NCBI RefSeq assembly: GCF_000013225.1
Contig: NC_007776.1
Location: 391,277 to 455,276 of the forward strand
Reading direction: 5' to 3'
DNA from: Synechococcus sp. JA-2-3B'a(2-13)
GTDB taxonomy: Bacteria; Cyanobacteriota; Cyanobacteriia; Thermostichales; Thermostichaceae
DNA: 64,000 nt
Shown piece after piece: positions 1 to 64,000 of the stretch. The translations under genes and the position numbers were made by a program. Every line of letters starts with the position of its first letter. Position 1 is the stretch's first letter. Under the pieces are notes generated by a model that was not told the DNA's origin, did no database searches, and worked only from the letters and a program-made list of their open reading frames with translations.

Positions 1-1781
1 GATCCATCTTCGATCAGCTTGAGCCTTTCTACCCGCAAACGGTGAAGTATTTTCGGCGGATCCCCAATGGAGAATTTGACCTGCAGCGGGTGTACTGGTG
101 GGAAAAGCGCTGGCGGGAAGAAGTGCAACATTGCCACGCAGCCCACCGCCCTGCTCAGCCGGTCTTGTTTCGCCAGCCTGGCCCTGAGCCGGCCCCGGTG
201 GAGTGGGATCTGGCCATCGTGGGAGGAGCGCTGGGAGCCATCTATGGAGCGGCCATGGCTCGCTTGGGCTACCGCGTGGCCTTGGTGGAGCGACTCCCTT
301 TTGGCCGCATGAACCGCGAGTGGAACATCTCCCGGCGGGAGCTGCAAACCCTGGTGGATTTGGGCCTTTTGAGCGCCGAGCAGATGGAGAGCTTGATCCT
401 GCGGGAATACACGGATGGGTTCAACAAGTTTTTTGACGGCAATAGCCCGGTTCGCGCTCCCGTTTTGCACACGCCGACGGTACTCAATCTGGCCATTGAC
501 GCGGAAAAGCTATTGCAGCTCTGTGGCCAAATTCTCACTTCCTGCGGGGGAGCTATCTACGAGCGCACCGAGTTTCAGCGGGCCTATGTTGGCGAACAAG
601 GCGTCACGCTGGTTTTGAAGGATTTGCCCACCGGCGAGGAGTTTCGGCTGGGATCCCGCCTTGTGGTGGATGCTATGGGAACAGTCTCTCCCATTGCCCA
701 GCAGCTTTACCGCCATCGGGCTTTTGATAGCGTCTGCCCCACGGTGGGGGCTACCATTGCGGGGGGGTTTGAGCCAGGGGTATGGGATCCCCAGTTTGGG
801 GACATTCTGGCCAGCCACGGGGACATCAGCCGCGGTCGGCAACTCATTTGGGAGCTGTTCCCCGGCCCAGGCGAAGATCTTACCTTTTATCTGTTCCACT
901 ACCACCAGGTGCATCCGGAAAACCCCGGATCCCTGCTGGAACTGTACGAAGATTTTTTCACCATTCTGCCGGAATACCGCCGCTGCGACCCGGAGCGCCT
1001 GCAGTGGAAAAAAGCGACCTTCGGCTATATCCCCGGACGATTTGGCCAGCCCCGGCACCCTGTTCGCGGCAGCGGGGCGGAGTCTTCGGAACCCTTTGAC
1101 CGGATACTGCTCATAGGGGATGCGGCGGCTATGCAATCGCCCCTTAGCTTTACCGGCTTTGGATCCCTGGTGCGCAACTGCCCCCGCCTGTGCGATCTGC
1201 TGGATACGGCGCTGCGCCACGACCTGCTCAGGGCTGCAGACTTAGCCCAGATCCGGGCCTACCAGGGCAACTCCGCCGTCACCTGGCTCTTCTCGCGGGG
1301 GATGATGGTGCCCACCGGCAAGGTGCTGCCCCCCGAGCGCATCAATGCCACTCTCAACAGCTTTTTCGGCATTCTCGCCACCGAGCCGCCGGAGGTGGTG
1401 GACGATTTCATCAAAGACCGGGCTGGCTGGCTGGCCTTTAACCGCATGGCCATCAAAGCTGCCCTGCAAAACCCACGGCTGCTGCTGTGGATCTGGGAGG
1501 CCGTAGGGGCCAAAGGCTTTGCCCAGTGGCTACCCACCTACCTCAGCTATACCGGCCTGGCCTTGACCTCTGCTTTGCTCAGGGGCTGGCTTCCAAATCT
1601 GCTGCGTCGCCTGCAGCCCTGGCTAGAAGCGCGTTACCCCCGCCTGTGGCTGCGCTGCCTGCAGTGGAGCTACACCCTCACCTATGGGGTAGGGCAGCCG
1701 CGCATCCAGTTTCAACTCCCCCCCACTCAAGAAAAGACCCAAGACGCAATACCGACTTGGGTAGGATCCCTGCAGCAGTGA
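1..1781 (+). CDS. CruA/CruP-type lycopene cyclase family flavoprotein (5' end outside window)
   Basis: FAD-dependent oxidoreductase of the CruA/CruP family, which includes lycopene cyclases of green sulfur bacteria and cyanobacteria; these make the rings of beta-carotene-type carotenoids. A dinucleotide-binding motif IVGGALGAIYGAAMA lies about 60 residues after the first internal GTG (base 42). It is followed by the family-typical stretch GRMNREWNISRRELQ and a later FAD contact LLIGDAAAMQSP. The reading frame is open back to base 3, so the true start probably lies upstream and position 42 is only an internal GTG. The C-terminal 100 residues are hydrophobic and Trp-rich, suggesting membrane association. 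I cannot separate CruA (cyclase) from its paralogue CruP by eye. Confidence 0.8.
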   Translation, partial: SIFDQLEPFYPQTVKYFRRIPNGEFDLQRVYWWEKRWREEVQHCHAAHRPAQPVLFRQPGPEPAPVEWDLAIVGGALGAIYGAAMARLGYRVALVERLPFGRMNREWNISRRELQTLVDLGLLSAEQMESLILREYTDGFNKFFDGNSPVRAPVLHTPTVLNLAIDAEKLLQLCGQILTSCGGAIYERTEFQRAYVGEQGVTLVLKDLPTGEEFRLGSRLVVDAMGTVSPIAQQLYRHRAFDSVCPTVGATIAGGFEPGVWDPQFGDILASHGDISRGRQLIWELFPGPGEDLTFYLFHYHQVHPENPGSLLELYEDFFTILPEYRRCDPERLQWKKATFGYIPGRFGQPRHPVRGSGAESSEPFDRILLIGDAAAMQSPLSFTGFGSLVRNCPRLCDLLDTALRHDLLRAADLAQIRAYQGNSAVTWLFSRGMMVPTGKVLPPERINATLNSFFGILATEPPEVVDDFIKDRAGWLAFNRMAIKAALQNPRLLLWIWEAVGAKGFAQWLPTYLSYTGLALTSALLRGWLPNLLRRLQPWLEARYPRLWLRCLQWSYTLTYGVGQPRIQFQLPPTQEKTQDAIPTWVGSLQQ

Positions 1782-1897
1782 CATACTCCCGCACTCACGC
1801 TGATGCACAGAGGGCGGGGCTCCCCGGCGGTCTAGCTAAATGCACCGGACACCAAGGCAATAGCGCTGTCGCCGTGATCCCTCAATAAGGTCTCTAT

Positions 1898-1929
1898 CTG
1901 CCGCTCGCGTCAGCAGGGCAGCGTTTTTT
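1898..1929 (+). terminator. Rho-independent terminator downstream of the cyclase homologue
   Basis: An interrupted hairpin (CTGCC/GGCAG outer stem, GCT/AGC inner stem, small bulge) is followed within two bases by six T residues at 1924-1929. It lies about 120 bp after the stop codon of the upstream gene. The hairpin sequence resembles the dispersed short repeat seen elsewhere in the window. Confidence 0.6.
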
Positions 1930-2386
1930 CCGGCTTGGCAGCTTGCCCAAGTTGGGTATAATCAATGCCTAATCAGAGATCGACGGCAGTTGGGAAGGGA
2001 TCCCGACTTCAAACCGGTCGAGAGACTGCTGAACCCCATTTTTTGAGAACCCTTATTTTCGCAAAAAGTTAGGACTGAGCCCAGTCGCGTCAGCGTTGCG
2101 GAGCATGACTCTAGTCAATAATAAGCTCAACTATACTGAAAATAATGTATAATATGTTCAGTACGGATTACTACCAGTTGATCTTTCTGTTTACTTTCGA
2201 GTCTGCCAACATGGTAGCCAAAGCAAAGCAGAAAATTGGTAGTAAGACGACACGGAAACTGCGCTTTGGGTATTCTACTCAAAGCTTTGCGGGATACCGC
2301 CATTCTGGTTGGAAACAAACAGAATGCTATCGCTGCATAGTTGAACAGTGATGTTCAGCAGTGTTCAGCATAAATGTATCAGCAAC
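1930..2386. other. AT-rich intergenic stretch, no convincing gene
   Basis: Base composition drops sharply around 2110-2340. Short open frames exist here (for example 2145-2351) but show no recognisable motif and no good ribosome binding site. A copy of the dispersed short repeat sits at 2084-2112. A TATAAT-like hexamer occurs near 2150. A GTA-N8-TAC string at 2161-2174 lacks a correctly spaced -10 box. Confidence 0.4.
2084..2112 (-). repeat. Copy of a dispersed short intergenic repeat
   Basis: Reverse strand reads GTCATGCTCCGCAACGCTGACGCGAC, sharing the TGCTCCGCA-CGCTRRCG core with copies at 42785 and partly with those at 4043, 42671 and 62777. Confidence 0.4.
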
Positions 2387-2725
2387 ATGGTTTACACCTT
2401 CGAGATCATCGGCATTGCCCCTGCTCTACAGTTCTTTCATCAGCAACAGAAGCTGGCCCAGCGGCCCTGTGGGGTGGAATACCTGGGTACCAGCTCCTGC
2501 ACCCTCGATGCGTTGCTGGGATCCGTGGAGGAAGTGCCGGCCCGGCGCGGCTGGGACTTGGATCAGTTGGTCGACGCTGTTATCCGCTTTTGGTGCAGCA
2601 ACCCCGATTTGGTCAGTATGTGGCGCTCTCGTTTTCGCGATGCCGGGCGAGATGCGCTGTTGGTCTCGCGAGTGGGGCATATTCAATCACTGCGGCAGGA
2701 ATTTGAATGGCTGCTGAAGCAGTAG
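2387..2725 (+). CDS. Conserved hypothetical protein (112 aa)
   Basis: The frame opens at 2348, but the second Met (MVYTFEIIGIAP) at 2387 is the more likely start, because the 13 residues before it are low in protein-like character. The product is a small soluble protein with an N-terminal strand, an amphipathic helix (FFHQQQKLAQ) and a Trp-rich middle. It has no signal peptide or membrane segment and no family I can name. It has its own space between the upstream terminator and the HIT gene, so it is probably expressed independently or together with the HIT gene 85 bp downstream. Confidence 0.6.
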   Translation: MVYTFEIIGIAPALQFFHQQQKLAQRPCGVEYLGTSSCTLDALLGSVEEVPARRGWDLDQLVDAVIRFWCSNPDLVSMWRSRFRDAGRDALLVSRVGHIQSLRQEFEWLLKQ

Positions 2726-2803
2726 ATGCCGAGCGCCACTCTCGCCACCTGGGTAGGAGAAGGCGCGGTTAGCAGGTAGGCTAGGGGCAGAACTGGTTTG
2801 TGA

Positions 2804-3151
<348 letters not shown>

Positions 3152-3235
3152 GCGATGGTTTTTCCCACCCATTGGAGCCTCTGCAGGTACAATCCTGTCA
3201 TTACGGAGGTAAACAGCGGGCGGGGTCTGGGATCG

Positions 3236-3886
3236 ATGGAGTGGCACGTAACCGATGCAGAGAGTTTGATGATCATCGACCAGGAGGTGGGCAAGCACGA
3301 GCTTTCTCCTGCTGAGTATGAGGTGGTTCGTCGGGTTATTTATGCTACTGCCGACTTTGAGTACTTGAACCTCATCCGTTTTGGTAACGAAGCCTTACAG
3401 GCTGGGGCGGCGGCCTTGGCAGCGCGTACCACCATTGTGGTCGATGAGCCGATGGTGCAGGTGGGCATTGCCTGGGCTGTTCAGAACACCTTTTCCAACC
3501 CCATCTATTGCAGCAGCGAAGCCATTACCCGCCCCCAAAGGGACAAGACCCGCTCCGCTTGGGGCTTGGAAACTCTGGCCCAACGCTACCCTGAGGCGAT
3601 CTTTGTGATTGGCCAATCCCAGACTGCCCTCTCCACCTTGGTGCAGCTGATTAGAAAGAAGGAGGTGGCCCCTGCTCTGGTCATCGCCACGCCGGCTGGG
3701 TTTGTGAACGTGGTGCAAGCCAAGCAGGAGCTAGCCGATTCCATGGTGCCCCACATCCGCACTGAGGGACGCAAAGGAGGCCCGGCAGTGGCTGCAGCGG
3801 TGTTGGATGGCCTGCTGGACTTGGCTTGGCACGCCTATATACGGGTCAGCAGCGCAGACTATCCTGGCAAATCCGCGGTTTCATGA
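3236..3886 (+). CDS. cobH: Precorrin-8X methylmutase (CobH/CbiC)
   Basis: Moves the methyl group from C-11 to C-12 of precorrin-8X to give hydrogenobyrinate in the corrin (vitamin B12) pathway. Family features are MEWHVTDAESL at the start, RVIYATADFEYLNLIRF, the glycine/alanine-rich ARTTIVVDEPMVQVGI and the C-terminal GRKGGPAVAAAVL. The frame opens at 3155, but Met at 3236 begins where homologues begin, giving 216 residues. The position that appears to align with the catalytic His of CobH carries Tyr here (VIYATAD). A cbiG-cobJ fusion for the same pathway lies at 19.5 kb rather than next to it. Confidence 0.9.
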   Translation: MEWHVTDAESLMIIDQEVGKHELSPAEYEVVRRVIYATADFEYLNLIRFGNEALQAGAAALAARTTIVVDEPMVQVGIAWAVQNTFSNPIYCSSEAITRPQRDKTRSAWGLETLAQRYPEAIFVIGQSQTALSTLVQLIRKKEVAPALVIATPAGFVNVVQAKQELADSMVPHIRTEGRKGGPAVAAAVLDGLLDLAWHAYIRVSSADYPGKSAVS

Positions 3887-4386
3887 CATGCTCCTTGCCC
3901 TTGGGCACCGTTCGCGGAAACAAGCCAAAACTTTGGCACTCAAAGCACATTTTTTCAGCAGTTGACTGCCCTGCCGCTGAAATCTCGCTTGGGACACCGC
4001 GCTTTATGGTCGTTTCAGTTTAGGGTGAGACGCCTGGACTACCGATCGCGCCAGCGGGACGGAGTCCTTGAAAAGCCTTCTGGCCTCGTGCATTCAATCA
4101 TTCACTGTTTGAGGTGTGGGTGCAATGTCCTAGTTTGAATCGAAGTTTGAATTGAAATGACCATACACCCCTATAGTCAGTTGCTCTAGCGGTGCGGATG
4201 AGCTGGGGGCCTCGCAGCACTTTTGGGTCAAGAGTGGGTCTGCTGATCCAGATCACCCAGCCAAGGGGATCCCGAGCACCCGGCCTTCAAGTCGGCATCG
4301 GCAAGATGGGAGCTGCGCTCTCAGTCCTGCCTCTTCAGAAAATGGCCTGAGAGACGACTGGGTTGGGCCTATGGAGGGATCTTCCC
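3887..4386. other. Intergenic region with two copies of a short repeat
   Basis: No supported gene. The region holds one inverted copy of the dispersed repeat (4043-4070) and part of a second (4183-4200). Short open frames through it have no recognisable protein features. Confidence 0.5.
4043..4070 (-). repeat. Copy of a dispersed short intergenic repeat
   Basis: Reverse strand reads CAAGGACTCCGTCCCGCTGGCGCGATCG, matching CAAGGACTCCATACCGCTAACGCGAACAG at 62777 almost base for base in the first 25 positions. Confidence 0.5.
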
Positions 4387-4857
4387 ATGCGGTGTGCCAT
4401 CTTCTTTTGCTGGCTTGCCTGGGTTTTTGCGCCGGGGGCTTGGGCACAAGCTGAGCCATGCCCGGTGGTCGTCCTTTCGCCCTCTTCACAGTTGCAGTTG
4501 TCAGAATCGTCAACACTTGCCTCTACTCTCTCGACAGCCCAGAAAGTGCTCCACACTGCTACTGCACTCGACAAGGCAGAGGTTATCGCTACGCAACATT
4601 TTCCCGAACCGGTCAGCCCCTACCAGCGCTGGCGACAGAGGTATGCCCCCTCGGATCCCCTCTCTTCAGGTTTGAACAGCGTCCCTTATCGGCCAGCCCA
4701 GCAGGGATCCCAAAGGATTCAACAGGGAACAGAGGGGCTGCCCTTAGGGCCTGCGACCCGCCAAGGGGAACAGCTGGAGCAGATCGGGATCCGCCTGGGA
4801 GAAGACAGCCCTTTTTTCCTACATCCCAGTGGGTTGGTCTATCGGCAGTCCTATTGA
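4387..4857 (+). CDS. Small exported hypothetical protein
   Basis: The product is a 156-residue protein starting at Met 4387 (MRCAIFF). It has a classical signal peptide: short basic start, hydrophobic core CAIFFCWLAWVFAPG and a probable cleavage at AWA-QA. The mature part is rich in Ser, Pro, Gln and Leu, with no catalytic motif. A low-complexity region is followed by a short conserved-looking tail (PFFLHPSGLVYRQS). Function unknown. An in-frame GTG/ATG at 4363 is less likely because it would bury the signal peptide. It converges on the flavodiiron gene. Confidence 0.6.
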   Translation: MRCAIFFCWLAWVFAPGAWAQAEPCPVVVLSPSSQLQLSESSTLASTLSTAQKVLHTATALDKAEVIATQHFPEPVSPYQRWRQRYAPSDPLSSGLNSVPYRPAQQGSQRIQQGTEGLPLGPATRQGEQLEQIGIRLGEDSPFFLHPSGLVYRQSY

Positions 4858-4915
4858 AGTTTTTGTGAGTCTGTTCGCTACAGGGATCCCAGCTTCCCCA
4901 GGGAGAAGGGCTGGG

Positions 4916-4936
4916 AGTGAGAAATTATCTCTCACT
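4916..4936. terminator. Hairpin between convergent genes, possible terminator
   Basis: Perfect 7-bp stem AGTGAGA/TCTCACT with loop AATTATC, lying between the convergent secreted-protein and flavodiiron genes. There is no strong T run on either side, so termination activity is only suggested by position. Confidence 0.35.
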
Positions 4937-4975
4937 TCTCTCTTCTCACTGCTCACTATCAGTATTAGTACAGTA

Positions 4976-6724
4976 TTAGTAATGATTCCCTACCTTGCGG
5001 TGGTGGATGGCGGTGAGGCCCTCTGGGCTGGAGACCCGACCAGCTTCTAGGGTGCTGTACACCACCCAGTGATCGCTGGTTTCCAGGCGGCTCACCACAC
5101 GGCACTCCAGGTAGGCCAAAGCATCGGCCAAGATGGGGGATCCGTTGGCAGCAGGGTAGGTCTTGATCCCGGCAAAGCGGTCGGCTCCCGGTGGAAATCG
5201 CTTCAGGAAGTGGCGCATCAAGGGTTGGTAATGGCCTTCTTGCAGCACATTTAACACGAAGGTATCTCCCACCTGCAGGAAGGATTCGATGGCCCGATCC
5301 TTGGCCACCGCAATGCTGATCCCTGGCGGATCGGTGCTGGCTTGGGCCACCCAGGAGGCAAGCATGGCGCTGGTGGCTTGCCCTTTGCGGGCAGTGATGA
5401 TGTAGAGGCCATTGCTGATGCGGCCCAGGGCGCGATCCAAGTCGGCATCCAAGGCTTTCATCTGCTGAATGTTGCGATCCCGCGTCAGCCACTGCCCCAG
5501 ATCGGTACCTGCTTCTTCGGCCAGTTGCAGCAGGGCCTCGCCAGCAGGCTGCTTGAGCAGAATGGGGGCAAACACCTCTTTGGCGCCGATTTCTTGCAGT
5601 GTGTTGCGGCAGAGGTACACCGACTCATCATCTTCGCCGCCCGACTCAAACAGACCAAAGCCTTGCTTGCTGTGGGCAGAGGCCAGCAGGGTTTTCAGCA
5701 GCACTTGAGTGGTGGCGGCCTCAGGCCCTGATTGGGGCGGCATGCCTATCACCACACCGGCGGCCAAGCTCATCAGCTCCCGCACCTCGTGGGCATCCAC
5801 CAGCCGCAAATCTGCCAGCTCCACCTGGATGCCGGTTTTTTGGATCCCGCGGGCAATGGCCTGGGCCAAGGTTTCCGCCTGGCCATAGCCGGACAGGTAG
5901 AACACTGCCACCAGGCGCTCGGCTTTGGCCTGCTCCAGGCTCCAGGTGCGATATTGCCCCACCCAGTCGGACAGGTGATGGCGCAGTAGGGGGCCGTGGC
6001 CGGTAGCAATGGCAGCGATGGGCGGCAAGGCTTCCATGCGCTTCAGGGCGGACAACACCGAGCGGGCGTTGGGCCCCATGAGGCAGTCGTAGTAGAGCTT
6101 GAAGTCGGCCTGCAACAGGTGGGGATGTTCGTCCCAGGCGAAATCGTCGCAGTAGTGCATCCCAAACACGTCGCAGGTGTAAAGGATCTGGGTGCCGTGG
6201 TCGTAGGTGAGGATGGTGTCGGGCCAGTGCAGGTTGGGGGCCGAGATGAACTCCAGAACGTGCCCTTTGCCCAGATCCAAGCGATCTCCCTGTTTCACCA
6301 CCAGCCGCCGGAAGGGCCGATGCACCAGATCTTCCAGAAATTGCACCGCCACCTTGGAGGCCACCACCGTCATCTGGGGCGCCAGCTCCAGCAGATCCCC
6401 AACCAGGCCGCTGTGATCTGGCTCGGTGTGGCTGACCACCAGGTAGTCGATCTGGGCAGGATCTAGGATCCCTTGCAGGCAATCCAAGTACAACTGGCGA
6501 AACTTCTCGTGGGAGGTGTCGATGAGGGCCACCTTCTCGCCGCGAATCAAGAAGGAGTTGTAGGTGGTGCCGTTTTCCAGAGCAAATTCGATATCAAATC
6601 GATCCCGATCCCAATCTTGGGAGCGAATGGCAAGGGTGTCGGCCCCGATGGGCAGAGTTTGCAGCGTCAGATGGGGCTGGGCCAGGCGAGGTGCGACTTG
6701 AGGTGCAACTGCAGTGGTGGCCAT
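4976..6724 (-). CDS. Flavodiiron protein, Flv3/Flv2-like (A-type with flavin reductase domain)
   Basis: Reduces O2 (or NO) at a di-iron site without releasing reactive oxygen; in cyanobacteria, Flv1/Flv3 drain photosystem I electrons to O2. The order is an N-terminal metallo-beta-lactamase domain (about 30-260), a flavodoxin domain (about 268-410) and a C-terminal flavin reductase domain (about 430-582). All canonical iron ligands are visible: H99, E101, D103, H104, H166, D185, H243. A complete ligand set points to the Flv2/Flv3 type rather than Flv1/Flv4, which have substituted sites. No partner flv gene lies in the window. In a diazotroph this enzyme could also protect nitrogenase from oxygen (inference). 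A 10-bp direct repeat overlaps its stop codon. Confidence 0.9.
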   Translation of the reverse strand: MATTAVAPQVAPRLAQPHLTLQTLPIGADTLAIRSQDWDRDRFDIEFALENGTTYNSFLIRGEKVALIDTSHEKFRQLYLDCLQGILDPAQIDYLVVSHTEPDHSGLVGDLLELAPQMTVVASKVAVQFLEDLVHRPFRRLVVKQGDRLDLGKGHVLEFISAPNLHWPDTILTYDHGTQILYTCDVFGMHYCDDFAWDEHPHLLQADFKLYYDCLMGPNARSVLSALKRMEALPPIAAIATGHGPLLRHHLSDWVGQYRTWSLEQAKAERLVAVFYLSGYGQAETLAQAIARGIQKTGIQVELADLRLVDAHEVRELMSLAAGVVIGMPPQSGPEAATTQVLLKTLLASAHSKQGFGLFESGGEDDESVYLCRNTLQEIGAKEVFAPILLKQPAGEALLQLAEEAGTDLGQWLTRDRNIQQMKALDADLDRALGRISNGLYIITARKGQATSAMLASWVAQASTDPPGISIAVAKDRAIESFLQVGDTFVLNVLQEGHYQPLMRHFLKRFPPGADRFAGIKTYPAANGSPILADALAYLECRVVSRLETSDHWVVYSTLEAGRVSSPEGLTAIHHRKVGNHY

Positions 6725-6839
6725 GTTCTCTCCCTAACTTTAAGTCGGGTCACAATCCTGATCTCAATGTAACTGAATGTTTATGTTGACGGCGGATGAA
6801 GATGAGCTATGCAGGTTTGGAAATCCTTATGGAATGCTT

Positions 6840-8606
6840 TTAGGGATCCTTGGGTTCCTGACTATCGAAGGGGTTGGGGCTTAGAACTGCAGCAAATTGG
6901 GCCAGGGTGTGGTGCAACTGATCCAGGTTTTGGCCGGTGGTGGCGGAAACAAACAGGGCTTTGGGGTAGAGCAGGCGCACATCCTCTACCCATTCGGGAT
7001 CCAGGCGGTCGATTTTGTTGAACACCAGTTGCCGGGGGCCGGTGGCCAAGGGCAGCTTGTCCAGCAAGGTTTCCACCGCCTCGATCTGTCCTTCCCAGTT
7101 GGGGTGAGACAGATCCACCACATGCAGCAGGGCATCCGCTTCCGTCACCTCTTCCAGGGTGGCTTGAAAGGCATCCACCAGTTGGTCTGGTAATTCGGTT
7201 AGGAATCCCACTGTGTCGGTCAACAGCACCGCCTGCTGGTCGGGCAGCTCCAGCCGCCGCGTGGTGGGATCCAAGGTGGCAAAGAGTTGGTCGGCCACGT
7301 AGACCTGGGCATGGGTGAGGGCATTGAGGAGGGTGGATTTGCCGGCGTTGGTGTAGCCCACCAGGGCCACCACGGGAATTTGGGATGCCTCGCGCCGTTG
7401 GCGCAGCCGCTGGCGGTGGCGGCGCAGCTCTTCCACCTCTTGCCGCAGCTTGCTGATGCGCCGCTGGATGGCCCGCCGCTCCATTTCCAGTTGGGTTTCC
7501 CCAGGGCCACGGGTGCCGATGCCCCCACCTAACCGAGACATGGTGCGACCGCGACCGGCCAGGCGAGGCAGCAAATACTGCAGTTGCGCCAGCTCCACCT
7601 GCAGCTTCCCGGCTCGGGTTCTGGCCCGCTGGGCAAAAATATCCAGGATCACCTCGCTGCGATCCACCACCCGCACCCCCACCGCCTCTTCCAAGGTGCG
7701 CACCTGGCTGGGGGTGAGTTCCCGGTCGAACACCACCAAGTTAGCGCCCAGATCCTGGACCAGCAGAGCCAGCTCTTGCACCTTACCGGATCCGATTACC
7801 GTGGCCGAATTGGGGCCTTCCCGCCTCTGCCAGAGGGCTTGCAGCACCTGTCCGCCGGCACTCTCCACCAGGCGGCTCAGCTCCGCCAACCCATCCATGA
7901 GATCCTCGTAGCTCTGCCCGGACTCCTGCAGCCCCACCAGGATGGCCCGATCCTGATCCAGATCCACCTGGCGGGCGGTCACTTGGCGCCGAAAGCCATC
8001 TTCTAGCTCCGCCACCAGCTCCTGCAGATCCTGTTCCGCCAGGATCCCCAAAGGCAAAGGCTCAGAAACCTGCCAACGGCGCTCTCCCTCCGGCAGCAGA
8101 TGGGCCAGATAGGCCCGGTGAACAAAGCCCGTAGCCGCTCCTCCCCGGCGTCGGTGCCCTCCTGACTTGGACACGGAAAGGGTGATGAGGGCATCCAAAC
8201 GCTGCAAAGCCATGGCCGTCAGCGCTTTTTGACCGGGGCCCCCCTCCCCCATTTGGGTGGTGATGCAGCGGATCCCGGATAGGCGCTCGGCCCCCTGGCG
8301 GGGCAATTCCCAAGCGGGAATCTGGGTTTCAAAAGGGGATCCCACCCCTACGCGGATCACCTGGCCGCGCCGGTTGAGGTAAACGCTGATGGGCTGACCT
8401 TCCAGATCTTGGGTCAGGGATCCCAGCCGTTGGGCAAACTCCACCGTCACCAAGCGGTCGGGGGGTAGGCGCAGTTGATAGAGCCGTTGCAGTTGCTTTT
8501 GTTGGTGGGGCTTTAACCCTTTGGCCTGTTCGGGAAAGCGTCGTGGAGCGATAGCAGAGCTGAAGCGGGGGTCGGTCTGATGGCGAGAGGTGCTAGCCCT
8601 GGGCAT
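6840..8606 (-). CDS. hflX: GTPase HflX
   Basis: Ribosome-associated GTPase that splits stalled 70S ribosomes, notably under heat stress. The order is an N-terminal region of about 200 residues absent from E. coli HflX, the HflX nucleotide-binding domain with GTRGPGETQLEMERR, a basic coiled linker (about 380-410), and the G domain starting near 413. The G domain has P-loop GYTNAGKST, switch DTVGFL and specificity motif NKID. At 588 residues it is longer than the 426-residue E. coli protein; long N-terminal forms occur in cyanobacteria. The gene stands alone. Confidence 0.95.
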   Translation of the reverse strand: MPRASTSRHQTDPRFSSAIAPRRFPEQAKGLKPHQQKQLQRLYQLRLPPDRLVTVEFAQRLGSLTQDLEGQPISVYLNRRGQVIRVGVGSPFETQIPAWELPRQGAERLSGIRCITTQMGEGGPGQKALTAMALQRLDALITLSVSKSGGHRRRGGAATGFVHRAYLAHLLPEGERRWQVSEPLPLGILAEQDLQELVAELEDGFRRQVTARQVDLDQDRAILVGLQESGQSYEDLMDGLAELSRLVESAGGQVLQALWQRREGPNSATVIGSGKVQELALLVQDLGANLVVFDRELTPSQVRTLEEAVGVRVVDRSEVILDIFAQRARTRAGKLQVELAQLQYLLPRLAGRGRTMSRLGGGIGTRGPGETQLEMERRAIQRRISKLRQEVEELRRHRQRLRQRREASQIPVVALVGYTNAGKSTLLNALTHAQVYVADQLFATLDPTTRRLELPDQQAVLLTDTVGFLTELPDQLVDAFQATLEEVTEADALLHVVDLSHPNWEGQIEAVETLLDKLPLATGPRQLVFNKIDRLDPEWVEDVRLLYPKALFVSATTGQNLDQLHHTLAQFAAVLSPNPFDSQEPKDP

Positions 8607-8659
8607 AGGGACGGGGAAAGACCCAAAAACAAGCTTTCATCTACCATACACGCTAGCTG

Positions 8660-8937
8660 CCCGCAGGAACTTGGGATCCAAAAGCAACGGTGGCAAACAC
8701 TGGCCCAGTGTTGCGGGGGCAACAGTACGGCGATGTCATCAGCAACGGGTGCAACATTCAAACCAAGGTCATTCCCGAACAAAAGTAGGCGGAATACTTC
8801 CATGACCCAACAGAGGTACGCATGGGGCAGCCAAACCCAGACGATCACAGGCTTCCTGCTCGCCCATCATCTGCTCAAGGTCAACCCCAAAGATGTCAAT
8901 GTGTTGGATCTGCCCAAGCTGGGATCCCTGTATTGAG
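8660..8937 (+). pseudogene. Decayed coding remnant, unidentified
   Basis: The forward frame reads protein-like for over 40 codons (containing WDPKATVANTGPVLRGQQYG and then ISNGCNIQTKVIPEQK). It then hits a TAG at 8786-8788 and continues in the same frame with AEYFHDPTEVRMG. The protein-like signal then moves to another frame (ITGFLLAHHLLKVNPKDVNV, ending near 8937). A single nonsense change (TGG to TAG is possible) plus one frameshift would explain this. I do not recognise the family. It borders the acquired DUF488 cassette. Confidence 0.4.
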
Positions 8938-9070
8938 CTTGCTGTCGGTGAGAGAGTTTCCAAATCGGTTGGGCAGTCAGGGATCCCTTTCGCTCCGTGT
9001 TGCCGGAATCCTGCTGCAACTCGGAGTAGCTGCATAAATCGGAAAAATCCGTAGTGCCAGCTCTTAGTTA

Positions 9071-9502
9071 TCATAGATGCACGATTTCAACATCACCCCA
9101 TTTTCTGTGCAAATATTCAGCAACCAGCCTACGATGACAGTGCTCAGGAGTAGCTTCACTACAAAGCAGACACCCTCCATCGAGAATACTTTTATCCACT
9201 TGATCTTCAATGCGACGCTCGGCCATCAGCGACAAAAACTGTCTCTCGTAGTTAGACCATTCACCACTGGCTTTGTAAGCATCGAGAATCTCTTGAGTTG
9301 GTGCAAGTTCCGGCAAATGAACATATCCAAGCTTGCAGATCTCGTGAAGAAAAAACTCTAGATCCCTCTTTTTCGTGAATCCCGCCAGTTGCGAGGTGTT
9401 ATTAAGTCGAGTATCAACAACTCGAACCAGACCAGGCTGTTTTAAGCGATTAAAAAATTGCTCTGCACTTTTCTTCGTAAACCCTATCGTAAATATCTTC
9501 AT
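9071..9502 (-). CDS. DUF488 family protein (second of pair)
   Basis: A 143-residue DUF488 protein. Family features are the opening MKIFTIGFTKKSAEQFF, the strand VRVVDTRLN, and the C-terminal cysteine/histidine motif LLCSEATPEHCHRRLVAEYL, which is the likely active or metal-binding centre. The biochemical function of DUF488 is unknown. Its start codon overlaps the stop of the preceding DUF488 gene by four bases (9499-9502), implying translational coupling. The local sequence is clearly richer in A and T than the surroundings, suggesting transfer. It is the last gene of a three-gene cassette. Confidence 0.85.
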   Translation of the reverse strand: MKIFTIGFTKKSAEQFFNRLKQPGLVRVVDTRLNNTSQLAGFTKKRDLEFFLHEICKLGYVHLPELAPTQEILDAYKASGEWSNYERQFLSLMAERRIEDQVDKSILDGGCLLCSEATPEHCHRRLVAEYLHRKWGDVEIVHL

Positions 9503-10116
9503 GGCCTCGCGCTCCGCTCATCACTTTTTGACATTTTCTCATCTCGATAGGCGACACGCCTGCCTTGAATGAGATAGGCTTCGGCTATAAACTCTTCCCG
9601 ACTTCTAAACAAGTCCCCCTCTGGAAGTTTGCAAAGGGCAAGAAGACGAGATTCTAGAGCCTCATGAGTCTCCAAAGAGCCATTGGCCAAGATGTGGTTG
9701 ACCGGAATCCCACTTTGAAAAAGTTTACGCGCCACCAGCAACGATCTATGACATTCAATAGGGTCTTTCTCAGCACACATCAGTGCGATCCGATACCGAC
9801 TAGAACCTTGGATCAGACGGTCGATCCCTTCGAGGAAGGCTGGCTCATTTGCCAGTCGTTCATACTGAATCCTACCCTGATCATAGCAGCTCGGATTTTC
9901 GCTACGTCCTCCCAATTCTTTGCCCAGAAAGACGTAAGCAATACCTGCTGCCGCTAAAGCACTTTTCAACTTTTCTTGTGAATATTGAGGGACGTAACGG
10001 CTATATGGACGTGAGCGAACGTCGCCAATACCGGTGATGTTGTACTGGCGCAGTAAGTCTATGAAAAAATCAATCTCGTGGTTTGAGTGACCAATCGTGT
10101 AGATCTCTGATTTCAT
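9499..10116 (-). CDS. DUF488 family protein (first of pair)
   Basis: A 205-residue DUF488 protein. It has IYTIGHSNHEIDFFIDLL at the start, the diagnostic GDVRSRPYSRYVPQYSQEKL, and the Cys-His motif LMCAEKDPIECHRSLLVA. It differs from its neighbour in carrying a basic C-terminal tail of about 45 residues. Having two diverged DUF488 proteins side by side suggests a heteromer or two substrates rather than recent duplication, because the two are clearly different in sequence. It overlaps the upstream OB-like gene by four bases (10113-10116). DUF488 genes are often found in accessory, defence-like neighbourhoods; that link is inference here. Confidence 0.87.
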   Translation of the reverse strand: MKSEIYTIGHSNHEIDFFIDLLRQYNITGIGDVRSRPYSRYVPQYSQEKLKSALAAAGIAYVFLGKELGGRSENPSCYDQGRIQYERLANEPAFLEGIDRLIQGSSRYRIALMCAEKDPIECHRSLLVARKLFQSGIPVNHILANGSLETHEALESRLLALCKLPEGDLFRSREEFIAEAYLIQGRRVAYRDEKMSKSDERSARP

Positions 10117-10796
10117 ATGAGTCGACCTGAGTAGAGAACAGCCGCTATCAGCTTGTAGTAATAGCCCAAGTAGGGATCGCTAAGGCTAACACACAGCACC
10201 GGATCGGGGATGTCATATTGACCGTCTTCGCCCATTAGGAAATCCCGTTCAATCACAGGATCGGTAACATCCATGCAGTATTTTACTCCCTTGTATACAA
10301 ACTCGCCGCGTACTCTACGCTTAGAATTCGGGTATCCTGGTGCCTTGTAACCAACCAACAGACGCAAATGCTCGACCGGTACAAGGTAAAGAGAAACTCC
10401 GCTTTCTCGCCCGACACTTAACCGGTTGTTCCACCCAGCATAGCTGCTCTCGCCAGTGCCCCAGAGATTCTCAGGGTTGTCTAGCCAACTGTTGATATCC
10501 TCCCAAGGCAGGTGGCCAACTTTTTTCCAGCGGTGCTTTGGATTGATAACGTGGTTCTCCCTCTGGTGAGGTAGTGGCTGAGGTGTATCACAAGAGACAC
10601 AGAGAATATCAAGAAGTTCTGGGTCGCCACCGCTCTCGTAGTACCTCTCATGTTCAGAGACCTCATGTGACGGGCGGCTGCTGACAGGACGCACCCATTC
10701 TCCTGGCTCTCCGTTCTGCCATTCCTTGCCGGCAATACAGCGACCGGCCATTTTTCTGGAGTTGGCGAAACAGACAATCGTCTTGACGTAAGACAT
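10113..10796 (-). CDS. Possible dual OB-domain protein, first gene of the DUF488 cassette
   Basis: A 227-residue soluble protein with no membrane segment. It opens with MSYVKTIVCFANSRKMAGRCIAG, continues with EWVRPVS and a Trp-rich middle, and ends in strands containing VLCVSLSDPYLGYYYKLIAAVL. This resembles the family annotated as dual OB-containing domain proteins, which are small, beta-rich, predicted nucleic-acid binders and are found next to DUF488 genes. The match is from memory of the family and not verified. Four-base overlap with the DUF488 gene downstream places all three in one transcript. The sequence is AT-richer than flanking genes. Confidence 0.65.
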   Translation of the reverse strand: MSYVKTIVCFANSRKMAGRCIAGKEWQNGEPGEWVRPVSSRPSHEVSEHERYYESGGDPELLDILCVSCDTPQPLPHQRENHVINPKHRWKKVGHLPWEDINSWLDNPENLWGTGESSYAGWNNRLSVGRESGVSLYLVPVEHLRLLVGYKAPGYPNSKRRVRGEFVYKGVKYCMDVTDPVIERDFLMGEDGQYDIPDPVLCVSLSDPYLGYYYKLIAAVLYSGRLI

Positions 10797-10862
10797 ACAG
10801 GCTTCTGGGGCAAGGGCAAAGGCTCAATAGGAGTAATTTTCGGCTTCTTGAAAGTCCAGTAG

Positions 10863-11819
10863 TCAAATCCGTTCTTCAGGGCGAAAGGGGATTAAAAGGG
10901 CGCGGGGCGCTTTGGCACGGCGAGAGACCAAAATCAACGCCACAATACTGAGCAGATAGGGCAACATTAAGAAAAACTGATAGGGGATCCGGCTACCCCA
11001 AAGCTGCTGAAGGCGCAATTGCAAAGCATCAAACCCGGCAAACAGCAACGCTCCTCCTAAGGCTCGCCACGGATCCCAAGCGGCAAAAACCACCAGAGCA
11101 ATGCAAATCCACCCCCGCCCATTGACGATATTGAAGAAAAACGCATCGAACGCAGAGAGGGTTAAAAAAGCACCGGCCACGGCCATAAGAGCGCTGCCCA
11201 CCATCACCGCTCCGGTACGAACGGCATAGACCGGGATCCCCTGGGAAGCGGCAGCCTGGGGATTTTCTCCAACCATGCGCACGGCCAGGCCCAGCGGAGT
11301 TCGGTAGAGGATGTAGGCCATGAGGGGCACCAGGAGAAGGCTGAGGTAGGTGAGGGGCGGCTGGGTAAACAGGGTTTCTCCCAGAAAGGGCAGGCTGGAG
11401 AGACCCGGGATCGGCCAAGGGCTGAAGGGGACGATTTTGGGAGGAGAGGTGACCTGGGGCAGGACCATGCGATAGACAAAATAGGCGGCATTAATGGTCA
11501 AGAGGGTGATGCCGATGCCGGTGACGTGCTGGGAAACCCCAAGGCGGACGGTCAACAGGCTGTGAATCAAGCCCACGCCGGCACCTAGGGTGGCAGCAAA
11601 GGCTACGCCCCACCACAATCCGGATCCCTGATAGACCACCAGCCAACCGGTCATGGCCCCCAGGGTCATGATCCCTTCGATGCCCAAATTGAGAACGCCG
11701 GCCCGCTCACAGAGGACTTCGCCCAAAGTGCCAAAGAGCAAGGGAGTGGCAATGCGCAGGGTGGCCACCCAAAAGCTGGTGGTGCTGATTAAGCTGATTA
11801 GACTCAGGAGTGCAGACAC
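10863..11819 (-). CDS. ABC transporter permease, BMP/nucleoside-importer type (second permease)
   Basis: Inner-membrane permease of the BPD_transp_2 family (NupQ/YufQ type), 318 residues with about eight hydrophobic segments. Diagnostic stretches are LLFGTLGEVLCERAGVLNLGIEG near the N-terminus and GRGWICIALVVFAAWDPW near the C-terminus. It works with the other permease, the double ATPase and the BMP-type binding protein encoded upstream. Such systems usually import purine or pyrimidine nucleosides. It is the last gene of the operon, six bases after the other permease. Confidence 0.88.
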   Translation of the reverse strand: MSALLSLISLISTTSFWVATLRIATPLLFGTLGEVLCERAGVLNLGIEGIMTLGAMTGWLVVYQGSGLWWGVAFAATLGAGVGLIHSLLTVRLGVSQHVTGIGITLLTINAAYFVYRMVLPQVTSPPKIVPFSPWPIPGLSSLPFLGETLFTQPPLTYLSLLLVPLMAYILYRTPLGLAVRMVGENPQAAASQGIPVYAVRTGAVMVGSALMAVAGAFLTLSAFDAFFFNIVNGRGWICIALVVFAAWDPWRALGGALLFAGFDALQLRLQQLWGSRIPYQFFLMLPYLLSIVALILVSRRAKAPRALLIPFRPEERI

Positions 11820-11825
11820 GGGTGC

Positions 11826-12875
11826 TCAGTCCCAGCGCAGACGATAACGGGCCAATCCCATGCAGACCAACATCCACAGCAGGGCAGCAGCAACAATGAC
11901 ATCGGCAAGATAGGTGGGAACGCCCAAGCTACGCCCCATGGTATCGGCTCCCACATAAACCCCGGCAATGAAGACCGCCGCCCCCACCACTCCCAAGGGA
12001 TGCAGTTGGGCCAACAGGGCAACGACGATGCCGGTGTAGCCAAAGCCCGGGGATAAATCCAAGGTGAGATAGCCCTTGAGCCCGAGAAGTTCACAAGCTC
12101 CCGCCAAGCCTGCCAGCCCCCCTCCCAGCAGTGAGGTATACAAAATAACTCCCTGGACTGGGATGCCGAGAAACCTGGCCGCTTCCGGGTTCGCGCCTAC
12201 GGCTCGCATTTCTAAGCCCCAAACGGTGAACTGCTCCAGCCCCCACACCCCCAGGGCAGCAAGCAGGGCGATGATCAAACCGGCGTGGAGACGACTGCGG
12301 GGGATCAGCCGCGGCAGAAGAGCACTCTCCGCCAGGGCACGACCTTGGGGCCAACCGAGAGCCAGAGGATCTTTGAGGGGGCCTTCCAGGAGATAGCTGA
12401 TCCCGAGAAGAATGACAAAATTGAGCAGCAGGGTGGTCACCACTTCGTCCACCTGGAACTGGGTCTTGAGCCAGGCCGGGATCCACAGCAACAGCCCTCC
12501 GGCAATCCAGCCCGCCAGCAGCAGCACCAGCACCAACCACGGGCGCGGCAGCGAAAGCCCAGCGGTGCCCAAGAGGCTGGCAACCAGAGCCCCGCCATAA
12601 AACTGGCCTTCCGCACCGATGTTCCACAACTTGGCCCGAAAACACACCGCCACCGCCAATCCCGTCAGGATCAGGGGAATGGCCCGAGTCAAGGTCTCGC
12701 TTAGGGCAAAGGGGGATCCCACCGCTCCCCGCAGCAAAGCTCCATAGGCTGCCAAAACCGGGGATCCCGTCCACAGGATCAGCAGGCTACAGGAGAGGAA
12801 AGCCAGGACAATGGCTGCCATCGGCGCGCTCAGGATCAGCCAAAGGGGCACAGTGGAACGAGGCTCAACACGCAT
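11826..12875 (-). CDS. ABC transporter permease, BMP/nucleoside-importer type (first permease)
   Basis: 349-residue permease of the NupP/YufP type with eight or more hydrophobic segments. Recognisable stretches are LAVCFRAKLWNIGAEGQFYGGAL (a shortened form of the family's inner loop) and FGYTGIVVALLAQLHPLGVV. It overlaps the ATPase gene by 11 bp (12865-12875), so the two are translationally coupled. With the partner permease it forms the heterodimeric membrane channel of the importer. Confidence 0.88.
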   Translation of the reverse strand: MRVEPRSTVPLWLILSAPMAAIVLAFLSCSLLILWTGSPVLAAYGALLRGAVGSPFALSETLTRAIPLILTGLAVAVCFRAKLWNIGAEGQFYGGALVASLLGTAGLSLPRPWLVLVLLLAGWIAGGLLLWIPAWLKTQFQVDEVVTTLLLNFVILLGISYLLEGPLKDPLALGWPQGRALAESALLPRLIPRSRLHAGLIIALLAALGVWGLEQFTVWGLEMRAVGANPEAARFLGIPVQGVILYTSLLGGGLAGLAGACELLGLKGYLTLDLSPGFGYTGIVVALLAQLHPLGVVGAAVFIAGVYVGADTMGRSLGVPTYLADVIVAAALLWMLVCMGLARYRLRWD

Positions 12876-14427
12876 CGGCCACCTCCTGCCCGGCCATGCG
12901 CAACCCCAAGGCGGTCACCGTTGTGGTTTGGGTCGGGACTGCCGAGGAAAGCCGACCGCGATAGAGCACCGCCACCCGATCGGCCAAACTCAGCAATTCA
13001 TCCAGGTCTTCGGAAATGAGCAGGATCCCGGCTCCAGCCCGGGCTGCTGCCAGCAGTTGGGCATGCACGTAAGCCACAGCCCCCAGATCCAGTCCCCGCG
13101 TCGGTTGGTGAGCCACAATTACCTGGGGATCCCGACACAGCTCCCGCGAGAGGATCACTTTTTGCATATTTCCGCCGGACAGCAGTTGCACTGGCATCTG
13201 GAGCGCCTGCCGCGGATCCCCACTCTGGAGTCCCCGCACATCGTAGGTCTGTAGCCAGGTGTGGGCCTGCTGATAGATTTGGCGGTGACGCAGGATCCCC
13301 CACCGCGAGAATTCGGGATCCCGATAGCGCTCGATGACCCAGTTTTCCCATAGGCTAAGGGAACCAATCAGCCCAGTTTTGTGGCGGTCTTCTGGGATCC
13401 GGGCCATGCCTTGCCGCACCATCTCAGCAGGAGAGATCAGCCGCAGGACTCGGCCATGCAGATGGAGATGACCTTGGTGGGGCCGGATCACCCCACAGAC
13501 CAGATCTGCCAGAACGGCCTGCCCATTGCCCGCCACCCCGGCAATACCCACGATTTCGTGACGCCGCACCGTCAAAGAAACCTGCTCCAGATGCTGCTGC
13601 CCCACCCGACAGGAGACCTGCTGCAACTCTAAGACCGTCTCCCCCGGAGACAAAGGGGCTTTGACCACCGCCGCCAACCGCTGCCCCACCATCGCTTCCG
13701 CCAGAGCTGTGGGATGGATCTCAGCCGTCTTGCCCGTCATCACCACCCGCCCTGAGCGCAGCACCATCACCCGGTCACTGATGCGCATCACCTCCTGGAG
13801 CTTGTGGGAAATCAGCAGGATCCCCAGTCCGCGACCGGCCATCTGCCGTAGGGTGTGAAAAAACGGCTCAATTTCCGGTGGGGTCAACACCGCCGTAGGC
13901 TCATCCAAAATCAGGATCCGCGCCCCTCGATACAGCACCTTGAGGATCTCCACCCGCTGCCGCTCCCCTAAGGTTAGAGATCCCACCAGAGCATCGGGAT
14001 CCACGGCCAACCCCAATTCCTCAGCCAGCTTTTGGATGCGCCGCCGTCCCTCTCGCCGCCGAGACCATAGGTGCCACAGGGGCTGAGTGCCCAGCAGAAT
14101 GTTGTCCAGCACCGATAGATTATCGGCCAAGACCACATGCTGATGCACCATGCCTATCCCCGCCGCCAGGGCAGCCGCCGGGGATCCCAGCTTGAGGGGC
14201 CGACCAAACACCCACACCTGACCCTGATCGGGAACGTAGTGCCCAAACAGGATATTCATCAGCGTCGTTTTGCCCGCCCCATTTTCCCCCAAGATGGCCA
14301 GAATCTCCCCGGCCCGCAGCTCAAGATCAATCTGGTCGTTGGCCAGCAGAGCACCAAAGCGCTTAGTAATGCCCACCACCTTCAAGGCCAAAGGCGCTTC
14401 AGAGGGTGGACTTGGGTTCGCTGTCAT
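12865..14427 (-). CDS. ABC transporter ATP-binding protein, tandem ATPase (NupO-like)
   Basis: A 520-residue protein with two ABC cassettes in tandem, as in ribose and nucleoside importers. The first has Walker A GENGAGKTT, signature LTLGERQRVEILK and Walker B ILILDEPTA. The second is degenerate, with Walker A replaced by GVAGNGQ, signature LLSGGNMQKV and VIVAHQPTRGLD at Walker B. The frame opens at 14442, but Met at 14427 (MTANPSPPSEAP) is a better start. It overlaps the binding-protein gene by 29 bp. Degeneracy of the second nucleotide site is normal for the family. Confidence 0.92.
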   Translation of the reverse strand: MTANPSPPSEAPLALKVVGITKRFGALLANDQIDLELRAGEILAILGENGAGKTTLMNILFGHYVPDQGQVWVFGRPLKLGSPAAALAAGIGMVHQHVVLADNLSVLDNILLGTQPLWHLWSRRREGRRRIQKLAEELGLAVDPDALVGSLTLGERQRVEILKVLYRGARILILDEPTAVLTPPEIEPFFHTLRQMAGRGLGILLISHKLQEVMRISDRVMVLRSGRVVMTGKTAEIHPTALAEAMVGQRLAAVVKAPLSPGETVLELQQVSCRVGQQHLEQVSLTVRRHEIVGIAGVAGNGQAVLADLVCGVIRPHQGHLHLHGRVLRLISPAEMVRQGMARIPEDRHKTGLIGSLSLWENWVIERYRDPEFSRWGILRHRQIYQQAHTWLQTYDVRGLQSGDPRQALQMPVQLLSGGNMQKVILSRELCRDPQVIVAHQPTRGLDLGAVAYVHAQLLAAARAGAGILLISEDLDELLSLADRVAVLYRGRLSSAVPTQTTTVTALGLRMAGQEVADAC

Positions 14428-15427
14428 CGATGGCCACAACAAAAGACCCCGCCAAAATCTCTGCCTGCCGCTGCATCACCTTAGCTTTCAGTTCAGCCGG
14501 AACCTTGTCGGCAAAGGTTCCCCAGTCGGAGAGGCTGGATCCCCCATATTTCATCATGCTGTAGATCCCGTAGTCCTCTGCCTTAAATTCTCCGGCCTTC
14601 ACCGCGGCAATGGCTCTGTCGATGGTGGGTTCCATGTGCCACAGGGCGCTGACCACCACCGTTTCCGGGTAGTCCGGCTGGGTATCGATCACATTGCCGA
14701 TGGCCAAAACGCCCCTCTCTTTGGCGGCATCAGATACCCCAAACCGCTCTGCATAGAGGATATCCGCGCCGGCATCAATTTGGGCAAAAGCCGCCTCTTT
14801 GGCTTTGGGGGGATCAAACCAACTGCCGATAAAGGTGACCAAAAACTTCACCTCCGGCTGCAGTTCCCTCGCCCCTGCCATAAAAGCATTCATGAGGCGG
14901 TTCACCTCTGGAATGGGATAGCCCCCCACCATGCCGATAATTTTGGAGCGCGTCAGCCCCCCGGCCACCATTCCCGTCAAATAGGAAGGCTCGTGGATGT
15001 AGTTGTCAAACACGGCAAAATTGCTCAGGGCAGGATCCGGCTTGAGGCTGGATCCCATCAAAAAGCTGACCTTGGGATAGTCTTTGGCTACTTCCCGCGC
15101 TTCCCGCTCCACCCCGAAGACCTCACCCACCAGCAGTTGGACGCTGCTCTCGGCATACTGACGCAGCACCCGTGGGTAGTCGGTGTTGGAAACTGACTCC
15201 GACCAGGTATAGTCAATATCCCCCCGCTCCTGGGCGGTCATCAAGGCTTTATGGATCCGGCTCACCCACTGCTGCTCAATGGGAACCGTATAAACCCCGG
15301 CCACCTTCAGCTTGGTTCCTTGAGCCACCGCGGCATCGCGAACCAACCAGCGGCTCCCCATCAGGCCAGCCACAAAAGCCCCAGAACGCAGGCAGAAGTC
15401 CCGCCGGGAGAGTTCTAAACGTGCCAT
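14399..15427 (-). CDS. BMP family substrate-binding protein of the ABC importer
   Basis: A 342-residue periplasmic binding protein of the BMP/PnrA class. The N-terminus carries a twin-arginine signal (SRRDFCLRSGAFVAG), so it is probably exported folded through Tat, and there is no lipobox. The body has FVAGL-type hydrophobic core and the family's GMVGGYPIPEVNRLMNAF and GADILYAERFG. Members bind nucleosides, but related proteins bind other small nitrogenous compounds, so the ligand is not settled. It is the first gene of the operon, directly behind an NtcA-type promoter. A cytosine deaminase gene is divergent from it. Confidence 0.88.
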   Translation of the reverse strand: MARLELSRRDFCLRSGAFVAGLMGSRWLVRDAAVAQGTKLKVAGVYTVPIEQQWVSRIHKALMTAQERGDIDYTWSESVSNTDYPRVLRQYAESSVQLLVGEVFGVEREAREVAKDYPKVSFLMGSSLKPDPALSNFAVFDNYIHEPSYLTGMVAGGLTRSKIIGMVGGYPIPEVNRLMNAFMAGARELQPEVKFLVTFIGSWFDPPKAKEAAFAQIDAGADILYAERFGVSDAAKERGVLAIGNVIDTQPDYPETVVVSALWHMEPTIDRAIAAVKAGEFKAEDYGIYSMMKYGGSSLSDWGTFADKVPAELKAKVMQRQAEILAGSFVVAIDDSEPKSTL

Positions 15428-15474
15428 AGTCGCTTCTGTTGAGGTTAGTTCGAGATCGGGTTACTGCTCGGCTT

Positions 15475-15516
15475 ATCCTAAGGGGGAGATCCCTGAAAAT
15501 ATGTATCCTGAAATAC
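15475..15516 (-). promoter_or_regulatory. NtcA-activated promoter of the BMP importer operon
   Basis: On the minus strand GTA-N8-TAC (15503-15516) is followed by exactly 22 bases and then TAGGAT (15475-15480), which fits TAN3T. GTAN8TAC-N22/23-TAN3T is the established architecture of NtcA-activated cyanobacterial promoters. The predicted start is about 40 nt upstream of the binding-protein ATG at 15427. The box also lies about 310 bp upstream of the divergent cytosine deaminase gene. Confidence 0.72.
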
Positions 15517-15828
15517 AATTTTTTGAGAAGGAGCTTGTTTGTAATGGACAACGAAGTTTTGCTGACGGTTGGAATGGATGTAAGGGCCAAGTCCTCTCAA
15601 ATCAGCTCTCGATAGATTATCCTTCTGACTACTTGGTTGATATCTTGCACAACCGGATGCTGTTGGGGACTACAGCCCTCTTTTATAAAGTGAGCAATAA
15701 CCCAATCAACTGGTTTCCTAAATTCGGGCTTTGAGGTAATTTAAGACATCTTTATCTGATTTGGCCTATCATTCAGTCAACTGTAGTTGCTTCTTTCCAT
15801 CCTAAGTTCAAACAAATAGCCACAACAT
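15517..15828. other. Intergenic region upstream of cytosine deaminase
   Basis: About 310 bp between the NtcA box and codA. A 77-codon frame (15501-15734) has no recognisable features and would overlap the regulatory site, so I do not call it. Probably the codA promoter region. Confidence 0.45.
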
Positions 15829-17103
15829 ATGGATCTCATTTTGCGCCGGGCCAATTTGCCGGATGGCCGCAAGGGAATCGATATCGGTATCCAGGGGGAT
15901 CGCATTGTGGCTCTGGAAAGCAACTTACAAGCCACTGCCCCCCAAGAAATTGATGTCACCAACCGCTTGGTGTCGCCCCCCTTTGTGGATGCCCACTTTC
16001 ACCTGGATGCCACCCTTACCTACGGGATCCCGCGCGTCAACCAATCGGGCACCTTGCTGGAAGGGATCGCCCTCTGGGGAGAGTTGAAGCCACTGCTAAC
16101 TCCGGAGGCGGTCATCGAGCGGGCTCTAACCTACTGCGACTGGGCAGTGGCGCGCGGGATCTTAGCCATCCGCGCCCATGTGGACGTGTGCGATCCCAAC
16201 CTGGTGGCGGTGCGGGCCTTGCTGGAGGTCAAGCAAAAAGTATCCCCCTACCTGGATTTGCAACTGGTGGCCTTTCCCCAAGATGGCTACTACCGCTCGC
16301 CGGGGGCGGTGCAGCTTTTGGAGAAGGCTCTGGATTTGGGGGTGGAGGTGGTGGGTGGGATCCCCCACTTCGAGCGGACGATGGCCGAAGGAGCCGCTTC
16401 AGTGCGGGCTCTGTGCGAGATTGCAGCCGCGCGGGGCCTGCGGGTGGATCTGCACTGCGACGAAACAGACGACCCCCTCTCCCGCCACGTGGAGACCCTG
16501 GCCTACGAGACGCTGCGGCTGGGCCTGCAGGGGCGGGTGGCCGCCTCCCACCTCACCTCGATGCACTCAATGGACAACGCCTACGTGAGCAAACTCATTC
16601 CCCTGATGGCCGAAGCAGAGCTGGGGGTGATCGCCAACCCGCTGGTGAACCTGGTGCTGCAGGGCCGCCACGATACCTATCCCAAGCGGCGGGGGCTGAC
16701 GCGGGTGCCGGAGCTGATGGCCGCCGGGCTGACGGTGGCTTTTGGCCAGGACTGTGTGATGGATCCCTGGTACCCTCTGGGCAGCGGCAACATGCTGGAA
16801 GTGGCCCACATGGCCGTCCACGCTGCCCAGATGACAGGCTATGAGCAGATGCGGCAGTGCTTCTTGGCGGTTACGGAAAACCCGGCCCGCATTCTGGGGT
16901 TAGAAGGCTACGGACTAGAACCCGGCTGCTATGCCGACTTGGTGGTGCTCCAGGCTGCTGATGCCGTCGAAGCTATTCGCCTGAAACCAGCTTGCCTGTA
17001 TGTCTTCCGCCGGGGACGGCTGATCGCCCAAACCCCGCCGGTGGTTGCCCAGCTCCATTTGCCGGGGCGCTCGGCCCAGGTGGACTTCACCCGCCAGCTT
17101 TAA
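15829..17103 (+). CDS. codA: Cytosine deaminase (CodA-like amidohydrolase)
   Basis: Amidohydrolase-superfamily enzyme converting cytosine to uracil and ammonia; relatives act on isoguanine or creatinine. Metal site His56 and His58 (DAHFHLD), the proton-shuttle segment LHCDETDD, SHLTSMHS (metal His) and the catalytic Asp region QDCVMDPWYPLGSG match E. coli CodA closely. Length of 424 matches the family (about 425). Uracil release plus ammonia fits the adjacent nucleoside-type importer and its NtcA promoter, making a nitrogen-scavenging unit (inference). The stop codon shares the palindrome TTAA with the stop of the convergent gene. Confidence 0.88.
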   Translation: MDLILRRANLPDGRKGIDIGIQGDRIVALESNLQATAPQEIDVTNRLVSPPFVDAHFHLDATLTYGIPRVNQSGTLLEGIALWGELKPLLTPEAVIERALTYCDWAVARGILAIRAHVDVCDPNLVAVRALLEVKQKVSPYLDLQLVAFPQDGYYRSPGAVQLLEKALDLGVEVVGGIPHFERTMAEGAASVRALCEIAAARGLRVDLHCDETDDPLSRHVETLAYETLRLGLQGRVAASHLTSMHSMDNAYVSKLIPLMAEAELGVIANPLVNLVLQGRHDTYPKRRGLTRVPELMAAGLTVAFGQDCVMDPWYPLGSGNMLEVAHMAVHAAQMTGYEQMRQCFLAVTENPARILGLEGYGLEPGCYADLVVLQAADAVEAIRLKPACLYVFRRGRLIAQTPPVVAQLHLPGRSAQVDFTRQL

Positions 17104-17558
17104 CGGCGCACGGTGCCGCTGAAGCCGCTGGCTTTGAACTGCTCCATAGTCAGAGGCAGCGGGCTGGTCACGGGCACGGAGATGCGAATGGAGAAGGGGC
17201 TTTCGCCGGGGGGAACCTCCTCGATGGCTCCCAGGCGGGTGCGCTCCGGCAGAACCTCATTGCCGTTGGCATCGTAAAGGCGACCGAAGACATCCGCATT
17301 CAGCACAGTATTTCTGGAGCGGTTGACCACCGTGCCTTCAATGAATAGGCACCTGGCCGGTATGGGGTTGCCGTTGCTGGTAACCAGGTTGGTGTATTCG
17401 GGGGTATCCGGGCAGGGGGTGAGGTGCAAATCCTTCAGTTGCAGGGGGATGGCTCCAAAACCCAGCAAGAGCGCCGCCAATGCCACACAGCCAAAGCTCA
17501 TGCAGACAAGACGCAGCTTTTGGGTTAGCCACTGCGCCGGCTTCCAAACTTGGCTCAT
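17100..17558 (-). CDS. Membrane-anchored protein with extracellular beta domain (FxLYD-like)
   Basis: A 152-residue protein from Met 17558, preceded by a good ribosome binding site (TTGGAGG). One N-terminal transmembrane helix (LVCMSFGCVALAALLLGFGAI) anchors an outside domain with a strand pattern resembling FxLYD domains (IEGTVVNRSRNTVLNADVFGRLYDANGN, then the PPGESPFSI stretch). Such domains occur on envelope proteins of unknown role. The longer open frame upstream to 17765 overlaps the folate gene and is not used. Confidence 0.7.
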   Translation of the reverse strand: MSQVWKPAQWLTQKLRLVCMSFGCVALAALLLGFGAIPLQLKDLHLTPCPDTPEYTNLVTSNGNPIPARCLFIEGTVVNRSRNTVLNADVFGRLYDANGNEVLPERTRLGAIEEVPPGESPFSIRISVPVTSPLPLTMEQFKASGFSGTVRR

Positions 17559-17589
17559 CGTTTTTCCTCCAAGGCCCACCCTCTTTAGT

Positions 17590-18216
17590 CTAGGGGATCC
17601 CCGTCTCGTAGAACCTCTCCTCGGTTTGGATCCCATCCAGGCGCTGATCCCAAGGATCCTGAGGCAGGGGCTGCTCCAGCAAGCAGGCTTGGGGGAGGAT
17701 GCCCCACTTGGGCACACTGGGATCCGGCAAAGCGGCCAAAAAGCGGTCGTAATAGCCGCCGCCATAGCCCAAACGCCTTCCCCAACGATCGCAGGCCAGG
17801 GCGGGCACCAGGATCAAATCCGCCTTGCCAGGGTCGATAACTGTGCTGCCGGGAGAAGGCTCCAACAAGCCCCAGCAGTTGGGGACAAGCTCAGCCGGCT
17901 GGTAGCGGTGCCACTGCATTTGCCGCCGCGGCAGACAACGGGGGATCCCCCACTGCTTCTCTGGAAAAAGGGCAAACAGGGATCCCAAGTCCACCTCGGA
18001 GCCGAAGGCCACATAGGCCAGGATGGTTTTGGCGGCCAAAAGTTGGGGGCAAGAGGCCAAATGAGCCACTACCTTTTGGCTGATAAGGGATCTGTCCAAC
18101 CCCTGCCGTAGCTGGCGAAAGTGCTGGCGCAGGCGAGCTTTTTCTAGGGCAGGATCTGCTGCCAGAGAACTGGGCCGCCAAGAAGAAGACAGTTCCGGGG
18201 AAGGGAGTTCCTGCAC
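17590..18216 (-). CDS. 5-formyltetrahydrofolate cyclo-ligase
   Basis: ATP-dependent conversion of 5-formyl-THF to 5,10-methenyl-THF, recycling folate. The diagnostic C-terminal glycine-rich motif RRLGYGGGYYDRFLA is present, along with the N-terminal basic helix KARLRQHFRQLRQGL and the substrate region EVDLGSLF. 208 residues, slightly longer than typical because of about 20 extra N-terminal residues, so a later start is possible. It lies 31 bp upstream of the FxLYD-like gene and may share its transcript. Confidence 0.92.
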   Translation of the reverse strand: MQELPSPELSSSWRPSSLAADPALEKARLRQHFRQLRQGLDRSLISQKVVAHLASCPQLLAAKTILAYVAFGSEVDLGSLFALFPEKQWGIPRCLPRRQMQWHRYQPAELVPNCWGLLEPSPGSTVIDPGKADLILVPALACDRWGRRLGYGGGYYDRFLAALPDPSVPKWGILPQACLLEQPLPQDPWDQRLDGIQTEERFYETGIP

Positions 18217-18260
18217 AAGCCCAATGCCGCTTGGATATTCGGTCTCTGCAAGATCTGAAT

Positions 18261-18725
18261 CTACTGGATGGCCAGGAGCTCCACTTCAAAATCCAAGGTG
18301 GCATTGGGGGGGATCACCCCGCCTGCCCCGCGGCTGCCATAGGCCAACTCCGGCGGAATGCGCAAGTAGCGCTTGCCCCCCACCCGCATGGTGGCCAGCC
18401 CTTCCTCCCAGCCACGGATCACCTGCCCTACTCCGTAGGTGAAGACAAAAGGCTGATTGCGCTTGTAGGAGCTATCGAAGATGGTGCCATCCTGTAGCTT
18501 GCCCACGTAGTTGACCACCACCGTTTGCCCCGGCTGAGGCGAAGGCCCACTGCCTTGAGCAATATCGTAGTATTGCAATCCCGACTCGGTGGTGATGAAG
18601 TCCTTGGCTGGGGATTGCACGCTCACCACCGGATTGTCTTTGGCCCGCGATAGAGCTATGGCCGGCTGGCCGCCCCACACCCCAAGCCACAGCAAGCCCA
18701 GCACCAACAGCAGCACCCGTTTCAT
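18261..18725 (-). CDS. FKBP-type peptidyl-prolyl cis-trans isomerase, exported
   Basis: 154 residues from Met 18725, preceded by a purine-rich site (GGTGGGGAG). It begins with a signal peptide ([22 protein letters not shown]), so it acts in the periplasm or thylakoid lumen. The FKBP domain has [34 protein letters not shown] and the C-terminal [10 protein letters not shown]. Catalyses proline isomerisation during protein folding. The open frame extends to 18839, but the extra residues would place charged sequence ahead of the signal. Confidence 0.93.
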
Positions 18726-18784
18726 CGTTGGCGTCTCCCCACCGCCGACTTTTGGCTTTCCTTTAACAATCTTAGGGGATCCCG

Positions 18785-19465
18785 TCAGCCTTTCAGTTCG
18801 GCAAATTCGATAATCTGACCCTGGTGATCCCGCACCCAAAAGACGAAGGGCTTCTCGGAGCGAATGCTGTTGCGGATCCCTTGTTTGTTGATTCGCTTCA
18901 GAAGGGCCTTAAGGGACTCCCGCTCATAGCTGACATGGCGATAGCGAACGCCGCTGCTGCGGCCCGCTGCCGGTACAGTCCCGTAAGCAGAAGCAGATGA
19001 GGAGCTAGGCCTAGAGGCGTTGCCGTAGGAACCGGACCCCGCATAGGGATCTGTAGAGCCAGGGATCACGTGCAATTGAACATTGTCGGAGAGTTGGTAC
19101 CAAAGTCCGGGGGTATCCAATTGGGTGGGCCCAGAGGTGGGACGGGCTTTGGCATCGAAGCGGGGACTGAGGCCAATATCCCCTGGAAAGTAAGCGGATC
19201 CTAGGCTGTAGCCGACCATGCTTTGCTCGTAGCCGTAGTAGTACTGCAGGGGCAGCTCCGCTTCCGGCAGTTTCAACACCTTCTCGTAAAACCCTCTGGC
19301 CTGCTCCAAGTCCGGCACGATGATGGTGTGGACGCGGGGAGCGCCGCTTAAGAATGTCCACATGGCCCCCCCATAGGCCGATAGCAGCAAAAACATCAGC
19401 CCCTTCGTGGAGAGCAAAACCTCCAGGGGGATTAGGGGCAGCATCAGTCCAGGTGGGATGACCAT
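18785..19465 (-). CDS. VOC (glyoxalase/bleomycin-resistance) superfamily protein, membrane-anchored
   Basis: 227 residues from Met 19465 ([10 protein letters not shown]). An N-terminal hydrophobic segment ([17 protein letters not shown]) is followed by a VOC fold: [25 protein letters not shown], a central Ser/Gly-rich insertion (about 165-190), and the C-terminal [22 protein letters not shown] proteins include dioxygenases, isomerases and drug-binding proteins. Metal ligands are not clearly complete (His in VHT, Glu near the end), so activity is uncertain. Divergent from the cbiG-cobJ gene. Confidence 0.72.
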
Positions 19466-19541
19466 CGGCACTTGTCCCTTCGCGGGTGGCTCTATGTCCA
19501 GTATAGGATCCGGGGAGAATCCTGGCCTTGGCCCACGCTCG

Positions 19542-21437
19542 ATGAAGCTTGCTCTGTTTGCCCCCAGCCCGCGCGCCCGCCGGTTGGCCAACTCCCTGAT
19601 CCCCCTCCTAGGCAAGGAGGTCATCTGCTGGAGCAAAGCTGAACCGCAGGGGCTGCCCTCCCCCTGGCAAGCCTACGGGGATCCCAAGGATCCCACAGCG
19701 CCAGGCTCCCTAGCAGAAGCCGTTGCCCAAACCTGGCCCCAGGTGCAGGGCTGTCTCTTCATCTTGGCCGCAGGGTCGGTGGTGCGGCTCATTGCCCCCC
19801 TCTTGCAGGACAAGCAGCGGGATCCAGCGGTGGTGGTGGTGGACGAAGCCGGTCGCTGGGCTATTAGCCTGTGCGGGGGACATGTGGGGGGGGCCGATGC
19901 CCTGGCGCGGCAGGTGGCCGCTACCTTGGGAGCCCAGCCGGTTCTCACCTCTGCTTCCGAGGGGCTGGGGATCCCGCCTTTGGATTTGCTGGGGGATCCC
20001 TACGGCTGGCGGCGGGGCGCTGGAGATTGGAACGGGGTGGCAGCCGCCTTGACGCGGGGAGAGCCGGTGGCCGTTCACCAGACCTGCGGCACGCGGCTTT
20101 GGCGACAAGCTTGGCCGGCAGATCATCCCCTAGTGGCCTCCTCTCCTCCCCATCCCGTTGCCCAGATCTGGATTGGGGAATACCTCTCCCCTCCCACGGA
20201 GATCCCGACAGTGCACTGGCATCCGCGGGTGCTGTGGGTGGGGGTGGGCTGCGAGCGGGGCACCACCCGCGCTTGGCTAGAGGGATCCCTGCGCCGCCTG
20301 CTGCAGGCCCAGGGGCTGGCGTTCGAGGCCATTGCCGGCCTGGCCACCCTAGAGCTCAAGCAAGACGAGCCAGGTCTTCTGGAGCTGGCCCAAGCCTATG
20401 GCTGGCCCATTGAGTTTTTCTCGGCAGAGGCTTTGGCTGGGATCCCAGTGCCCCACCCTTCGGAGGCGGTGCGGCAGGCGGTGGGCACTCCCTCGGTAGC
20501 GGAGGCGGCTGCTCTTTTGGCGGCTCAGATCTGGGGAAGAGGTGACCGAGCTTTTGAGAGGCCCTCTTGCGTTGCGGAGGGGAAGGCAACTCTTCTCTGC
20601 CCCAAGCAGGTCTTCACGTCAGAAACCGAAGGGGCCTGCACCCTGGCCATTGCCCGCGCGGCGCAGGAGTATTCCCCTCGCAGCGGCCACCTCTGGCTCA
20701 TCGGCACTGGTCCTGGGGATCTGGGTCAATTGACTTTGGCTGCCCGTATGGCTTTAACTCAGGCCGATGTGGTTGTTGGCTACCAGCTTTATCTGGATCT
20801 GGTGGATCCCCTTTTGCACCCCGGCCAAATCCGGGAGGCCTCTCCCATTACCCAAGAGCTGCAGCGAGCCGAACGGGCGATTGCTTGGGCGCAGCAGGGG
20901 CTGAAGGTGGCGGTGATTTCTTCGGGGGATGCCGGCATTTACGGCATGGCGGGCTTGGTGCTGGAGTGCTTGGTCCGCTCTGGCTGGGATGGGATCCGCC
21001 CTTCTCTGGAGGTGCTGCCGGGGATCTCTGCCTTCCAGGCGGCTGCTGCCCGGCTGGGGGCTCCGCTGATGCACGACTTCTGCGCCATTTCCCTCTCGGA
21101 TCTGCTTACCCCTTGGCCGGTGATTGCAAAACGCCTGCAGGCGGCTGCAGCTGCCGATTTTGTGGTGGCCCTTTACAACCCCCGCTCCCGGCAGCGGGTG
21201 GATCCCTTCCTCAAGGCTCTGCAGATCTTTTTGCAGGCCCGGCCCGCCCATACCCCTGTGGCTTTGGCCCGCAACCTCTACCGCCCTGGCGAAACTCTCC
21301 GCCTTACCACCCTGGGGGAGCTGGATCCAGAGGAGGTGGACATGCTCACCCTGGTTCTTATCGGCAACTCTCAGACCTTTCGCCATGGGGAGCGGCTGAT
21401 TACCCCGCGGGGCTACCGCTTGGGCGAGCCCACCTGA
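19542..21437 (+). CDS. Cobalamin biosynthesis fusion: CbiG-like plus precorrin-3B C17-methyltransferase (CobJ/CbiH)
   Basis: A 631-residue fusion from Met 19542 (MKLALFAPSP). Residues 1-345 are CbiG-like: LFILAAGSVVRLIAPLLQDKQRDPAVVVVDE and LCGGHVGGADALA, then a C-terminal CbiG part WVGVGCERGTT. CbiG opens the lactone ring of cobalt-precorrin-5A. Residues about 385-631 are a tetrapyrrole methylase: LIGTGPGDLGQLTLAA, SSGDAGIYGMAGLVLE, GISAFQAAAARLGAPL, VALYNPRSRQR. This half adds the C-17 methyl and contracts the ring. CbiG-CbiH fusions are known in cyanobacteria. The upstream open frame to 19407 overlaps the divergent gene and is not used. Confidence 0.92.
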   Translation: MKLALFAPSPRARRLANSLIPLLGKEVICWSKAEPQGLPSPWQAYGDPKDPTAPGSLAEAVAQTWPQVQGCLFILAAGSVVRLIAPLLQDKQRDPAVVVVDEAGRWAISLCGGHVGGADALARQVAATLGAQPVLTSASEGLGIPPLDLLGDPYGWRRGAGDWNGVAAALTRGEPVAVHQTCGTRLWRQAWPADHPLVASSPPHPVAQIWIGEYLSPPTEIPTVHWHPRVLWVGVGCERGTTRAWLEGSLRRLLQAQGLAFEAIAGLATLELKQDEPGLLELAQAYGWPIEFFSAEALAGIPVPHPSEAVRQAVGTPSVAEAAALLAAQIWGRGDRAFERPSCVAEGKATLLCPKQVFTSETEGACTLAIARAAQEYSPRSGHLWLIGTGPGDLGQLTLAARMALTQADVVVGYQLYLDLVDPLLHPGQIREASPITQELQRAERAIAWAQQGLKVAVISSGDAGIYGMAGLVLECLVRSGWDGIRPSLEVLPGISAFQAAAARLGAPLMHDFCAISLSDLLTPWPVIAKRLQAAAAADFVVALYNPRSRQRVDPFLKALQIFLQARPAHTPVALARNLYRPGETLRLTTLGELDPEEVDMLTLVLIGNSQTFRHGERLITPRGYRLGEPT

Positions 21438-21453
21438 CTCCTGGGCTCCAGAC

Positions 21454-23241
21454 TCAAAACACCCTCAGATGCCGGGGATCCAACTGTAGCCACCAGGGGG
21501 ATCCCCAAGTCTCCACCTCTCGCCAGCGCTCCCGCCACACCTCAGCTTGCAGGTGATAGTCCTGGCGGTGGGCAGGAGGACCGCCCAGCCTAAAGAAGAG
21601 AGTCAGTCGGTGGGGGGTCTCGCTCCACTTCACCAGCCAAGCGGGAAACGTGTTGGGCAGCTTCCCGTCGGGCCTGAAGGTGAGGTGGTGGGCGCGGATG
21701 GCGATGTATTCTCCCGCTGGGGATCCCTGTACCTGCAGCTCACAGCCCCAATCCAAGGCCAGCACCCGTTGAGGGCCCAGGAGCTTGGCCCGCGAGATGT
21801 TTTTGCAACCCGTCAGTTGCGCCACACTAAGGCAGGGGGGAGCCTCAAATAGCTGACGCTTGTCCCCCTGGGCAATGATTCGCCCCTGCTCCATTACAGC
21901 CAGATCCCCGCAGAGGCGGAAGGCTTCCTCAATGTTGTGGGTTACCAAAAGCGTGACTCCCTTGTAGCCCGCTAGGATTTCCCCCATCTCCTGCTCCAGT
22001 TGGCTGCGCAGGTGGGCATCCAAAGCAGAAAAAGGCTCATCCAGCAGCAAGATCTCCGGCTCAGAAGCCAAGGCTCGCGCCAGGGCCACCCGCTGCTGCT
22101 GTCCTCCGGAGAGCTCCGTGGGATAGCGGTTTTCCCAGCCCTTCAGCTTGACCAACCGCAGCTGGGCCTGGATCCGCTCTTGTTTTTCCGCTTCGCTCAA
22201 GCCCGCAGGGATCCCAAAAGCGATGTTCTGGGCGACGGTGAGATGGGGAAACAGAGCGTAGTTCTGGAAGATCACCCCTACCCGTCGCTGAGCGGGGGGC
22301 AGCCGGATCCCCTGTTCGGCGTCAAACAACGCCCGCTCGTTGAGCAAAATGCGCCCACCATCCGGGGTTTCGATCCCGGCAATGCAGCGCAAAAGTAGGC
22401 TTTTGCCGGATCCAGAGGCCCCCAGCAAGCCCAGGGGTCGCCCATCGCAGCTCAGTTGTGCCTGAAGCTCAAACTGGGGCAGCTTCTTGTCAATGTCCAC
22501 CCAGAGGCGGGGGGCCGGAGTTGAGAAATCCAGATCCCTTCTGGTGAGAACCTGTAGAGGACGAGAGGGAGGTCGCTGCCAGGGCCGTCGCTGAAACCAA
22601 AGGTTAACTGCCGTCATCACCCCCAAGGACAACCCCAAGACCAGGGCCGAGCTGATGGCCGCCCCCCGCATATCCCCCGCCTGAACGGCAAAGAAGATGG
22701 CCATGGACAGGGTTTGCGTGCGGCCTGGGATGTTGCCTGCCAGCATCAAGGTGGCGCCAAACTCCCCCAGAGCGCGAGCAAAACTGAGGGTAACCCCCGC
22801 TAGGATCCCCGGCAAGGCCAGTGGGATCAGCACCCGCGTAAAAATCTTGGCCCTACTTGCTCCCAGGGTGCGGGCTGCCGCCACCAGCGTCGGGTCGATC
22901 TGCTGGAAAGCTCCCAGGGCCGTGCGGTACATCAGGGGCAGGGCCACCACCGCTGCCGTGATCACCCCGGCATACCAGGTGAAGATGACCGACAAGTTCA
23001 GCGAGGCCAAAAGTTGTCCCAGAAGGGTTCGCCGGCCAAACAGCAGCAGCAACAGGAAGCCCACCATGGTGGGCGGCAACACCAGCGGCGCCAACAAGAG
23101 GGCCTCGATGAGAGAGCGCCAGCGACCTCGGTAGTGCAACATCCCATAAGCTGCCAGCGTCCCCACCCCAAAGGTGATGCCCGTGGCCAAGCCGGCAATC
23201 CGTAGGGAGATCCAAAGCGGGGATAGGTCGTAGTCGCTCAT
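21454..23241 (-). CDS. modBC: Molybdate ABC transporter, permease-ATPase fusion (ModBC)
   Basis: A 595-residue single chain combining both importer functions. Residues 1-220 form the ModB permease with about five hydrophobic segments and the ABC-contact loop [23 protein letters not shown]. Residues about 240-460 form the ModC ATPase with Walker A GASGSGKS, signature [15 protein letters not shown] and Walker [15 protein letters not shown]-terminal tail of about 130 residues resembles a regulatory TOBE/Mop-like region. Fused modBC genes are known in diazotrophic cyanobacteria. It follows modA on the same strand and supplies molybdenum for the adjacent nitrogenase genes and nitrate reductase. 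Confidence 0.92.
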
Positions 23242-23278
23242 TTGGAGTAACTCATCCGCGCCATTGCAGAGGGATCCC

Positions 23279-24046
23279 TCACAGGCGGATAAAGCCGTAC
23301 TTCACAAACACCTCTGCCGCTTCCCCTGAGGTCAAAAACTCCAAGTAAGACCGTCCGGCGGGAGTATCGCGCACCAATGCCACCGGGTAGATAATTGGCG
23401 TAATGGGATCCGCCGTAGCCACTACTCGCACCCGATTTGAAAGCTGAGCATCCGAGGTAAACAGGATCCCGGCGTCGGCATTGCCCTGCTCCACCGCCGT
23501 CAAAATTTCCCGCACCGTGCTGGCAAACACCATCTTGGGCCGCAGCGTCTCAAACACCCCCGCCTCGGTGAGAATTTCCTGGGCATAGCGTCCGGCGGGC
23601 ATGGCCTGCAGATCCCCAATGGACAGAACCCGGATCTCTTCCGCCACCAAGTCGGCAAAATCCTGAACCTTGGTTCTGGCATTGGCAGGCACAATTAAAG
23701 CCATGCGATTGCTGAGAAGATCTCGCCGGGATCCCTCCACCAGCAGGTTCTGCTTGGCAAGGGCGTCCATAAAAGAGGCGGCTGCGAAAAATACCACGTC
23801 CAAAGGCGCCCCCTGCTCCACCTGTTGCTGGAGAGAGCCGGAATTGGCGAAGTTGTACTCAACCTTGATGTCGGGATAGCGGGCGGTGAACAACCGGTCG
23901 ATTTCCGTTAAAGCCGGTTGCAAGCTCACCGCAGCCCCCACCAAAATGGGCTGAGATTGTGCCAAGCCGGGAGCCGACCCCCACCTCAAAGCCAGGGCGG
24001 CCAGGATCCCCAGGAATAACATTGCAGTTCTTCGTTTCATAGCCAT
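23279..24046 (-). CDS. modA: Molybdate-binding protein ModA
   Basis: Periplasmic molybdate/tungstate-binding protein. Met 24046 begins a signal peptide ([20 protein letters not shown] ending near GLAQS). The mature protein has [45 protein letters not shown] and the C-terminal [13 protein letters not shown] typical of ModA. 255 residues, close to the usual length. It lies 38 bp upstream of modBC. A TGTA-N8-TACA palindrome is about 90 bp upstream of the start. An earlier in-frame start at 24091 would not give a usable signal peptide. Confidence 0.93.
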
Positions 24047-24130
24047 TTTTCTTTGACCCGTGACAACTCTCAGAACAGGAAAATCCGCCAATGGTTCGGT
24101 GCTTTTGACTGTCGGAATTGGGTTGTAATT

Positions 24131-24146
24131 TGTATCTGTAGATACA
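24131..24146. promoter_or_regulatory. 16-bp perfect palindrome TGTATCTGTAGATACA between modA and mop
   Basis: Arms TGTATCT/AGATACA with a GT spacer. The string contains TGTA-N8-TACA, the full-length NtcA consensus, so NtcA is one candidate. No TAN3T box occurs at 22 bases on either strand, so repression, a different CRP-family protein or a Mo-responsive regulator are alternatives. It sits in the shared upstream region of the divergent modA and mop genes. Confidence 0.55.
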
Positions 24147-24298
24147 CACCTAGACTATCGGCAGCCATTCCTCCCCAGAGGCAACGATAAGCATCTGATA
24201 GTATTGAAACCAATGTTGAATGGCCATCTGCCGAGATCCCTTCTTGTTCAGTTTGGTCAACACCCCTGTTGCTTTAAGTGTTCAACAAAGGAGAAGTC

Positions 24299-24508
24299 AT
24301 GCAAATCAGCACTCGCAACTTTTTTAAAGGAACTGTAAAAAGCTTCCAGGTGGGCATGGTCAATGCCGAAATTGTTCTGGAAGTTGCACCAGGCATAGAA
24401 ATAACAGCCATTATTTCTAAGCACTCTGCCGAACGGTTGGGCATAGCAGTTGGAAAAGAAGCGTATGCTGCCATTAAAGCCTCAGATGTGGTCATCGCCG
24501 TGGATTAG
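24299..24508 (+). CDS. Mop domain molybdenum-pterin/molybdate-binding protein (molbindin)
   Basis: A 69-residue protein made of a single Mop (TOBE-like) domain: MQISTRNFFKGTVKSFQVGM, then IVLEVAPGIEITAIISKHSAERLGI and a closing KASDVVIAVD strand. Molbindins store or buffer molybdate as oligomers in the cytosol. ATG 24299 follows a clear AAAGGAG site; the in-frame GTG at 24278 lies before that site. Divergent from modA-modBC and next to the nif genes, consistent with a role in Mo homeostasis for nitrogenase. Confidence 0.93.
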   Translation: MQISTRNFFKGTVKSFQVGMVNAEIVLEVAPGIEITAIISKHSAERLGIAVGKEAYAAIKASDVVIAVD

Positions 24509-24536
24509 TGGTGGATTAGCAAATTGAGTGACTGGC

Positions 24537-26189
24537 CTAGACTTGCTGTTGCCTGGGATCCAAATACAGGGCTTTGATAAGGCGCTGGCGATCGTTTAGG
24601 CTGATCTGAAGCCGCCCATTCTCTACATCCCGCACCCAGCTCTGGCTGCGCCCCAGCCTCTGGGCCAATTCCCGCTGGCTGATTCCCTTTTGCCGGCGTG
24701 CCGCCGAGATATCCGCTCCACGCAAAGCTTTGCTTGAGGGGAAGTCTTTTGGGTTTTCGGGAGGGCCAGGGAGATCCGAGTCTGTTGCAACAGGCGCAGA
24801 CTTTGCCCTACGCCGCTGCCGGGATCCCGATTCTCGGGTCGGGGATCTGGCTTCTTGAACTGCTTGACGATGCCAGTCGGAGGGCAGATGAAATCGTTGA
24901 ATGCGAGCCTGCATCAAGAGTCCCCACTTGCCCCGCGGCCCGGCAGCGGTCAGCAGGCCGCCATTATTGGCATCTTCAATCCAAAAGTTCAATGCCTCGT
25001 CCGCATCCTCGGGCACAGCTTCCAGGCGAGCCCACAGGGGTTGAATGGAAGAAGGATAGGTGAGGGGATCGAACTCCGGCTTGAGGCCGTAGTGGTTGAG
25101 AACCTCCAGATCGCTTTCAAAGGTGCGCACCAGCCGTTTGCGTTCTTGGAGATTGAGATAAGCTTCCTGCAGTCGCTCTTCCCCGTAGGCCACTCGCATC
25201 AGGGTGGGCACCGTCAGACGCTGTTGCCGCCCCATCCTCACTTTGAACAACAGCCACAGCAGCAGGCGCATGGCTCCTTCATGGTGTTGCCAATGGCTCA
25301 TCACGGCCTGCAGCAGGGATAGGGGCAGGCTGCTGTACTGATAAAAGGCTTGCCCCTGGCGGCACCCTTGTCGATTGAGAAAGTACCGTGTCCATTCGCC
25401 GGGCTGAATCGCCCAAGTCAGGCCCACCAGATGGTTGCAGCCCTGCTCATCTTTTTGAAAGTGGCGATGCATCTTGAGCAGCCTCCACAGAGGGCCAGCC
25501 GGTACCGAAAACCCCTTCACCCGCCCCTGATCCGGCCAATCGATGGAGACTTGAATCCGACAGAGCTGCTCTATCCAGGTCATGAACAGGTGGAGACGGG
25601 TCATCTTGCTCAGATCTTTACGTTTATCCCAGCCCAAATAGGACTCCAATTGTGAGTCGGTGAAAACAAAGGATTCCTTCCAGGGGCTATCCAACCCGGC
25701 GGCATAGGCAGCAAAAATAAGATGCAAACAGGCAGTTCGCACATCGATCGGAGCACTTTGTGGGATCCCGTCCAAACATAGAGTTAGGGTCAGAGATCCC
25801 TGGTTGTGGCCAACAGATTTCTGATAGCAAACCTGGTTATCTCCCTGCTTTTGCAGATTGAGAGATTGAAATTGAGATAGGAAATTGCAAGCTTCCCAGA
25901 CCACAATTGACGAAGCAAAAGCCTGGCTATGGCCGTTCAAAAATAGAGGTGGACTGCTGCGAATGCGGGCCGTGACCGTGCGGTTGCGCCCCTTCATGGC
26001 TTCATAAGGCTGCGGGGCAGAACCGGGACACAGGCTAACGCACTGAGGTTCTGGGAAGAAACCTTCGCAGTCATTGCACAACAGAGGATTAATCCAGTAT
26101 TCCCCATCCTGGACAACAATAGCTTTTGTAGGACAGCTATCTACGCAAGCGTTGCAACCGATACAATTCCCTGAGATTTGATAAGCCAT
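24537..26189 (-). CDS. cnfR: CnfR/PatB-type nif transcriptional activator
   Basis: A 550-residue regulator with an N-terminal double ferredoxin module: CIGCNACVDSCP and then C-x2-C...C-x3-CP (CNDC, CVSLCP). The C-terminal helix-turn-helix of the XRE type spans about 505-545 (ISQRELAQRLGRSQSWVRDVENGRLQ). This arrangement is that of CnfR (PatB in heterocystous species), which activates nif genes under low oxygen, presumably through oxygen-labile clusters. The long middle region (about 70-480) has no motif I recognise; a basic disordered linker precedes the HTH. It is the distal gene of the leftward nif block, with its own 340-bp upstream region containing a perfect 19-bp palindrome. Confidence 0.85.
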   Translation of the reverse strand: MAYQISGNCIGCNACVDSCPTKAIVVQDGEYWINPLLCNDCEGFFPEPQCVSLCPGSAPQPYEAMKGRNRTVTARIRSSPPLFLNGHSQAFASSIVVWEACNFLSQFQSLNLQKQGDNQVCYQKSVGHNQGSLTLTLCLDGIPQSAPIDVRTACLHLIFAAYAAGLDSPWKESFVFTDSQLESYLGWDKRKDLSKMTRLHLFMTWIEQLCRIQVSIDWPDQGRVKGFSVPAGPLWRLLKMHRHFQKDEQGCNHLVGLTWAIQPGEWTRYFLNRQGCRQGQAFYQYSSLPLSLLQAVMSHWQHHEGAMRLLLWLLFKVRMGRQQRLTVPTLMRVAYGEERLQEAYLNLQERKRLVRTFESDLEVLNHYGLKPEFDPLTYPSSIQPLWARLEAVPEDADEALNFWIEDANNGGLLTAAGPRGKWGLLMQARIQRFHLPSDWHRQAVQEARSPTRESGSRQRRRAKSAPVATDSDLPGPPENPKDFPSSKALRGADISAARRQKGISQRELAQRLGRSQSWVRDVENGRLQISLNDRQRLIKALYLDPRQQQV

Positions 26190-26531
26190 AGCCCTCGAAC
26201 TCCATAGCGTTTCCCTGTAGCTCTCCTTTGTTCACGCCTGCTATCGCATCTGCAAAACCCTAAACCCGGCCATGGAGACCTTCCTCGCAAAGCCGTGGCA
26301 GCCCGGCGAGAGACCTTAGTTTAAGGTCTGTTTCCTAAGCTCAATTCGTGAACTGGATTGAACGATACCTCAAAAGATCCCCGGCAGGCCAGGGAGATTT
26401 GGTCTAGGGTGAACCTTCTGGAAAGCTTTGTTTTCTCTTAACTTCTAATGTTTACAGTGAACTTTTGAGATGGCTTTGCAGGCTACTCCTCCCCCTTGAG
26501 AGCCTTTTGGGGATCCGAACTGCAGCAAGTG
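26190..26531. other. cnfR upstream region
   Basis: Gene-free 342 bp holding a perfect 19-bp palindrome (26311-26329) about 122-140 bp before the cnfR start, and an extra GAGACCTT half-site-like string near 26275. No GTA-N8-TAC NtcA box is present. Likely cnfR promoter and operator. Confidence 0.5.
26311..26329. promoter_or_regulatory. Perfect 19-bp palindrome AGACCTTAGTTTAAGGTCT
   Basis: Arms of eight bases with a GTT centre (or seven bases with a five-base centre). Positioned upstream of cnfR in a gene-free region. It could be an operator for cnfR control or an RNA hairpin in a long leader. There is no T tract after it, which argues against an intrinsic terminator. Confidence 0.55.
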
Positions 26532-26789
26532 TCAGGCAAAACGCTCAATAACCAAGCCGACACAAGGTCGTCCGCCCACCCAATACGTCGATTCATCGGC
26601 AAGGTTGTGGCTTGGCTCTAGATGCCAACCCAAGGGATTGGGTTCTAGCTCCAGCGCCCGCACGATTTCCTCTGGGCTTAGTCCTGTGCAGAGTTGAATG
26701 TGTTGCAACTTGGGAAATGGCTTTTCCACAAGGCTAAGCTCTTCAGCAGCTTTAAGGATGGAGCCCAGGTGCAACAAACAGGTGTTCAT
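26532..26789 (-). CDS. Small protein of unknown function in the nif block
   Basis: An 85-residue soluble protein with a good ribosome binding site (GGGAGC, eight bases before ATG). The N-terminal half is helical (LHLGSILKAAEELSLVEKPF). The middle GLSPEEIVRALELEPNPLGW may form a helix-turn-helix-like turn but is too short to claim DNA binding. I do not recognise a family. Orientation and spacing (100 bp after the FeoA-like gene) put it in the leftward nif block just ahead of cnfR, so a role in nitrogen fixation or in cnfR control is plausible but unproven. Confidence 0.7.
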   Translation of the reverse strand: MNTCLLHLGSILKAAEELSLVEKPFPKLQHIQLCTGLSPEEIVRALELEPNPLGWHLEPSHNLADESTYWVGGRPCVGLVIERFA

Positions 26790-26888
26790 GGCTTTGCTCC
26801 CAAATCAAGATAGGTTATGAAGAGATGAGCTTCCCTTACTTTGAGTGTCCCTCATTACAGGTTAAAAATTGGGTAAATAGACTACATT

Positions 26889-27266
26889 TTAGAAGGCTCT
26901 TGGCAAATTTAAGATTGTTTTCTTATTCGGTTCTTGGGTAGACATCAAGGCGCAACGGGGATCCATGTAAACCCAGATGGGTTTAGCTAAATGAGCAGGA
27001 AGGGAAAGTTGGCCACTGGGTAGGAGTAGGATCCACTCAGGGTGACGTTGGATAACCTGGAGATAGGTACCTGGAGTGAGACCCATTTGCTGCAATTGGG
27101 CGCAAGCAGCTTCGGATCCGCGCAGTTGGTAGATGCGACCTTCTTCTCCAACCTTCATGAGTTGGAGAGGAGATATGGTTATTGAGATCTTAGGGACGGT
27201 GGGCGGTGCCAACATATAGGGATCCCTAATCTTAGAAGAGGCCATTTGAGCCTTGCCCGAGTCCAT
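26889..27266 (-). CDS. FeoA-domain protein in the nif block
   Basis: About 125 residues with a C-terminal FeoA (SH3-like) domain: PLQLMKVGEEGRIYQLRGSEAACAQLQQMGLTPGTYLQVIQRHPEWILL, written here as family hallmarks LMKVGEEGRI, LQQMGLTPG and a closing strand pair. FeoA domains bind ferrous transporter FeoB or act as small iron regulators; stand-alone copies occur in nif clusters, perhaps linked to iron supply for nitrogenase. The start is uncertain: Met 27266 and Met 27245 are both possible and neither has a strong ribosome binding site; the frame extends to 27368 into fdxH. Confidence 0.75.
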   Translation of the reverse strand: MDSGKAQMASSKIRDPYMLAPPTVPKISITISPLQLMKVGEEGRIYQLRGSEAACAQLQQMGLTPGTYLQVIQRHPEWILLLPSGQLSLPAHLAKPIWVYMDPRCALMSTQEPNKKTILNLPRAF

Positions 27267-27294
27267 TTGCGAGCAGCTTGGAAGCAGCGATCTA

Positions 27295-27594
27295 TCAAAA
27301 CAAGTAAGCTTCCTGGTGAGTGCGAATCGTACAATTGGAGCGAGGTTTAGCCACGCAGAGCAGCACAAATCCTTTGGCTATTTGCTCCTCATCCAGAAAG
27401 GTTTGCTCCGATTGATCGACTTCTCCTTCTACCACTTTGGCCACGCAAGAGGAACAACTACCGGAGCGGCAGGAAGAGGGCAAGTCCACATCTTGATCCT
27501 CAGCCGCTTCTAGGATGGTTGAATCTTCATCTACTGAGATATAGGTGTCGAGCCGTCGTTTTGGGTTAACCAAGTGAACTGTGTAGGTAGCCAT
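27295..27594 (-). CDS. fdxH: Nif-associated [2Fe-2S] ferredoxin FdxH
   Basis: A 99-residue plant-type ferredoxin. The cluster ligands are in [15 protein letters not shown] and LLCVAKP. The opening [37 protein letters not shown] and the ending [12 protein letters not shown] match heterocyst-type FdxH. It delivers electrons to nitrogenase reductase. Met 27594 is the start; the frame opens 12 codons earlier. It lies 42 bp downstream of nifW in the leftward block. Confidence 0.93.
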
Positions 27595-27636
27595 GATGAG
27601 ATCTCCAGAGAGTTGACGAGGGGTAAACAAGGGAGC

Positions 27637-28002
27637 TTAGGCAGGGATCCCAGGGCTGCATTCGCCCCGCTCTCCCGAAGAGCTGCAGCCGGCACAGCCG
27701 CCAACGGGATCCGGACAACCATAGTCTTGAAAGACTCGGAAGAGCTTCTCCTGCTGCGGGGTAGAAGTGAGAAAGGTTTGATACGCTTTTTCCAGCGCTT
27801 GCCGGGCTTGCTCCAGCCATTCTTCTTCGCTGCCCTGGAAGTGCTCCAGAGGAGCCAGATACTGAGCAAATTTGCGTAAGATATGCAGGCGATTCACGTT
27901 GACCACCCGCGGATCGTAGGGGAGCTCGAAAAAAGCGAAATAATCCTCGGCATTGACTAGGGCTTGGAAGTCTTTCCAACGGCGGTTGTGGTTCCAACTC
28001 AT
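27637..28002 (-). CDS. nifW: Nitrogenase stabilizing/protective protein NifW
   Basis: A 121-residue protein. NifW hallmarks are the N-terminal region [20 protein letters not shown] and [14 protein letters not shown], followed by an acidic helix pair. NifW associates with the MoFe protein and helps protect it from oxygen. A Cys-rich C-terminal tail ([21 protein letters not shown]) is present. The start overlaps the end of the DUF683 gene by four bases (27999-28002). Confidence 0.93.
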
Positions 28003-28268
28003 CGGCAGGTCTCCAGGGTTTTCAAGCGTTGTCTGAGGGTGTGCAGCCGGGCAAACAGGGCATAGGTGCGGGCTGCCAAGTCGGGGAGTCGCTCGAACCC
28101 GTCGGGTAGCCCCTCGGCCAGATCGTGCAGATCCATTTTCAGTTGGCCTGCTTTGCTGTTTAGTCGTTTGATCTCGGTGCGGAGCTGGTCGGCAGACAGG
28201 TGTTCAAAGGGCTCGAAATCCAGGCCGTTCACAACATTCTCAACGTCACTCTCATTCAACATGGGCAA
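27999..28268 (-). CDS. Nif-cluster DUF683 (Rop-like/CCE_0567) protein
   Basis: An 89-residue, almost entirely helical protein: two antiparallel helices around [28 protein letters not shown], the core of the DUF683 family. A cyanobacterial member (CCE_0567) is a metal-binding four-helix dimer; the role in nitrogen fixation is not defined, and the gene almost always sits between the nifX-associated gene and nifW, as here. A second Met (MLNESDV, 28262) is an alternative start. Coupled to nifW by a 4-bp overlap. Confidence 0.88.
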
Positions 28269-28328
28269 GGCACTCCTAATTGCTGAAGAAAAAGAAGAAA
28301 AAATGGCTGCCGGGACGGAGACAAGCGG

Positions 28329-28784
28329 CTACAGTCGGCCCACCTCAGGGTAGGTTCGGGCCAGTTGGATCCCTTTGTCGATAAGGGCAGTGGCTTTTTC
28401 GCTGAGCTGTTCGAGGGAGTCAAAGCCAAAGCGATGGGCATCCCGCAGGGTGTTGACCACCAACAACAACCGCCCTGAGAAGACCAGCACCCAACCAAAG
28501 CCTTCGCTGTTGAGATCCAGCACCACCTGAGCCAGGAGGCCCGTCTCCTTTTCGATCAGGGCGGCAATGGCGCGGTAGTAGATGAGAATGCGGCTCCGCA
28601 CCCCGGGATCCACCTCCCCTTCGAGGGATATCTGGCGTTTTTGGGCTTTGGTGACGACAAAGGGCTTGAGCAGCAACTCATCACTCCAGGCGCGGTAGGT
28701 GCCGTAGGGATCCGCCGCCCGCATCTGGCGAACGATCTCTTGCAAGATGGGGCTGGTCGAGGGGGAAAGAGGGGTAACCGTCAT
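28329..28784 (-). CDS. NifX-associated protein (DUF269)
   Basis: A 151-residue protein of the NifX-associated DUF269 family: MRAADPYGTYRAWSDELLL, KPFVVTKAQKRQISLEGEVDP, FGWVLVFSGRLLLVVNTLRDAHRFGF. Hallmarks are shown in separate pieces. It is invariably adjacent to nifX and thought to help FeMo-cofactor handling. It follows nifX by two bases, so the two are translated together. Confidence 0.92.
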   Translation of the reverse strand: MTVTPLSPSTSPILQEIVRQMRAADPYGTYRAWSDELLLKPFVVTKAQKRQISLEGEVDPGVRSRILIYYRAIAALIEKETGLLAQVVLDLNSEGFGWVLVFSGRLLLVVNTLRDAHRFGFDSLEQLSEKATALIDKGIQLARTYPEVGRL

Positions 28785-28786
28785 GG

Positions 28787-29206
28787 CTAAACCTCCGCAG
28801 GGGAAGTAGAGGGATTTGGGGCTTCGGCTTTGCGGGCGCGCTCGGCCAAGAGCACTTTGCGCAGCCAGGGGGGAGGGTTGTGCAGGGTGGATACCAGGCG
28901 CTGCAACAAGCTCTCGATGGATTCTTCTTCCGACTGCACTTTGATGGGGGTGATGCGGCGGTTGATCAGGCGGGCGGCGGCACTGCTGCCAATGGCAGCC
29001 ACGTAGATGAGGGTGACATCGGCCAAAGCCTGCAGCTTGGGCACCAGCTTGTCCTCGTTGCCATCTGCCTCCAAGTTGCCCCCAAAGGTGAGGGTCTTAC
29101 AAAATCGGTAGCCTTCGGGGGTGACTTCGTAGAGGTCGATCTGGTTGGCCCAGCCAAAGTGGGCATTGACGTGCTTGCCGTCGCGGGTTGTAAAGGCCAC
29201 TTGCAT
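28787..29206 (-). CDS. nifX: Nitrogenase cofactor carrier NifX
   Basis: A 139-residue member of the NifX/NafY fold. Hallmarks are MQVAFTTRDGKHVNAHFGWA at the start (the His is a likely cofactor contact), YEVTPEGYRF and LIYVAAIGSSAAARLINRRI. NifX holds the NifB-cofactor or VK-cluster between NifB and NifEN. A good ribosome binding site (AAGGAGA) precedes ATG 29206. The C-terminal domain of NifB in this window has the same fold. Confidence 0.94.
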   Translation of the reverse strand: MQVAFTTRDGKHVNAHFGWANQIDLYEVTPEGYRFCKTLTFGGNLEADGNEDKLVPKLQALADVTLIYVAAIGSSAAARLINRRITPIKVQSEEESIESLLQRLVSTLHNPPPWLRKVLLAERARKAEAPNPSTSPAEV

Positions 29207-29287
29207 AGGCGTTCTCCTTAGAAACGTGAACTTGAGGGTTTGGGGGAGCTAGGGGCACTTGGGCTGCCCTTCGAAGCTCTGGATCCC

Positions 29288-30628
29288 TTAGAATCCATGC
29301 CCAGAAACCTGGGGTGGGCTGGGGTGACGGGCTTCCTCCTGCTCCATCAGCAGGTTGCCGACAGCAAACAGTTGGGATAGGGTGCCGCGATAGCCCACCT
29401 GACAGAGGTGGTTGGCCCCCAGCCGGTCGAAGATGGGGATCCCCATCCGATGCACCGGGATCCCCAGCCGCTTGCCCAGGCGCGCCACGTGGGAGTTGCC
29501 CACCAGCAGGTCAGCCCCGGGTGCTAGCTCCTCCAGATCCCCCAGATCTCCCACCCGCACTGCCTCAATGGGAAGGGTGGTCAAGTGGGGATCCGGTGTG
29601 GGACTGATGGCCGCCTGGATCTGACAGCCCATATCCAGCAGCCAGTCCACCCACCCCCAGAGCAGATCGGCTTCTAGGGCCAAGGCAATCCGCTGGTTGC
29701 CGAAGAAAAAGTGGCAATCCAGGAGGGCATCCTGGACTTGGCTGCGCTGGCGGCGGTAGCGAGAGGGCACCGGCTGCTGGCTGTGATCGGCCAAGGTTGC
29801 CAAAAAGGGATCCACAGCCTTGAGACCGGTCAGGTGGGGGAAAACCCGATAGGGGGTGCCAAAGCGCTGGGCCAGGATCTGAGCGGCAGGGCGCATGCTC
29901 TCGCCGACAGCTATGGTGAGGCCGGAACGCCCGAGCTGGCGCAATTGCTCAAGGGTGGTGCCGCCGTCTGGGGTCGCCCTAAAGCCGGTGCCCAAGTGTC
30001 CGTCCAGGGAACCCGCGGGATCCGGCACCAGGATCGGCTCTAGGCCAAAAGCCTCCGCCATTTCTTTGATCTCCTGGGCGTCGGCAGGGGTGAGGGCAGG
30101 CCCGCACAGCACCGTTACCTGGGCAGGGCGGACGGATCCCGACGGCGATTCCGGCAGGGTGCTGACCAAGCTGTTGACGGCGATGGCATAGCCGTCTTGC
30201 AGGGATCCTTTAAAGTCAGGCGTGGAGGCCAAGACGATGGGCAGATCCTGCAATTGCGGCTGGCGTCGGCGCAGCTCCCGCAGGATGCGCGGCATATCGT
30301 CCCCGCGGGTTTCCGTGAGGCCGGTGGTCAGAAGACCAATCAGCTCCGGCTGGGCCTTCTCCACCAAGGTGAGGATGGCAGCTTCGACATTCTCCTCCCC
30401 CCCCAAGATGGTGTCCACTTCGGACATGGCAGTGGTGGACATGGGAATGGCCTCGCGGAAATGACGTACCAGCAGCGCTTTGGCAAAGGCCGTACAGCCT
30501 TGGGAACCGTGGAAGAGGGGCAGACAGCCCTTGATCCCCAGAAAGGCCAGGGCCGCTCCCAGCGGAGCGCTGAGTTTGAGGGGGTTGACGCTGAGAGGCT
30601 TGCGTTCTTGGATGAGCTGGGCCATCAT
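29288..30628 (-). CDS. nifN: FeMo-cofactor scaffold subunit NifN
   Basis: A 446-residue subunit of the NifEN scaffold on which FeMo-cofactor is finished, homologous to NifK. Visible features are INPLKLSAP-type opening, the P-cluster-like Cys in [34 protein letters not shown] and the C-terminal [23 protein letters not shown]. Start is MMAQ at 30628; ATG overlaps the nifE stop (ATGA), showing tight coupling. The reading frame remains open to 31015 inside nifE, but those residues are antisense-frame noise. Confidence 0.96.
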
Positions 30629-32019
30629 CCCACCTCCTCTTCGGCTGGAGTCTCCCAGGGGGCAGGCCGTCGCAACTGCTCCCAGATGGGGCTGTGGAGG
30701 GCGGCATCGATCTCCCGCGCCAAGTTCACCAGGCCGCGATAGCCGGCATAGGCATGGTGCCGCTCCTGGTTGATGTCCAGAAAGGGGATGCGGGCCTTGA
30801 GGGCGGTGTACTGGTTGCGTCCGCCGGCGATGAGCAAGTCCGCTTTCGTGCGCTCCACCACCTTGAGCAGCTCTTGAGGGCTGCCCTTGTCCAAGAGAAT
30901 GCCATCCTGGCCGAGCAGCTCGCGGATGCGGGCTTTGTCTTCTTCGGTGCTTTTGCGGGTGCTGGTGGCCGTTACCTGCATCCCCAGATCTCGGGCAGCA
31001 GAGATGATCGACCAACTTTTCACGCCGCCGGTATAAAGGACAACTCGTTTGCCCGCCAGCCGCTGCCGGTAGGGGGCCAAAGCCGCCTCGGTGGCGCGAG
31101 TTTCCCGCTCGATGAGGGCCTCGGTACGCTCCTGCAGTTCGGGATCCTTCAGCCCTTGGGCAATGGCCCGTAGGCAGTGGTTCATCTCCTGCAGCCCGTA
31201 AAAGGAAGCCTCAATGTAGGGGATCCCGTAGCGCTCCTGCATCTTGCGGCCCACATTGAGCAGGGCTTTGGCGCAGATGAGGACGTTCAGCTTGGCCCGG
31301 TGGGCGGTACAGATCTCGCGGTAGCGGCCATCGCCGGTGATCTTGGCCAAGATGCGGATCCCCAGCTCGTCAAACAGAGGCAAGACATCCCACAGCTCGC
31401 CGGCAATGTTGTACTCGCCGATGAGGTTAATGTCGCGGGGAGTGGTGTACTCCGGGGAGGCGGTGCCGATAACATAGTCCAGCAGGGCTTCTCCGGCCAG
31501 ACGGTTGCCTAGGTTTTTGCTGCCCACAAAGCCGGGCGCATTCACCGGAATGACCGGGATCCCAAGCTGGCGGCTGGCCCGCTGACACACGGCCTCCACA
31601 TCGTCGCCAATGAGGGCAGTTACACAAGTGAGATAGACAAAAATGGCGGCAGGCTGGTATTTGGCCTGCAAGTCAAGGATGGCCTGGAACAGCTTCTCCT
31701 CCCCACCGAAGATGATCTCGTTCTCGCTCAGATCGGTGGTGAAGCCCACCCGATAAAGCTGGGGGCCAGAAGAGAGGCTGCCCCGCGTCCCCCAAGAGTT
31801 GCCGCTGCAGGCGATTGGCCCATGTACTAGATGGGCGGCATCGGCGATCGGCACCAGGGCAATCGAAGCCCCGTCAAAGGCACAGCCTCCCTGCGCTCCT
31901 CCTGGCTTGGCTTGCTCGGCACAGACTTTGTTTTTGCCTTTGCCGTCTTTCTTGTGGTTGTGCTCGCAGGCGGTCTCGTTGAGCAGCTCCGCCACTTTAG
32001 TCCGGCTGATCAAAGGCAT
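30625..32019 (-). CDS. nifE: FeMo-cofactor scaffold subunit NifE
   Basis: A 464-residue NifD homologue. Cluster ligands appear in [28 protein letters not shown] and [17 protein letters not shown]; the central [16 protein letters not shown] and C-terminal [17 protein letters not shown] are typical. NifEN receives the NifB-derived cluster and adds molybdenum and homocitrate. A poly-Lys stretch near residue 30 ([14 protein letters not shown]) is the variable N-terminal loop. It overlaps the upstream Mo-nitrogenase C-terminal-domain gene by 10 bp. Confidence 0.97.
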
Positions 32020-32369
32020 GATGGGATCTCCTGAGAAGAGGGGGGCTGGGGTTGAGCCGCAGCTTCGGCCAGATAAGCCGCCGCCCGTAGCCGCAGGGCG
32101 ATGATCTCCTCGTAGAGGGGGTTGATGCGACAGAGGGCCGGAATGTGGATGGTGCGGGATCCCAGTCGGATATCCCGCTCAAAGGGACAGGAAGCCGGGA
32201 TCAAACGACAAATCCAACGGGCCTGCCGGGATCCCCGAATTTCAATGCTGTTGAGCCAGCGGCGCGGCCACTTCAGGGCGGATCTGAAAATTGAGTTCAA
32301 AACCAGGCCGAGCCATCCCAAAGGGTTGCCGACTCTGGGAAAGGGAAGAGAAGGGTAGGGATAAGTCAT
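32010..32369 (-). CDS. Mo-dependent nitrogenase C-terminal-domain protein
   Basis: A 119-residue protein of the family named Mo-nitro_[49 protein letters not shown]. The domain is cyanobacterial, and its role is unknown despite the name. Two conserved Cys (SCPFE, ALCRI) could bind metal. Position directly upstream of nifE with a 10-bp overlap supports a nitrogen-fixation function. Confidence 0.85.
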
Positions 32370-32372
32370 GGC

Positions 32373-32597
32373 TTAAACCTCCGAATGGGTAGAATTGGTA
32401 ACAAGAGGAGGGGGAGCACACCATTCAAAAATCTGCTCCAGTTGCTCCAAAGAAATCAGCCCGTAATGCCAAAGAATCATGGGCAAAGGGCCCTGTTCAC
32501 ACCCATGCCGTTTCAGGGCGAAGGTGAGGGCGGATTCCGGGATCCCAAGCTCAACTTGCAAAAACTGCAGCAGCGGCGCCCGATCGGGGGTAAGCAT
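32373..32597 (-). CDS. DUF2949 family small protein
   Basis: A 74-residue protein (MLTPDRAPLLQFLQVEL...) with the DUF2949 core LGIPESALTFALKRHGCEQG, LPMILWHYGLISLEQLEQIFEW. The family is cyanobacterial and uncharacterised. ATG 32597 has a GGGAG site eight bases upstream; a TTG five codons earlier is less likely. It lies three bases from the next gene, so it belongs to the nif operon. Confidence 0.8.
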   Translation of the reverse strand: MLTPDRAPLLQFLQVELGIPESALTFALKRHGCEQGPLPMILWHYGLISLEQLEQIFEWCAPPPLVTNSTHSEV

Positions 32598-32639
32598 GGC
32601 AGAGTCTCCCAAAACGAGGGGTGGGCGTAGATGGGCAAG

Positions 32640-33185
32640 CTAGGATGGGGACAAGCCCAAAACCAAGCTGTCGGCAGCCAGAAAGTGGGCCAGGTGAAAG
32701 GCCCGTTCTTCCGTCCGCAGCAAAATCTGCTCGTAGAGGTGACGGGTGGCGCGATCCCCAACACTTTCCGCCAGAGCCGCCTGGCGACGCAGCAGATCGA
32801 TTAGGCTTTGCTCGGCCCGCAAATCCGCTTCCAGCATGGGCCGCACGGCCAATGCATCGTCCCCTTCTGGGCTGAAGCAGCACAGCTCCGCCAGCTTGGC
32901 AAAGCTGGAGGCCGGGATCCCACCCAGGCCGTTCAGGCGCTCCCCCACCTCATGGGCGTGGTTCTGAACTTCCTGTAGACTTTCGTTGAAAAATTGATGA
33001 ATTGAGTAGAACTCTGCTCCTTCGACAACCAGATGGTGCTTCAGATACTGCAAATACAGCCCCTGAAGACTGGCCCAAGCCAGGTTGAGGCCCTCGCAGA
33101 TGGGAACCGTGATCTCCCGTCCCAGGTGAACGGGGTTGTCTCGGACTTGTTGGAAGGAGCGAGTTGAGGGGGATGGAGTGGTCAT
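32640..33185 (-). CDS. Dps-family ferritin-like protein with a His-type ferroxidase site
   Basis: A 181-residue Dps/DpsA-like four-helix protein: HHLVVEGAEFYSIHQFFNESL, HEVGERLNGLGGIP. Counting from Met 33185 and aligning with the classical Listeria Dps site (H31, H43, D47, D58, E62), the equivalents are H51, H63, N67, H78 and E82 at a constant offset of 20. So both aspartates are replaced, one by His, as described for the Nostoc NpDps4 class. Dps proteins oxidise and store iron. Location in the leftward nif operon suggests iron storage or oxygen/peroxide protection for nitrogenase (inference). An in-frame TTG at 33197 is a weaker start. Confidence 0.88.
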   Translation of the reverse strand: MTTPSPSTRSFQQVRDNPVHLGREITVPICEGLNLAWASLQGLYLQYLKHHLVVEGAEFYSIHQFFNESLQEVQNHAHEVGERLNGLGGIPASSFAKLAELCCFSPEGDDALAVRPMLEADLRAEQSLIDLLRRQAALAESVGDRATRHLYEQILLRTEERAFHLAHFLAADSLVLGLSPS

Positions 33186-33239
33186 TGGCGCTACCAAAAC
33201 GAGGTGAACAGGAGAAGCAAGAAGGCAAACGGCAGAGGT

Positions 33240-33533
33240 TCAGGGGTGGTCATCCCCTCCTGCAGATCTCTCAGGGGGATCCCAGGTCTGGAGAGACCAG
33301 CAGCGATCCAACCAATTCAGCCAGCCAGAGCGGTTGAGGGTGAAAAGGCGGAGCACACTGTGGACGAGGAGGGCTTCGGTGGGGGTGCGAATCATCACCC
33401 ACAGTTGGCCGGTCGGGGTACAGCCACAGGTCAAATCCAGCTCCTGCAGACGGTAGAGAATCCGCCAGCGATCGCAACGGGGCACCTGCAGCACTTCAGC
33501 CGTTTTCGGTGGGGGAGAAACAAGGGGGGACAT
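33240..33533 (-). CDS. Small conserved cyanobacterial protein, first gene of leftward nif block
   Basis: A 97-residue protein from ATG 33533. Its centre reads CDRWRILYRLQELDLTCGC and then the variable GQLWV region, followed by a helical part ending LNWLDRCW. I recognise the layout as a conserved small cyanobacterial protein found in nif clusters but no function is known. Two Cys pairs (CDRW, TCGC) might bind metal. It is the promoter-proximal gene of the leftward block, 55 bp ahead of the Dps gene. Confidence 0.7.
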   Translation of the reverse strand: MSPLVSPPPKTAEVLQVPRCDRWRILYRLQELDLTCGCTPTGQLWVMIRTPTEALLVHSVLRLFTLNRSGWLNWLDRCWSLQTWDPPERSAGGDDHP

Positions 33534-33943
33534 AAGCTCACCGGTTGGGAAGCAGGGGGCGAGTCTCAACAGAGGGGCAGAACCGTTGGGGTTCTGTTCC
33601 CCCGCTTATATCCCCCGCTTATAGCAAGCGGCTGCAGGGGCTCAGGCTTGGCAGCGGGCGATCAGGACTGATTGAGTTATTGCTGATGTACTCAAGCCCT
33701 GGAAGCTTGGCCCAGAGCGCAAAAAAAGTTTTTCTGGGGATAGGGGGTTGAGTCTTTTGCCTGCAGGGATCCGGTATTTTTGGGGAAGGGTATGGGTATT
33801 TGAGCGAGTACATCCCCCCTGTCACAACAAGAAAGTCCGACGGCCTGCCGCCGCAATAGTCTTCACTTCCTTGGCGAGGACTTTGCCCCAGGGGGATCTT
33901 TCCTCAAACTCAAACGGCTATTTTCAATACACTTTTGGGCTGA

Positions 33944-33960
33944 TACGATATTAAATCGTA
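33944..33960. promoter_or_regulatory. 17-bp palindrome TACGATATTAAATCGTA in the nif control region
   Basis: Perfect 6-bp arms TACGAT/ATCGTA around ATTAA, in an AT-rich part of the divergent control region. Candidate operator; no factor can be assigned. Confidence 0.45.
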
Positions 33961-33975
33961 GCAATTGATGCAAAA

Positions 33976-33991
33976 CGCAGCCGAGGCTGCG
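33976..33991. repeat. 16-bp inverted repeat CGCAGCCGAGGCTGCG
   Basis: Perfect 7-bp stem with a two-base centre, 15 bp after the previous palindrome. GC-rich with no following T run, so more likely a protein site or a short cruciform than a terminator. Confidence 0.4.
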
Positions 33992-34256
33992 GCGCTTGAG
34001 TGCATCTGAGCAGATTTTTAGTATTTCTTAAGCATTGCCCCAAGCCCTTGTCGAATCAGGGATTCCGGGGATCCTCCCCACAGCCGGATCCCCCGCCCCT
34101 TTGGGTCAAAATACGGCATCCCCGGCCTTGAAAAACCAGACCCTTGACCCCTAAAAAAAGTTGGATTTGGCCTGCCATTAGGCTTTGCAGGTCTTGAGTA
34201 CAAAGCCAATAAACTCGATCAGTTCTACCGGGCTGAGTGCAACGGAGCGGGCAGAG

Positions 34257-34275
34257 GGCGGTTGATATAACCGCC
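34257..34275. promoter_or_regulatory. 19-bp palindrome GGCGGTTGATATAACCGCC upstream of nifB
   Basis: Perfect 7-bp arms with a GATAT centre, ending 31 bp before the nifB start. Same total length and 7-5-7 layout with TT/AA at the inner edges as the palindrome ahead of cnfR. Could be an operator or a leader hairpin. Confidence 0.5.
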
Positions 34276-34306
34276 AGTAACGTTCTATCCCCTGGTTGAC
34301 CCCACT

Positions 34307-35743
34307 ATGCCGCCCCTTTCAACTCCGCCCCGCCAGGGATCCCCCTTCCCATCGGCCTGCGCTTGCAGCAGCAGCCCCCGCCAGGCTCTCCCCCCTCATC
34401 TGCAGCAACGCATCGCCACCCATCCCTGCTACAGCGAAGCAGCTCACCATCACTACGCCCGCATGCACGTGGCGGTAGCCCCCGCCTGCAACATCCAGTG
34501 CAACTACTGCAACCGCAAGTTCGACTGTGCCAACGAGAGCCGGCCCGGTGTGGTCAGCGAGCTGCTTACCCCGGCGGAAGCCGCCCACAAAGTGCTGGTG
34601 ATTGCCGGCAAGATCCCGCAACTGACGGTGGTGGGCATTGCTGGGCCTGGGGATCCCTTGGCCAACCCCAAGCAAACCTTCGAAACCTTTGCCCGCATCG
34701 CCGAGAAAGCCCCGGATCTCAAGCTCTGCCTTTCCACCAACGGCCTGATGTTGCCGGACTACATCGACGAGATCAAACGGCTGAACATCGACCACGTCAC
34801 CCTGACCATCAACATGGTGGATCCAGAGATCGGAGCCAAGATCTACCCCTGGATCCGCTGGCGGCGCAAGCGCATTCGAGGGGTGGAGGCAGCCCGCATC
34901 CTGCACGAACGGCAGATGGAAAGCCTGGATCTGCTGCGGGAGGCAGACATCCTCTGCAAAGTCAACTCCGTTCTCATTCCCGGCATCAACGACACCCACC
35001 TCTTGGAAGTGAACCGGGTGATCCAGGAGAAAGGGGCTTTCTTGCACAACATCATGCCCCTGATCTCGGCGCCCGAACACGGCACCTACTTCGGCCTTAT
35101 CGGCCAGCGGGGCCCCACCCCTCAGGAGTTGAAAGCCCTGCAAGATCGGTGCTCCGGCAACATGCGGATGATGCGCCACTGTCGCCAGTGTCGGGCGGAC
35201 GCGGTGGGCCTTCTGGGGGAAGACCGCAGCCAAGAGTTCACCAAGGAGCGCTTTATGCAGATGACCCCCGAGTACGACCCCGAAAAACGCCGCCAGGTCC
35301 AGGCAAGCATTGCCCAACTGCAAGCTCAGCAGCAGGCAGCCCCGACCCACTGGACAGCCGACCTGCCTCCCGACAGCCCCTCCATCCTGGTGGCCGTGGC
35401 CAGCAAAGGCGGTGGCTTGGTCAATCGCCACTTCGGCCATGCGCGGGAGTTTTTGATCTACGAGGTCAACGCCCGTGGGGCGCAGTTTGTCGGCCACCGC
35501 AAGATCCCGCAGTACTGCCACGGGGGATCCGGCGAGGACAACAACCTAGAGCAAATTCTGGATCTCATCCGGGATTGCCGAGCTGTATTGGTCTCCAAGA
35601 TTGGCGATTGCCCCATGAAGCGTATTCGCGAGGCCGGCATCGAAGTGGTGGAAGACTACGACCTCATTGAAACGGTGGCCCTCAAGTTTTACCGCACCTG
35701 GTTGGTCAACCAGGCCCTGGACAGCAAATCTTCCCGATCTTGA
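34307..35743 (+). CDS. nifB: FeMo-cofactor biosynthesis protein NifB
   Basis: Radical SAM enzyme that fuses two [4Fe-4S] clusters, with an added carbon and sulfide, into NifB-co. 478 residues. The SAM cluster is C61-N-I-Q-C65-N-Y-C68 and the substrate-binding region includes [12 protein letters not shown] and [11 protein letters not shown]. The C-terminal 110 residues (from about [21 protein letters not shown]) are a NifX-like domain. A variable Ser/Pro/Gln-rich N-terminal extension precedes the conserved core. There is no obvious ribosome binding site before ATG 34307, so a leaderless or unusual initiation is possible. First gene of the rightward nif operon. Confidence 0.97.
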
Positions 35744-35768
35744 GACCTCATCTTTTGGAGACGCGGCC

Positions 35769-36062
35769 ATGGCTACTGTAACTGCTCTCACCAAAGGCGG
35801 ACTGCCCTGGATCCCACAGTTTATCGAAAGCCTGGATATCAGCCGCTGCCTCGGCTGTAGCCGTTGCCTCAAAGTCTGTGGCCGGGGTGTGTTCGCCCTC
35901 AGAGCCCTCAACGAAGACGGCGAGTTTGTCGACAACGAAGAGGAAGAAGAAAGTGAGCGCAAAGTGATGACCATCCTCAACGCTGCCCTCTGCATCGGCT
36001 GTCAGGCTTGCGCCCGCATTTGCCCAAAGCAGTGCCATTCCCACGCTCCGCAAGCCGTTTAA
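35769..36062 (+). CDS. fdxN: Nif-specific ferredoxin (ferredoxin III, 2[4Fe-4S])
   Basis: A 97-residue bacterial-type ferredoxin from ATG 35769, with a GGAG site. Two cluster-binding sets: [14 protein letters not shown] and [15 protein letters not shown]. They are separated by an acidic loop (EEEEES) typical of the nif-specific group. Donates electrons in NifB chemistry or to nitrogenase. Its position between nifB and nifS matches the conserved cyanobacterial order nifB-fdxN-nifS-nifU. Confidence 0.94.
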
Positions 36063-36096
36063 CTTTGCCCAACCCCTATCTTGTACCGGAGCCTGT

Positions 36097-37296
36097 ATGA
36101 ACCCTGTGATCTACCTGGACAACAACGCCACCACCGCCGTGGATCCCCTGGTTCTGGAGGCGATGCTGCCCTATTTGCAGACCTTCTACGGCAACCCCTC
36201 CTCGATGCACAGTTTTGGCGGCCAGGTGGGGCGTGCCCTTAACCAAGCCCGCGAACAGGTGGCAGCCCTTCTGGGAGCCGACCCGACGGAGATCGTCTTC
36301 ACCAGTGGCGGCACCGAAGGCAACACCACGGCCATTTATGCAGCCTTGGCAGCCCAACCCCAGAAGCGCCACATCATCACCACGCAGGTAGAGCACGCCT
36401 CGGTGCTCAACGTCTGCAAGCACCTGGAAAAACAAGGCTACCGCGTCACCTACCTCTCGGTGGATGAGCAAGGCTGCCTGGACTTGCTGGAGTTGGAAGC
36501 AGCCCTGACCGGCGATACTGCCCTGGTGAGCTGCATGGCCGCCAACAACGAGACGGGCGTGCTTTTCCCCATCGAGGCGGTGGGATCCCTGGCTCGCAGC
36601 TATGGGGCTGTTGTCCATGTGGACGCAGTACAGGCGGTGGGCAAGATCCCTCTCGATCTGCAGCGCCTGCCGGTGGATCTCCTCACCCTTTCCGGGCACA
36701 AGCTGCATGCCCCCAAGGGGATCGGCGCCCTCTATGTGCGGCGGGGCTTTCGCTTCCGTTCTCTGTTGCTGGGAGGACATCAAGAGCGGGGCCGCCGCGC
36801 CGGGACGGAAAATGTGCCGGGCATCATCGCCCTGGGCAAAGCGGCTGAGCTGGCCCAAGCCCACCTGGGGGATCCCCATGAGCGGCTGCTGCGGGATCGC
36901 TTGGAGCAGGGCTTGCTACAGCGGATCCCGGATGTCCAGGTTAACGGCCACCCCACTCAGCGGCTGCCCAACACCACCAACTTGGGCTTCAAGTTCGTGG
37001 AAGGGGAAGCGATCCTCTTCTGGCTGAACAAATACGGCATCTGCGCCTCCTCCGGCTCCGCCTGCACTTCCGGATCCCTGGAGCCCTCCCATGTGCTGCG
37101 GGCCATGGGCCTGCCCTACACCGTTTTGCACGGCTCAATCCGCTTCAGCCTCTCTCGCTTTACCCAGCCGGCAGAGGTGGAGCGGGTGCTGGAGGTTTTG
37201 CCGGGGATCATTGAGCATTTGCGGGCCATCTCCCCCTTCAGCCACGAGGCGGAAGACTGGCTGCAACAGCAGGAACGGGAACTGGCTCGCCGCTGA
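36097..37296 (+). CDS. nifS: Nitrogenase cysteine desulfurase NifS
   Basis: A 399-residue PLP enzyme supplying sulfur from cysteine for nitrogenase clusters. PLP lysine K202 in SGHKLHAPKGIG; catalytic cysteine in the SSGSACTSGSLEPSHVL loop; opening IYLDNNATTAVDP. The short loop form (ending RFSLSRFT) places it among IscS/NifS class I enzymes. Between fdxN and nifU. Confidence 0.96.
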   Translation: MNPVIYLDNNATTAVDPLVLEAMLPYLQTFYGNPSSMHSFGGQVGRALNQAREQVAALLGADPTEIVFTSGGTEGNTTAIYAALAAQPQKRHIITTQVEHASVLNVCKHLEKQGYRVTYLSVDEQGCLDLLELEAALTGDTALVSCMAANNETGVLFPIEAVGSLARSYGAVVHVDAVQAVGKIPLDLQRLPVDLLTLSGHKLHAPKGIGALYVRRGFRFRSLLLGGHQERGRRAGTENVPGIIALGKAAELAQAHLGDPHERLLRDRLEQGLLQRIPDVQVNGHPTQRLPNTTNLGFKFVEGEAILFWLNKYGICASSGSACTSGSLEPSHVLRAMGLPYTVLHGSIRFSLSRFTQPAEVERVLEVLPGIIEHLRAISPFSHEAEDWLQQQERELARR

Positions 37297-37352
37297 CCCC
37301 CCTCAAACTCATCTTCCCTCGACCGTTAGCATCCTCAACTCAGGATCCAGCC

Positions 37353-38291
37353 ATGTGGGACTACAGCGAAAAAGTTTTGGAACTCTTCTACCACCCCAAA
37401 AACCAAGGGGCGATGGATCCCAGCTCCGAGCCTGGTGTTCGGGTGGTGGTGGGAGAAGTGGGCAGCATCACCTGTGGCGATGCCCTGCGGCTCTACTTAA
37501 AGGTGGACGAGGCCAGCGAGCGCATCTTGGCTGCCAGCTTCCAAACCTTCGGCTGCACCAGCGCCATTGCCTCTTCCTCGGCCCTGACGGAGCTGATCAC
37601 CGGCCTCACTCTGGATGAAGCCCTGCGGATCGACAACCGCCAGATCGCCGATTACCTGGGCGGCTTGCCCCCCGCCAAGATGCACTGCTCGGTGATGGGG
37701 CAAGAGGCTCTGGAGGCAGCCATCTACAGCTATCGCGGCCTTCCCCTACCTGACCATACGGATGATGACAGCGCCTTGGTCTGCTCCTGCTTTGGCGTCA
37801 GCGAGCAAAAGATCCGCCGCCTGATCCGGGAAAACCGCCTCACCTCCGCTGAGGAAGTAACAGCCTACAGCAAAGCGGGTGGTGGCTGTGGTTCCTGCCT
37901 GGCCCAGATTGAAGACCTGATTGCCGCCGTTCTGGCCGAGACCGACACGATCCCTTCAGAAGATTCAAGAAATTCAAAAGGGAACTCCCAAAACCAGACA
38001 GAGCCCTCTCCTGCTGCTCCCCCTCCTGTCTCGGCAACAGCGACACCCCCTCCCCTCACCACCTTGCAAAAGATCGCCCGCATTCAGGCCGTCCTGGAGG
38101 AGGAAGTTCGCCCGCTGCTGTTGGCCGATGGCGGCGATGTGGAGCTGTACGACCTGGAAGGGGATCAGGTGTGGGTACGCCTCAAGGGATCCTGCACCAC
38201 CTGCCCCAGCCAGCAAAACACCCTGCGGTTGCTCATCGAAACCCGCCTGCAAGAACAGGTGTGGCCCACCTTAACCGTGCATGCCCTCTAG
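37353..38291 (+). CDS. nifU: Nitrogenase Fe-S scaffold NifU
   Basis: 312 residues with all three NifU parts. The N-terminal IscU-like scaffold (about 1-125) has the cluster Cys in GDALRLYLK, FGCTSAIASSS and MHCSVM. The central Fer2_BFD [2Fe-2S] domain has CSCFGVSEQKIRRLI and GGGCGSCLAQI. The C-terminal NfuA-like domain (about 230-312) has CTTCPSQQNTLR. A proline/serine/glutamine-rich linker separates the last two. Assembles clusters with NifS for NifH and other nif proteins. Confidence 0.96.
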   Translation: MWDYSEKVLELFYHPKNQGAMDPSSEPGVRVVVGEVGSITCGDALRLYLKVDEASERILAASFQTFGCTSAIASSSALTELITGLTLDEALRIDNRQIADYLGGLPPAKMHCSVMGQEALEAAIYSYRGLPLPDHTDDDSALVCSCFGVSEQKIRRLIRENRLTSAEEVTAYSKAGGGCGSCLAQIEDLIAAVLAETDTIPSEDSRNSKGNSQNQTEPSPAAPPPVSATATPPPLTTLQKIARIQAVLEEEVRPLLLADGGDVELYDLEGDQVWVRLKGSCTTCPSQQNTLRLLIETRLQEQVWPTLTVHAL

Positions 38292-38565
38292 TTGCCCATT
38301 CTCGATAAGCCTGAGAGCCCTATGATCTGCCCCACTGTTACTCCCCGTCGCTTCCCCCATCTCCTGCCTCGATTCGGGAGAGCCCCACCGTTCAACCGGT
38401 TTGCTTTTGGATTCCAAGGGATCCAAGGCTGCCTCCCCGCGAGCTGAAATCCTTTGCAGTAAGGATCCCGTCTCGCTAATGCGACCAGTTGCGCCCATTG
38501 GCAAGAGATTTCTAACCCTTAAGTCGCCCTCAAGTTTTTCCTCAAGTCTTCATTAGGAGAACTGA

Positions 38566-39447
<882 letters not shown>

Positions 39448-39542
39448 TCCCCGAAAAGACGGGCTGGGGGTAGCTGGTTTCCTCCCTCAGCCCCCCTTCG
39501 CACTGTGGCTTTTATCCATGACACCCAATAGCTGAGGTTCTC

Positions 39543-41006
39543 ATGACTACTCTGAAAAGTACCCTCAAAGAGGAAACCCGGAAAATCGTAACGGAGGTTC
39601 TGGAAACCTACCCCGAAAAAGCTCAGAAAAAGAGAGCTAAGCACCTCAACGTCTATGACGAGGGCAAAGCAGATTGCGGAGTAAAATCTAACATTAAATC
39701 CATCCCCGGCGTCATGACCACCCGCGGCTGTGCTTACGCCGGTTCCAAAGGAGTGGTGTGGGGGCCGGTCAAAGACATGATCCACCTCAGCCACGGCCCC
39801 GTGGGCTGCGGCTACTACTCCTGGTCGGGACGGCGCAATTACTACGTGGGAATCACCGGGGTGAACACCTTCGGCACCATGCAGTTCACCTCCGATTTTC
39901 AGGAGCGAGATGTGGTGTTTGGGGGGGACAAAAAACTGGCCAAACTCTTGGTAGAAGCCAGCGAACTCTTCCCCTTGGCCAAAGGCATTACCATCCAATC
40001 CGAATGCCCCGTCGGCTTGATCGGGGATGACATCGAGGCAGTGGCCAAGAGAGTTTCCAAAGAAATTGGCAAGCCGGTGGTACCGGTGCGCTGCGAGGGC
40101 TTTCGGGGGGTTTCCCAGTCCCTGGGCCACCACATCGCCAACGATACGGTGCGGGACTGGGTTTTGCCCATTGCTGACAAGAAAGCCAAGGAGGGATCCC
40201 TCAACTTTGAGCCCGGCCCTTATGATGTGGCCCTGATTGGGGACTACAACATCGGCGGCGACGCTTGGTCTTCCCGGATTTTGCTGGAAGAGATGGGCCT
40301 GCGGGTAGTGACCCAGTTCTCCGGCGATGGCACCTGGAACGAGATGTTGCTTGCCCCCCGGGTAAAGCTGAATCTCATCCACTGCTACCGCTCCATGAAC
40401 TACATCTGCCGCCACATGGAGGAAGCCTACGGGATCCCCTGGCTGGAGTTCAACTTCTTTGGCCCCACCCAAATTGCCAAATCCCTGCGGGCCATCGCCC
40501 AGCGGTTTGACGAGACCATCCAGGCCAAGGCAGAGCAGGTGATCGCCAAGTACAAGCCCCAGAGCGAGGCCATCATTGCCAAGTACCGTCCCCGCCTGGA
40601 GGGCAAGCGGGTGATGCTGATGGTGGGCGGACTGCGGCCCCGCCACGTCATCCCGGCCTTCCGGGAGCTGGGCATGGAGGTGATTGCCACCGGCTACGAA
40701 TTCGGCCACGGCGACGACTACAAGCGCACCACCCAGTACATCGACGATGGCACCCTCATCTACGATGACGTGTCCGGCTACGAGTTTGAAGAATTTGCCA
40801 AGAGGTTGAAGCCAGATCTCATCGCCTCCGGCATCAAGGAGAAGTACGTCTTTCAAAAGATGGCTTTGCCCTTCCGCCAGATGCACTCTTGGGACTACTC
40901 CGGCCCCTACCACGGCTACGACGGCTTTGCCGTGTTCGCTCGCGATATGGATTTGGCTTTGAATAGCCCCACCTGGGATCTGGTCAAAGCCCCCTGGAAA
41001 TCCTAG
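39543..41006 (+). CDS. nifD: Nitrogenase MoFe protein alpha chain NifD
   Basis: A 487-residue catalytic subunit. P-cluster ligands lie in [26 protein letters not shown] and [12 protein letters not shown]. FeMo-cofactor ligands are the Cys in [10 protein letters not shown] and the His in [12 protein letters not shown]. Holds the N2-reducing cofactor. Uninterrupted: no excision element of the kind found in heterocystous strains. 95 bp after nifH. Confidence 0.98.
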
Positions 41007-41071
41007 CTTGCCGCCGGGATCCCAGACGCCAACGGCCCTTCCTTCCCCTGCCCCTCATTAGGAGACCGACC

Positions 41072-42607
41072 ATGCCGCAAGATATCCAAGACATCAAAGA
41101 TCATGCCCGCCTGTTTCAAGATCCGGAATATCAGGCGCTTCTGCAGTGCAAGCAAACCTTTGAAGATCTCCCTTCCCCGGAAGAAGTGGCCCGGGTGGCC
41201 GAATGGACAAAATCTTGGGAATACCGGGAGAAAAACTTTCAGCGGGAAGCTTTGACGATAAACCCTGCCAAAGCCTGCCAACCCTTGGGGGCCATCTTCG
41301 CCGCTGTCGGCTTCGAGGGAACTCTGCCCTTTGTCCATGGATCCCAGGGGTGTGTGGCCTATTTTCGCACCCATCTCACCCGCCACTTTAAGGAGCCCTT
41401 TTCGGCGGTCTCCACCTCGATGACGGAAGATGCGGCGGTGTTTGGCGGCCTCAAAAACCTAATCGAGGGACTGGAAAATGCCTACGCCCTCTACAAGCCC
41501 AAGATGATCGCCGTGTGCACCACCTGCATGGCGGAGGTGATCGGGGATGACCTGGGGGCCTTCATCACCACGGCCAGAAATGAGGGAGTGATTTCCCGCG
41601 ACTTCCCGGTGCCCTATGCCCACACGCCAAGCTTTGTGGGATCCCACATCACCGGCTATGACAACATGCTCAAGGCCATTCTCAGCACCCTCACCGAGCC
41701 GGTGGGCCGCACGGGTAGCAATGGCTACATCAACGTCATCCCCGGTTTCGATACCTACATGGGCAACTTGCGGGAGATCAAGCGCATCTTCGGCTTATTC
41801 GGGATCCCGCTGACTTTGCTGGCGGACAACTCCGACTATTTGGATTCGCCCAACGACGGCACTTTCCACATGTATCCCGGCGGAACCCCTCTGGAGGTGG
41901 CCGCCCAATGCTTGAACGCCGAGGCTACTTTTTCCTTCCAGCGCTACACCACGCCCAAGACCCTGGAGTTTCTAGCAGAGGCCTCGGGTCGGCCCACCCT
42001 GACGGCGCGGCCAGTGGGTATTCGGGGCACGGATGAGTTTTTGATGCAGCTATCCCAGTTAACGGGCAAGCCCATTCCCGCCGAGCTGGAGATCGAACGG
42101 GGCCGGGCGGTGGATGCTTTCACGGACTCCCAAGCGTGGATCCACGGCAAGCGGGTAGCCCTGTATGGGGATCCGGATCTGGTGATGGGCTTGCTCAGCC
42201 TGTTGCTGGAGCTGGGAGCGGAGCCGATCCATGTGGTGGTGACCAACAGCAACGAGGAGTTCGAAGCCGAGGCGCGGGCACTGCTGGCCTCCAGTCCCTA
42301 TGGACAGGGGGCAACCGTCTGGGGGGGCAAGGATCTCTGGCATCTGCGCTCTCTGATGTTCACCGAGCCGGTGGATCTGCTGATCGGCAATTCCTACGGC
42401 AAATACCTGTGGCGGGATACGGGCACGCCTTTGGTGCGCATCGGCTACCCCATCTTCGACCGCCACCATCTGCATCGCTATCCCACCTATGGCTATGTGG
42501 GGGCGCTCAACCTCCTTAACTGGATTGTCAACACCATTCTGGATGAGGCAGATCGGCGCAGCATCATCCCCGGCAAAACCGACATCTCCTTCGACTTAAT
42601 TCGTTAG
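41072..42607 (+). CDS. nifK: Nitrogenase MoFe protein beta chain NifK
   Basis: A 511-residue beta chain. P-cluster Cys in INPAKACQPLGAIF, GSQGCVAYFRTHL and CTTCMAEVIGDD. Partner of NifD in the alpha2-beta2 MoFe protein. AGGAG ribosome binding site before ATG 41072. A 244-bp spacer with repeat copies separates it from nifV. Confidence 0.98.
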   Translation: MPQDIQDIKDHARLFQDPEYQALLQCKQTFEDLPSPEEVARVAEWTKSWEYREKNFQREALTINPAKACQPLGAIFAAVGFEGTLPFVHGSQGCVAYFRTHLTRHFKEPFSAVSTSMTEDAAVFGGLKNLIEGLENAYALYKPKMIAVCTTCMAEVIGDDLGAFITTARNEGVISRDFPVPYAHTPSFVGSHITGYDNMLKAILSTLTEPVGRTGSNGYINVIPGFDTYMGNLREIKRIFGLFGIPLTLLADNSDYLDSPNDGTFHMYPGGTPLEVAAQCLNAEATFSFQRYTTPKTLEFLAEASGRPTLTARPVGIRGTDEFLMQLSQLTGKPIPAELEIERGRAVDAFTDSQAWIHGKRVALYGDPDLVMGLLSLLLELGAEPIHVVVTNSNEEFEAEARALLASSPYGQGATVWGGKDLWHLRSLMFTEPVDLLIGNSYGKYLWRDTGTPLVRIGYPIFDRHHLHRYPTYGYVGALNLLNWIVNTILDEADRRSIIPGKTDISFDLIR

Positions 42608-42670
42608 CTTCCGGAGTAGGGGGATCCCAGAGGCCGGACTTTGTCGGACTTTGTCAAGGATCCCCTGCTC

Positions 42671-42699
42671 CAAAGACTCCACCCCGCTAAGAGGAACAG
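42671..42699 (+). repeat. Copy of a dispersed short intergenic repeat
   Basis: Forward strand CAAAGACTCCACCCCGCTAAGAGGAACAG, close to the 62777 copy, in the spacer between nifK and nifV. Confidence 0.5.
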
Positions 42700-42784
42700 C
42701 CAAGCCTTACAGGAATCTGATGAATTCTGCGGCAACTTGGTTGAGCTTTCTACCCTGGACATGATTGCCCTGACGCAACCGGGG

Positions 42785-42807
42785 TCCCGCTAGCGGTGCG
42801 GAGCACC
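42785..42807 (+). repeat. Copy of a dispersed short intergenic repeat (second type)
   Basis: TCCCGCTAGCGGTGCGGAGCACC: palindromic CCGCTAGCGG core followed by the GGTGCGGAGCA block shared with 2084 and 4183. Confidence 0.45.
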
Positions 42808-42851
42808 ATCGACGGTTACCGATTGCCTAGGCGGGCCGTAGGTCTTGGAGG

Positions 42852-44048
42852 ATGGATCCCATGAATTCCTCTATCACCATCAACGACACCACCCTACGCG
42901 ATGGGGAGCAAGCGGCAGGGGTAGCCTTCCAAATCCCCGAGAAAATCTCCATTGCTGCCCTCTTGGATGCCATTGGCGTGCCCGAGATCGAGGTGGGGAT
43001 CCCGGCCATGGGCGCCGTGGAAACGGAAGCCATTCGCGCCATGCTCAGCCTGGGGCTGCGGGCCCACCTGCTGGGGTGGAACCGGGCTGTGCCCAGCGAT
43101 ATCCTCGCCTCTATTCGTTGCGGCCTCAAGCGGATCCACATCTCCGTGCCGGTCTCGGATCGGCAAATCGCTGCCAAGTTCCAAGGGGATCGCCCTCGGC
43201 TGCTGCGACAGTTGCGCCAATGCGTGGAGATGGCCTTGGAGCAAGGGCTGTGGGTCTCGGTGGGGGCAGAAGATGCCAGCCGCACCCCCCTGGAGCAGGT
43301 GATCGAGTTGGCCCAAATGGCCCAAAGCTGGGGCTGTCGGCGCTTCCGCTACTGCGATACGGTAGGCGTTTTGGATCCCTTTAGCACCTACAAGCAGATT
43401 CGCCGTCTGGTGCGGGCCATCGATATCCCTGTGGAGATGCATACCCACGACGACCTGGGCATGGCCACTGCCAATGCCTTAGCCGGGATCCGCGCCGGCG
43501 CTCAGTCGGTGAACACCACCGTCAACGGCTTGGGGGAACGGGCCGGCAATGCCCCCTTGGAAGAGGTGGTGATGGCTTTGCGCTGCACCTTGGGGATCGA
43601 TGTTGGGGTGGATACCCGCCGTTTGCGGGAGCTGTCTCAACAGGTGGCACGGGCCAGCGGTGCTCCCCTCCCCCCCTGGAAGGCCATCGTTGGCGACAAC
43701 GCCTTTGCCCACGAGTCGGGCATTCACGCTGCAGGGGTGCTACGGGATCCCCAGACCTATGAGCCTTTCCCACCAGAGGCGGTAGGCAGCCAGCGGCGGC
43801 TGGTGTTGGGCAAACACTCCGGCCGGCATTTGCTGCTCCAGATCCTCAAGGAACAGGGGATCCCTGTCGAGCAGATCCCACCTGGCCAACTGGAAAAGCT
43901 CCTGGAACAGGTGCGGCAGCACGTCACCCACTGCAAGCATCCGATCCCACCGGCGGAACTGGCCCGTTATTGCCGCGCAACGCTGACGCAATGGGCGCAA
44001 CACACTCCAGAACCCATCCCAGAGGAGAGCCATCCCGATGTTGTCTAA
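42852..44048 (+). CDS. nifV: Homocitrate synthase NifV
   Basis: A 398-residue DRE-TIM metallolyase: the metal/substrate motif ITINDTTLRDGEQAAG, the HTHDDLGMATANALAG metal site and the GLGERAGNAPLEEVV loop. Condenses acetyl-CoA and 2-oxoglutarate to homocitrate, the organic ligand of FeMo-cofactor. Met 42852 or 42861 could start it. Its last codons overlap the 49-residue ORF by 11 bp. Confidence 0.95.
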   Translation: MDPMNSSITINDTTLRDGEQAAGVAFQIPEKISIAALLDAIGVPEIEVGIPAMGAVETEAIRAMLSLGLRAHLLGWNRAVPSDILASIRCGLKRIHISVPVSDRQIAAKFQGDRPRLLRQLRQCVEMALEQGLWVSVGAEDASRTPLEQVIELAQMAQSWGCRRFRYCDTVGVLDPFSTYKQIRRLVRAIDIPVEMHTHDDLGMATANALAGIRAGAQSVNTTVNGLGERAGNAPLEEVVMALRCTLGIDVGVDTRRLRELSQQVARASGAPLPPWKAIVGDNAFAHESGIHAAGVLRDPQTYEPFPPEAVGSQRRLVLGKHSGRHLLLQILKEQGIPVEQIPPGQLEKLLEQVRQHVTHCKHPIPPAELARYCRATLTQWAQHTPEPIPEESHPDVV

Positions 44049-44187
44049 CCGCTTGTCCGGAAAGGAAACTTCCAAATCTCAGGCCATTTTGGCAGCCGTG
44101 TCTCGACGGGCGCGCCAAGTAGGCCGCAGCCTAACCCGCCAAGAGCTTTGTCAGGTGCTGGCAGAAATCACAGGAGGTACCCCATGA
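44038..44187 (+). CDS. 49-residue ORF between nifV and nifZ, overlapping both
   Basis: ATG 44038 lies inside the end of nifV (11-bp overlap), and its TGA overlaps the nifZ ATG as ATGA (44184-44187). So the ORF is wedged with coupled translation on both sides. The product is basic and mostly helical, with a core like SKSQAILAAVSRRARQVGRS followed by LTRQELCQVLAEITGG. One Cys. I do not recognise a family. The tight overlaps are the main argument that it is translated; it also carries the AGGAGGT ribosome binding site of nifZ near its 3' end. Confidence 0.65.
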   Translation: MLSNRLSGKETSKSQAILAAVSRRARQVGRSLTRQELCQVLAEITGGTP

Positions 44188-44447
44188 GCGACGAACTGGA
44201 GCTGGATCGCCCTCCCCAATTTGAGCTGGGCGACAAAGTCCGCATCCGTAAGGTCATCCGCAACGATGGCACCTTCTTCGGCCAGCCGGTGGGGAAAATC
44301 TTGGCCGTTCCGGGCGACGAAGGTTACGTGATTTCCATTGGCACCTTTCTACAACGGTTTTACGTCTATGCCGTCCACTGCTTGGCCAAAGGCTTGGTGG
44401 TGGGGTGCCGTGCCCAAGAGCTGGAACTTGTGGAGAAAGGGCTATGA
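44184..44447 (+). CDS. nifZ: NifZ
   Basis: An 87-residue NifZ-family protein: FELGDKVRIRKVIRNDGT, GEPVGKILAVPGDEGYVISIG-like core and VYAVHCLAKGLVVG. NifZ helps P-cluster maturation in the MoFe protein. ATG 44184 follows the strong site AGGAGG (44171 region). It overlaps the small ORF upstream and nifT downstream by four bases each. Confidence 0.93.
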   Translation: MSDELELDRPPQFELGDKVRIRKVIRNDGTFFGQPVGKILAVPGDEGYVISIGTFLQRFYVYAVHCLAKGLVVGCRAQELELVEKGL

Positions 44448-44644
44448 AAGTCATCCTGCACGAAAGTGCCTACGGGCATTTGATGGTCTACGTTCCCAAA
44501 AAAGATCTGGAAGAATCGGTTGTGGCCACCCGTTCAGAGGCCGGGGAAACCATTTTCACCTTGAGCAACGGTTGGGAATTGTCCATCCCGGAGCTGCCGG
44601 AGCCTTTGTCTCTGCCCAAGACGGTAGAGGCCAAACGCCTCTAG
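44444..44644 (+). CDS. nifT: NifT (FixU-like)
   Basis: A 66-residue NifT/FixU protein: MKVILHESAYGHLMVYVPKK, DLEESVV and TLSNGWELSIPELP. Function unknown; always with nif genes. ATGA overlap with nifZ. Last gene of the rightward nif operon; an inverted repeat overlaps its stop. Confidence 0.92.
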   Translation: MKVILHESAYGHLMVYVPKKDLEESVVATRSEAGETIFTLSNGWELSIPELPEPLSLPKTVEAKRL

Positions 44645-44657
44645 CCAACGGTTGGCT
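44643..44657 (+). repeat. Inverted repeat overlapping the nifT stop
   Basis: AGCCAAC/GTTGGCT, 7-bp arms with one base between, starting inside the nifT stop codon. The loop is too tight for a normal terminator and no T run follows; it may still slow polymerase or stabilise the nif transcript end. Confidence 0.35.
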
Positions 44658-44748
44658 GAACAATTCAAGCAATTCTATTCCTATCGGCTCATCCCCGAAA
44701 GGGCTGAGAGAATGGGTTGAACTCAGCTCCAACAAGCTCTAGATACCC

Positions 44749-46026
44749 ATGAAAAGGGTTGGATTCCCCGTTACTTTGTATGGACAACCGGCCCATATGG
44801 GGAGATGGCTTTTCATCCTCCAGGGGCTCCTGGTTCTTCTTTGCTTGGGAACCGTCTATTCCTGGAGCATTTTCCGCAAGCCCCTGGAAACAGAGCTGGG
44901 GATTGGGGCCAGTGAGAGCCTGCTGCCCTACACGGTTGCCCTCGTGTTCTACGCTACCCTCATGCCCATCACAGGGTTTGTCATCCCCCGCTGGGGATCC
45001 CGCCGAGTACTGGCTCTGGGGGGCAGCTTGGTGGGTTTGGGCTATGGGCTGGCTAGCTTTGCCCCTTCTATTGGGTGGATCACCCTCTGCTATGGGGTGA
45101 TTGCCGGTAGCGGAGTAGGGGTTGCCTATGGGGTGCCGATGGCCGTGGCAGCCCGTTGGTTTCCCGATTGCAAGGGATTGGCCGTGGGATCCACCATTGT
45201 CGGCTTTGGCCTATCCCCCCTGCTCACTGCTCCCCTGGCCAACTGCTTGATCGAGGCACTGGGGGCTCGGCCTACGCTGCTGATTTTGGGGATCCTCTTT
45301 GCAGCGGTGATCTTGGGGATCGCAACCCAACTGAGATTTCCTCCCCCCGATTGGATCCCTTCCTCACCTTTTCCAAGAAAATCCACGAATGGCCCAGATC
45401 GCTCTCCGTTGACTTCTCGGCGCTCTCTCCCTCTGCTGAGAAACCCCTCCTTCTATGGCCTGTGGATCTGCTACGCCATCGGCACTCTGATCGGTTTAAG
45501 CGCCATTGGGATTTCTGGTCCTGTGGGGGAAGAGCTGATCGGCCTGGATCCCCCTGCGGCTGCCAACAGCGTGGCTCTCTTCGCCATTTTCAACGGGCTC
45601 AGCCGTCCTCTGTTTGGCTGGTTGGCCGATCGATTACATCCCCATCAGGTCACTACGGGCTCCTATGGGCTGATCCTGCTGGCCTGTGGGCTAATGCTCC
45701 TGCCTCCTCAGGGATCCCTTCTGGCCTACTGGGTAACTTTTTCCTTGCTTTGGTTTTGCCTGGGGGGGTGGCTGGCCATGGCTCCCGCCCTGACCCTGCG
45801 CTTGTTTGATCCCGAACGCTACGCCCAGAACTACGGCATTGTGTTTACCGCCTATGGAGTTGGGGCCTTGGTGGGAACGATGATCGCGGGGCAAATTCGC
45901 GATAGGCTGGGCAGCTATAGCTATACCTTTTATGGGATGGCCGCCTTGGCGGTGGTGGGGATCTGGGTGGCCAACGCTTTTTTGAAGGAGAAGCGGAAGT
46001 TAACGCGGCAGGGATCCCATAAGTAG
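44749..46026 (+). CDS. MFS transporter, OFA (oxalate/formate antiporter) family
   Basis: A 425-residue membrane protein with about 12 hydrophobic segments. OFA traits are FILQGLLVLLCLGTVYSWSIF with the short pairing to RKPLETELG, GSGVGVAYGVPMAVAARWFPD and the C-terminal GVGALVGTMIAGQIRDR. OFA members exchange oxalate, formate, pyruvate or related monocarboxylates; the substrate cannot be read from sequence. A loop of about 40 charged residues lies between helices 6 and 7. Start Met 44749, or 44800 at the first hydrophobic segment (MGRWLF). Not part of the nif operon by spacing, though nearby. Confidence 0.88.
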   Translation: MKRVGFPVTLYGQPAHMGRWLFILQGLLVLLCLGTVYSWSIFRKPLETELGIGASESLLPYTVALVFYATLMPITGFVIPRWGSRRVLALGGSLVGLGYGLASFAPSIGWITLCYGVIAGSGVGVAYGVPMAVAARWFPDCKGLAVGSTIVGFGLSPLLTAPLANCLIEALGARPTLLILGILFAAVILGIATQLRFPPPDWIPSSPFPRKSTNGPDRSPLTSRRSLPLLRNPSFYGLWICYAIGTLIGLSAIGISGPVGEELIGLDPPAAANSVALFAIFNGLSRPLFGWLADRLHPHQVTTGSYGLILLACGLMLLPPQGSLLAYWVTFSLLWFCLGGWLAMAPALTLRLFDPERYAQNYGIVFTAYGVGALVGTMIAGQIRDRLGSYSYTFYGMAALAVVGIWVANAFLKEKRKLTRQGSHK

Positions 46027-46167
46027 AGGCAGCAATCTGGCGCTAGGCACTGCTAGCGCGAGCGGCGATTTCATACTCCCCACTGCAAGGCTGAGTGAAC
46101 CAACTTAAAGACTTGCCCCCCCACGGCGAGCAGTTTGGTAGAGTAGTACGGCTATTGCCGACAGATT

Positions 46168-46251
46168 GGGATCGTGGCGGAATGGTAGACGCTACGGACT
46201 TAAAATCCGTTGTTCCTCAAGAACGTGAGGGTTCGAGTCCCTCCGATCCCA
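46168..46251 (+). tRNA. trnL-UAA: tRNA-Leu (UAA), uninterrupted
   Basis: 84 nt. Acceptor stem GGGATCG/CGATCCC with discriminator A, anticodon stem ACGGA/TCCGT with loop CTTAAAA giving anticodon UAA, a long variable arm typical of class II tRNA-Leu, and the T arm GGTTCGAGTCC. CCA is not encoded. No group I intron is present in the anticodon loop, where many cyanobacteria carry one. The stop codon of the convergent gene abuts its last base. Confidence 0.95.
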
Positions 46252-48408
46252 TTATCCCCTGATCCCTGTCTGTTCCAGCACATTCAGCAAGTCCGGGATC
46301 CGAACCCAGGCATCTTCTCGATCCAAATCGGGGCTGGAAAGAAGAGCCACCAAAGCCGGATCGCAAACAGGCGCCACCAAGGGGAAATACCTTAACCCTG
46401 CCACCTGAGCAATACTCCAAAAATAGGGAAGCACTGCATTGCTGGGCAAGATCTCGATGACGGTGGTGCCGGGTGGACAAAAGGCGAGGTTGGTCAGGCC
46501 CGCCCCGTGGATCCCGATCACTGCCTCTGCCCCTTGCATTAGGGCTATTTGCTCGGGAAGAGAGAGGGTTTCCATCTGCACCGGTACAAATCCCCAGGGG
46601 CGCAAGCAGGCCAGCACCTCCGCTTCGTTGATCACCCGCCGCCAGCGGGCAGAGCGACGGCTGATGTAAATCCGCCGCGGTTGTAAGGGGTCAATGGATA
46701 AACTCGGCTGGGCCAGTTGCCGCAGCACCTCCAATCCCCTAGGCGTCAAACACCCCACCGGAGCGCCTGCTGAGGGCACGATCAGGTTCTGGGCTTGCAG
46801 ATGGGATCCCCCCAACTGCTCAAAGCTGAGGATGCGCTCGGCTGGGATCCCCAAAGCAGCCAAGCTCTGCACCTGAAAGGGCTTTCTTTGATACCCGTGG
46901 ATCAAGATGGGGATGTCCTTTTCCAGGGCGCCCGACCGCTGCAGGATATCGAGGGCCGGCAGAATATCCACCATCCAGTGAAAGTAATTAACTGCCCCCA
47001 AGGGCAAAAGGGCAACGGGGCCATCCAGTGGGATCGGTGGGGGGAGATGGGGCAAGCCCAGCAGGGGGTGGTGTCGCAGGTGATCTGGCCTGTAGTCCCA
47101 GTCGAGGAACTCCGGCGGCGGCAAGCTCAGGGATAGATCGGCGAGCAATTCTCCCCGGCGGGTGAGCACCCCGCTGGCAAAGCTGGCGTAGAGGTGGCGG
47201 GGATAGTGGCCCACGTGGACGGATCCTCGGGGGATCTGGGCGACAAAGGTCTCTGCCAAGGGGATGCGCTGCGGGCGCAGCTTTTGCAAAATGGCGGGAT
47301 CAGCCGCAGGGGGCGCTTTTAGACAGAGAACCCCCCCTGGATCCAGCAGTTGGTAGTCCCCTTCGCCCGTGGCCTGATGCCACTGTCGGGTGGTGAGGTA
47401 GCCTTGGGTTGGCACTGGCCAGAAGTCAGTTGTAGGGGGAGTGCTCTGGGAAAAGGAGTCTGCTGGAGGGGCAACGCCTTCTGGAGCCCAACGCTGCCGC
47501 CAAGCCGAATACAGGAAATCGGGGATCCTCGCAGATCCCTCTCCCCTGCATGCCTGCTCCAGTCCAGATCGCAGAGGGCTTTCTCCGCCGCTGCCCTCGC
47601 ACCACGCCTGCACCCAATTCCGTTCCGCTGCCACCGCTCGGCAAACCTTCTCCCAAGCCGCCTCAGGGTGAGCCAACCGCACTTCCGCTTCCGCCCAGTA
47701 GCTGTAGAGCTGCGCTGTCCCGGTGCCCCGCGCCTCAGCCGCCTGGAAACACCCCACAGCCTGAACTGGATCCTGCAGATCCAGCCACGCCAGGCCCATC
47801 TGTACCCAGGGATCCCCCCACTCAGGGCGCAGCCGCGCAGCCTCCTGCAGAGGGGAAATCGCCTCTCGCAAACGGCCCAGCTTCATCAGGGCCAAGCCCC
47901 AGCGCCAAAAACTCTCTGCCGCCGTCGGATCCTGCTGGCAAGCCCGCTCAAACCACTCCGCTGCCGCAGCCCACAGCCGGCTCCGCTCTTGGGTCAGGCC
48001 AATGCGGTGAGCAGCCAAAGCCTGGCCAGAAGACAGCTCCAGCTGTCCATCCCCCAACTCCAGAAGCTGCCGATACAGAGCTGCTGCCTGCGGCCAATGG
48101 CCCTTCTCCCACAGGCTTTCCGCCAAAGCCTGCAAGCTCCTCAGCAGGTGGTAGACGGCCTCGGATTCGGCCACCCCCCCCGCTTGCAGCATTGCCAAGC
48201 CCTCTTGCCACACCAGCTGCGCCTCCAGTTCCCGACCCAGCAGGAGATAGGCGGCTCCCAGCTCCCAATACAGCTCTGGAGAGGGGGATCCCTGCTCGAG
48301 CTGTTGCTGTAAAACCTGGGTAACGCGTTCGTAATGTCCCTGCTCCCAATCCTCAAGGAGAAAAGCGGAAGACAACAGATGGGAGGGTAGAGCTGGGTTG
48401 AGAGCCAT
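46252..48408 (-). CDS. TPR-repeat protein with C-terminal GT61 (DUF563) glycosyltransferase domain
   Basis: A 718-residue protein from Met 48408. The first about 280 residues are TPR-like helical repeats (YWELGAAYLLLGRELEAQLVW, AAEWFERACQQDPTAAESFWRWG). The C-terminal about 330 residues match GT61/DUF563: LLPLGAVNYFHWMVDILPAL, PRRIYISRRSARWRRVINE, GIHGAGLTNLAFCPPGTTVIE. Such enzymes build cell-surface or secreted glycans. Stop codon directly abuts the tRNA-Leu gene. Divergent from apcE across 230 bp. An upstream start (48456) adds an unlikely extension. Confidence 0.85.
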   Translation of the reverse strand: MALNPALPSHLLSSAFLLEDWEQGHYERVTQVLQQQLEQGSPSPELYWELGAAYLLLGRELEAQLVWQEGLAMLQAGGVAESEAVYHLLRSLQALAESLWEKGHWPQAAALYRQLLELGDGQLELSSGQALAAHRIGLTQERSRLWAAAAEWFERACQQDPTAAESFWRWGLALMKLGRLREAISPLQEAARLRPEWGDPWVQMGLAWLDLQDPVQAVGCFQAAEARGTGTAQLYSYWAEAEVRLAHPEAAWEKVCRAVAAERNWVQAWCEGSGGESPLRSGLEQACRGEGSARIPDFLYSAWRQRWAPEGVAPPADSFSQSTPPTTDFWPVPTQGYLTTRQWHQATGEGDYQLLDPGGVLCLKAPPAADPAILQKLRPQRIPLAETFVAQIPRGSVHVGHYPRHLYASFASGVLTRRGELLADLSLSLPPPEFLDWDYRPDHLRHHPLLGLPHLPPPIPLDGPVALLPLGAVNYFHWMVDILPALDILQRSGALEKDIPILIHGYQRKPFQVQSLAALGIPAERILSFEQLGGSHLQAQNLIVPSAGAPVGCLTPRGLEVLRQLAQPSLSIDPLQPRRIYISRRSARWRRVINEAEVLACLRPWGFVPVQMETLSLPEQIALMQGAEAVIGIHGAGLTNLAFCPPGTTVIEILPSNAVLPYFWSIAQVAGLRYFPLVAPVCDPALVALLSSPDLDREDAWVRIPDLLNVLEQTGIRG

Positions 48409-48475
48409 GTCTTTGTGGATGAGAAACAGTGTTACAAACTGCAACAACCTCCCCACTCTGGGCCCGTGCCCCTAG

Positions 48476-51331
<2,856 letters not shown>

Positions 51332-51393
51332 ATGGGGCTCTCAACTGCTCTCTTTCTTGTGAGAGAGGGGTCGGGGGTGAGGGGAGAGACGAG

Positions 51394-52530
51394 TTAGCTC
51401 CACAAAGGCAGAGGAGACTGGGCTTCATAGCCCAAATGCCGTAGCGCAGCAGGGGTAACCACTCGACCCCGGGGCGTGCGCTGCAGGTAGCCGATTTGCA
51501 GCAGATAAGGCTCATACACTTCTTCAATGGTTTGGGGATCCTCACCCGTCACCGCGGCCATCGTCTCCAAGCCCACTGGCCCTCCACCGAACTGCTCCAC
51601 CAGCACCGTCAGCAGCTTGCGATCGATCCAATCCAAACCCATGGGATCCACCTGGAACAGCTCCAGAGCGGCTGCTGCCACTTCTTGGCTAATGTGGCCA
51701 TCCCCTCGCACCTGGGCGTAGTCTCGCACCCGCTTGAACAGGCGGTTGGCAATGCGGGGCGTGCCCCGAGAACGGCGGGCGATCTCTGCAGCCCCTTCTG
51801 GATCGGTGGAGACATTTAAGAGGCGAGCCGTGCGCAGCACGATCTGCACCAGCTCGTGAGGCTCGTAAAAGCGCAGCCGTTGCACGTGGCCAAAGCGATC
51901 CCGCAGCGGAGAAGTGAGGGCGCCAATGCGGGTTGTGGCCCCGATGAGGGTAAAGCGTTCCAAGGGCAGAGAGGTGATGCGAGCAGAGCGACCTTTGCCA
52001 ATGGTGATATCAAGACGAAAATCCTCCATCGCCGGATAGAGCAATTCTTCTGTAACCTTGGGCAGGCGGTGGATCTCGTCAATAAACAACACATCCCCCC
52101 GCTTCAAGCGCACCAAATACCCGGCAATGTCGCGGGGGCTCTCCAAAGCCGGCGCGGTGGTCATGTAGAACTGGGATCCCATTTCTGCCGCCAGCACTGC
52201 TGCCACCGTGGTTTTGCCTAGACCAGGCGGGCCGTAGAACAGCAGGTGATCCAGAGGCTCTTGGCGAGCGCGGGCCGCCGCAATGGCAATGGAGAGCACT
52301 TCTTTAAGTTCCGTCTGGCCAATATATTCCGCTAGGGTGCGCGGGCGCAGGGATTCTTCCTGGGCTTCGCCAGGGTGGGCTTGCGGCTGCAACAGGGCAG
52401 AGGGATCCGCTCCCCTTTCCCCAGCAAAGCTCAACTCTCTGACTTCTTTTCTCCAGGCTGAAGACTTTTGCTGCCGCCGCTTGGGGCCCTCAGCGTTCTG
52501 GCCTGTATCCCGAGAAGAAATGATTGCCAT
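51394..52530 (-). CDS. ruvB: Holliday junction helicase subunit RuvB
   Basis: 378 residues. AAA+ motifs: Walker [18 protein letters not shown], Walker [12 protein letters not shown], sensor region [18 protein letters not shown], and C-terminal helix-turn-helix ending [18 protein letters not shown]. With RuvA it drives branch migration of Holliday junctions. The N-terminal 40 residues are variable, so the true start could be slightly downstream. The gene converges on apcE. Confidence 0.96.
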
Positions 52531-52607
52531 ATCCCTAAGTCACAGAGGCAATGGCCCCAATTTAACTCTAGAAAAGCTCTGGGAAAGATCACCCCAGCAA
52601 AGAGAAC

Positions 52608-52637
52608 AAAAAAATCCCCCAGACCAAGCCGGGGGAT
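52608..52637 (-). terminator. Rho-independent terminator of psbA
   Basis: On the minus strand, stem ATCCCCC/GGGGGAT with a ten-base loop is followed by six or seven T residues. It is 33 bp downstream of the psbA stop and separates psbA from ruvB, which reads the same way. Confidence 0.85.
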
Positions 52638-52670
52638 CCACCAATGCTGTTGAAGCGTCAGGTCAGGCCA

Positions 52671-53774
<1,104 letters not shown>

Positions 53775-53777
53775 CTA

Positions 53778-53806
53778 AACTTAAAACATCCGTTAAGTTT
53801 CGTCAA
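53778..53806 (-). promoter_or_regulatory. Candidate psbA promoter
   Basis: TTGACG (53801-53806) and TAAGTT (53778-53783) separated by 17 bases, about 43 bp upstream of the start codon. The -35 is strong, the -10 weak (three of six consensus positions). Confidence 0.45.
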
Positions 53807-53833
53807 CCACCTTTTTTGATCCTGAGAGAGGCC

Positions 53834-54541
53834 ATGTCGCTTGTCCGCTGGATTTTAGGGATCCACACCACCACGCCCGTTTTGGGCCTGGCCCTGCTGC
53901 CGTTGGAGCCAGGGTTGGGAGAAACCCGCAGTCAGAGCTGGTGGCTGGATCGGGAGATGGCAGCGCAGTTGCACCCCTGCTTGAAAGTCTTCTTGGCCGG
54001 TCAAGCTTGGTCGCAGATAGCTGGGATCGCTGTAGCTTTGGGGCCGGGCAGCTTTACGGGCAGCCGTTTGGGGGTGAGCGTGGCCCGTCTGCTGGGCCAG
54101 CAACTGGGCATTCCCGTGTTTGGCTACTCGGCTTTGGCCGTCCTCGCCCGCCAGGTGTGGCAGGAGCAGGGATCCCCGCCCCAGCCCTTGACGGTGGCGG
54201 TGCAGATGGACGCCAAACGAGGAGAGCGGTATGGCGGCGTGTATCGGGTGACAGAAGAGGGTGTCGCTGCAGAAGTGGCCGATCGGCTCTGGGAGGAAGA
54301 GGCTTGGCAGGCAACTCTCCGACAGTGGCCGCAAGCTCTATCCGTGAATGCCGCCGATTTTGTGGATTCTGCACCTGTGGTGGCGTTGGCAGAATTGGCC
54401 CGCGCCGATTTTCGGGCCGGATTGCGCCCTCAGTGGCAGGAGGTGTTGCCCCTCTACGGTCGCCAGCCCCCGATTGATCTCAGAGGGCTGAATCGGACTC
54501 CGCCTCCCCAGCGCGAACGGAGTGCCCCATCGTCACGGTAA
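53834..54541 (+). CDS. tsaB: tRNA threonylcarbamoyladenosine protein TsaB
   Basis: 235 residues from Met 53834. ASKHA fold: ILGIHTTTPVLGLALL at the start, then the TsaB motif AVALGPGSFTGSRLGVSVARLLG and VAVQMDAKRGERYGGVY. TsaB binds TsaD in making t6A37 of tRNAs that read ANN codons. Long and proline-rich C-terminal tail. Divergent from psbA. Confidence 0.88.
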   Translation: MSLVRWILGIHTTTPVLGLALLPLEPGLGETRSQSWWLDREMAAQLHPCLKVFLAGQAWSQIAGIAVALGPGSFTGSRLGVSVARLLGQQLGIPVFGYSALAVLARQVWQEQGSPPQPLTVAVQMDAKRGERYGGVYRVTEEGVAAEVADRLWEEEAWQATLRQWPQALSVNAADFVDSAPVVALAELARADFRAGLRPQWQEVLPLYGRQPPIDLRGLNRTPPPQRERSAPSSR

Positions 54542-54577
54542 TATTGGGAAGTCTAAGCAACGGATCCCTCTGCTGAC

Positions 54578-55135
54578 ATGATCTCAAGCAACGATTTGCG
54601 CCCTGGCGTCTCTGTAGAAATTGACGGAGCTCCCTACAAGGTGATCGAGTTCCTGCATGTGAAACCCGGCAAGGGGGCAGCCTTTGTGCGCACTAAGCTC
54701 AAAAACATGCAGACTGGCAACGTTGTGGAGAAAACCTTCCGCGCCGGTGAAACCCTGCCCGCAGCCACCATCGAAAAAGTCGAGATGCAGTATCTCTACG
54801 CGGAAGGGAACAACTTGGTGTTTATGGACATGGAGACCTATGAGCAGGCTCCAATTACCGCCGCCCAAATTGGCTCCGCCGTGAAATATCTGAAAGAAAA
54901 CATGCAAGTGTCAATCTTGCGCTGGAATGGGCAGGTGATCGATGTGGAGCTGCCCAACACCGTTGTTCTGGAAGTGGTGGAAACAGATCCAGGGGTGAAA
55001 GGAGATACCGCCACTGGGGGAACCAAGCCGGCCAAGCTGGAGACCGGTGCTGAGATCCAGGTGCCTTTGTTCATCAAGGTTGGAGAACGGATTCGGGTCG
55101 ATACCCGCACCGACACCTATCTGGGCCGGGAGTGA
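54578..55135 (+). CDS. efp: Elongation factor P
   Basis: 185 residues, the usual length. N-terminal KOW-like domain [20 protein letters not shown], tip loop [15 protein letters not shown] with Lys32 at the modified position, and C-terminal OB domain ending [15 protein letters not shown]. Relieves ribosome stalling at polyproline. Next to accB, an order common in cyanobacteria. Confidence 0.97.
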
Positions 55136-55192
55136 GTTCTCCCTCTCCTTTTCGGTTATGGATTTCTGTTGTGGACAGGTGATGCATCAGGA

Positions 55193-55678
55193 GTGAACCT
55201 TCCCTTGGATGTTGTCAATTGGCAGGAAATTCGTCTTCTCCTGGCCGCTCTGCAAGAGAGCGATGTTACCGAGCTAACTCTGGAGTTCAAAGATTTTCGC
55301 CTCACCTTGCGCAAAGGGATCCCGACTGAGCTCTCCTCCACCCCCGCCAGTCCGGTTATTGTCTCCTCTGCGCCTCCTCCTGCTCCTGCAGAAGCGCCCC
55401 CTCCTCCCACTGCTCCCAAATCCACCCCCAGCCATTGGATAGACGTGACGTCACCAATGGTGGGCACTTTCTACAGCGCCCCAGCTCCAGGTGAACCTGA
55501 CTTTGTGCGGGTTGGCCAACGGGTGAACAAGGGCCAAACCCTGTGCATCATCGAGGCCATGAAGCTGATGAACGAGATCGAGGCCGAAGCGGCAGGCGTG
55601 GTGACCGAGATTTTGGTGAGCAATGGGCAATCGGTGGAGTTTGGGCAGGTGTTGATGCGGTTGGATCCCACGGCTTGA
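55193..55678 (+). CDS. accB: Acetyl-CoA carboxylase biotin carboxyl carrier protein AccB
   Basis: 161 residues from GTG 55193 (then NLPLDVVNWQEIRLLLAAL). A Pro/Ala/Ser-rich linker (about 55-90) leads to the biotinyl domain, with biotin lysine in CIIEAMKLMNEIEAE. Carries carboxyl-biotin for fatty-acid synthesis. AGGAG abuts the GTG, unusually close, so the in-frame TTG at 55169 is an alternative. The stop TGA is immediately overlapped by the ATG of an IS remnant (TGATG). Confidence 0.92.
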   Translation: MNLPLDVVNWQEIRLLLAALQESDVTELTLEFKDFRLTLRKGIPTELSSTPASPVIVSSAPPPAPAEAPPPPTAPKSTPSHWIDVTSPMVGTFYSAPAPGEPDFVRVGQRVNKGQTLCIIEAMKLMNEIEAEAAGVVTEILVSNGQSVEFGQVLMRLDPTA

Positions 55679-55893
55679 TGGGCAAGGGGGTAAACCGGAT
55701 TTTGGCGACCCAATCTCCCTTGCCTGTGTATACACCAGAGTTGAATCGGATTGAGGGGATGTGGTCGGTGTTGAAGCACTGTATCCGTCAGTTTTCCAGA
55801 GCCGGGAAGTATGGGATGGAGCAAAGGATACAGACCGCTTTACTACTCATCAATCCATTCAATCTCTCCTGCTGGGAGAGAAGTTGGGGGTGA
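55678..55893 (+). mobile_element. IS630-like transposase remnant
   Basis: About 70 codons resembling only the C-terminal end of an IS630-family DDE transposase: LPVYTPELNRIEGMWSVLKH carries the conserved PxLNxIExxW block with the catalytic Glu, followed by a helical tail. The catalytic core upstream is missing, and the sequence goes out of frame afterwards, so it is a dead fragment. The fragment starts at the accB stop codon. Confidence 0.6.
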
Positions 55894-56072
55894 CAGCCTG
55901 GGAAACCCTCTCAGACCAATTTGACCAGTCTGCGCGCCCCTTTCATAGCCCTACCTGTCCTCAGTTCCCAATAGGTGCTCGCCAGATCCGGCTGAGGTTA
56001 AGAGAATCCCATAGCCCCCCAGCCCATCATTGACTATGATGCGGGCGTGAGGTGTGAATAAGTACCTAAACA

Positions 56073-57002
56073 ATGGCAACCCAACGCATTTGCTTTGCTC
56101 AAGTCTCAGATGTCCACCTGATGCCCGAGACGGGGTGCCGCTGTTGGTGGATGTCCGATTCCCCCCGCCGCCAGTTGGAAGCCGCCGTTGCCCATCTCAA
56201 CCAGGTGCCCGATCTGCACTTCGTGGTGTTTACCGGGGATTTGGTGGATCAAGCGGATCCGGAGAGCTTTCAATCTTTCCAGGAGATTGTTGCCCAACTG
56301 CGGGTGCCCTATTACCTCAGCCTGGGCAACCACGATATCGACACCCTGAGGAGAAAGGGACGCTTTAACCGAGATCAGTTTATCCGTTGGTGCCAAAGCC
56401 AATTTCCCCTGTCCCTGGCTCCCACTGGTTACGTCGATTACAGCCTTTCCCCTCTGCCCGGGATCCGCTTGATTGCCCTCGACGCCAGCTTAGGACGCTT
56501 CCCTTTGCCTCAGGGCGTGCTCCGCCCCTCCCAACTGCACTGGCTGGGCGAACATCTGCAAACGGTGCCGGAAGAATGGCTGATCCTGCTGATCCATCAG
56601 CCGCCCTTCATTGCTCCCACTCAAATGGACGCGGTTTTGTTTCGCAAGTACCGGCTCCTCAGCGAACCAGCCTCGGCGCTACACGCTCTCTTGGCCCGTC
56701 ACGGACGGGTGGTGGCGGTGCTGAGTGGCCACCTGCATGTGCCGAAGGTGTATGTCCGCGATGGGATCCCCTACCTGACAGCACCTCCTCTGGTGGGGCC
56801 GGTTTCGGCTCTGCGGGTGTTTGAGCTGGAGGTGAACCCACGGCGAGGGGTGTTGCGCTACCACTGGGTTAAGTTGCCGGCATTGGATCCCAGCCCCCTC
56901 TGGCACGGCTTGGTGATGGGGATCCGACGGGATCGCTGGGGACAAATCCCTCTCCGGGCCAAGGGATCCCGCTCTCTCCCTCTGCCCGCTGCCGCCTGGT
57001 AA
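56073..57002 (+). CDS. Metallophosphoesterase (CpdA-like phosphodiesterase)
   Basis: 309 residues with the complete calcineurin-like metal set: AQVSDVHL, VVFTGDLVD, LSLGNHDID, LIHQPPF and LSGHLHVPK. Closest in layout to cyclic-nucleotide phosphodiesterases of the CpdA/Icc group; the substrate is not fixed. Soluble, cytosolic. A basic Pro-rich C-terminal tail of about 30 residues follows the catalytic domain. It lies 180 bp after the IS remnant. Confidence 0.88.
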   Translation: MATQRICFAQVSDVHLMPETGCRCWWMSDSPRRQLEAAVAHLNQVPDLHFVVFTGDLVDQADPESFQSFQEIVAQLRVPYYLSLGNHDIDTLRRKGRFNRDQFIRWCQSQFPLSLAPTGYVDYSLSPLPGIRLIALDASLGRFPLPQGVLRPSQLHWLGEHLQTVPEEWLILLIHQPPFIAPTQMDAVLFRKYRLLSEPASALHALLARHGRVVAVLSGHLHVPKVYVRDGIPYLTAPPLVGPVSALRVFELEVNPRRGVLRYHWVKLPALDPSPLWHGLVMGIRRDRWGQIPLRAKGSRSLPLPAAAW

Positions 57003-57078
57003 TCAAAACCCCTAAAGCTTGACCGAATTAGTGTAGATTAAAAAAAGCAAAAATCGTCGAGTTCGGTGTCTTCCCCCT

Positions 57079-57825
57079 ATGACAGCAAGCCTTTCTCCTT
57101 CTAGCCGCTGGGAGCTGGCGGCTCAAGCGCTGCGGGAGCAGTATCAACCTCAAGTGGCGTCCCTGAGCGAACGGTTTGAGCCTTTGTCGGCAAGCGACCT
57201 GCTCACCTGGGCGGTTGAAGAATTTGGAGATGGGCTGGTGCTGGCCTGTAGCTTTGGCCCGGAAGACCTAGTGCTGATCGATCTGCTCACGGCGATTAAC
57301 CCCCGTGTTCGCGCTTTTTTTCTGGACACCGATTTTCACTTCCCGGAAACCCTACAACTGCGGGAGCAGGTGTTGGCGCGCTACCCCCACTTGCAACTGC
57401 AGATCTTCAAGCCCTTGCTTACCCCGGAAGAGCAGGCAGCTCAATACGGGCCAGAACTGTATCGCTCTAACCCCGACCTCTGCTGCAACATCCGCAAGGT
57501 GGAGCCCTTGAATCGTGCTCTGGCCGGTTGCACCACTTGGATTACAGGGATGCGTCGGGAACAATCCCCCACCCGCGCCGATATCGGCAAGGTGCAGTGG
57601 GACGGCAAGCGCAACCGCCTCAAACTCAACCCGCTGGCCGACTGGACAAATGGCCAAGTTTGGAAATACATCCTTGACCACGGGATCCCTTACAACCCCC
57701 TGCACGATCGCCACTACCCCAGTATCGGCTGCCTCCACTGCACTGCGCCTGTTGAGCCAGGGGCGGATCCCCGCTCTGGACGCTGGAAGGGCACAAGCAA
57801 AACCGAATGCGGCCTGCATACCTAA
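57079..57825 (+). CDS. cysH: Assimilatory adenylyl-sulfate/PAPS reductase CysH
   Basis: 248 residues of the PAPS/APS reductase family: LACSFGPEDLVLIDLL binding loop, FLDTDFHFPETL, WITGMRREQSPTRA. It has the Cys set Cys135-Cys136 and Cys218/Cys221, which binds a [4Fe-4S] cluster, and the catalytic Cys244 in KTECGLH. Cluster-containing enzymes usually reduce APS directly; without the cluster they use PAPS, so APS is the likely substrate. Second sulfur gene, cysQ, lies 4 kb downstream. Confidence 0.92.
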   Translation: MTASLSPSSRWELAAQALREQYQPQVASLSERFEPLSASDLLTWAVEEFGDGLVLACSFGPEDLVLIDLLTAINPRVRAFFLDTDFHFPETLQLREQVLARYPHLQLQIFKPLLTPEEQAAQYGPELYRSNPDLCCNIRKVEPLNRALAGCTTWITGMRREQSPTRADIGKVQWDGKRNRLKLNPLADWTNGQVWKYILDHGIPYNPLHDRHYPSIGCLHCTAPVEPGADPRSGRWKGTSKTECGLHT

Positions 57826-57828
57826 CCC

Positions 57829-58143
57829 ATGACTGCTTCCTCCATCCTTGAGGTGGCTCAGTTTGAAATTACCCCCGGCTCTGAAGCCGCCTTTGAAGCC
57901 GCCATCGCTCAAGCTTTCATCTATTTGCAGCAGACCGACGGCTACCAAGGGCACCAACTGCAGCGCTGTCTGGAGCACCCTCAGCAATACCTACTGCTCG
58001 TTCAGTGGGGATCCCTAGAGGCCCATCTGGTCAACTTTCGCCAATCGGAAAACTTTGTCCGCTGGCGTGCCCTCATCGAACCCTACTTTGCTCGCCCACC
58101 CCAGGTGCTGCACTACCAGTTGCTGACCGGATCCCCTTTTTGA
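57829..58143 (+). CDS. Antibiotic-biosynthesis-monooxygenase (ABM) domain protein
   Basis: 104 residues with the dimeric alpha/beta-barrel ABM fold: VAQFEITPGSEAAFEAAIAQA, GYQGHQLQRCLEHPQQYLLLVQWGS, FRQSENFVRWRALIEPYF. Small members are quinol monooxygenases, heme-degrading or of unknown role. It begins three bases after the cysH stop, so it is translated with cysH and could act in sulfur metabolism (inference). No catalytic residue can be assigned. Confidence 0.8.
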   Translation: MTASSILEVAQFEITPGSEAAFEAAIAQAFIYLQQTDGYQGHQLQRCLEHPQQYLLLVQWGSLEAHLVNFRQSENFVRWRALIEPYFARPPQVLHYQLLTGSPF

Positions 58144-58258
58144 TTTGAAATAGGGCACCTGTCCACTCTCCACCTAGGTTGACCCCAATGGGACAGGTTA
58201 AGATGTGATATTATTTGTTTCCGGCCTTCAGGCAGATGCACAGCGGCATCGCTCGTAG

Positions 58259-58330
58259 GGGCTGTTAACTCAGTGGTAGAGTACCACCTTGACACGGTGG
58301 GAGCCGCTGGTTCAATTCCAGCACAGCCCA
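58259..58330 (+). tRNA. trnV-GAC: tRNA-Val (GAC)
   Basis: 72 nt. Acceptor GGGCTGT/ACAGCCC, anticodon stem CCACC/GGTGG with loop TTGACAC giving GAC, T arm GGTTCAATTCC, discriminator A. CCA not encoded. Confidence 0.96.
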
Positions 58331-58440
58331 TGTCCTTGACAGAAGCTCACAAGACTCTGCTCTGGGAGCGGGTTACCGTGCTGGGCCGAGCCTTACCCTG
58401 CAGGTCTTGCGAAACTGGGGATCCCTCACCGCCACGGATT

Positions 58441-59445
58441 CTACTGGTAGATATGGGCCGCTTTTAGCATGTGGTAGGTGATCAGCAACTGAGTCAAAGC
58501 CAGGGGATAGCTCTGGAGCAGCTCGCCGGTGGTGCCGATCAATTGGCCGATATTGGGGTTTCCCTCTAAGCTACAGAACTTGCCCAGGTAAGGGATTTCG
58601 TTGCAGAGCATCCGCTCCAATTCGATCACTTGGCTGGCCGTAGCATGGGCATCAATCTGCAAAACATCGACGGGCTTGCCCATATCCCGATCCAAATCCA
58701 AACGAATGGCAGAGCTAAGGTGATTGTCGCGGGCATTGAGGATTTGCCAAAAATCTGGGTGAGGAATGGTGGGGCGCAGCACCAAGCGTGCATTCAGCAA
58801 TACCTCGTCTTGGTCGGATCCCTCTTGGGGCGGGTAAAAGGTGACCACTACATCGGCCCATTGGCGCTGTGGACGAATAAAAGCCTCTGAGTCGGGTTCG
58901 CGCTTTTTGAGCTCTTCTCGCACTTGCTCTTCGGTATATCCGCGCTTGCGGGTGTCCCGCTTAATCTTCCAGAGGGCGCGTAGATGTTCGGGAGGGGCCA
59001 AATAAACCTTGACATCGTAGCTATCCCGCATACCACGGGTAAAGTAGCCCAGCAGCCCTTCGACAATCACGTATTTGTTGGGCTTGACATACTCTGGCGG
59101 GTCAAAGGTGCCGGTGCTGTGGTTGTAGACGGGCTTTAGGATCGGCTGGCCGGTGCGCAAGAGCGTCAGGTGCTGCTGAACGATATCCAGGTAGTTGCAG
59201 TCGGGATGGAGGGCTGTAATCCCCAGTTCAGCGCGTTGTTTGCGGTCGTAGCGGTGGTAGTCGTCGGTGCAGATGACAGTGACGTTTTCTTCCCCCAAGA
59301 CTTGGGCAATGCCACGGGTGAGGGTGGTTTTTCCAGCAGCACTATCACCAACAATACCCAGAATAATCGGGCGCTGAGCCACGGATCCCTCTCCTGAATC
59401 GTGAACCTGGGGCGGAGAACTCCCAACAACACCGGCCAAACTCAA
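58441..59445 (-). CDS. Phosphoribulokinase/uridine kinase family protein lacking the P-loop redox cysteine
   Basis: 334 residues. P-loop GDSAAGKTT (33-41), VICTDDYHRYDRKQR, and the ribulose-phosphate-type PDCNYLDIVQQHL and YNHSTGTFDPPEYV, so PRK family. Classical photosynthetic PRK has a P-loop Cys (GCGKS) that pairs with a second Cys (VICLDDYH) for thioredoxin control; here the first is Ala while the second (Cys59) remains. It could be a PRK not regulated by that disulfide, or a paralogue with another role. Extra Ser/Gly-rich N-terminus of about 25 residues. Stand-alone gene. Confidence 0.85.
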   Translation of the reverse strand: MSLAGVVGSSPPQVHDSGEGSVAQRPIILGIVGDSAAGKTTLTRGIAQVLGEENVTVICTDDYHRYDRKQRAELGITALHPDCNYLDIVQQHLTLLRTGQPILKPVYNHSTGTFDPPEYVKPNKYVIVEGLLGYFTRGMRDSYDVKVYLAPPEHLRALWKIKRDTRKRGYTEEQVREELKKREPDSEAFIRPQRQWADVVVTFYPPQEGSDQDEVLLNARLVLRPTIPHPDFWQILNARDNHLSSAIRLDLDRDMGKPVDVLQIDAHATASQVIELERMLCNEIPYLGKFCSLEGNPNIGQLIGTTGELLQSYPLALTQLLITYHMLKAAHIYQ

Positions 59446-59667
59446 CTTCGTTTCGACCTGCGGATGGCCCCGATCAGAGAACAGGGATTGTCGGTCAGCA
59501 AACGAAGTTAAGCAAGCATTATCGGCTCTGGAGGGTATTGGGGCAAGAGAACGTTACAGCTTTTTTCAGCGGAGCCCTATGGATCCCTATACTGGAGTAG
59601 AAGCACTGGAAGGCATCAAAGCAGCAAGGGTAGCATTAGGTCAGACCGCTAGAGGGGGAAGCAACCG

Positions 59668-60435
59668 ATGGGATTGTTCGATCGGGTCAGCCGAATCATT
59701 AGATCCAATATCAATGCGCTGGTCAGCAGCGCCGAGGATCCGGAGAAAATCCTGAACCAGACCATTCAGGACATGTCTGAGGATCACTACCAGATGCGGC
59801 AAGCGGTTGCCCAGGCCATTGCTGCCCAGAAGCGAATAGAGCGACAGTACGAGCAAGCGCAGCAGAGTGTTGACGAATGGCAAAGACGCGCCGAGTTGGC
59901 CCTGCGCAACAACAACGAAGCCTTGGCTCGGGAAGCGCTGGTGCGCAAGAAAACCTTTGCCGAGACTGCCCAAAGCCTGAAGCGGCAGTTGGATGAGCAG
60001 ACTAAGCAGGTGGAGATCCTGAAGTCCAACATGACCAAGCTGGAGAGCAAGATCGCTGAGGCCAAGACCAAAAAAGACATGCTCATCGCCCGCGCCCGCG
60101 CGGCCAAAGCTTCTCAACAAATCAACCAGGTCATCGGGCGGGTGGACGCCACAAGCGCCTTTGCCGCTTTTGAGCGCATGGAGGAGAAGGTGAACTCCCT
60201 GGAAGCTCAGTCGGCGGCAGTGGCAGAGCTGGCGGTGGACAATTTGGAAAACCAGTTTGCCGCTTTGGAGGCGGGTGGCTCGGATGTAGATCACGAGCTG
60301 CTGATGCTCAAGGCGTCGATCCAGGGTCAGTTGCCCTCTGGAGGGTCAAAGTCCTCAGGCCAACCTTCCACCGCAAGTGAGAGCGAGGTCGATCTGGAGT
60401 TGGAAAATTTGCGCAAGGAGATTGACCAGCTCTAA
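59668..60435 (+). CDS. vipp1: Membrane-remodelling protein VIPP1/PspA (IM30)
   Basis: 255 residues. N-terminal amphipathic helix MGLFDRVSRIIRSNINALVS, then the long ESCRT-III-like coiled coil (about 25-215, e.g. LNQTIQDMSEDHYQMRQAVA), then a Ser-rich linker and a C-terminal helix LELENLRKEIDQL, the extension that distinguishes VIPP1 from PspA. Forms rings and rods that maintain thylakoid membranes. Confidence 0.93.
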   Translation: MGLFDRVSRIIRSNINALVSSAEDPEKILNQTIQDMSEDHYQMRQAVAQAIAAQKRIERQYEQAQQSVDEWQRRAELALRNNNEALAREALVRKKTFAETAQSLKRQLDEQTKQVEILKSNMTKLESKIAEAKTKKDMLIARARAAKASQQINQVIGRVDATSAFAAFERMEEKVNSLEAQSAAVAELAVDNLENQFAALEAGGSDVDHELLMLKASIQGQLPSGGSKSSGQPSTASESEVDLELENLRKEIDQL

Positions 60436-60520
60436 CAGGCGGAATGTCGCTCTCCTCCGACTCTCAAGGCTTGCCGGGCTGAGTTTGGGCCGGGGGGTGG
60501 TAAGCTAACCAACAAGAACT

Positions 60521-60649
60521 CTGACAGCCCTTCTGCCGACCAGCAGGGCAAAGTCTGTCAGTAAAGCGTTCCACCTCGAGTGGCAGGGATCCCCAGAGGG
60601 TAATCAACCTGCGAAAGGGTCACAGCCTGCTTCCGGCAGGGCTGAGGTT
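60521..60649 (+). other. Structured intergenic leader: two hairpins upstream of the pentapeptide gene
   Basis: First element 60521-60561 closes with CTGACAG/CTGTCAG and has inner CTGC/GCAG pairs. Second element 60606-60649 closes with AACCT/AGGTT and contains CAGCC-TGC/GCA-GGCTG around a TTCCG loop, with an asymmetric internal loop GCGAAAGGGTCA. No T run follows either. The second ends 35 bp before the ATG. Could be a leader regulator or a small RNA; I do not recognise a known riboswitch class. Confidence 0.4.
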
Positions 60650-60684
60650 AGTTTGCCTACGGTTTTGTGAGAGAACAAGCAACA

Positions 60685-61149
60685 ATGACAACAGCAAGTA
60701 TCAAGCCTCTCTTGGATGCCAAGCAACTGTTGCAGGCTTATGCGTCTGGCCAACGGGATTTTTCGGGCTCCAACCTGAGTGGAGCGCAGTTGAGTGGCGC
60801 GAATTTGAAGGGCATTATCCTACGGGATGCCGACTTGAGTGGGGCAGATTTGCGCGAGGCGGATTTGTCGGGAGCAGATCTCTCGGGAGCCGACCTGCGC
60901 GGAGCCAAGCTGCGACGGGTGAACCTGATTGGGGCTAAGTTGGTGAAGGCAGATTTGCGGGGGGCCAACCTCTACCGGGCCAAATTGCTCAGGGCCGACC
61001 TCAGCGAAGCCGAGCTGAACCGAGCCGATCTGCGGATTGGGGCCGATCTGCGCGGAGCCATCATCACCAACACCCATTTCCGCGGTGCCCTTTACGACGA
61101 GTACACCAAGTTCCCGGATGGCTTTAACCCCACAGAGATGGGCATGTAG
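60685..61149 (+). CDS. Pentapeptide-repeat protein
   Basis: 154 residues, of which about 90 are tandem A(D/N)LXX pentapeptides (about 20 to 110 from start: SGAQLSGANLKGIILRDADL and following). These fold into a right-handed quadrilateral beta-helix. A short N-terminal segment and a C-terminal cap (HFRGALYDEYTKFPDGFNP) flank the repeat. Cyanobacterial members are often lumenal or cytosolic and of unknown function. ATG 60685, or GTG 60667. Confidence 0.9.
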   Translation: MTTASIKPLLDAKQLLQAYASGQRDFSGSNLSGAQLSGANLKGIILRDADLSGADLREADLSGADLSGADLRGAKLRRVNLIGAKLVKADLRGANLYRAKLLRADLSEAELNRADLRIGADLRGAIITNTHFRGALYDEYTKFPDGFNPTEMGM

Positions 61150-61161
61150 CCGGGGCTTCGC

Positions 61162-61989
61162 TCAGGGGATCAGGTTCTGCCACAGTTGGGCCATGCCTTC
61201 GGCAGCCGCTACAAAGGGCGGGTTGTGCAGGTCGGGCTTGTTGTAGCGCAAGGGATCCCCTACCAGATCGGTAACCCTTCCCCCCGCCTGCTCCACAATG
61301 CACTGGGCAGCGGCAGTATCCCACTCCATGGTGGGGCCGAAGCGAGGGTAGAGATGGGCAGATCCTTCGGCCACAAGGCAAAGCTTTAGGGCACTGCCCA
61401 CAGACTTCACTTCCAGAGAGCCACAGCGCTGCCGCAGCCGCTCGAGGAACTGCTCCGTCTCCGGGTTGCTGTGGGAACGGCTGGCCACCACTTGTAGGGG
61501 TTCTTGGGCGTAAGGGCAGGTGCGGATGGGCTGTTCGTGAACGCAGGACGGAGTCCTTTCCCTCTTGCAGGCCCCCAGCTTTTGCGCAGCCGCGTAGGTG
61601 AGGCCCAGAGCTGGGGCATGGACGACCCCCAGGATGGGGATCCCCACCTCGACAAGGGCAATGTTGACGGTGAACTGGCCGCTGCCTTCGATAAACTCGC
61701 GCGTGCCATCCAAGGGATCCACCAGCCAGAAGTGCCGCCACACCTGCCGCTGGGCGTAGGGGATATCGCTGGATTCTTCCGAGAGGAGGGGGATCCCTGG
61801 GGTCAACTCTTGCAGGCCCTGCAGGATCAGGTGGTGGGCAGCCAGATCCGCCTCAGTTAGGGGGGAGGCATCTGCTTTGAGTTGGATCGGCAGCGATTTT
61901 TGCCGATAGAAGGGCAAGATGGCCTGCCCTGCTGCTTCTGCCAGGCGGCACACCTCAGGCAGGAGAGCGGCCAGATCTTGAGCCTGCAC
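61162..61989 (-). CDS. cysQ: 3'(2'),5'-bisphosphate nucleotidase CysQ
   Basis: 275 residues of the inositol-monophosphatase superfamily. Metal site LLSEES, WLVDPLDGTREFIEG, and the C-terminal WDTAAAQCIVEQAGG. Removes the 3'-phosphate of PAP, a by-product of sulfate assimilation, so pairs with cysH at 57 kb. 12 bp from the end of the pentapeptide gene, convergent. Confidence 0.93.
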   Translation of the reverse strand: MQAQDLAALLPEVCRLAEAAGQAILPFYRQKSLPIQLKADASPLTEADLAAHHLILQGLQELTPGIPLLSEESSDIPYAQRQVWRHFWLVDPLDGTREFIEGSGQFTVNIALVEVGIPILGVVHAPALGLTYAAAQKLGACKRERTPSCVHEQPIRTCPYAQEPLQVVASRSHSNPETEQFLERLRQRCGSLEVKSVGSALKLCLVAEGSAHLYPRFGPTMEWDTAAAQCIVEQAGGRVTDLVGDPLRYNKPDLHNPPFVAAAEGMAQLWQNLIP

Positions 61990-62004
61990 GGATCCCTCCC
62001 CAAG

Positions 62005-62766
62005 CTAGAAACGCACCGGAATGCCGTGGGCGGCCAAGTCGGCTTTGATTTGGGCAATCGTTAACTGGCCGTAGTGCAACAGAGAAGCCAACAGCGCTGC
62101 TTCTGCTCCCGCTTCCTGCAGAGCCTGGCGGATGTGGGCACACGCTCCTGCACCCCCAGAGGCGATCACCGGCACCGACACCGCATCCACCACCCGCCGG
62201 GTTAGCTCCAGGTCATAGCCGGCCTGGGTACCGTCGGCGTCCATGCTGGTGAGCAAAATCTCCCCTGCCCCCCGCTCGGCCACGCTTTTGGCCCACTCCA
62301 CCGCGTCCAGGCCCGTCGGCTGCCGCCCCCCGCGCACGTACACTTCCCATCCCCCTCCCTGCGGCTTGGCGCGAGCATCAATGGCCACCACAATGCACTG
62401 GGATCCAAACCAGCGGCTGGCCTGAGCCACGAGATCAGGATCCCGAACCGCTGCCGAGTTGAGGCTGACCTTGTCCGCCCCGGCCCGCAGCAGTTGTCGG
62501 ATCCCCTCCAGATCGCGGATCCCCCCTCCCACCGTGAGGGGAATGAACACCTGCTCTGCGGTGCGCCGCACCACCTCCAGCAAGATCTCCCGCTCTTCGT
62601 GGGTGGCGGTGATGTCCAAAAAGACCAGCTCATCGGCTCCTGCCTGATCGTAAGCCTGGGCCAGCTCTACCGGATCCCCGGCATCCCGCAATTGCACAAA
62701 CTGGATCCCTTTCACCACCCGCCCTGCCGCCACATCCAGACAGGGAATGATCCGTTTGGCCAACAT
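62005..62766 (-). CDS. hisF: Imidazole glycerol phosphate synthase subunit HisF
   Basis: 253 residues, a complete TIM barrel. Catalytic Asp in [14 protein letters not shown] and in [15 protein letters not shown]; phosphate loops [11 protein letters not shown] and [12 protein letters not shown]. Uses ammonia from HisH to make IGP and AICAR for histidine and purine synthesis. 15 bp after cysQ on the same strand, so perhaps in one transcript. Confidence 0.96.
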
Positions 62767-62776
62767 CGCTCTCTCC

Positions 62777-62805
62777 CAAGGACTCCATACCGCTAACGCG
62801 AACAG
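62777..62805 (+). repeat. Copy of a dispersed short intergenic repeat
   Basis: CAAGGACTCCATACCGCTAACGCGAACAG between hisF and the Get3d-like gene. Confidence 0.5.
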
Positions 62806-62827
62806 AGGGGAACAACTGGGGATCGTT

Positions 62828-63931
62828 TTAGCCGAAGCTGATGACCAGGAAGGGTTCTTGAAACTTGGCCCCGGTCACCTGCCGACCTGCCAAGCTGGGG
62901 GGCAAGAACAAATTGCGCCGCTGATCCCCGGCGGTAATGGTCAGCTCCGGGCCTGACTGGCTCAGCTCGATTTGGGCCTTGCTGAAGCCGGGAATAAACA
63001 GCTTGACTGTACGGGATCCCTCGTCGATGGCCACGGGCGGCGGCACATCCGGCACAGCGAACATCCCCCCCACCGCTGCTTCCAAAGCCGACCAATCGGA
63101 TCCCTGACGCAGGGGGAGTGTTCGTAGTGTCAGCGGGAAAAAATCGGCGGCCGAGACCTCTCCCGGAGCCAGAGGGGTAACCCAGAGGCCACCCACCGTC
63201 AGCCCCACCATCTGAGCGCTCCCCCAAAGGTAACGGGCGGTTTGCACGGCCATCGGGTCAGGGGTGGTCACCAGGTGGGCCAACACGCGGCGCGGATTGG
63301 CAATAGCCTGTCGTCCCTGCTCCAAAAGGTTGGTCATGCCCCCCAACCGCTCTGGCAGATCCTCCAGGGAGGAAAATTCCACGGTGCTTACCGAACGCAA
63401 CAAGGGCTCGGCAAAGGGTCGCAGGGTTTTGGCCAAGTCGGATCCCAAAAAAGCTTGGGAGGCTCGCCGCCAGTACCAACTGGCCACCTCCGGGATCCCA
63501 AAGGCCCGCAAGGTGGTCAGATCCCCTGGCCCATCGTAGAGAATGCAGTCGTATTGGCCGCTGGCATCGTAACGGCGCAGAGCTTCCAGGGCCAGGGCCT
63601 GATCCATGCCCGGCAACACCCCCAGTTCCTGGCCGTAGATCTCCCGGAAAAAGGGGGTGCGCACGTATCGGGCTTCCAGCTCTTTGGCCGCCGTCCAGAA
63701 CTGCTCCAGCAGCTGGGTTGTCCGCAACTGCACCACGCTCAAGTTGGCAGCAATGGTCACCGGCTCGCCGGAAAGCGGGATCCCGCCCAAAAGCATTTCC
63801 AGCCCCGGCCCCGCCTGATGGCCCACCAACAGCACCCGCCGCCCCTGCTGGGCTGCGGCCCGAGCTGCCGCCACGGCCAAGGTGCTCCGACCTGTGCCCC
63901 CCTTGCCCAGAAAGGTGAGAATTTGGCTCAT
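62828..63931 (-). CDS. Get3d-like ArsA/Get3 ATPase with C-terminal alpha-crystallin (Hsp20-like) domain
   Basis: 367 residues. Deviant Walker [20 protein letters not shown], switch region [17 protein letters not shown] (ArsA-like) and a C-terminal Hsp20/alpha-crystallin-like domain (about 285-367, containing [20 protein letters not shown]). This matches Get3d of oxygenic phototrophs, which lacks tail-anchored client specificity and may bind a tetrapyrrole or other lipid-like partner. No arsenite-binding Cys pair is present. Start overlaps the stop of the preceding partial gene (ATGA). Confidence 0.85.
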
Positions 63932-64000
63932 TCCCGCTCCTCCCGATTCCGCTCTCCCGCCTCTCCGTAGATATCGATGTACAGAGATTGACCTGCCAAC
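63928..64000 (-). CDS. C-terminal end of an unknown gene, cut by the window edge
   Basis: The minus-strand frame ends in TGA overlapping the Get3d-like ATG (positions 63928-63930). It is open to base 64000, with about 23 codons visible (ending in an acidic/basic tail, [17 protein letters not shown]). Too short to identify. The overlap indicates translational coupling with the ATPase. Confidence 0.5.
   Translation of the reverse strand, partial: LAGQSLYIDIYGEAGERNREERE

Follow-up and report, generated by a model that had tools for sequence, protein, structure and literature searches.

A candidate operator between the divergent modA and mop genes of Synechococcus sp. JA-2-3B'a(2-13), and a predicted RHH-Mop regulator in other cyanobacteria

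The modA-mop gap and its dyad

The window, a stretch of 64,000 nucleotides, belongs to a genome of 3,046,682 bp (G000). A modA gene for a molybdate-binding protein was found on its minus strand at 23279..24040 (PF13531, E 1.2e-51; TIGR01256, E 1.4e-47, over the cut-off), with an in-frame ATG at 24046 as a possible alternative start, together with a fused modB-modC gene at 21454..23241 on the same strand (PF00528 and PF00005; TIGR02141 over the cut-off). On the plus strand, mop (24299..24508) encodes a stand-alone molybdate-binding protein of 69 aa (PF03459, E 1.7e-14; TIGR00638, E 4.9e-22, over the cut-off). The ModC part of the fused gene gave no match to the TOBE profile PF03459 at E 0.001, and the whole genome holds two TOBE matches only, mop itself and one within a frame of 350 aa (L006). 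Convergent with mop lies a CnfR/PatB-like gene (24537..26189, minus strand) with N-terminal 4Fe-4S ferredoxin (Fer4) domains and a C-terminal HTH (PF13560, E 1.7e-9), a ferredoxin-HTH layout matched by the CnfR architecture given in the available excerpt of PMC8510180.

The gap between the divergent modA (minus) and mop (plus) genes contains the dyad TGTATCTGTAGATACA at exactly 24131..24146. It reads TGTATCT-GT-AGATACA, and its GTA-N8-TAC core occupies 24132-24145. A sequence-only reading of this DNA had described a perfect 16-bp palindrome that contained the NtcA consensus and lay between divergent modA and mop; the place and the identity of both genes were confirmed (TIGR01256, TIGR00638) and the GTA-N8-TAC consensus is present, but the palindrome is not exact, as pairing between its arms TGTATCT/AGATACA covers 7 bp, with the central GT unpaired. 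Candidate -10 elements of both genes adjoin the dyad: by eye, TAGACT (24151..24156, plus strand) for mop, 15 nt after TTGTAT (24130-24135), and TAGTCT (24152-24157, minus strand) for modA. The spacer from TTGTAT to TAGACT measures 15, 16 and 17 nt in three genomes (G000 and its two nearest relatives, G001 and G004), all of which also keep an alternative mop promoter candidate, TGATAGTAT (24196-24204). A promoter scan of 24000-24600 found no promoter, an Rfam search of 23900-24600 found no known RNA up to E 1, and a plasmid search using the modA-mop gap as query gave no match.

The pattern TGTA-N8-TACA occurred twice in the window, against a mean of 0.12 in dinucleotide shuffles. Over the whole of G000 it was found 25 times, about once per 122 kb, and the reversed control pattern was also found 25 times; the corresponding counts were 18 and 17 in G001, and 28 and 28 in G004. 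Since the genome count equals that of the reversed control, dinucleotide shuffles set too low a bar, and the pattern in itself is no evidence. The sequence-only reading had put the random expectation at about one per 65 kb. Dyads with 7-bp arms and a centre of 0-4 nt numbered 24 in the window, nested ones possibly being counted more than once, and eight of them have a 2-nt centre; the expectation for such dyads is about 0.09 per 250 bp. The dyad sequence by itself is weak evidence, and the weight is borne by its position and its conservation.

A search with Mop gave matches in 39 of 96 genomes, the window's own included. Both nearest genomes retain the dyad between modA and mop, as TGTATCTTTAAGATACA in G001 and as TGTATCTTTAGATACA in G004. 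At its centre it has GT, TT or, in G001, one base more, so that TGTA and TACA stand N9 apart in G001 and N8 apart in G000 and G004, while the arms stay matched. The exact form TGTATC-N3..5-GATACA was found once in each of these three genomes, always in the modA-mop gap; among five other searched genomes it had two copies each in G003 and G006 and none in G002, G005 and G007, and no mod genes were seen by eye near the G003 and G006 copies in the stretches inspected. All 14 arm positions are invariant across the three genomes, whereas of the remaining 237 columns of the gap 195 are. This conservation is weak proof, because these genomes are closely related (83-95% identity in this region) and full invariance was also seen outside the dyad, in 14 of 204 column sets with its geometry. 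At the level of the alignment, arm invariance lends the dyad modest support.

When two mismatches were allowed, matches to the dyad numbered 7 in G000, 3 in G001 and 5 in G004 (2, 3 and 1, respectively, for the reversed control), counts that did not support a dyad regulon, although a small one may exist. Two of the six further places in G000 have identical counterparts in G001, among them the NtcA-type site at 15502 described below. Besides the modA-mop gap, one pair of such sites precedes BMP-like genes that are orthologs of each other (L090 in G000 and L091 in G004): 21 nt separate the end of TGTATTCTCAGATACA (L090, 1501-1516) from the ATG of a second BMP-like gene of G000, and a near-identical site (L091, 1501-1516) stands before its G004 ortholog. 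Like the modA-mop site, the L090 site has no TAN3T at the canonical distance. Among 20 upstream regions of RHH-less mop genes, TGTA-N7..9-TACA or GTATC-N1..6-GATAC gave one match only (L027). In SM2_3_2 (L128), whose ModA is 72% identical, the 1.5 kb upstream of modA contained no mop by eye and neither dyad pattern in a scan.

NtcA-type layouts and the nitrogen-molybdenum link

All 25 TGTA-N8-TACA places of G000 were examined in context. A TAN3T element at 22-23 nt was found at six of them, four of which face a likely target and two (L094 and L100) no clear one. NtcA-type promoters were read before glnA (TAGGAT at 22 nt; TIGR00653, E 1.7e-200), before a LysR-type gene (TAGGAT at 22 nt; NtcB-like by our own reading only) and before ntcA (TACTTT at 23 nt; TIGR03697, E 1e-117). 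Within the window, a site of this type at 15502..15517 (minus strand) belongs to a BMP-family transporter gene, with TAGGAT (15475-15480) 22 nt past the TAC. That gene (14399-15427, minus strand) is divergent from a cytosine deaminase gene at 15829-17103; the same TAGGAT spacing is found in G001, and the site is missing among the 28 TGTA-N8-TACA places of G004. As these promoters were picked partly by their spacing, they illustrate the layout and are no proof that NtcA acts only in this way. In the excerpt available of PMC3898017, glnA and ntcB are given as canonical NtcA promoters and ntcA as a non-canonical one, while rbcL and gor are repressed by NtcA through boxes downstream of the -35 element.

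No TAN3T was found at 19-25 nt from the box of the dyad on either side in G000 or G004, and none was seen in a reading by eye of the N9 dyad of G001. The dyad is therefore not a class II NtcA-activated promoter. This agrees with the sequence-only reading, which had noted that the element was absent at the canonical distance and had left repression or another regulator as options, a choice we judge sound. Judged from the layout, class II NtcA activation at the dyad is not supported; another role for NtcA is possible.

Evidence on a link between nitrogen and molybdenum was obtained from 50 distinct 400-bp regions upstream of modA or mop (60 regions, reduced to 55 by dropping repeats of the same genome place and to 50 by dropping near-identical ones), in which the window's clade is represented by G001. 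GTA-N8-TAC was found 15 times in these regions, against 1-6 times for 11 permutations of the half-sites and 1-10 times for other spacings (N9 accounting for the 10). Part of that count stems from half-sites of the RHH-Mop operator described below, and for this reason it is not leaned on. The element following the box was more specific: TAN3T stands at 22 nt in four regions and at 21 or 23 nt in none, whereas shuffles gave a mean of 0.4 (21-23 nt) and reached four in 1 of 200. Controls with other half-sites gave 0-1, and those with other spacings 0-2.

The four canonical layouts precede modA in G005, of the window's genus, and in G069, and mop in G023 and G054. The NtcA-type box of the G005 modA overlaps RHH-Mop half-sites. 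In the related genomes G023 and G054, the mop gene is preceded by GTAAGCCATGATAC (L018, 1429-1442, and L020, 1434-1447, in mop orientation), with TAGGGT 22 nt further on. Box and -10 are identical in the two, and the spacer between them has diverged, a pattern that we predict to be a footprint of NtcA control. In addition, mop of Leptolyngbya boryana is reported, in the available excerpt of PMC5943405, to be expressed under nitrogen deficiency without CnfR. Based on this report and on the four regions of relatives, the wider nitrogen-molybdenum link proposed earlier is plausible.

ModE, the likely RHH-Mop fusion and its apparent absence from G000, G001 and G004

The ModE profile TIGR00637 had no match in G000 at E 0.001, and ModE was set aside as a candidate regulator. 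None of 194 genomes of the class had a match over the cut-off of this profile; weaker matches were found in 121, mostly in frames of 280-430 aa, which we read as LysR proteins. With only 2 of 14 control genomes passing it, this cut-off is strict, and a divergent ModE may have escaped detection.

Various cyanobacteria have an extended mop frame, in which an N-terminal stretch, MPRK.QGWITFQ...R.KT..LRE..R, comes ahead of Mop. Across 4 proteins, the best Pfam RHH_1 match to this stretch had E 0.008 and fell short of the profile's cut-off. In an AlphaFold model of the longer protein (mean pLDDT 70.1, pTM 0.40), two N-terminal helices (residues 15-28 and 32-47) precede a Mop fold, and there is no strand at residues 6-12; the Mop fold matches MopII, ModG and the DiMop domain of ModE, and the leading PDB matches were Mop-type proteins. 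Ribbon-helix-helix (RHH) is the likely label for the modelled N-terminal domain. A TOBE or Mop domain was detected in all four RHH-Mop proteins in each of two scans of four. The RHH profile matched 140 of 388 genomes of the class, many of them in short frames, a count of matches to this profile alone.

Thirty RHH-Mop loci were fetched as the best-scoring ones, not as a random sample, and 28 distinct upstream regions were counted. All 30 encode the fusion by eye, and 26 were aligned. TACCAA-N5-TTGGTA was found with up to one mismatch within 100 bp upstream in 17 of the 28 regions, 13 times exactly, against a rate of 0.0007 in shuffles, and these sites begin 22-33 nt before the start; nine regions had none within 100 bp even at two mismatches. 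With modA divergent from RHH-Mop in 17 of the 30 loci, an operator shared within the gap is common elsewhere. At several RHH-Mop loci (among L044, L053-L081, L032, L033, L035 and L036), extra direct TACCAAC half-sites were observed upstream.

RHH-Mop is predicted to be a molybdate-responsive regulator that likely replaces ModE in cyanobacteria. For A. variabilis, PMC4284476 mentions a homolog of modE located upstream of modA, which is possibly an RHH-Mop protein. A literature search combining ribbon-helix-helix and molybdate with TOBE or cyanobacteria retrieved no relevant publication, and no mention of regulation or repression was found in passages of PMC3627308.

The fusion appears to be missing from the window's genome and its two nearest relatives. 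No match to the RHH profile was obtained in the whole genomes of G000, G001 and G004 up to E 0.1, the open frame of the window's mop starts only 7 codons before its ATG, and TACCAA-N5-TTGGTA with up to two mismatches occurs in the window only at 14352 and 40055, and not in the modA-mop gap. In G005, by comparison, the RHH-Mop frame is intact, and TACCAA-N5-TTGGTA stands without mismatch 104 nt upstream of it (L044). The RHH frame is interrupted in G003 (L011) and G006 (L019), which could reflect real decay or assembly error; the operator is changed in G003, by eye, and intact in G006. In L011, around 1200-1235 in mop orientation, two of the three TTGGTA-type half-sites of G005 read TTGGCA and the third is altered otherwise, and such alterations beside an interrupted frame could mean decay or a shifted specificity. 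A degenerate RHH remnant sought in the window's gap was not significant, as 47 of 500 shuffles scored as high. As no remnant is detectable, replacement is argued from distribution only.

Interpretation of the dyad

The reading to which we incline, while granting it somewhat less than an even chance, is that the dyad is the operator of a dimeric regulator other than NtcA or CnfR. Such a transcription factor would bind the dyad and act on the divergent modA and mop promoters, and steric block of both promoters would be its most likely mode of action, since the candidate -10 elements of both genes adjoin the dyad. What we infer is binding of the dyad by a protein, repression as its effect, and molybdate or nitrogen as the signal; no binding protein was found, and searches of G000 with the ModE and RHH profiles were negative.

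The nearest rival is that NtcA itself binds the dyad, not as a class II activator at -41.5 but outside the canonical position or in a repressing role, and so ties the uptake and storage of molybdate to nitrogen status. We think this somewhat less probable than the first reading. The full TGTA-N8-TACA is present in G000 and G004, the ntcA gene is present in G000, relatives have GTA-N8-TAC and the canonical TAN3T upstream of modA or mop, the expression of L. boryana mop without CnfR would fit, and boxes downstream of -35 are known from NtcA-repressed genes. It is weakened by the missing TAN3T in G000 and G004 and, by eye, in G001, by the N9 spacing of G001, by the lack of genome-wide enrichment of the pattern, and by the composition of the counts in relatives, where N9 is raised as well, some boxes (including that of G005) overlap RHH-Mop half-sites, and two of the four canonical layouts come from the related G023 and G054. 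That the dyad serves the neighbouring CnfR-like activator is most improbable: the cnfR-like gene does come next after mop, but in A. variabilis the elements presumed to serve CnfR are placed 300-600 bp ahead of the nifB1 and nifB2 starts (PMC8510180), such elements would be expected at other nif promoters while the exact dyad occurs once in G000, and mop of L. boryana needs no CnfR for its expression (PMC5943405).

A functionless chance occurrence is in our view less probable than NtcA, but much less remote than CnfR. It would suit the equality of the 25 genomic places with the reversed control, the abundance of 7-bp-arm dyads in the window, and the closeness of the relatives, which limits the power of conservation; it would sit less easily with the low expectation of such dyads in 250 bp, with arms that remained matched in three genomes despite a central indel, with the lack of a second exact copy in any of the three, and with the operator found at the same place in many relatives. 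On balance, the site is a modest but reasonable candidate for an operator.

As an operator of another dimeric regulator, the dyad would apparently have taken the place of the circuit formed by RHH-Mop and TACCAA-N5-TTGGTA in this lineage. Put tentatively, and with rather less than even confidence, cyanobacteria would lack ModE, and RHH-Mop would repress itself and the divergent modA through TACCAA-N5-TTGGTA; the window's lineage would have lost the RHH domain, leaving Mop as plain storage, the gap would have been rewired to the new dyad, and uptake would be uncoupled from direct sensing of molybdate. The comparison across genomes suggests RHH-Mop as the cyanobacterial stand-in for ModE, lost in this lineage, and this comparison, prompted by the site, is worth more than the site itself. 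Nitrogenase needs molybdenum, and little is known of how molybdate supply is matched to nitrogen fixation in cyanobacteria. RHH-Mop with its sharp operator, as well as the NtcA-type modA and mop promoters of relatives, can be tested directly in laboratory strains.

Four known or predicted systems may be set beside the site. Class II NtcA promoters likewise have GTA-N8-TAC, and the dyad has the outer T/A in two of three genomes and lies between genes at a molybdenum-supply locus; they differ in having TAN3T at 22 nt, which the dyad lacks, and the dyad has in addition N9 in G001 and genes on both sides. The NtcA-repressed promoters of rbcL and gor, as given in the excerpt of PMC3898017, resemble the dyad in that the box lies close to a possible -35 or past it, although here the promoter is conjectural and one would not expect NtcA to repress uptake and storage in an organism that fixes nitrogen.

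Proteobacterial ModE operators are also dyads in a mod promoter region, by the gene of a molybdate-binding protein, but the arms of the ModE box are of the TATAT type, different from those of the dyad, and ModE was not found in G000 by its profile. The predicted RHH-Mop circuit shares with the window's site the divergent modA-mop gap and an operator in the form of a dyad; it differs in the arms and spacing of that operator, and in its RHH domain, which was not found in G000.
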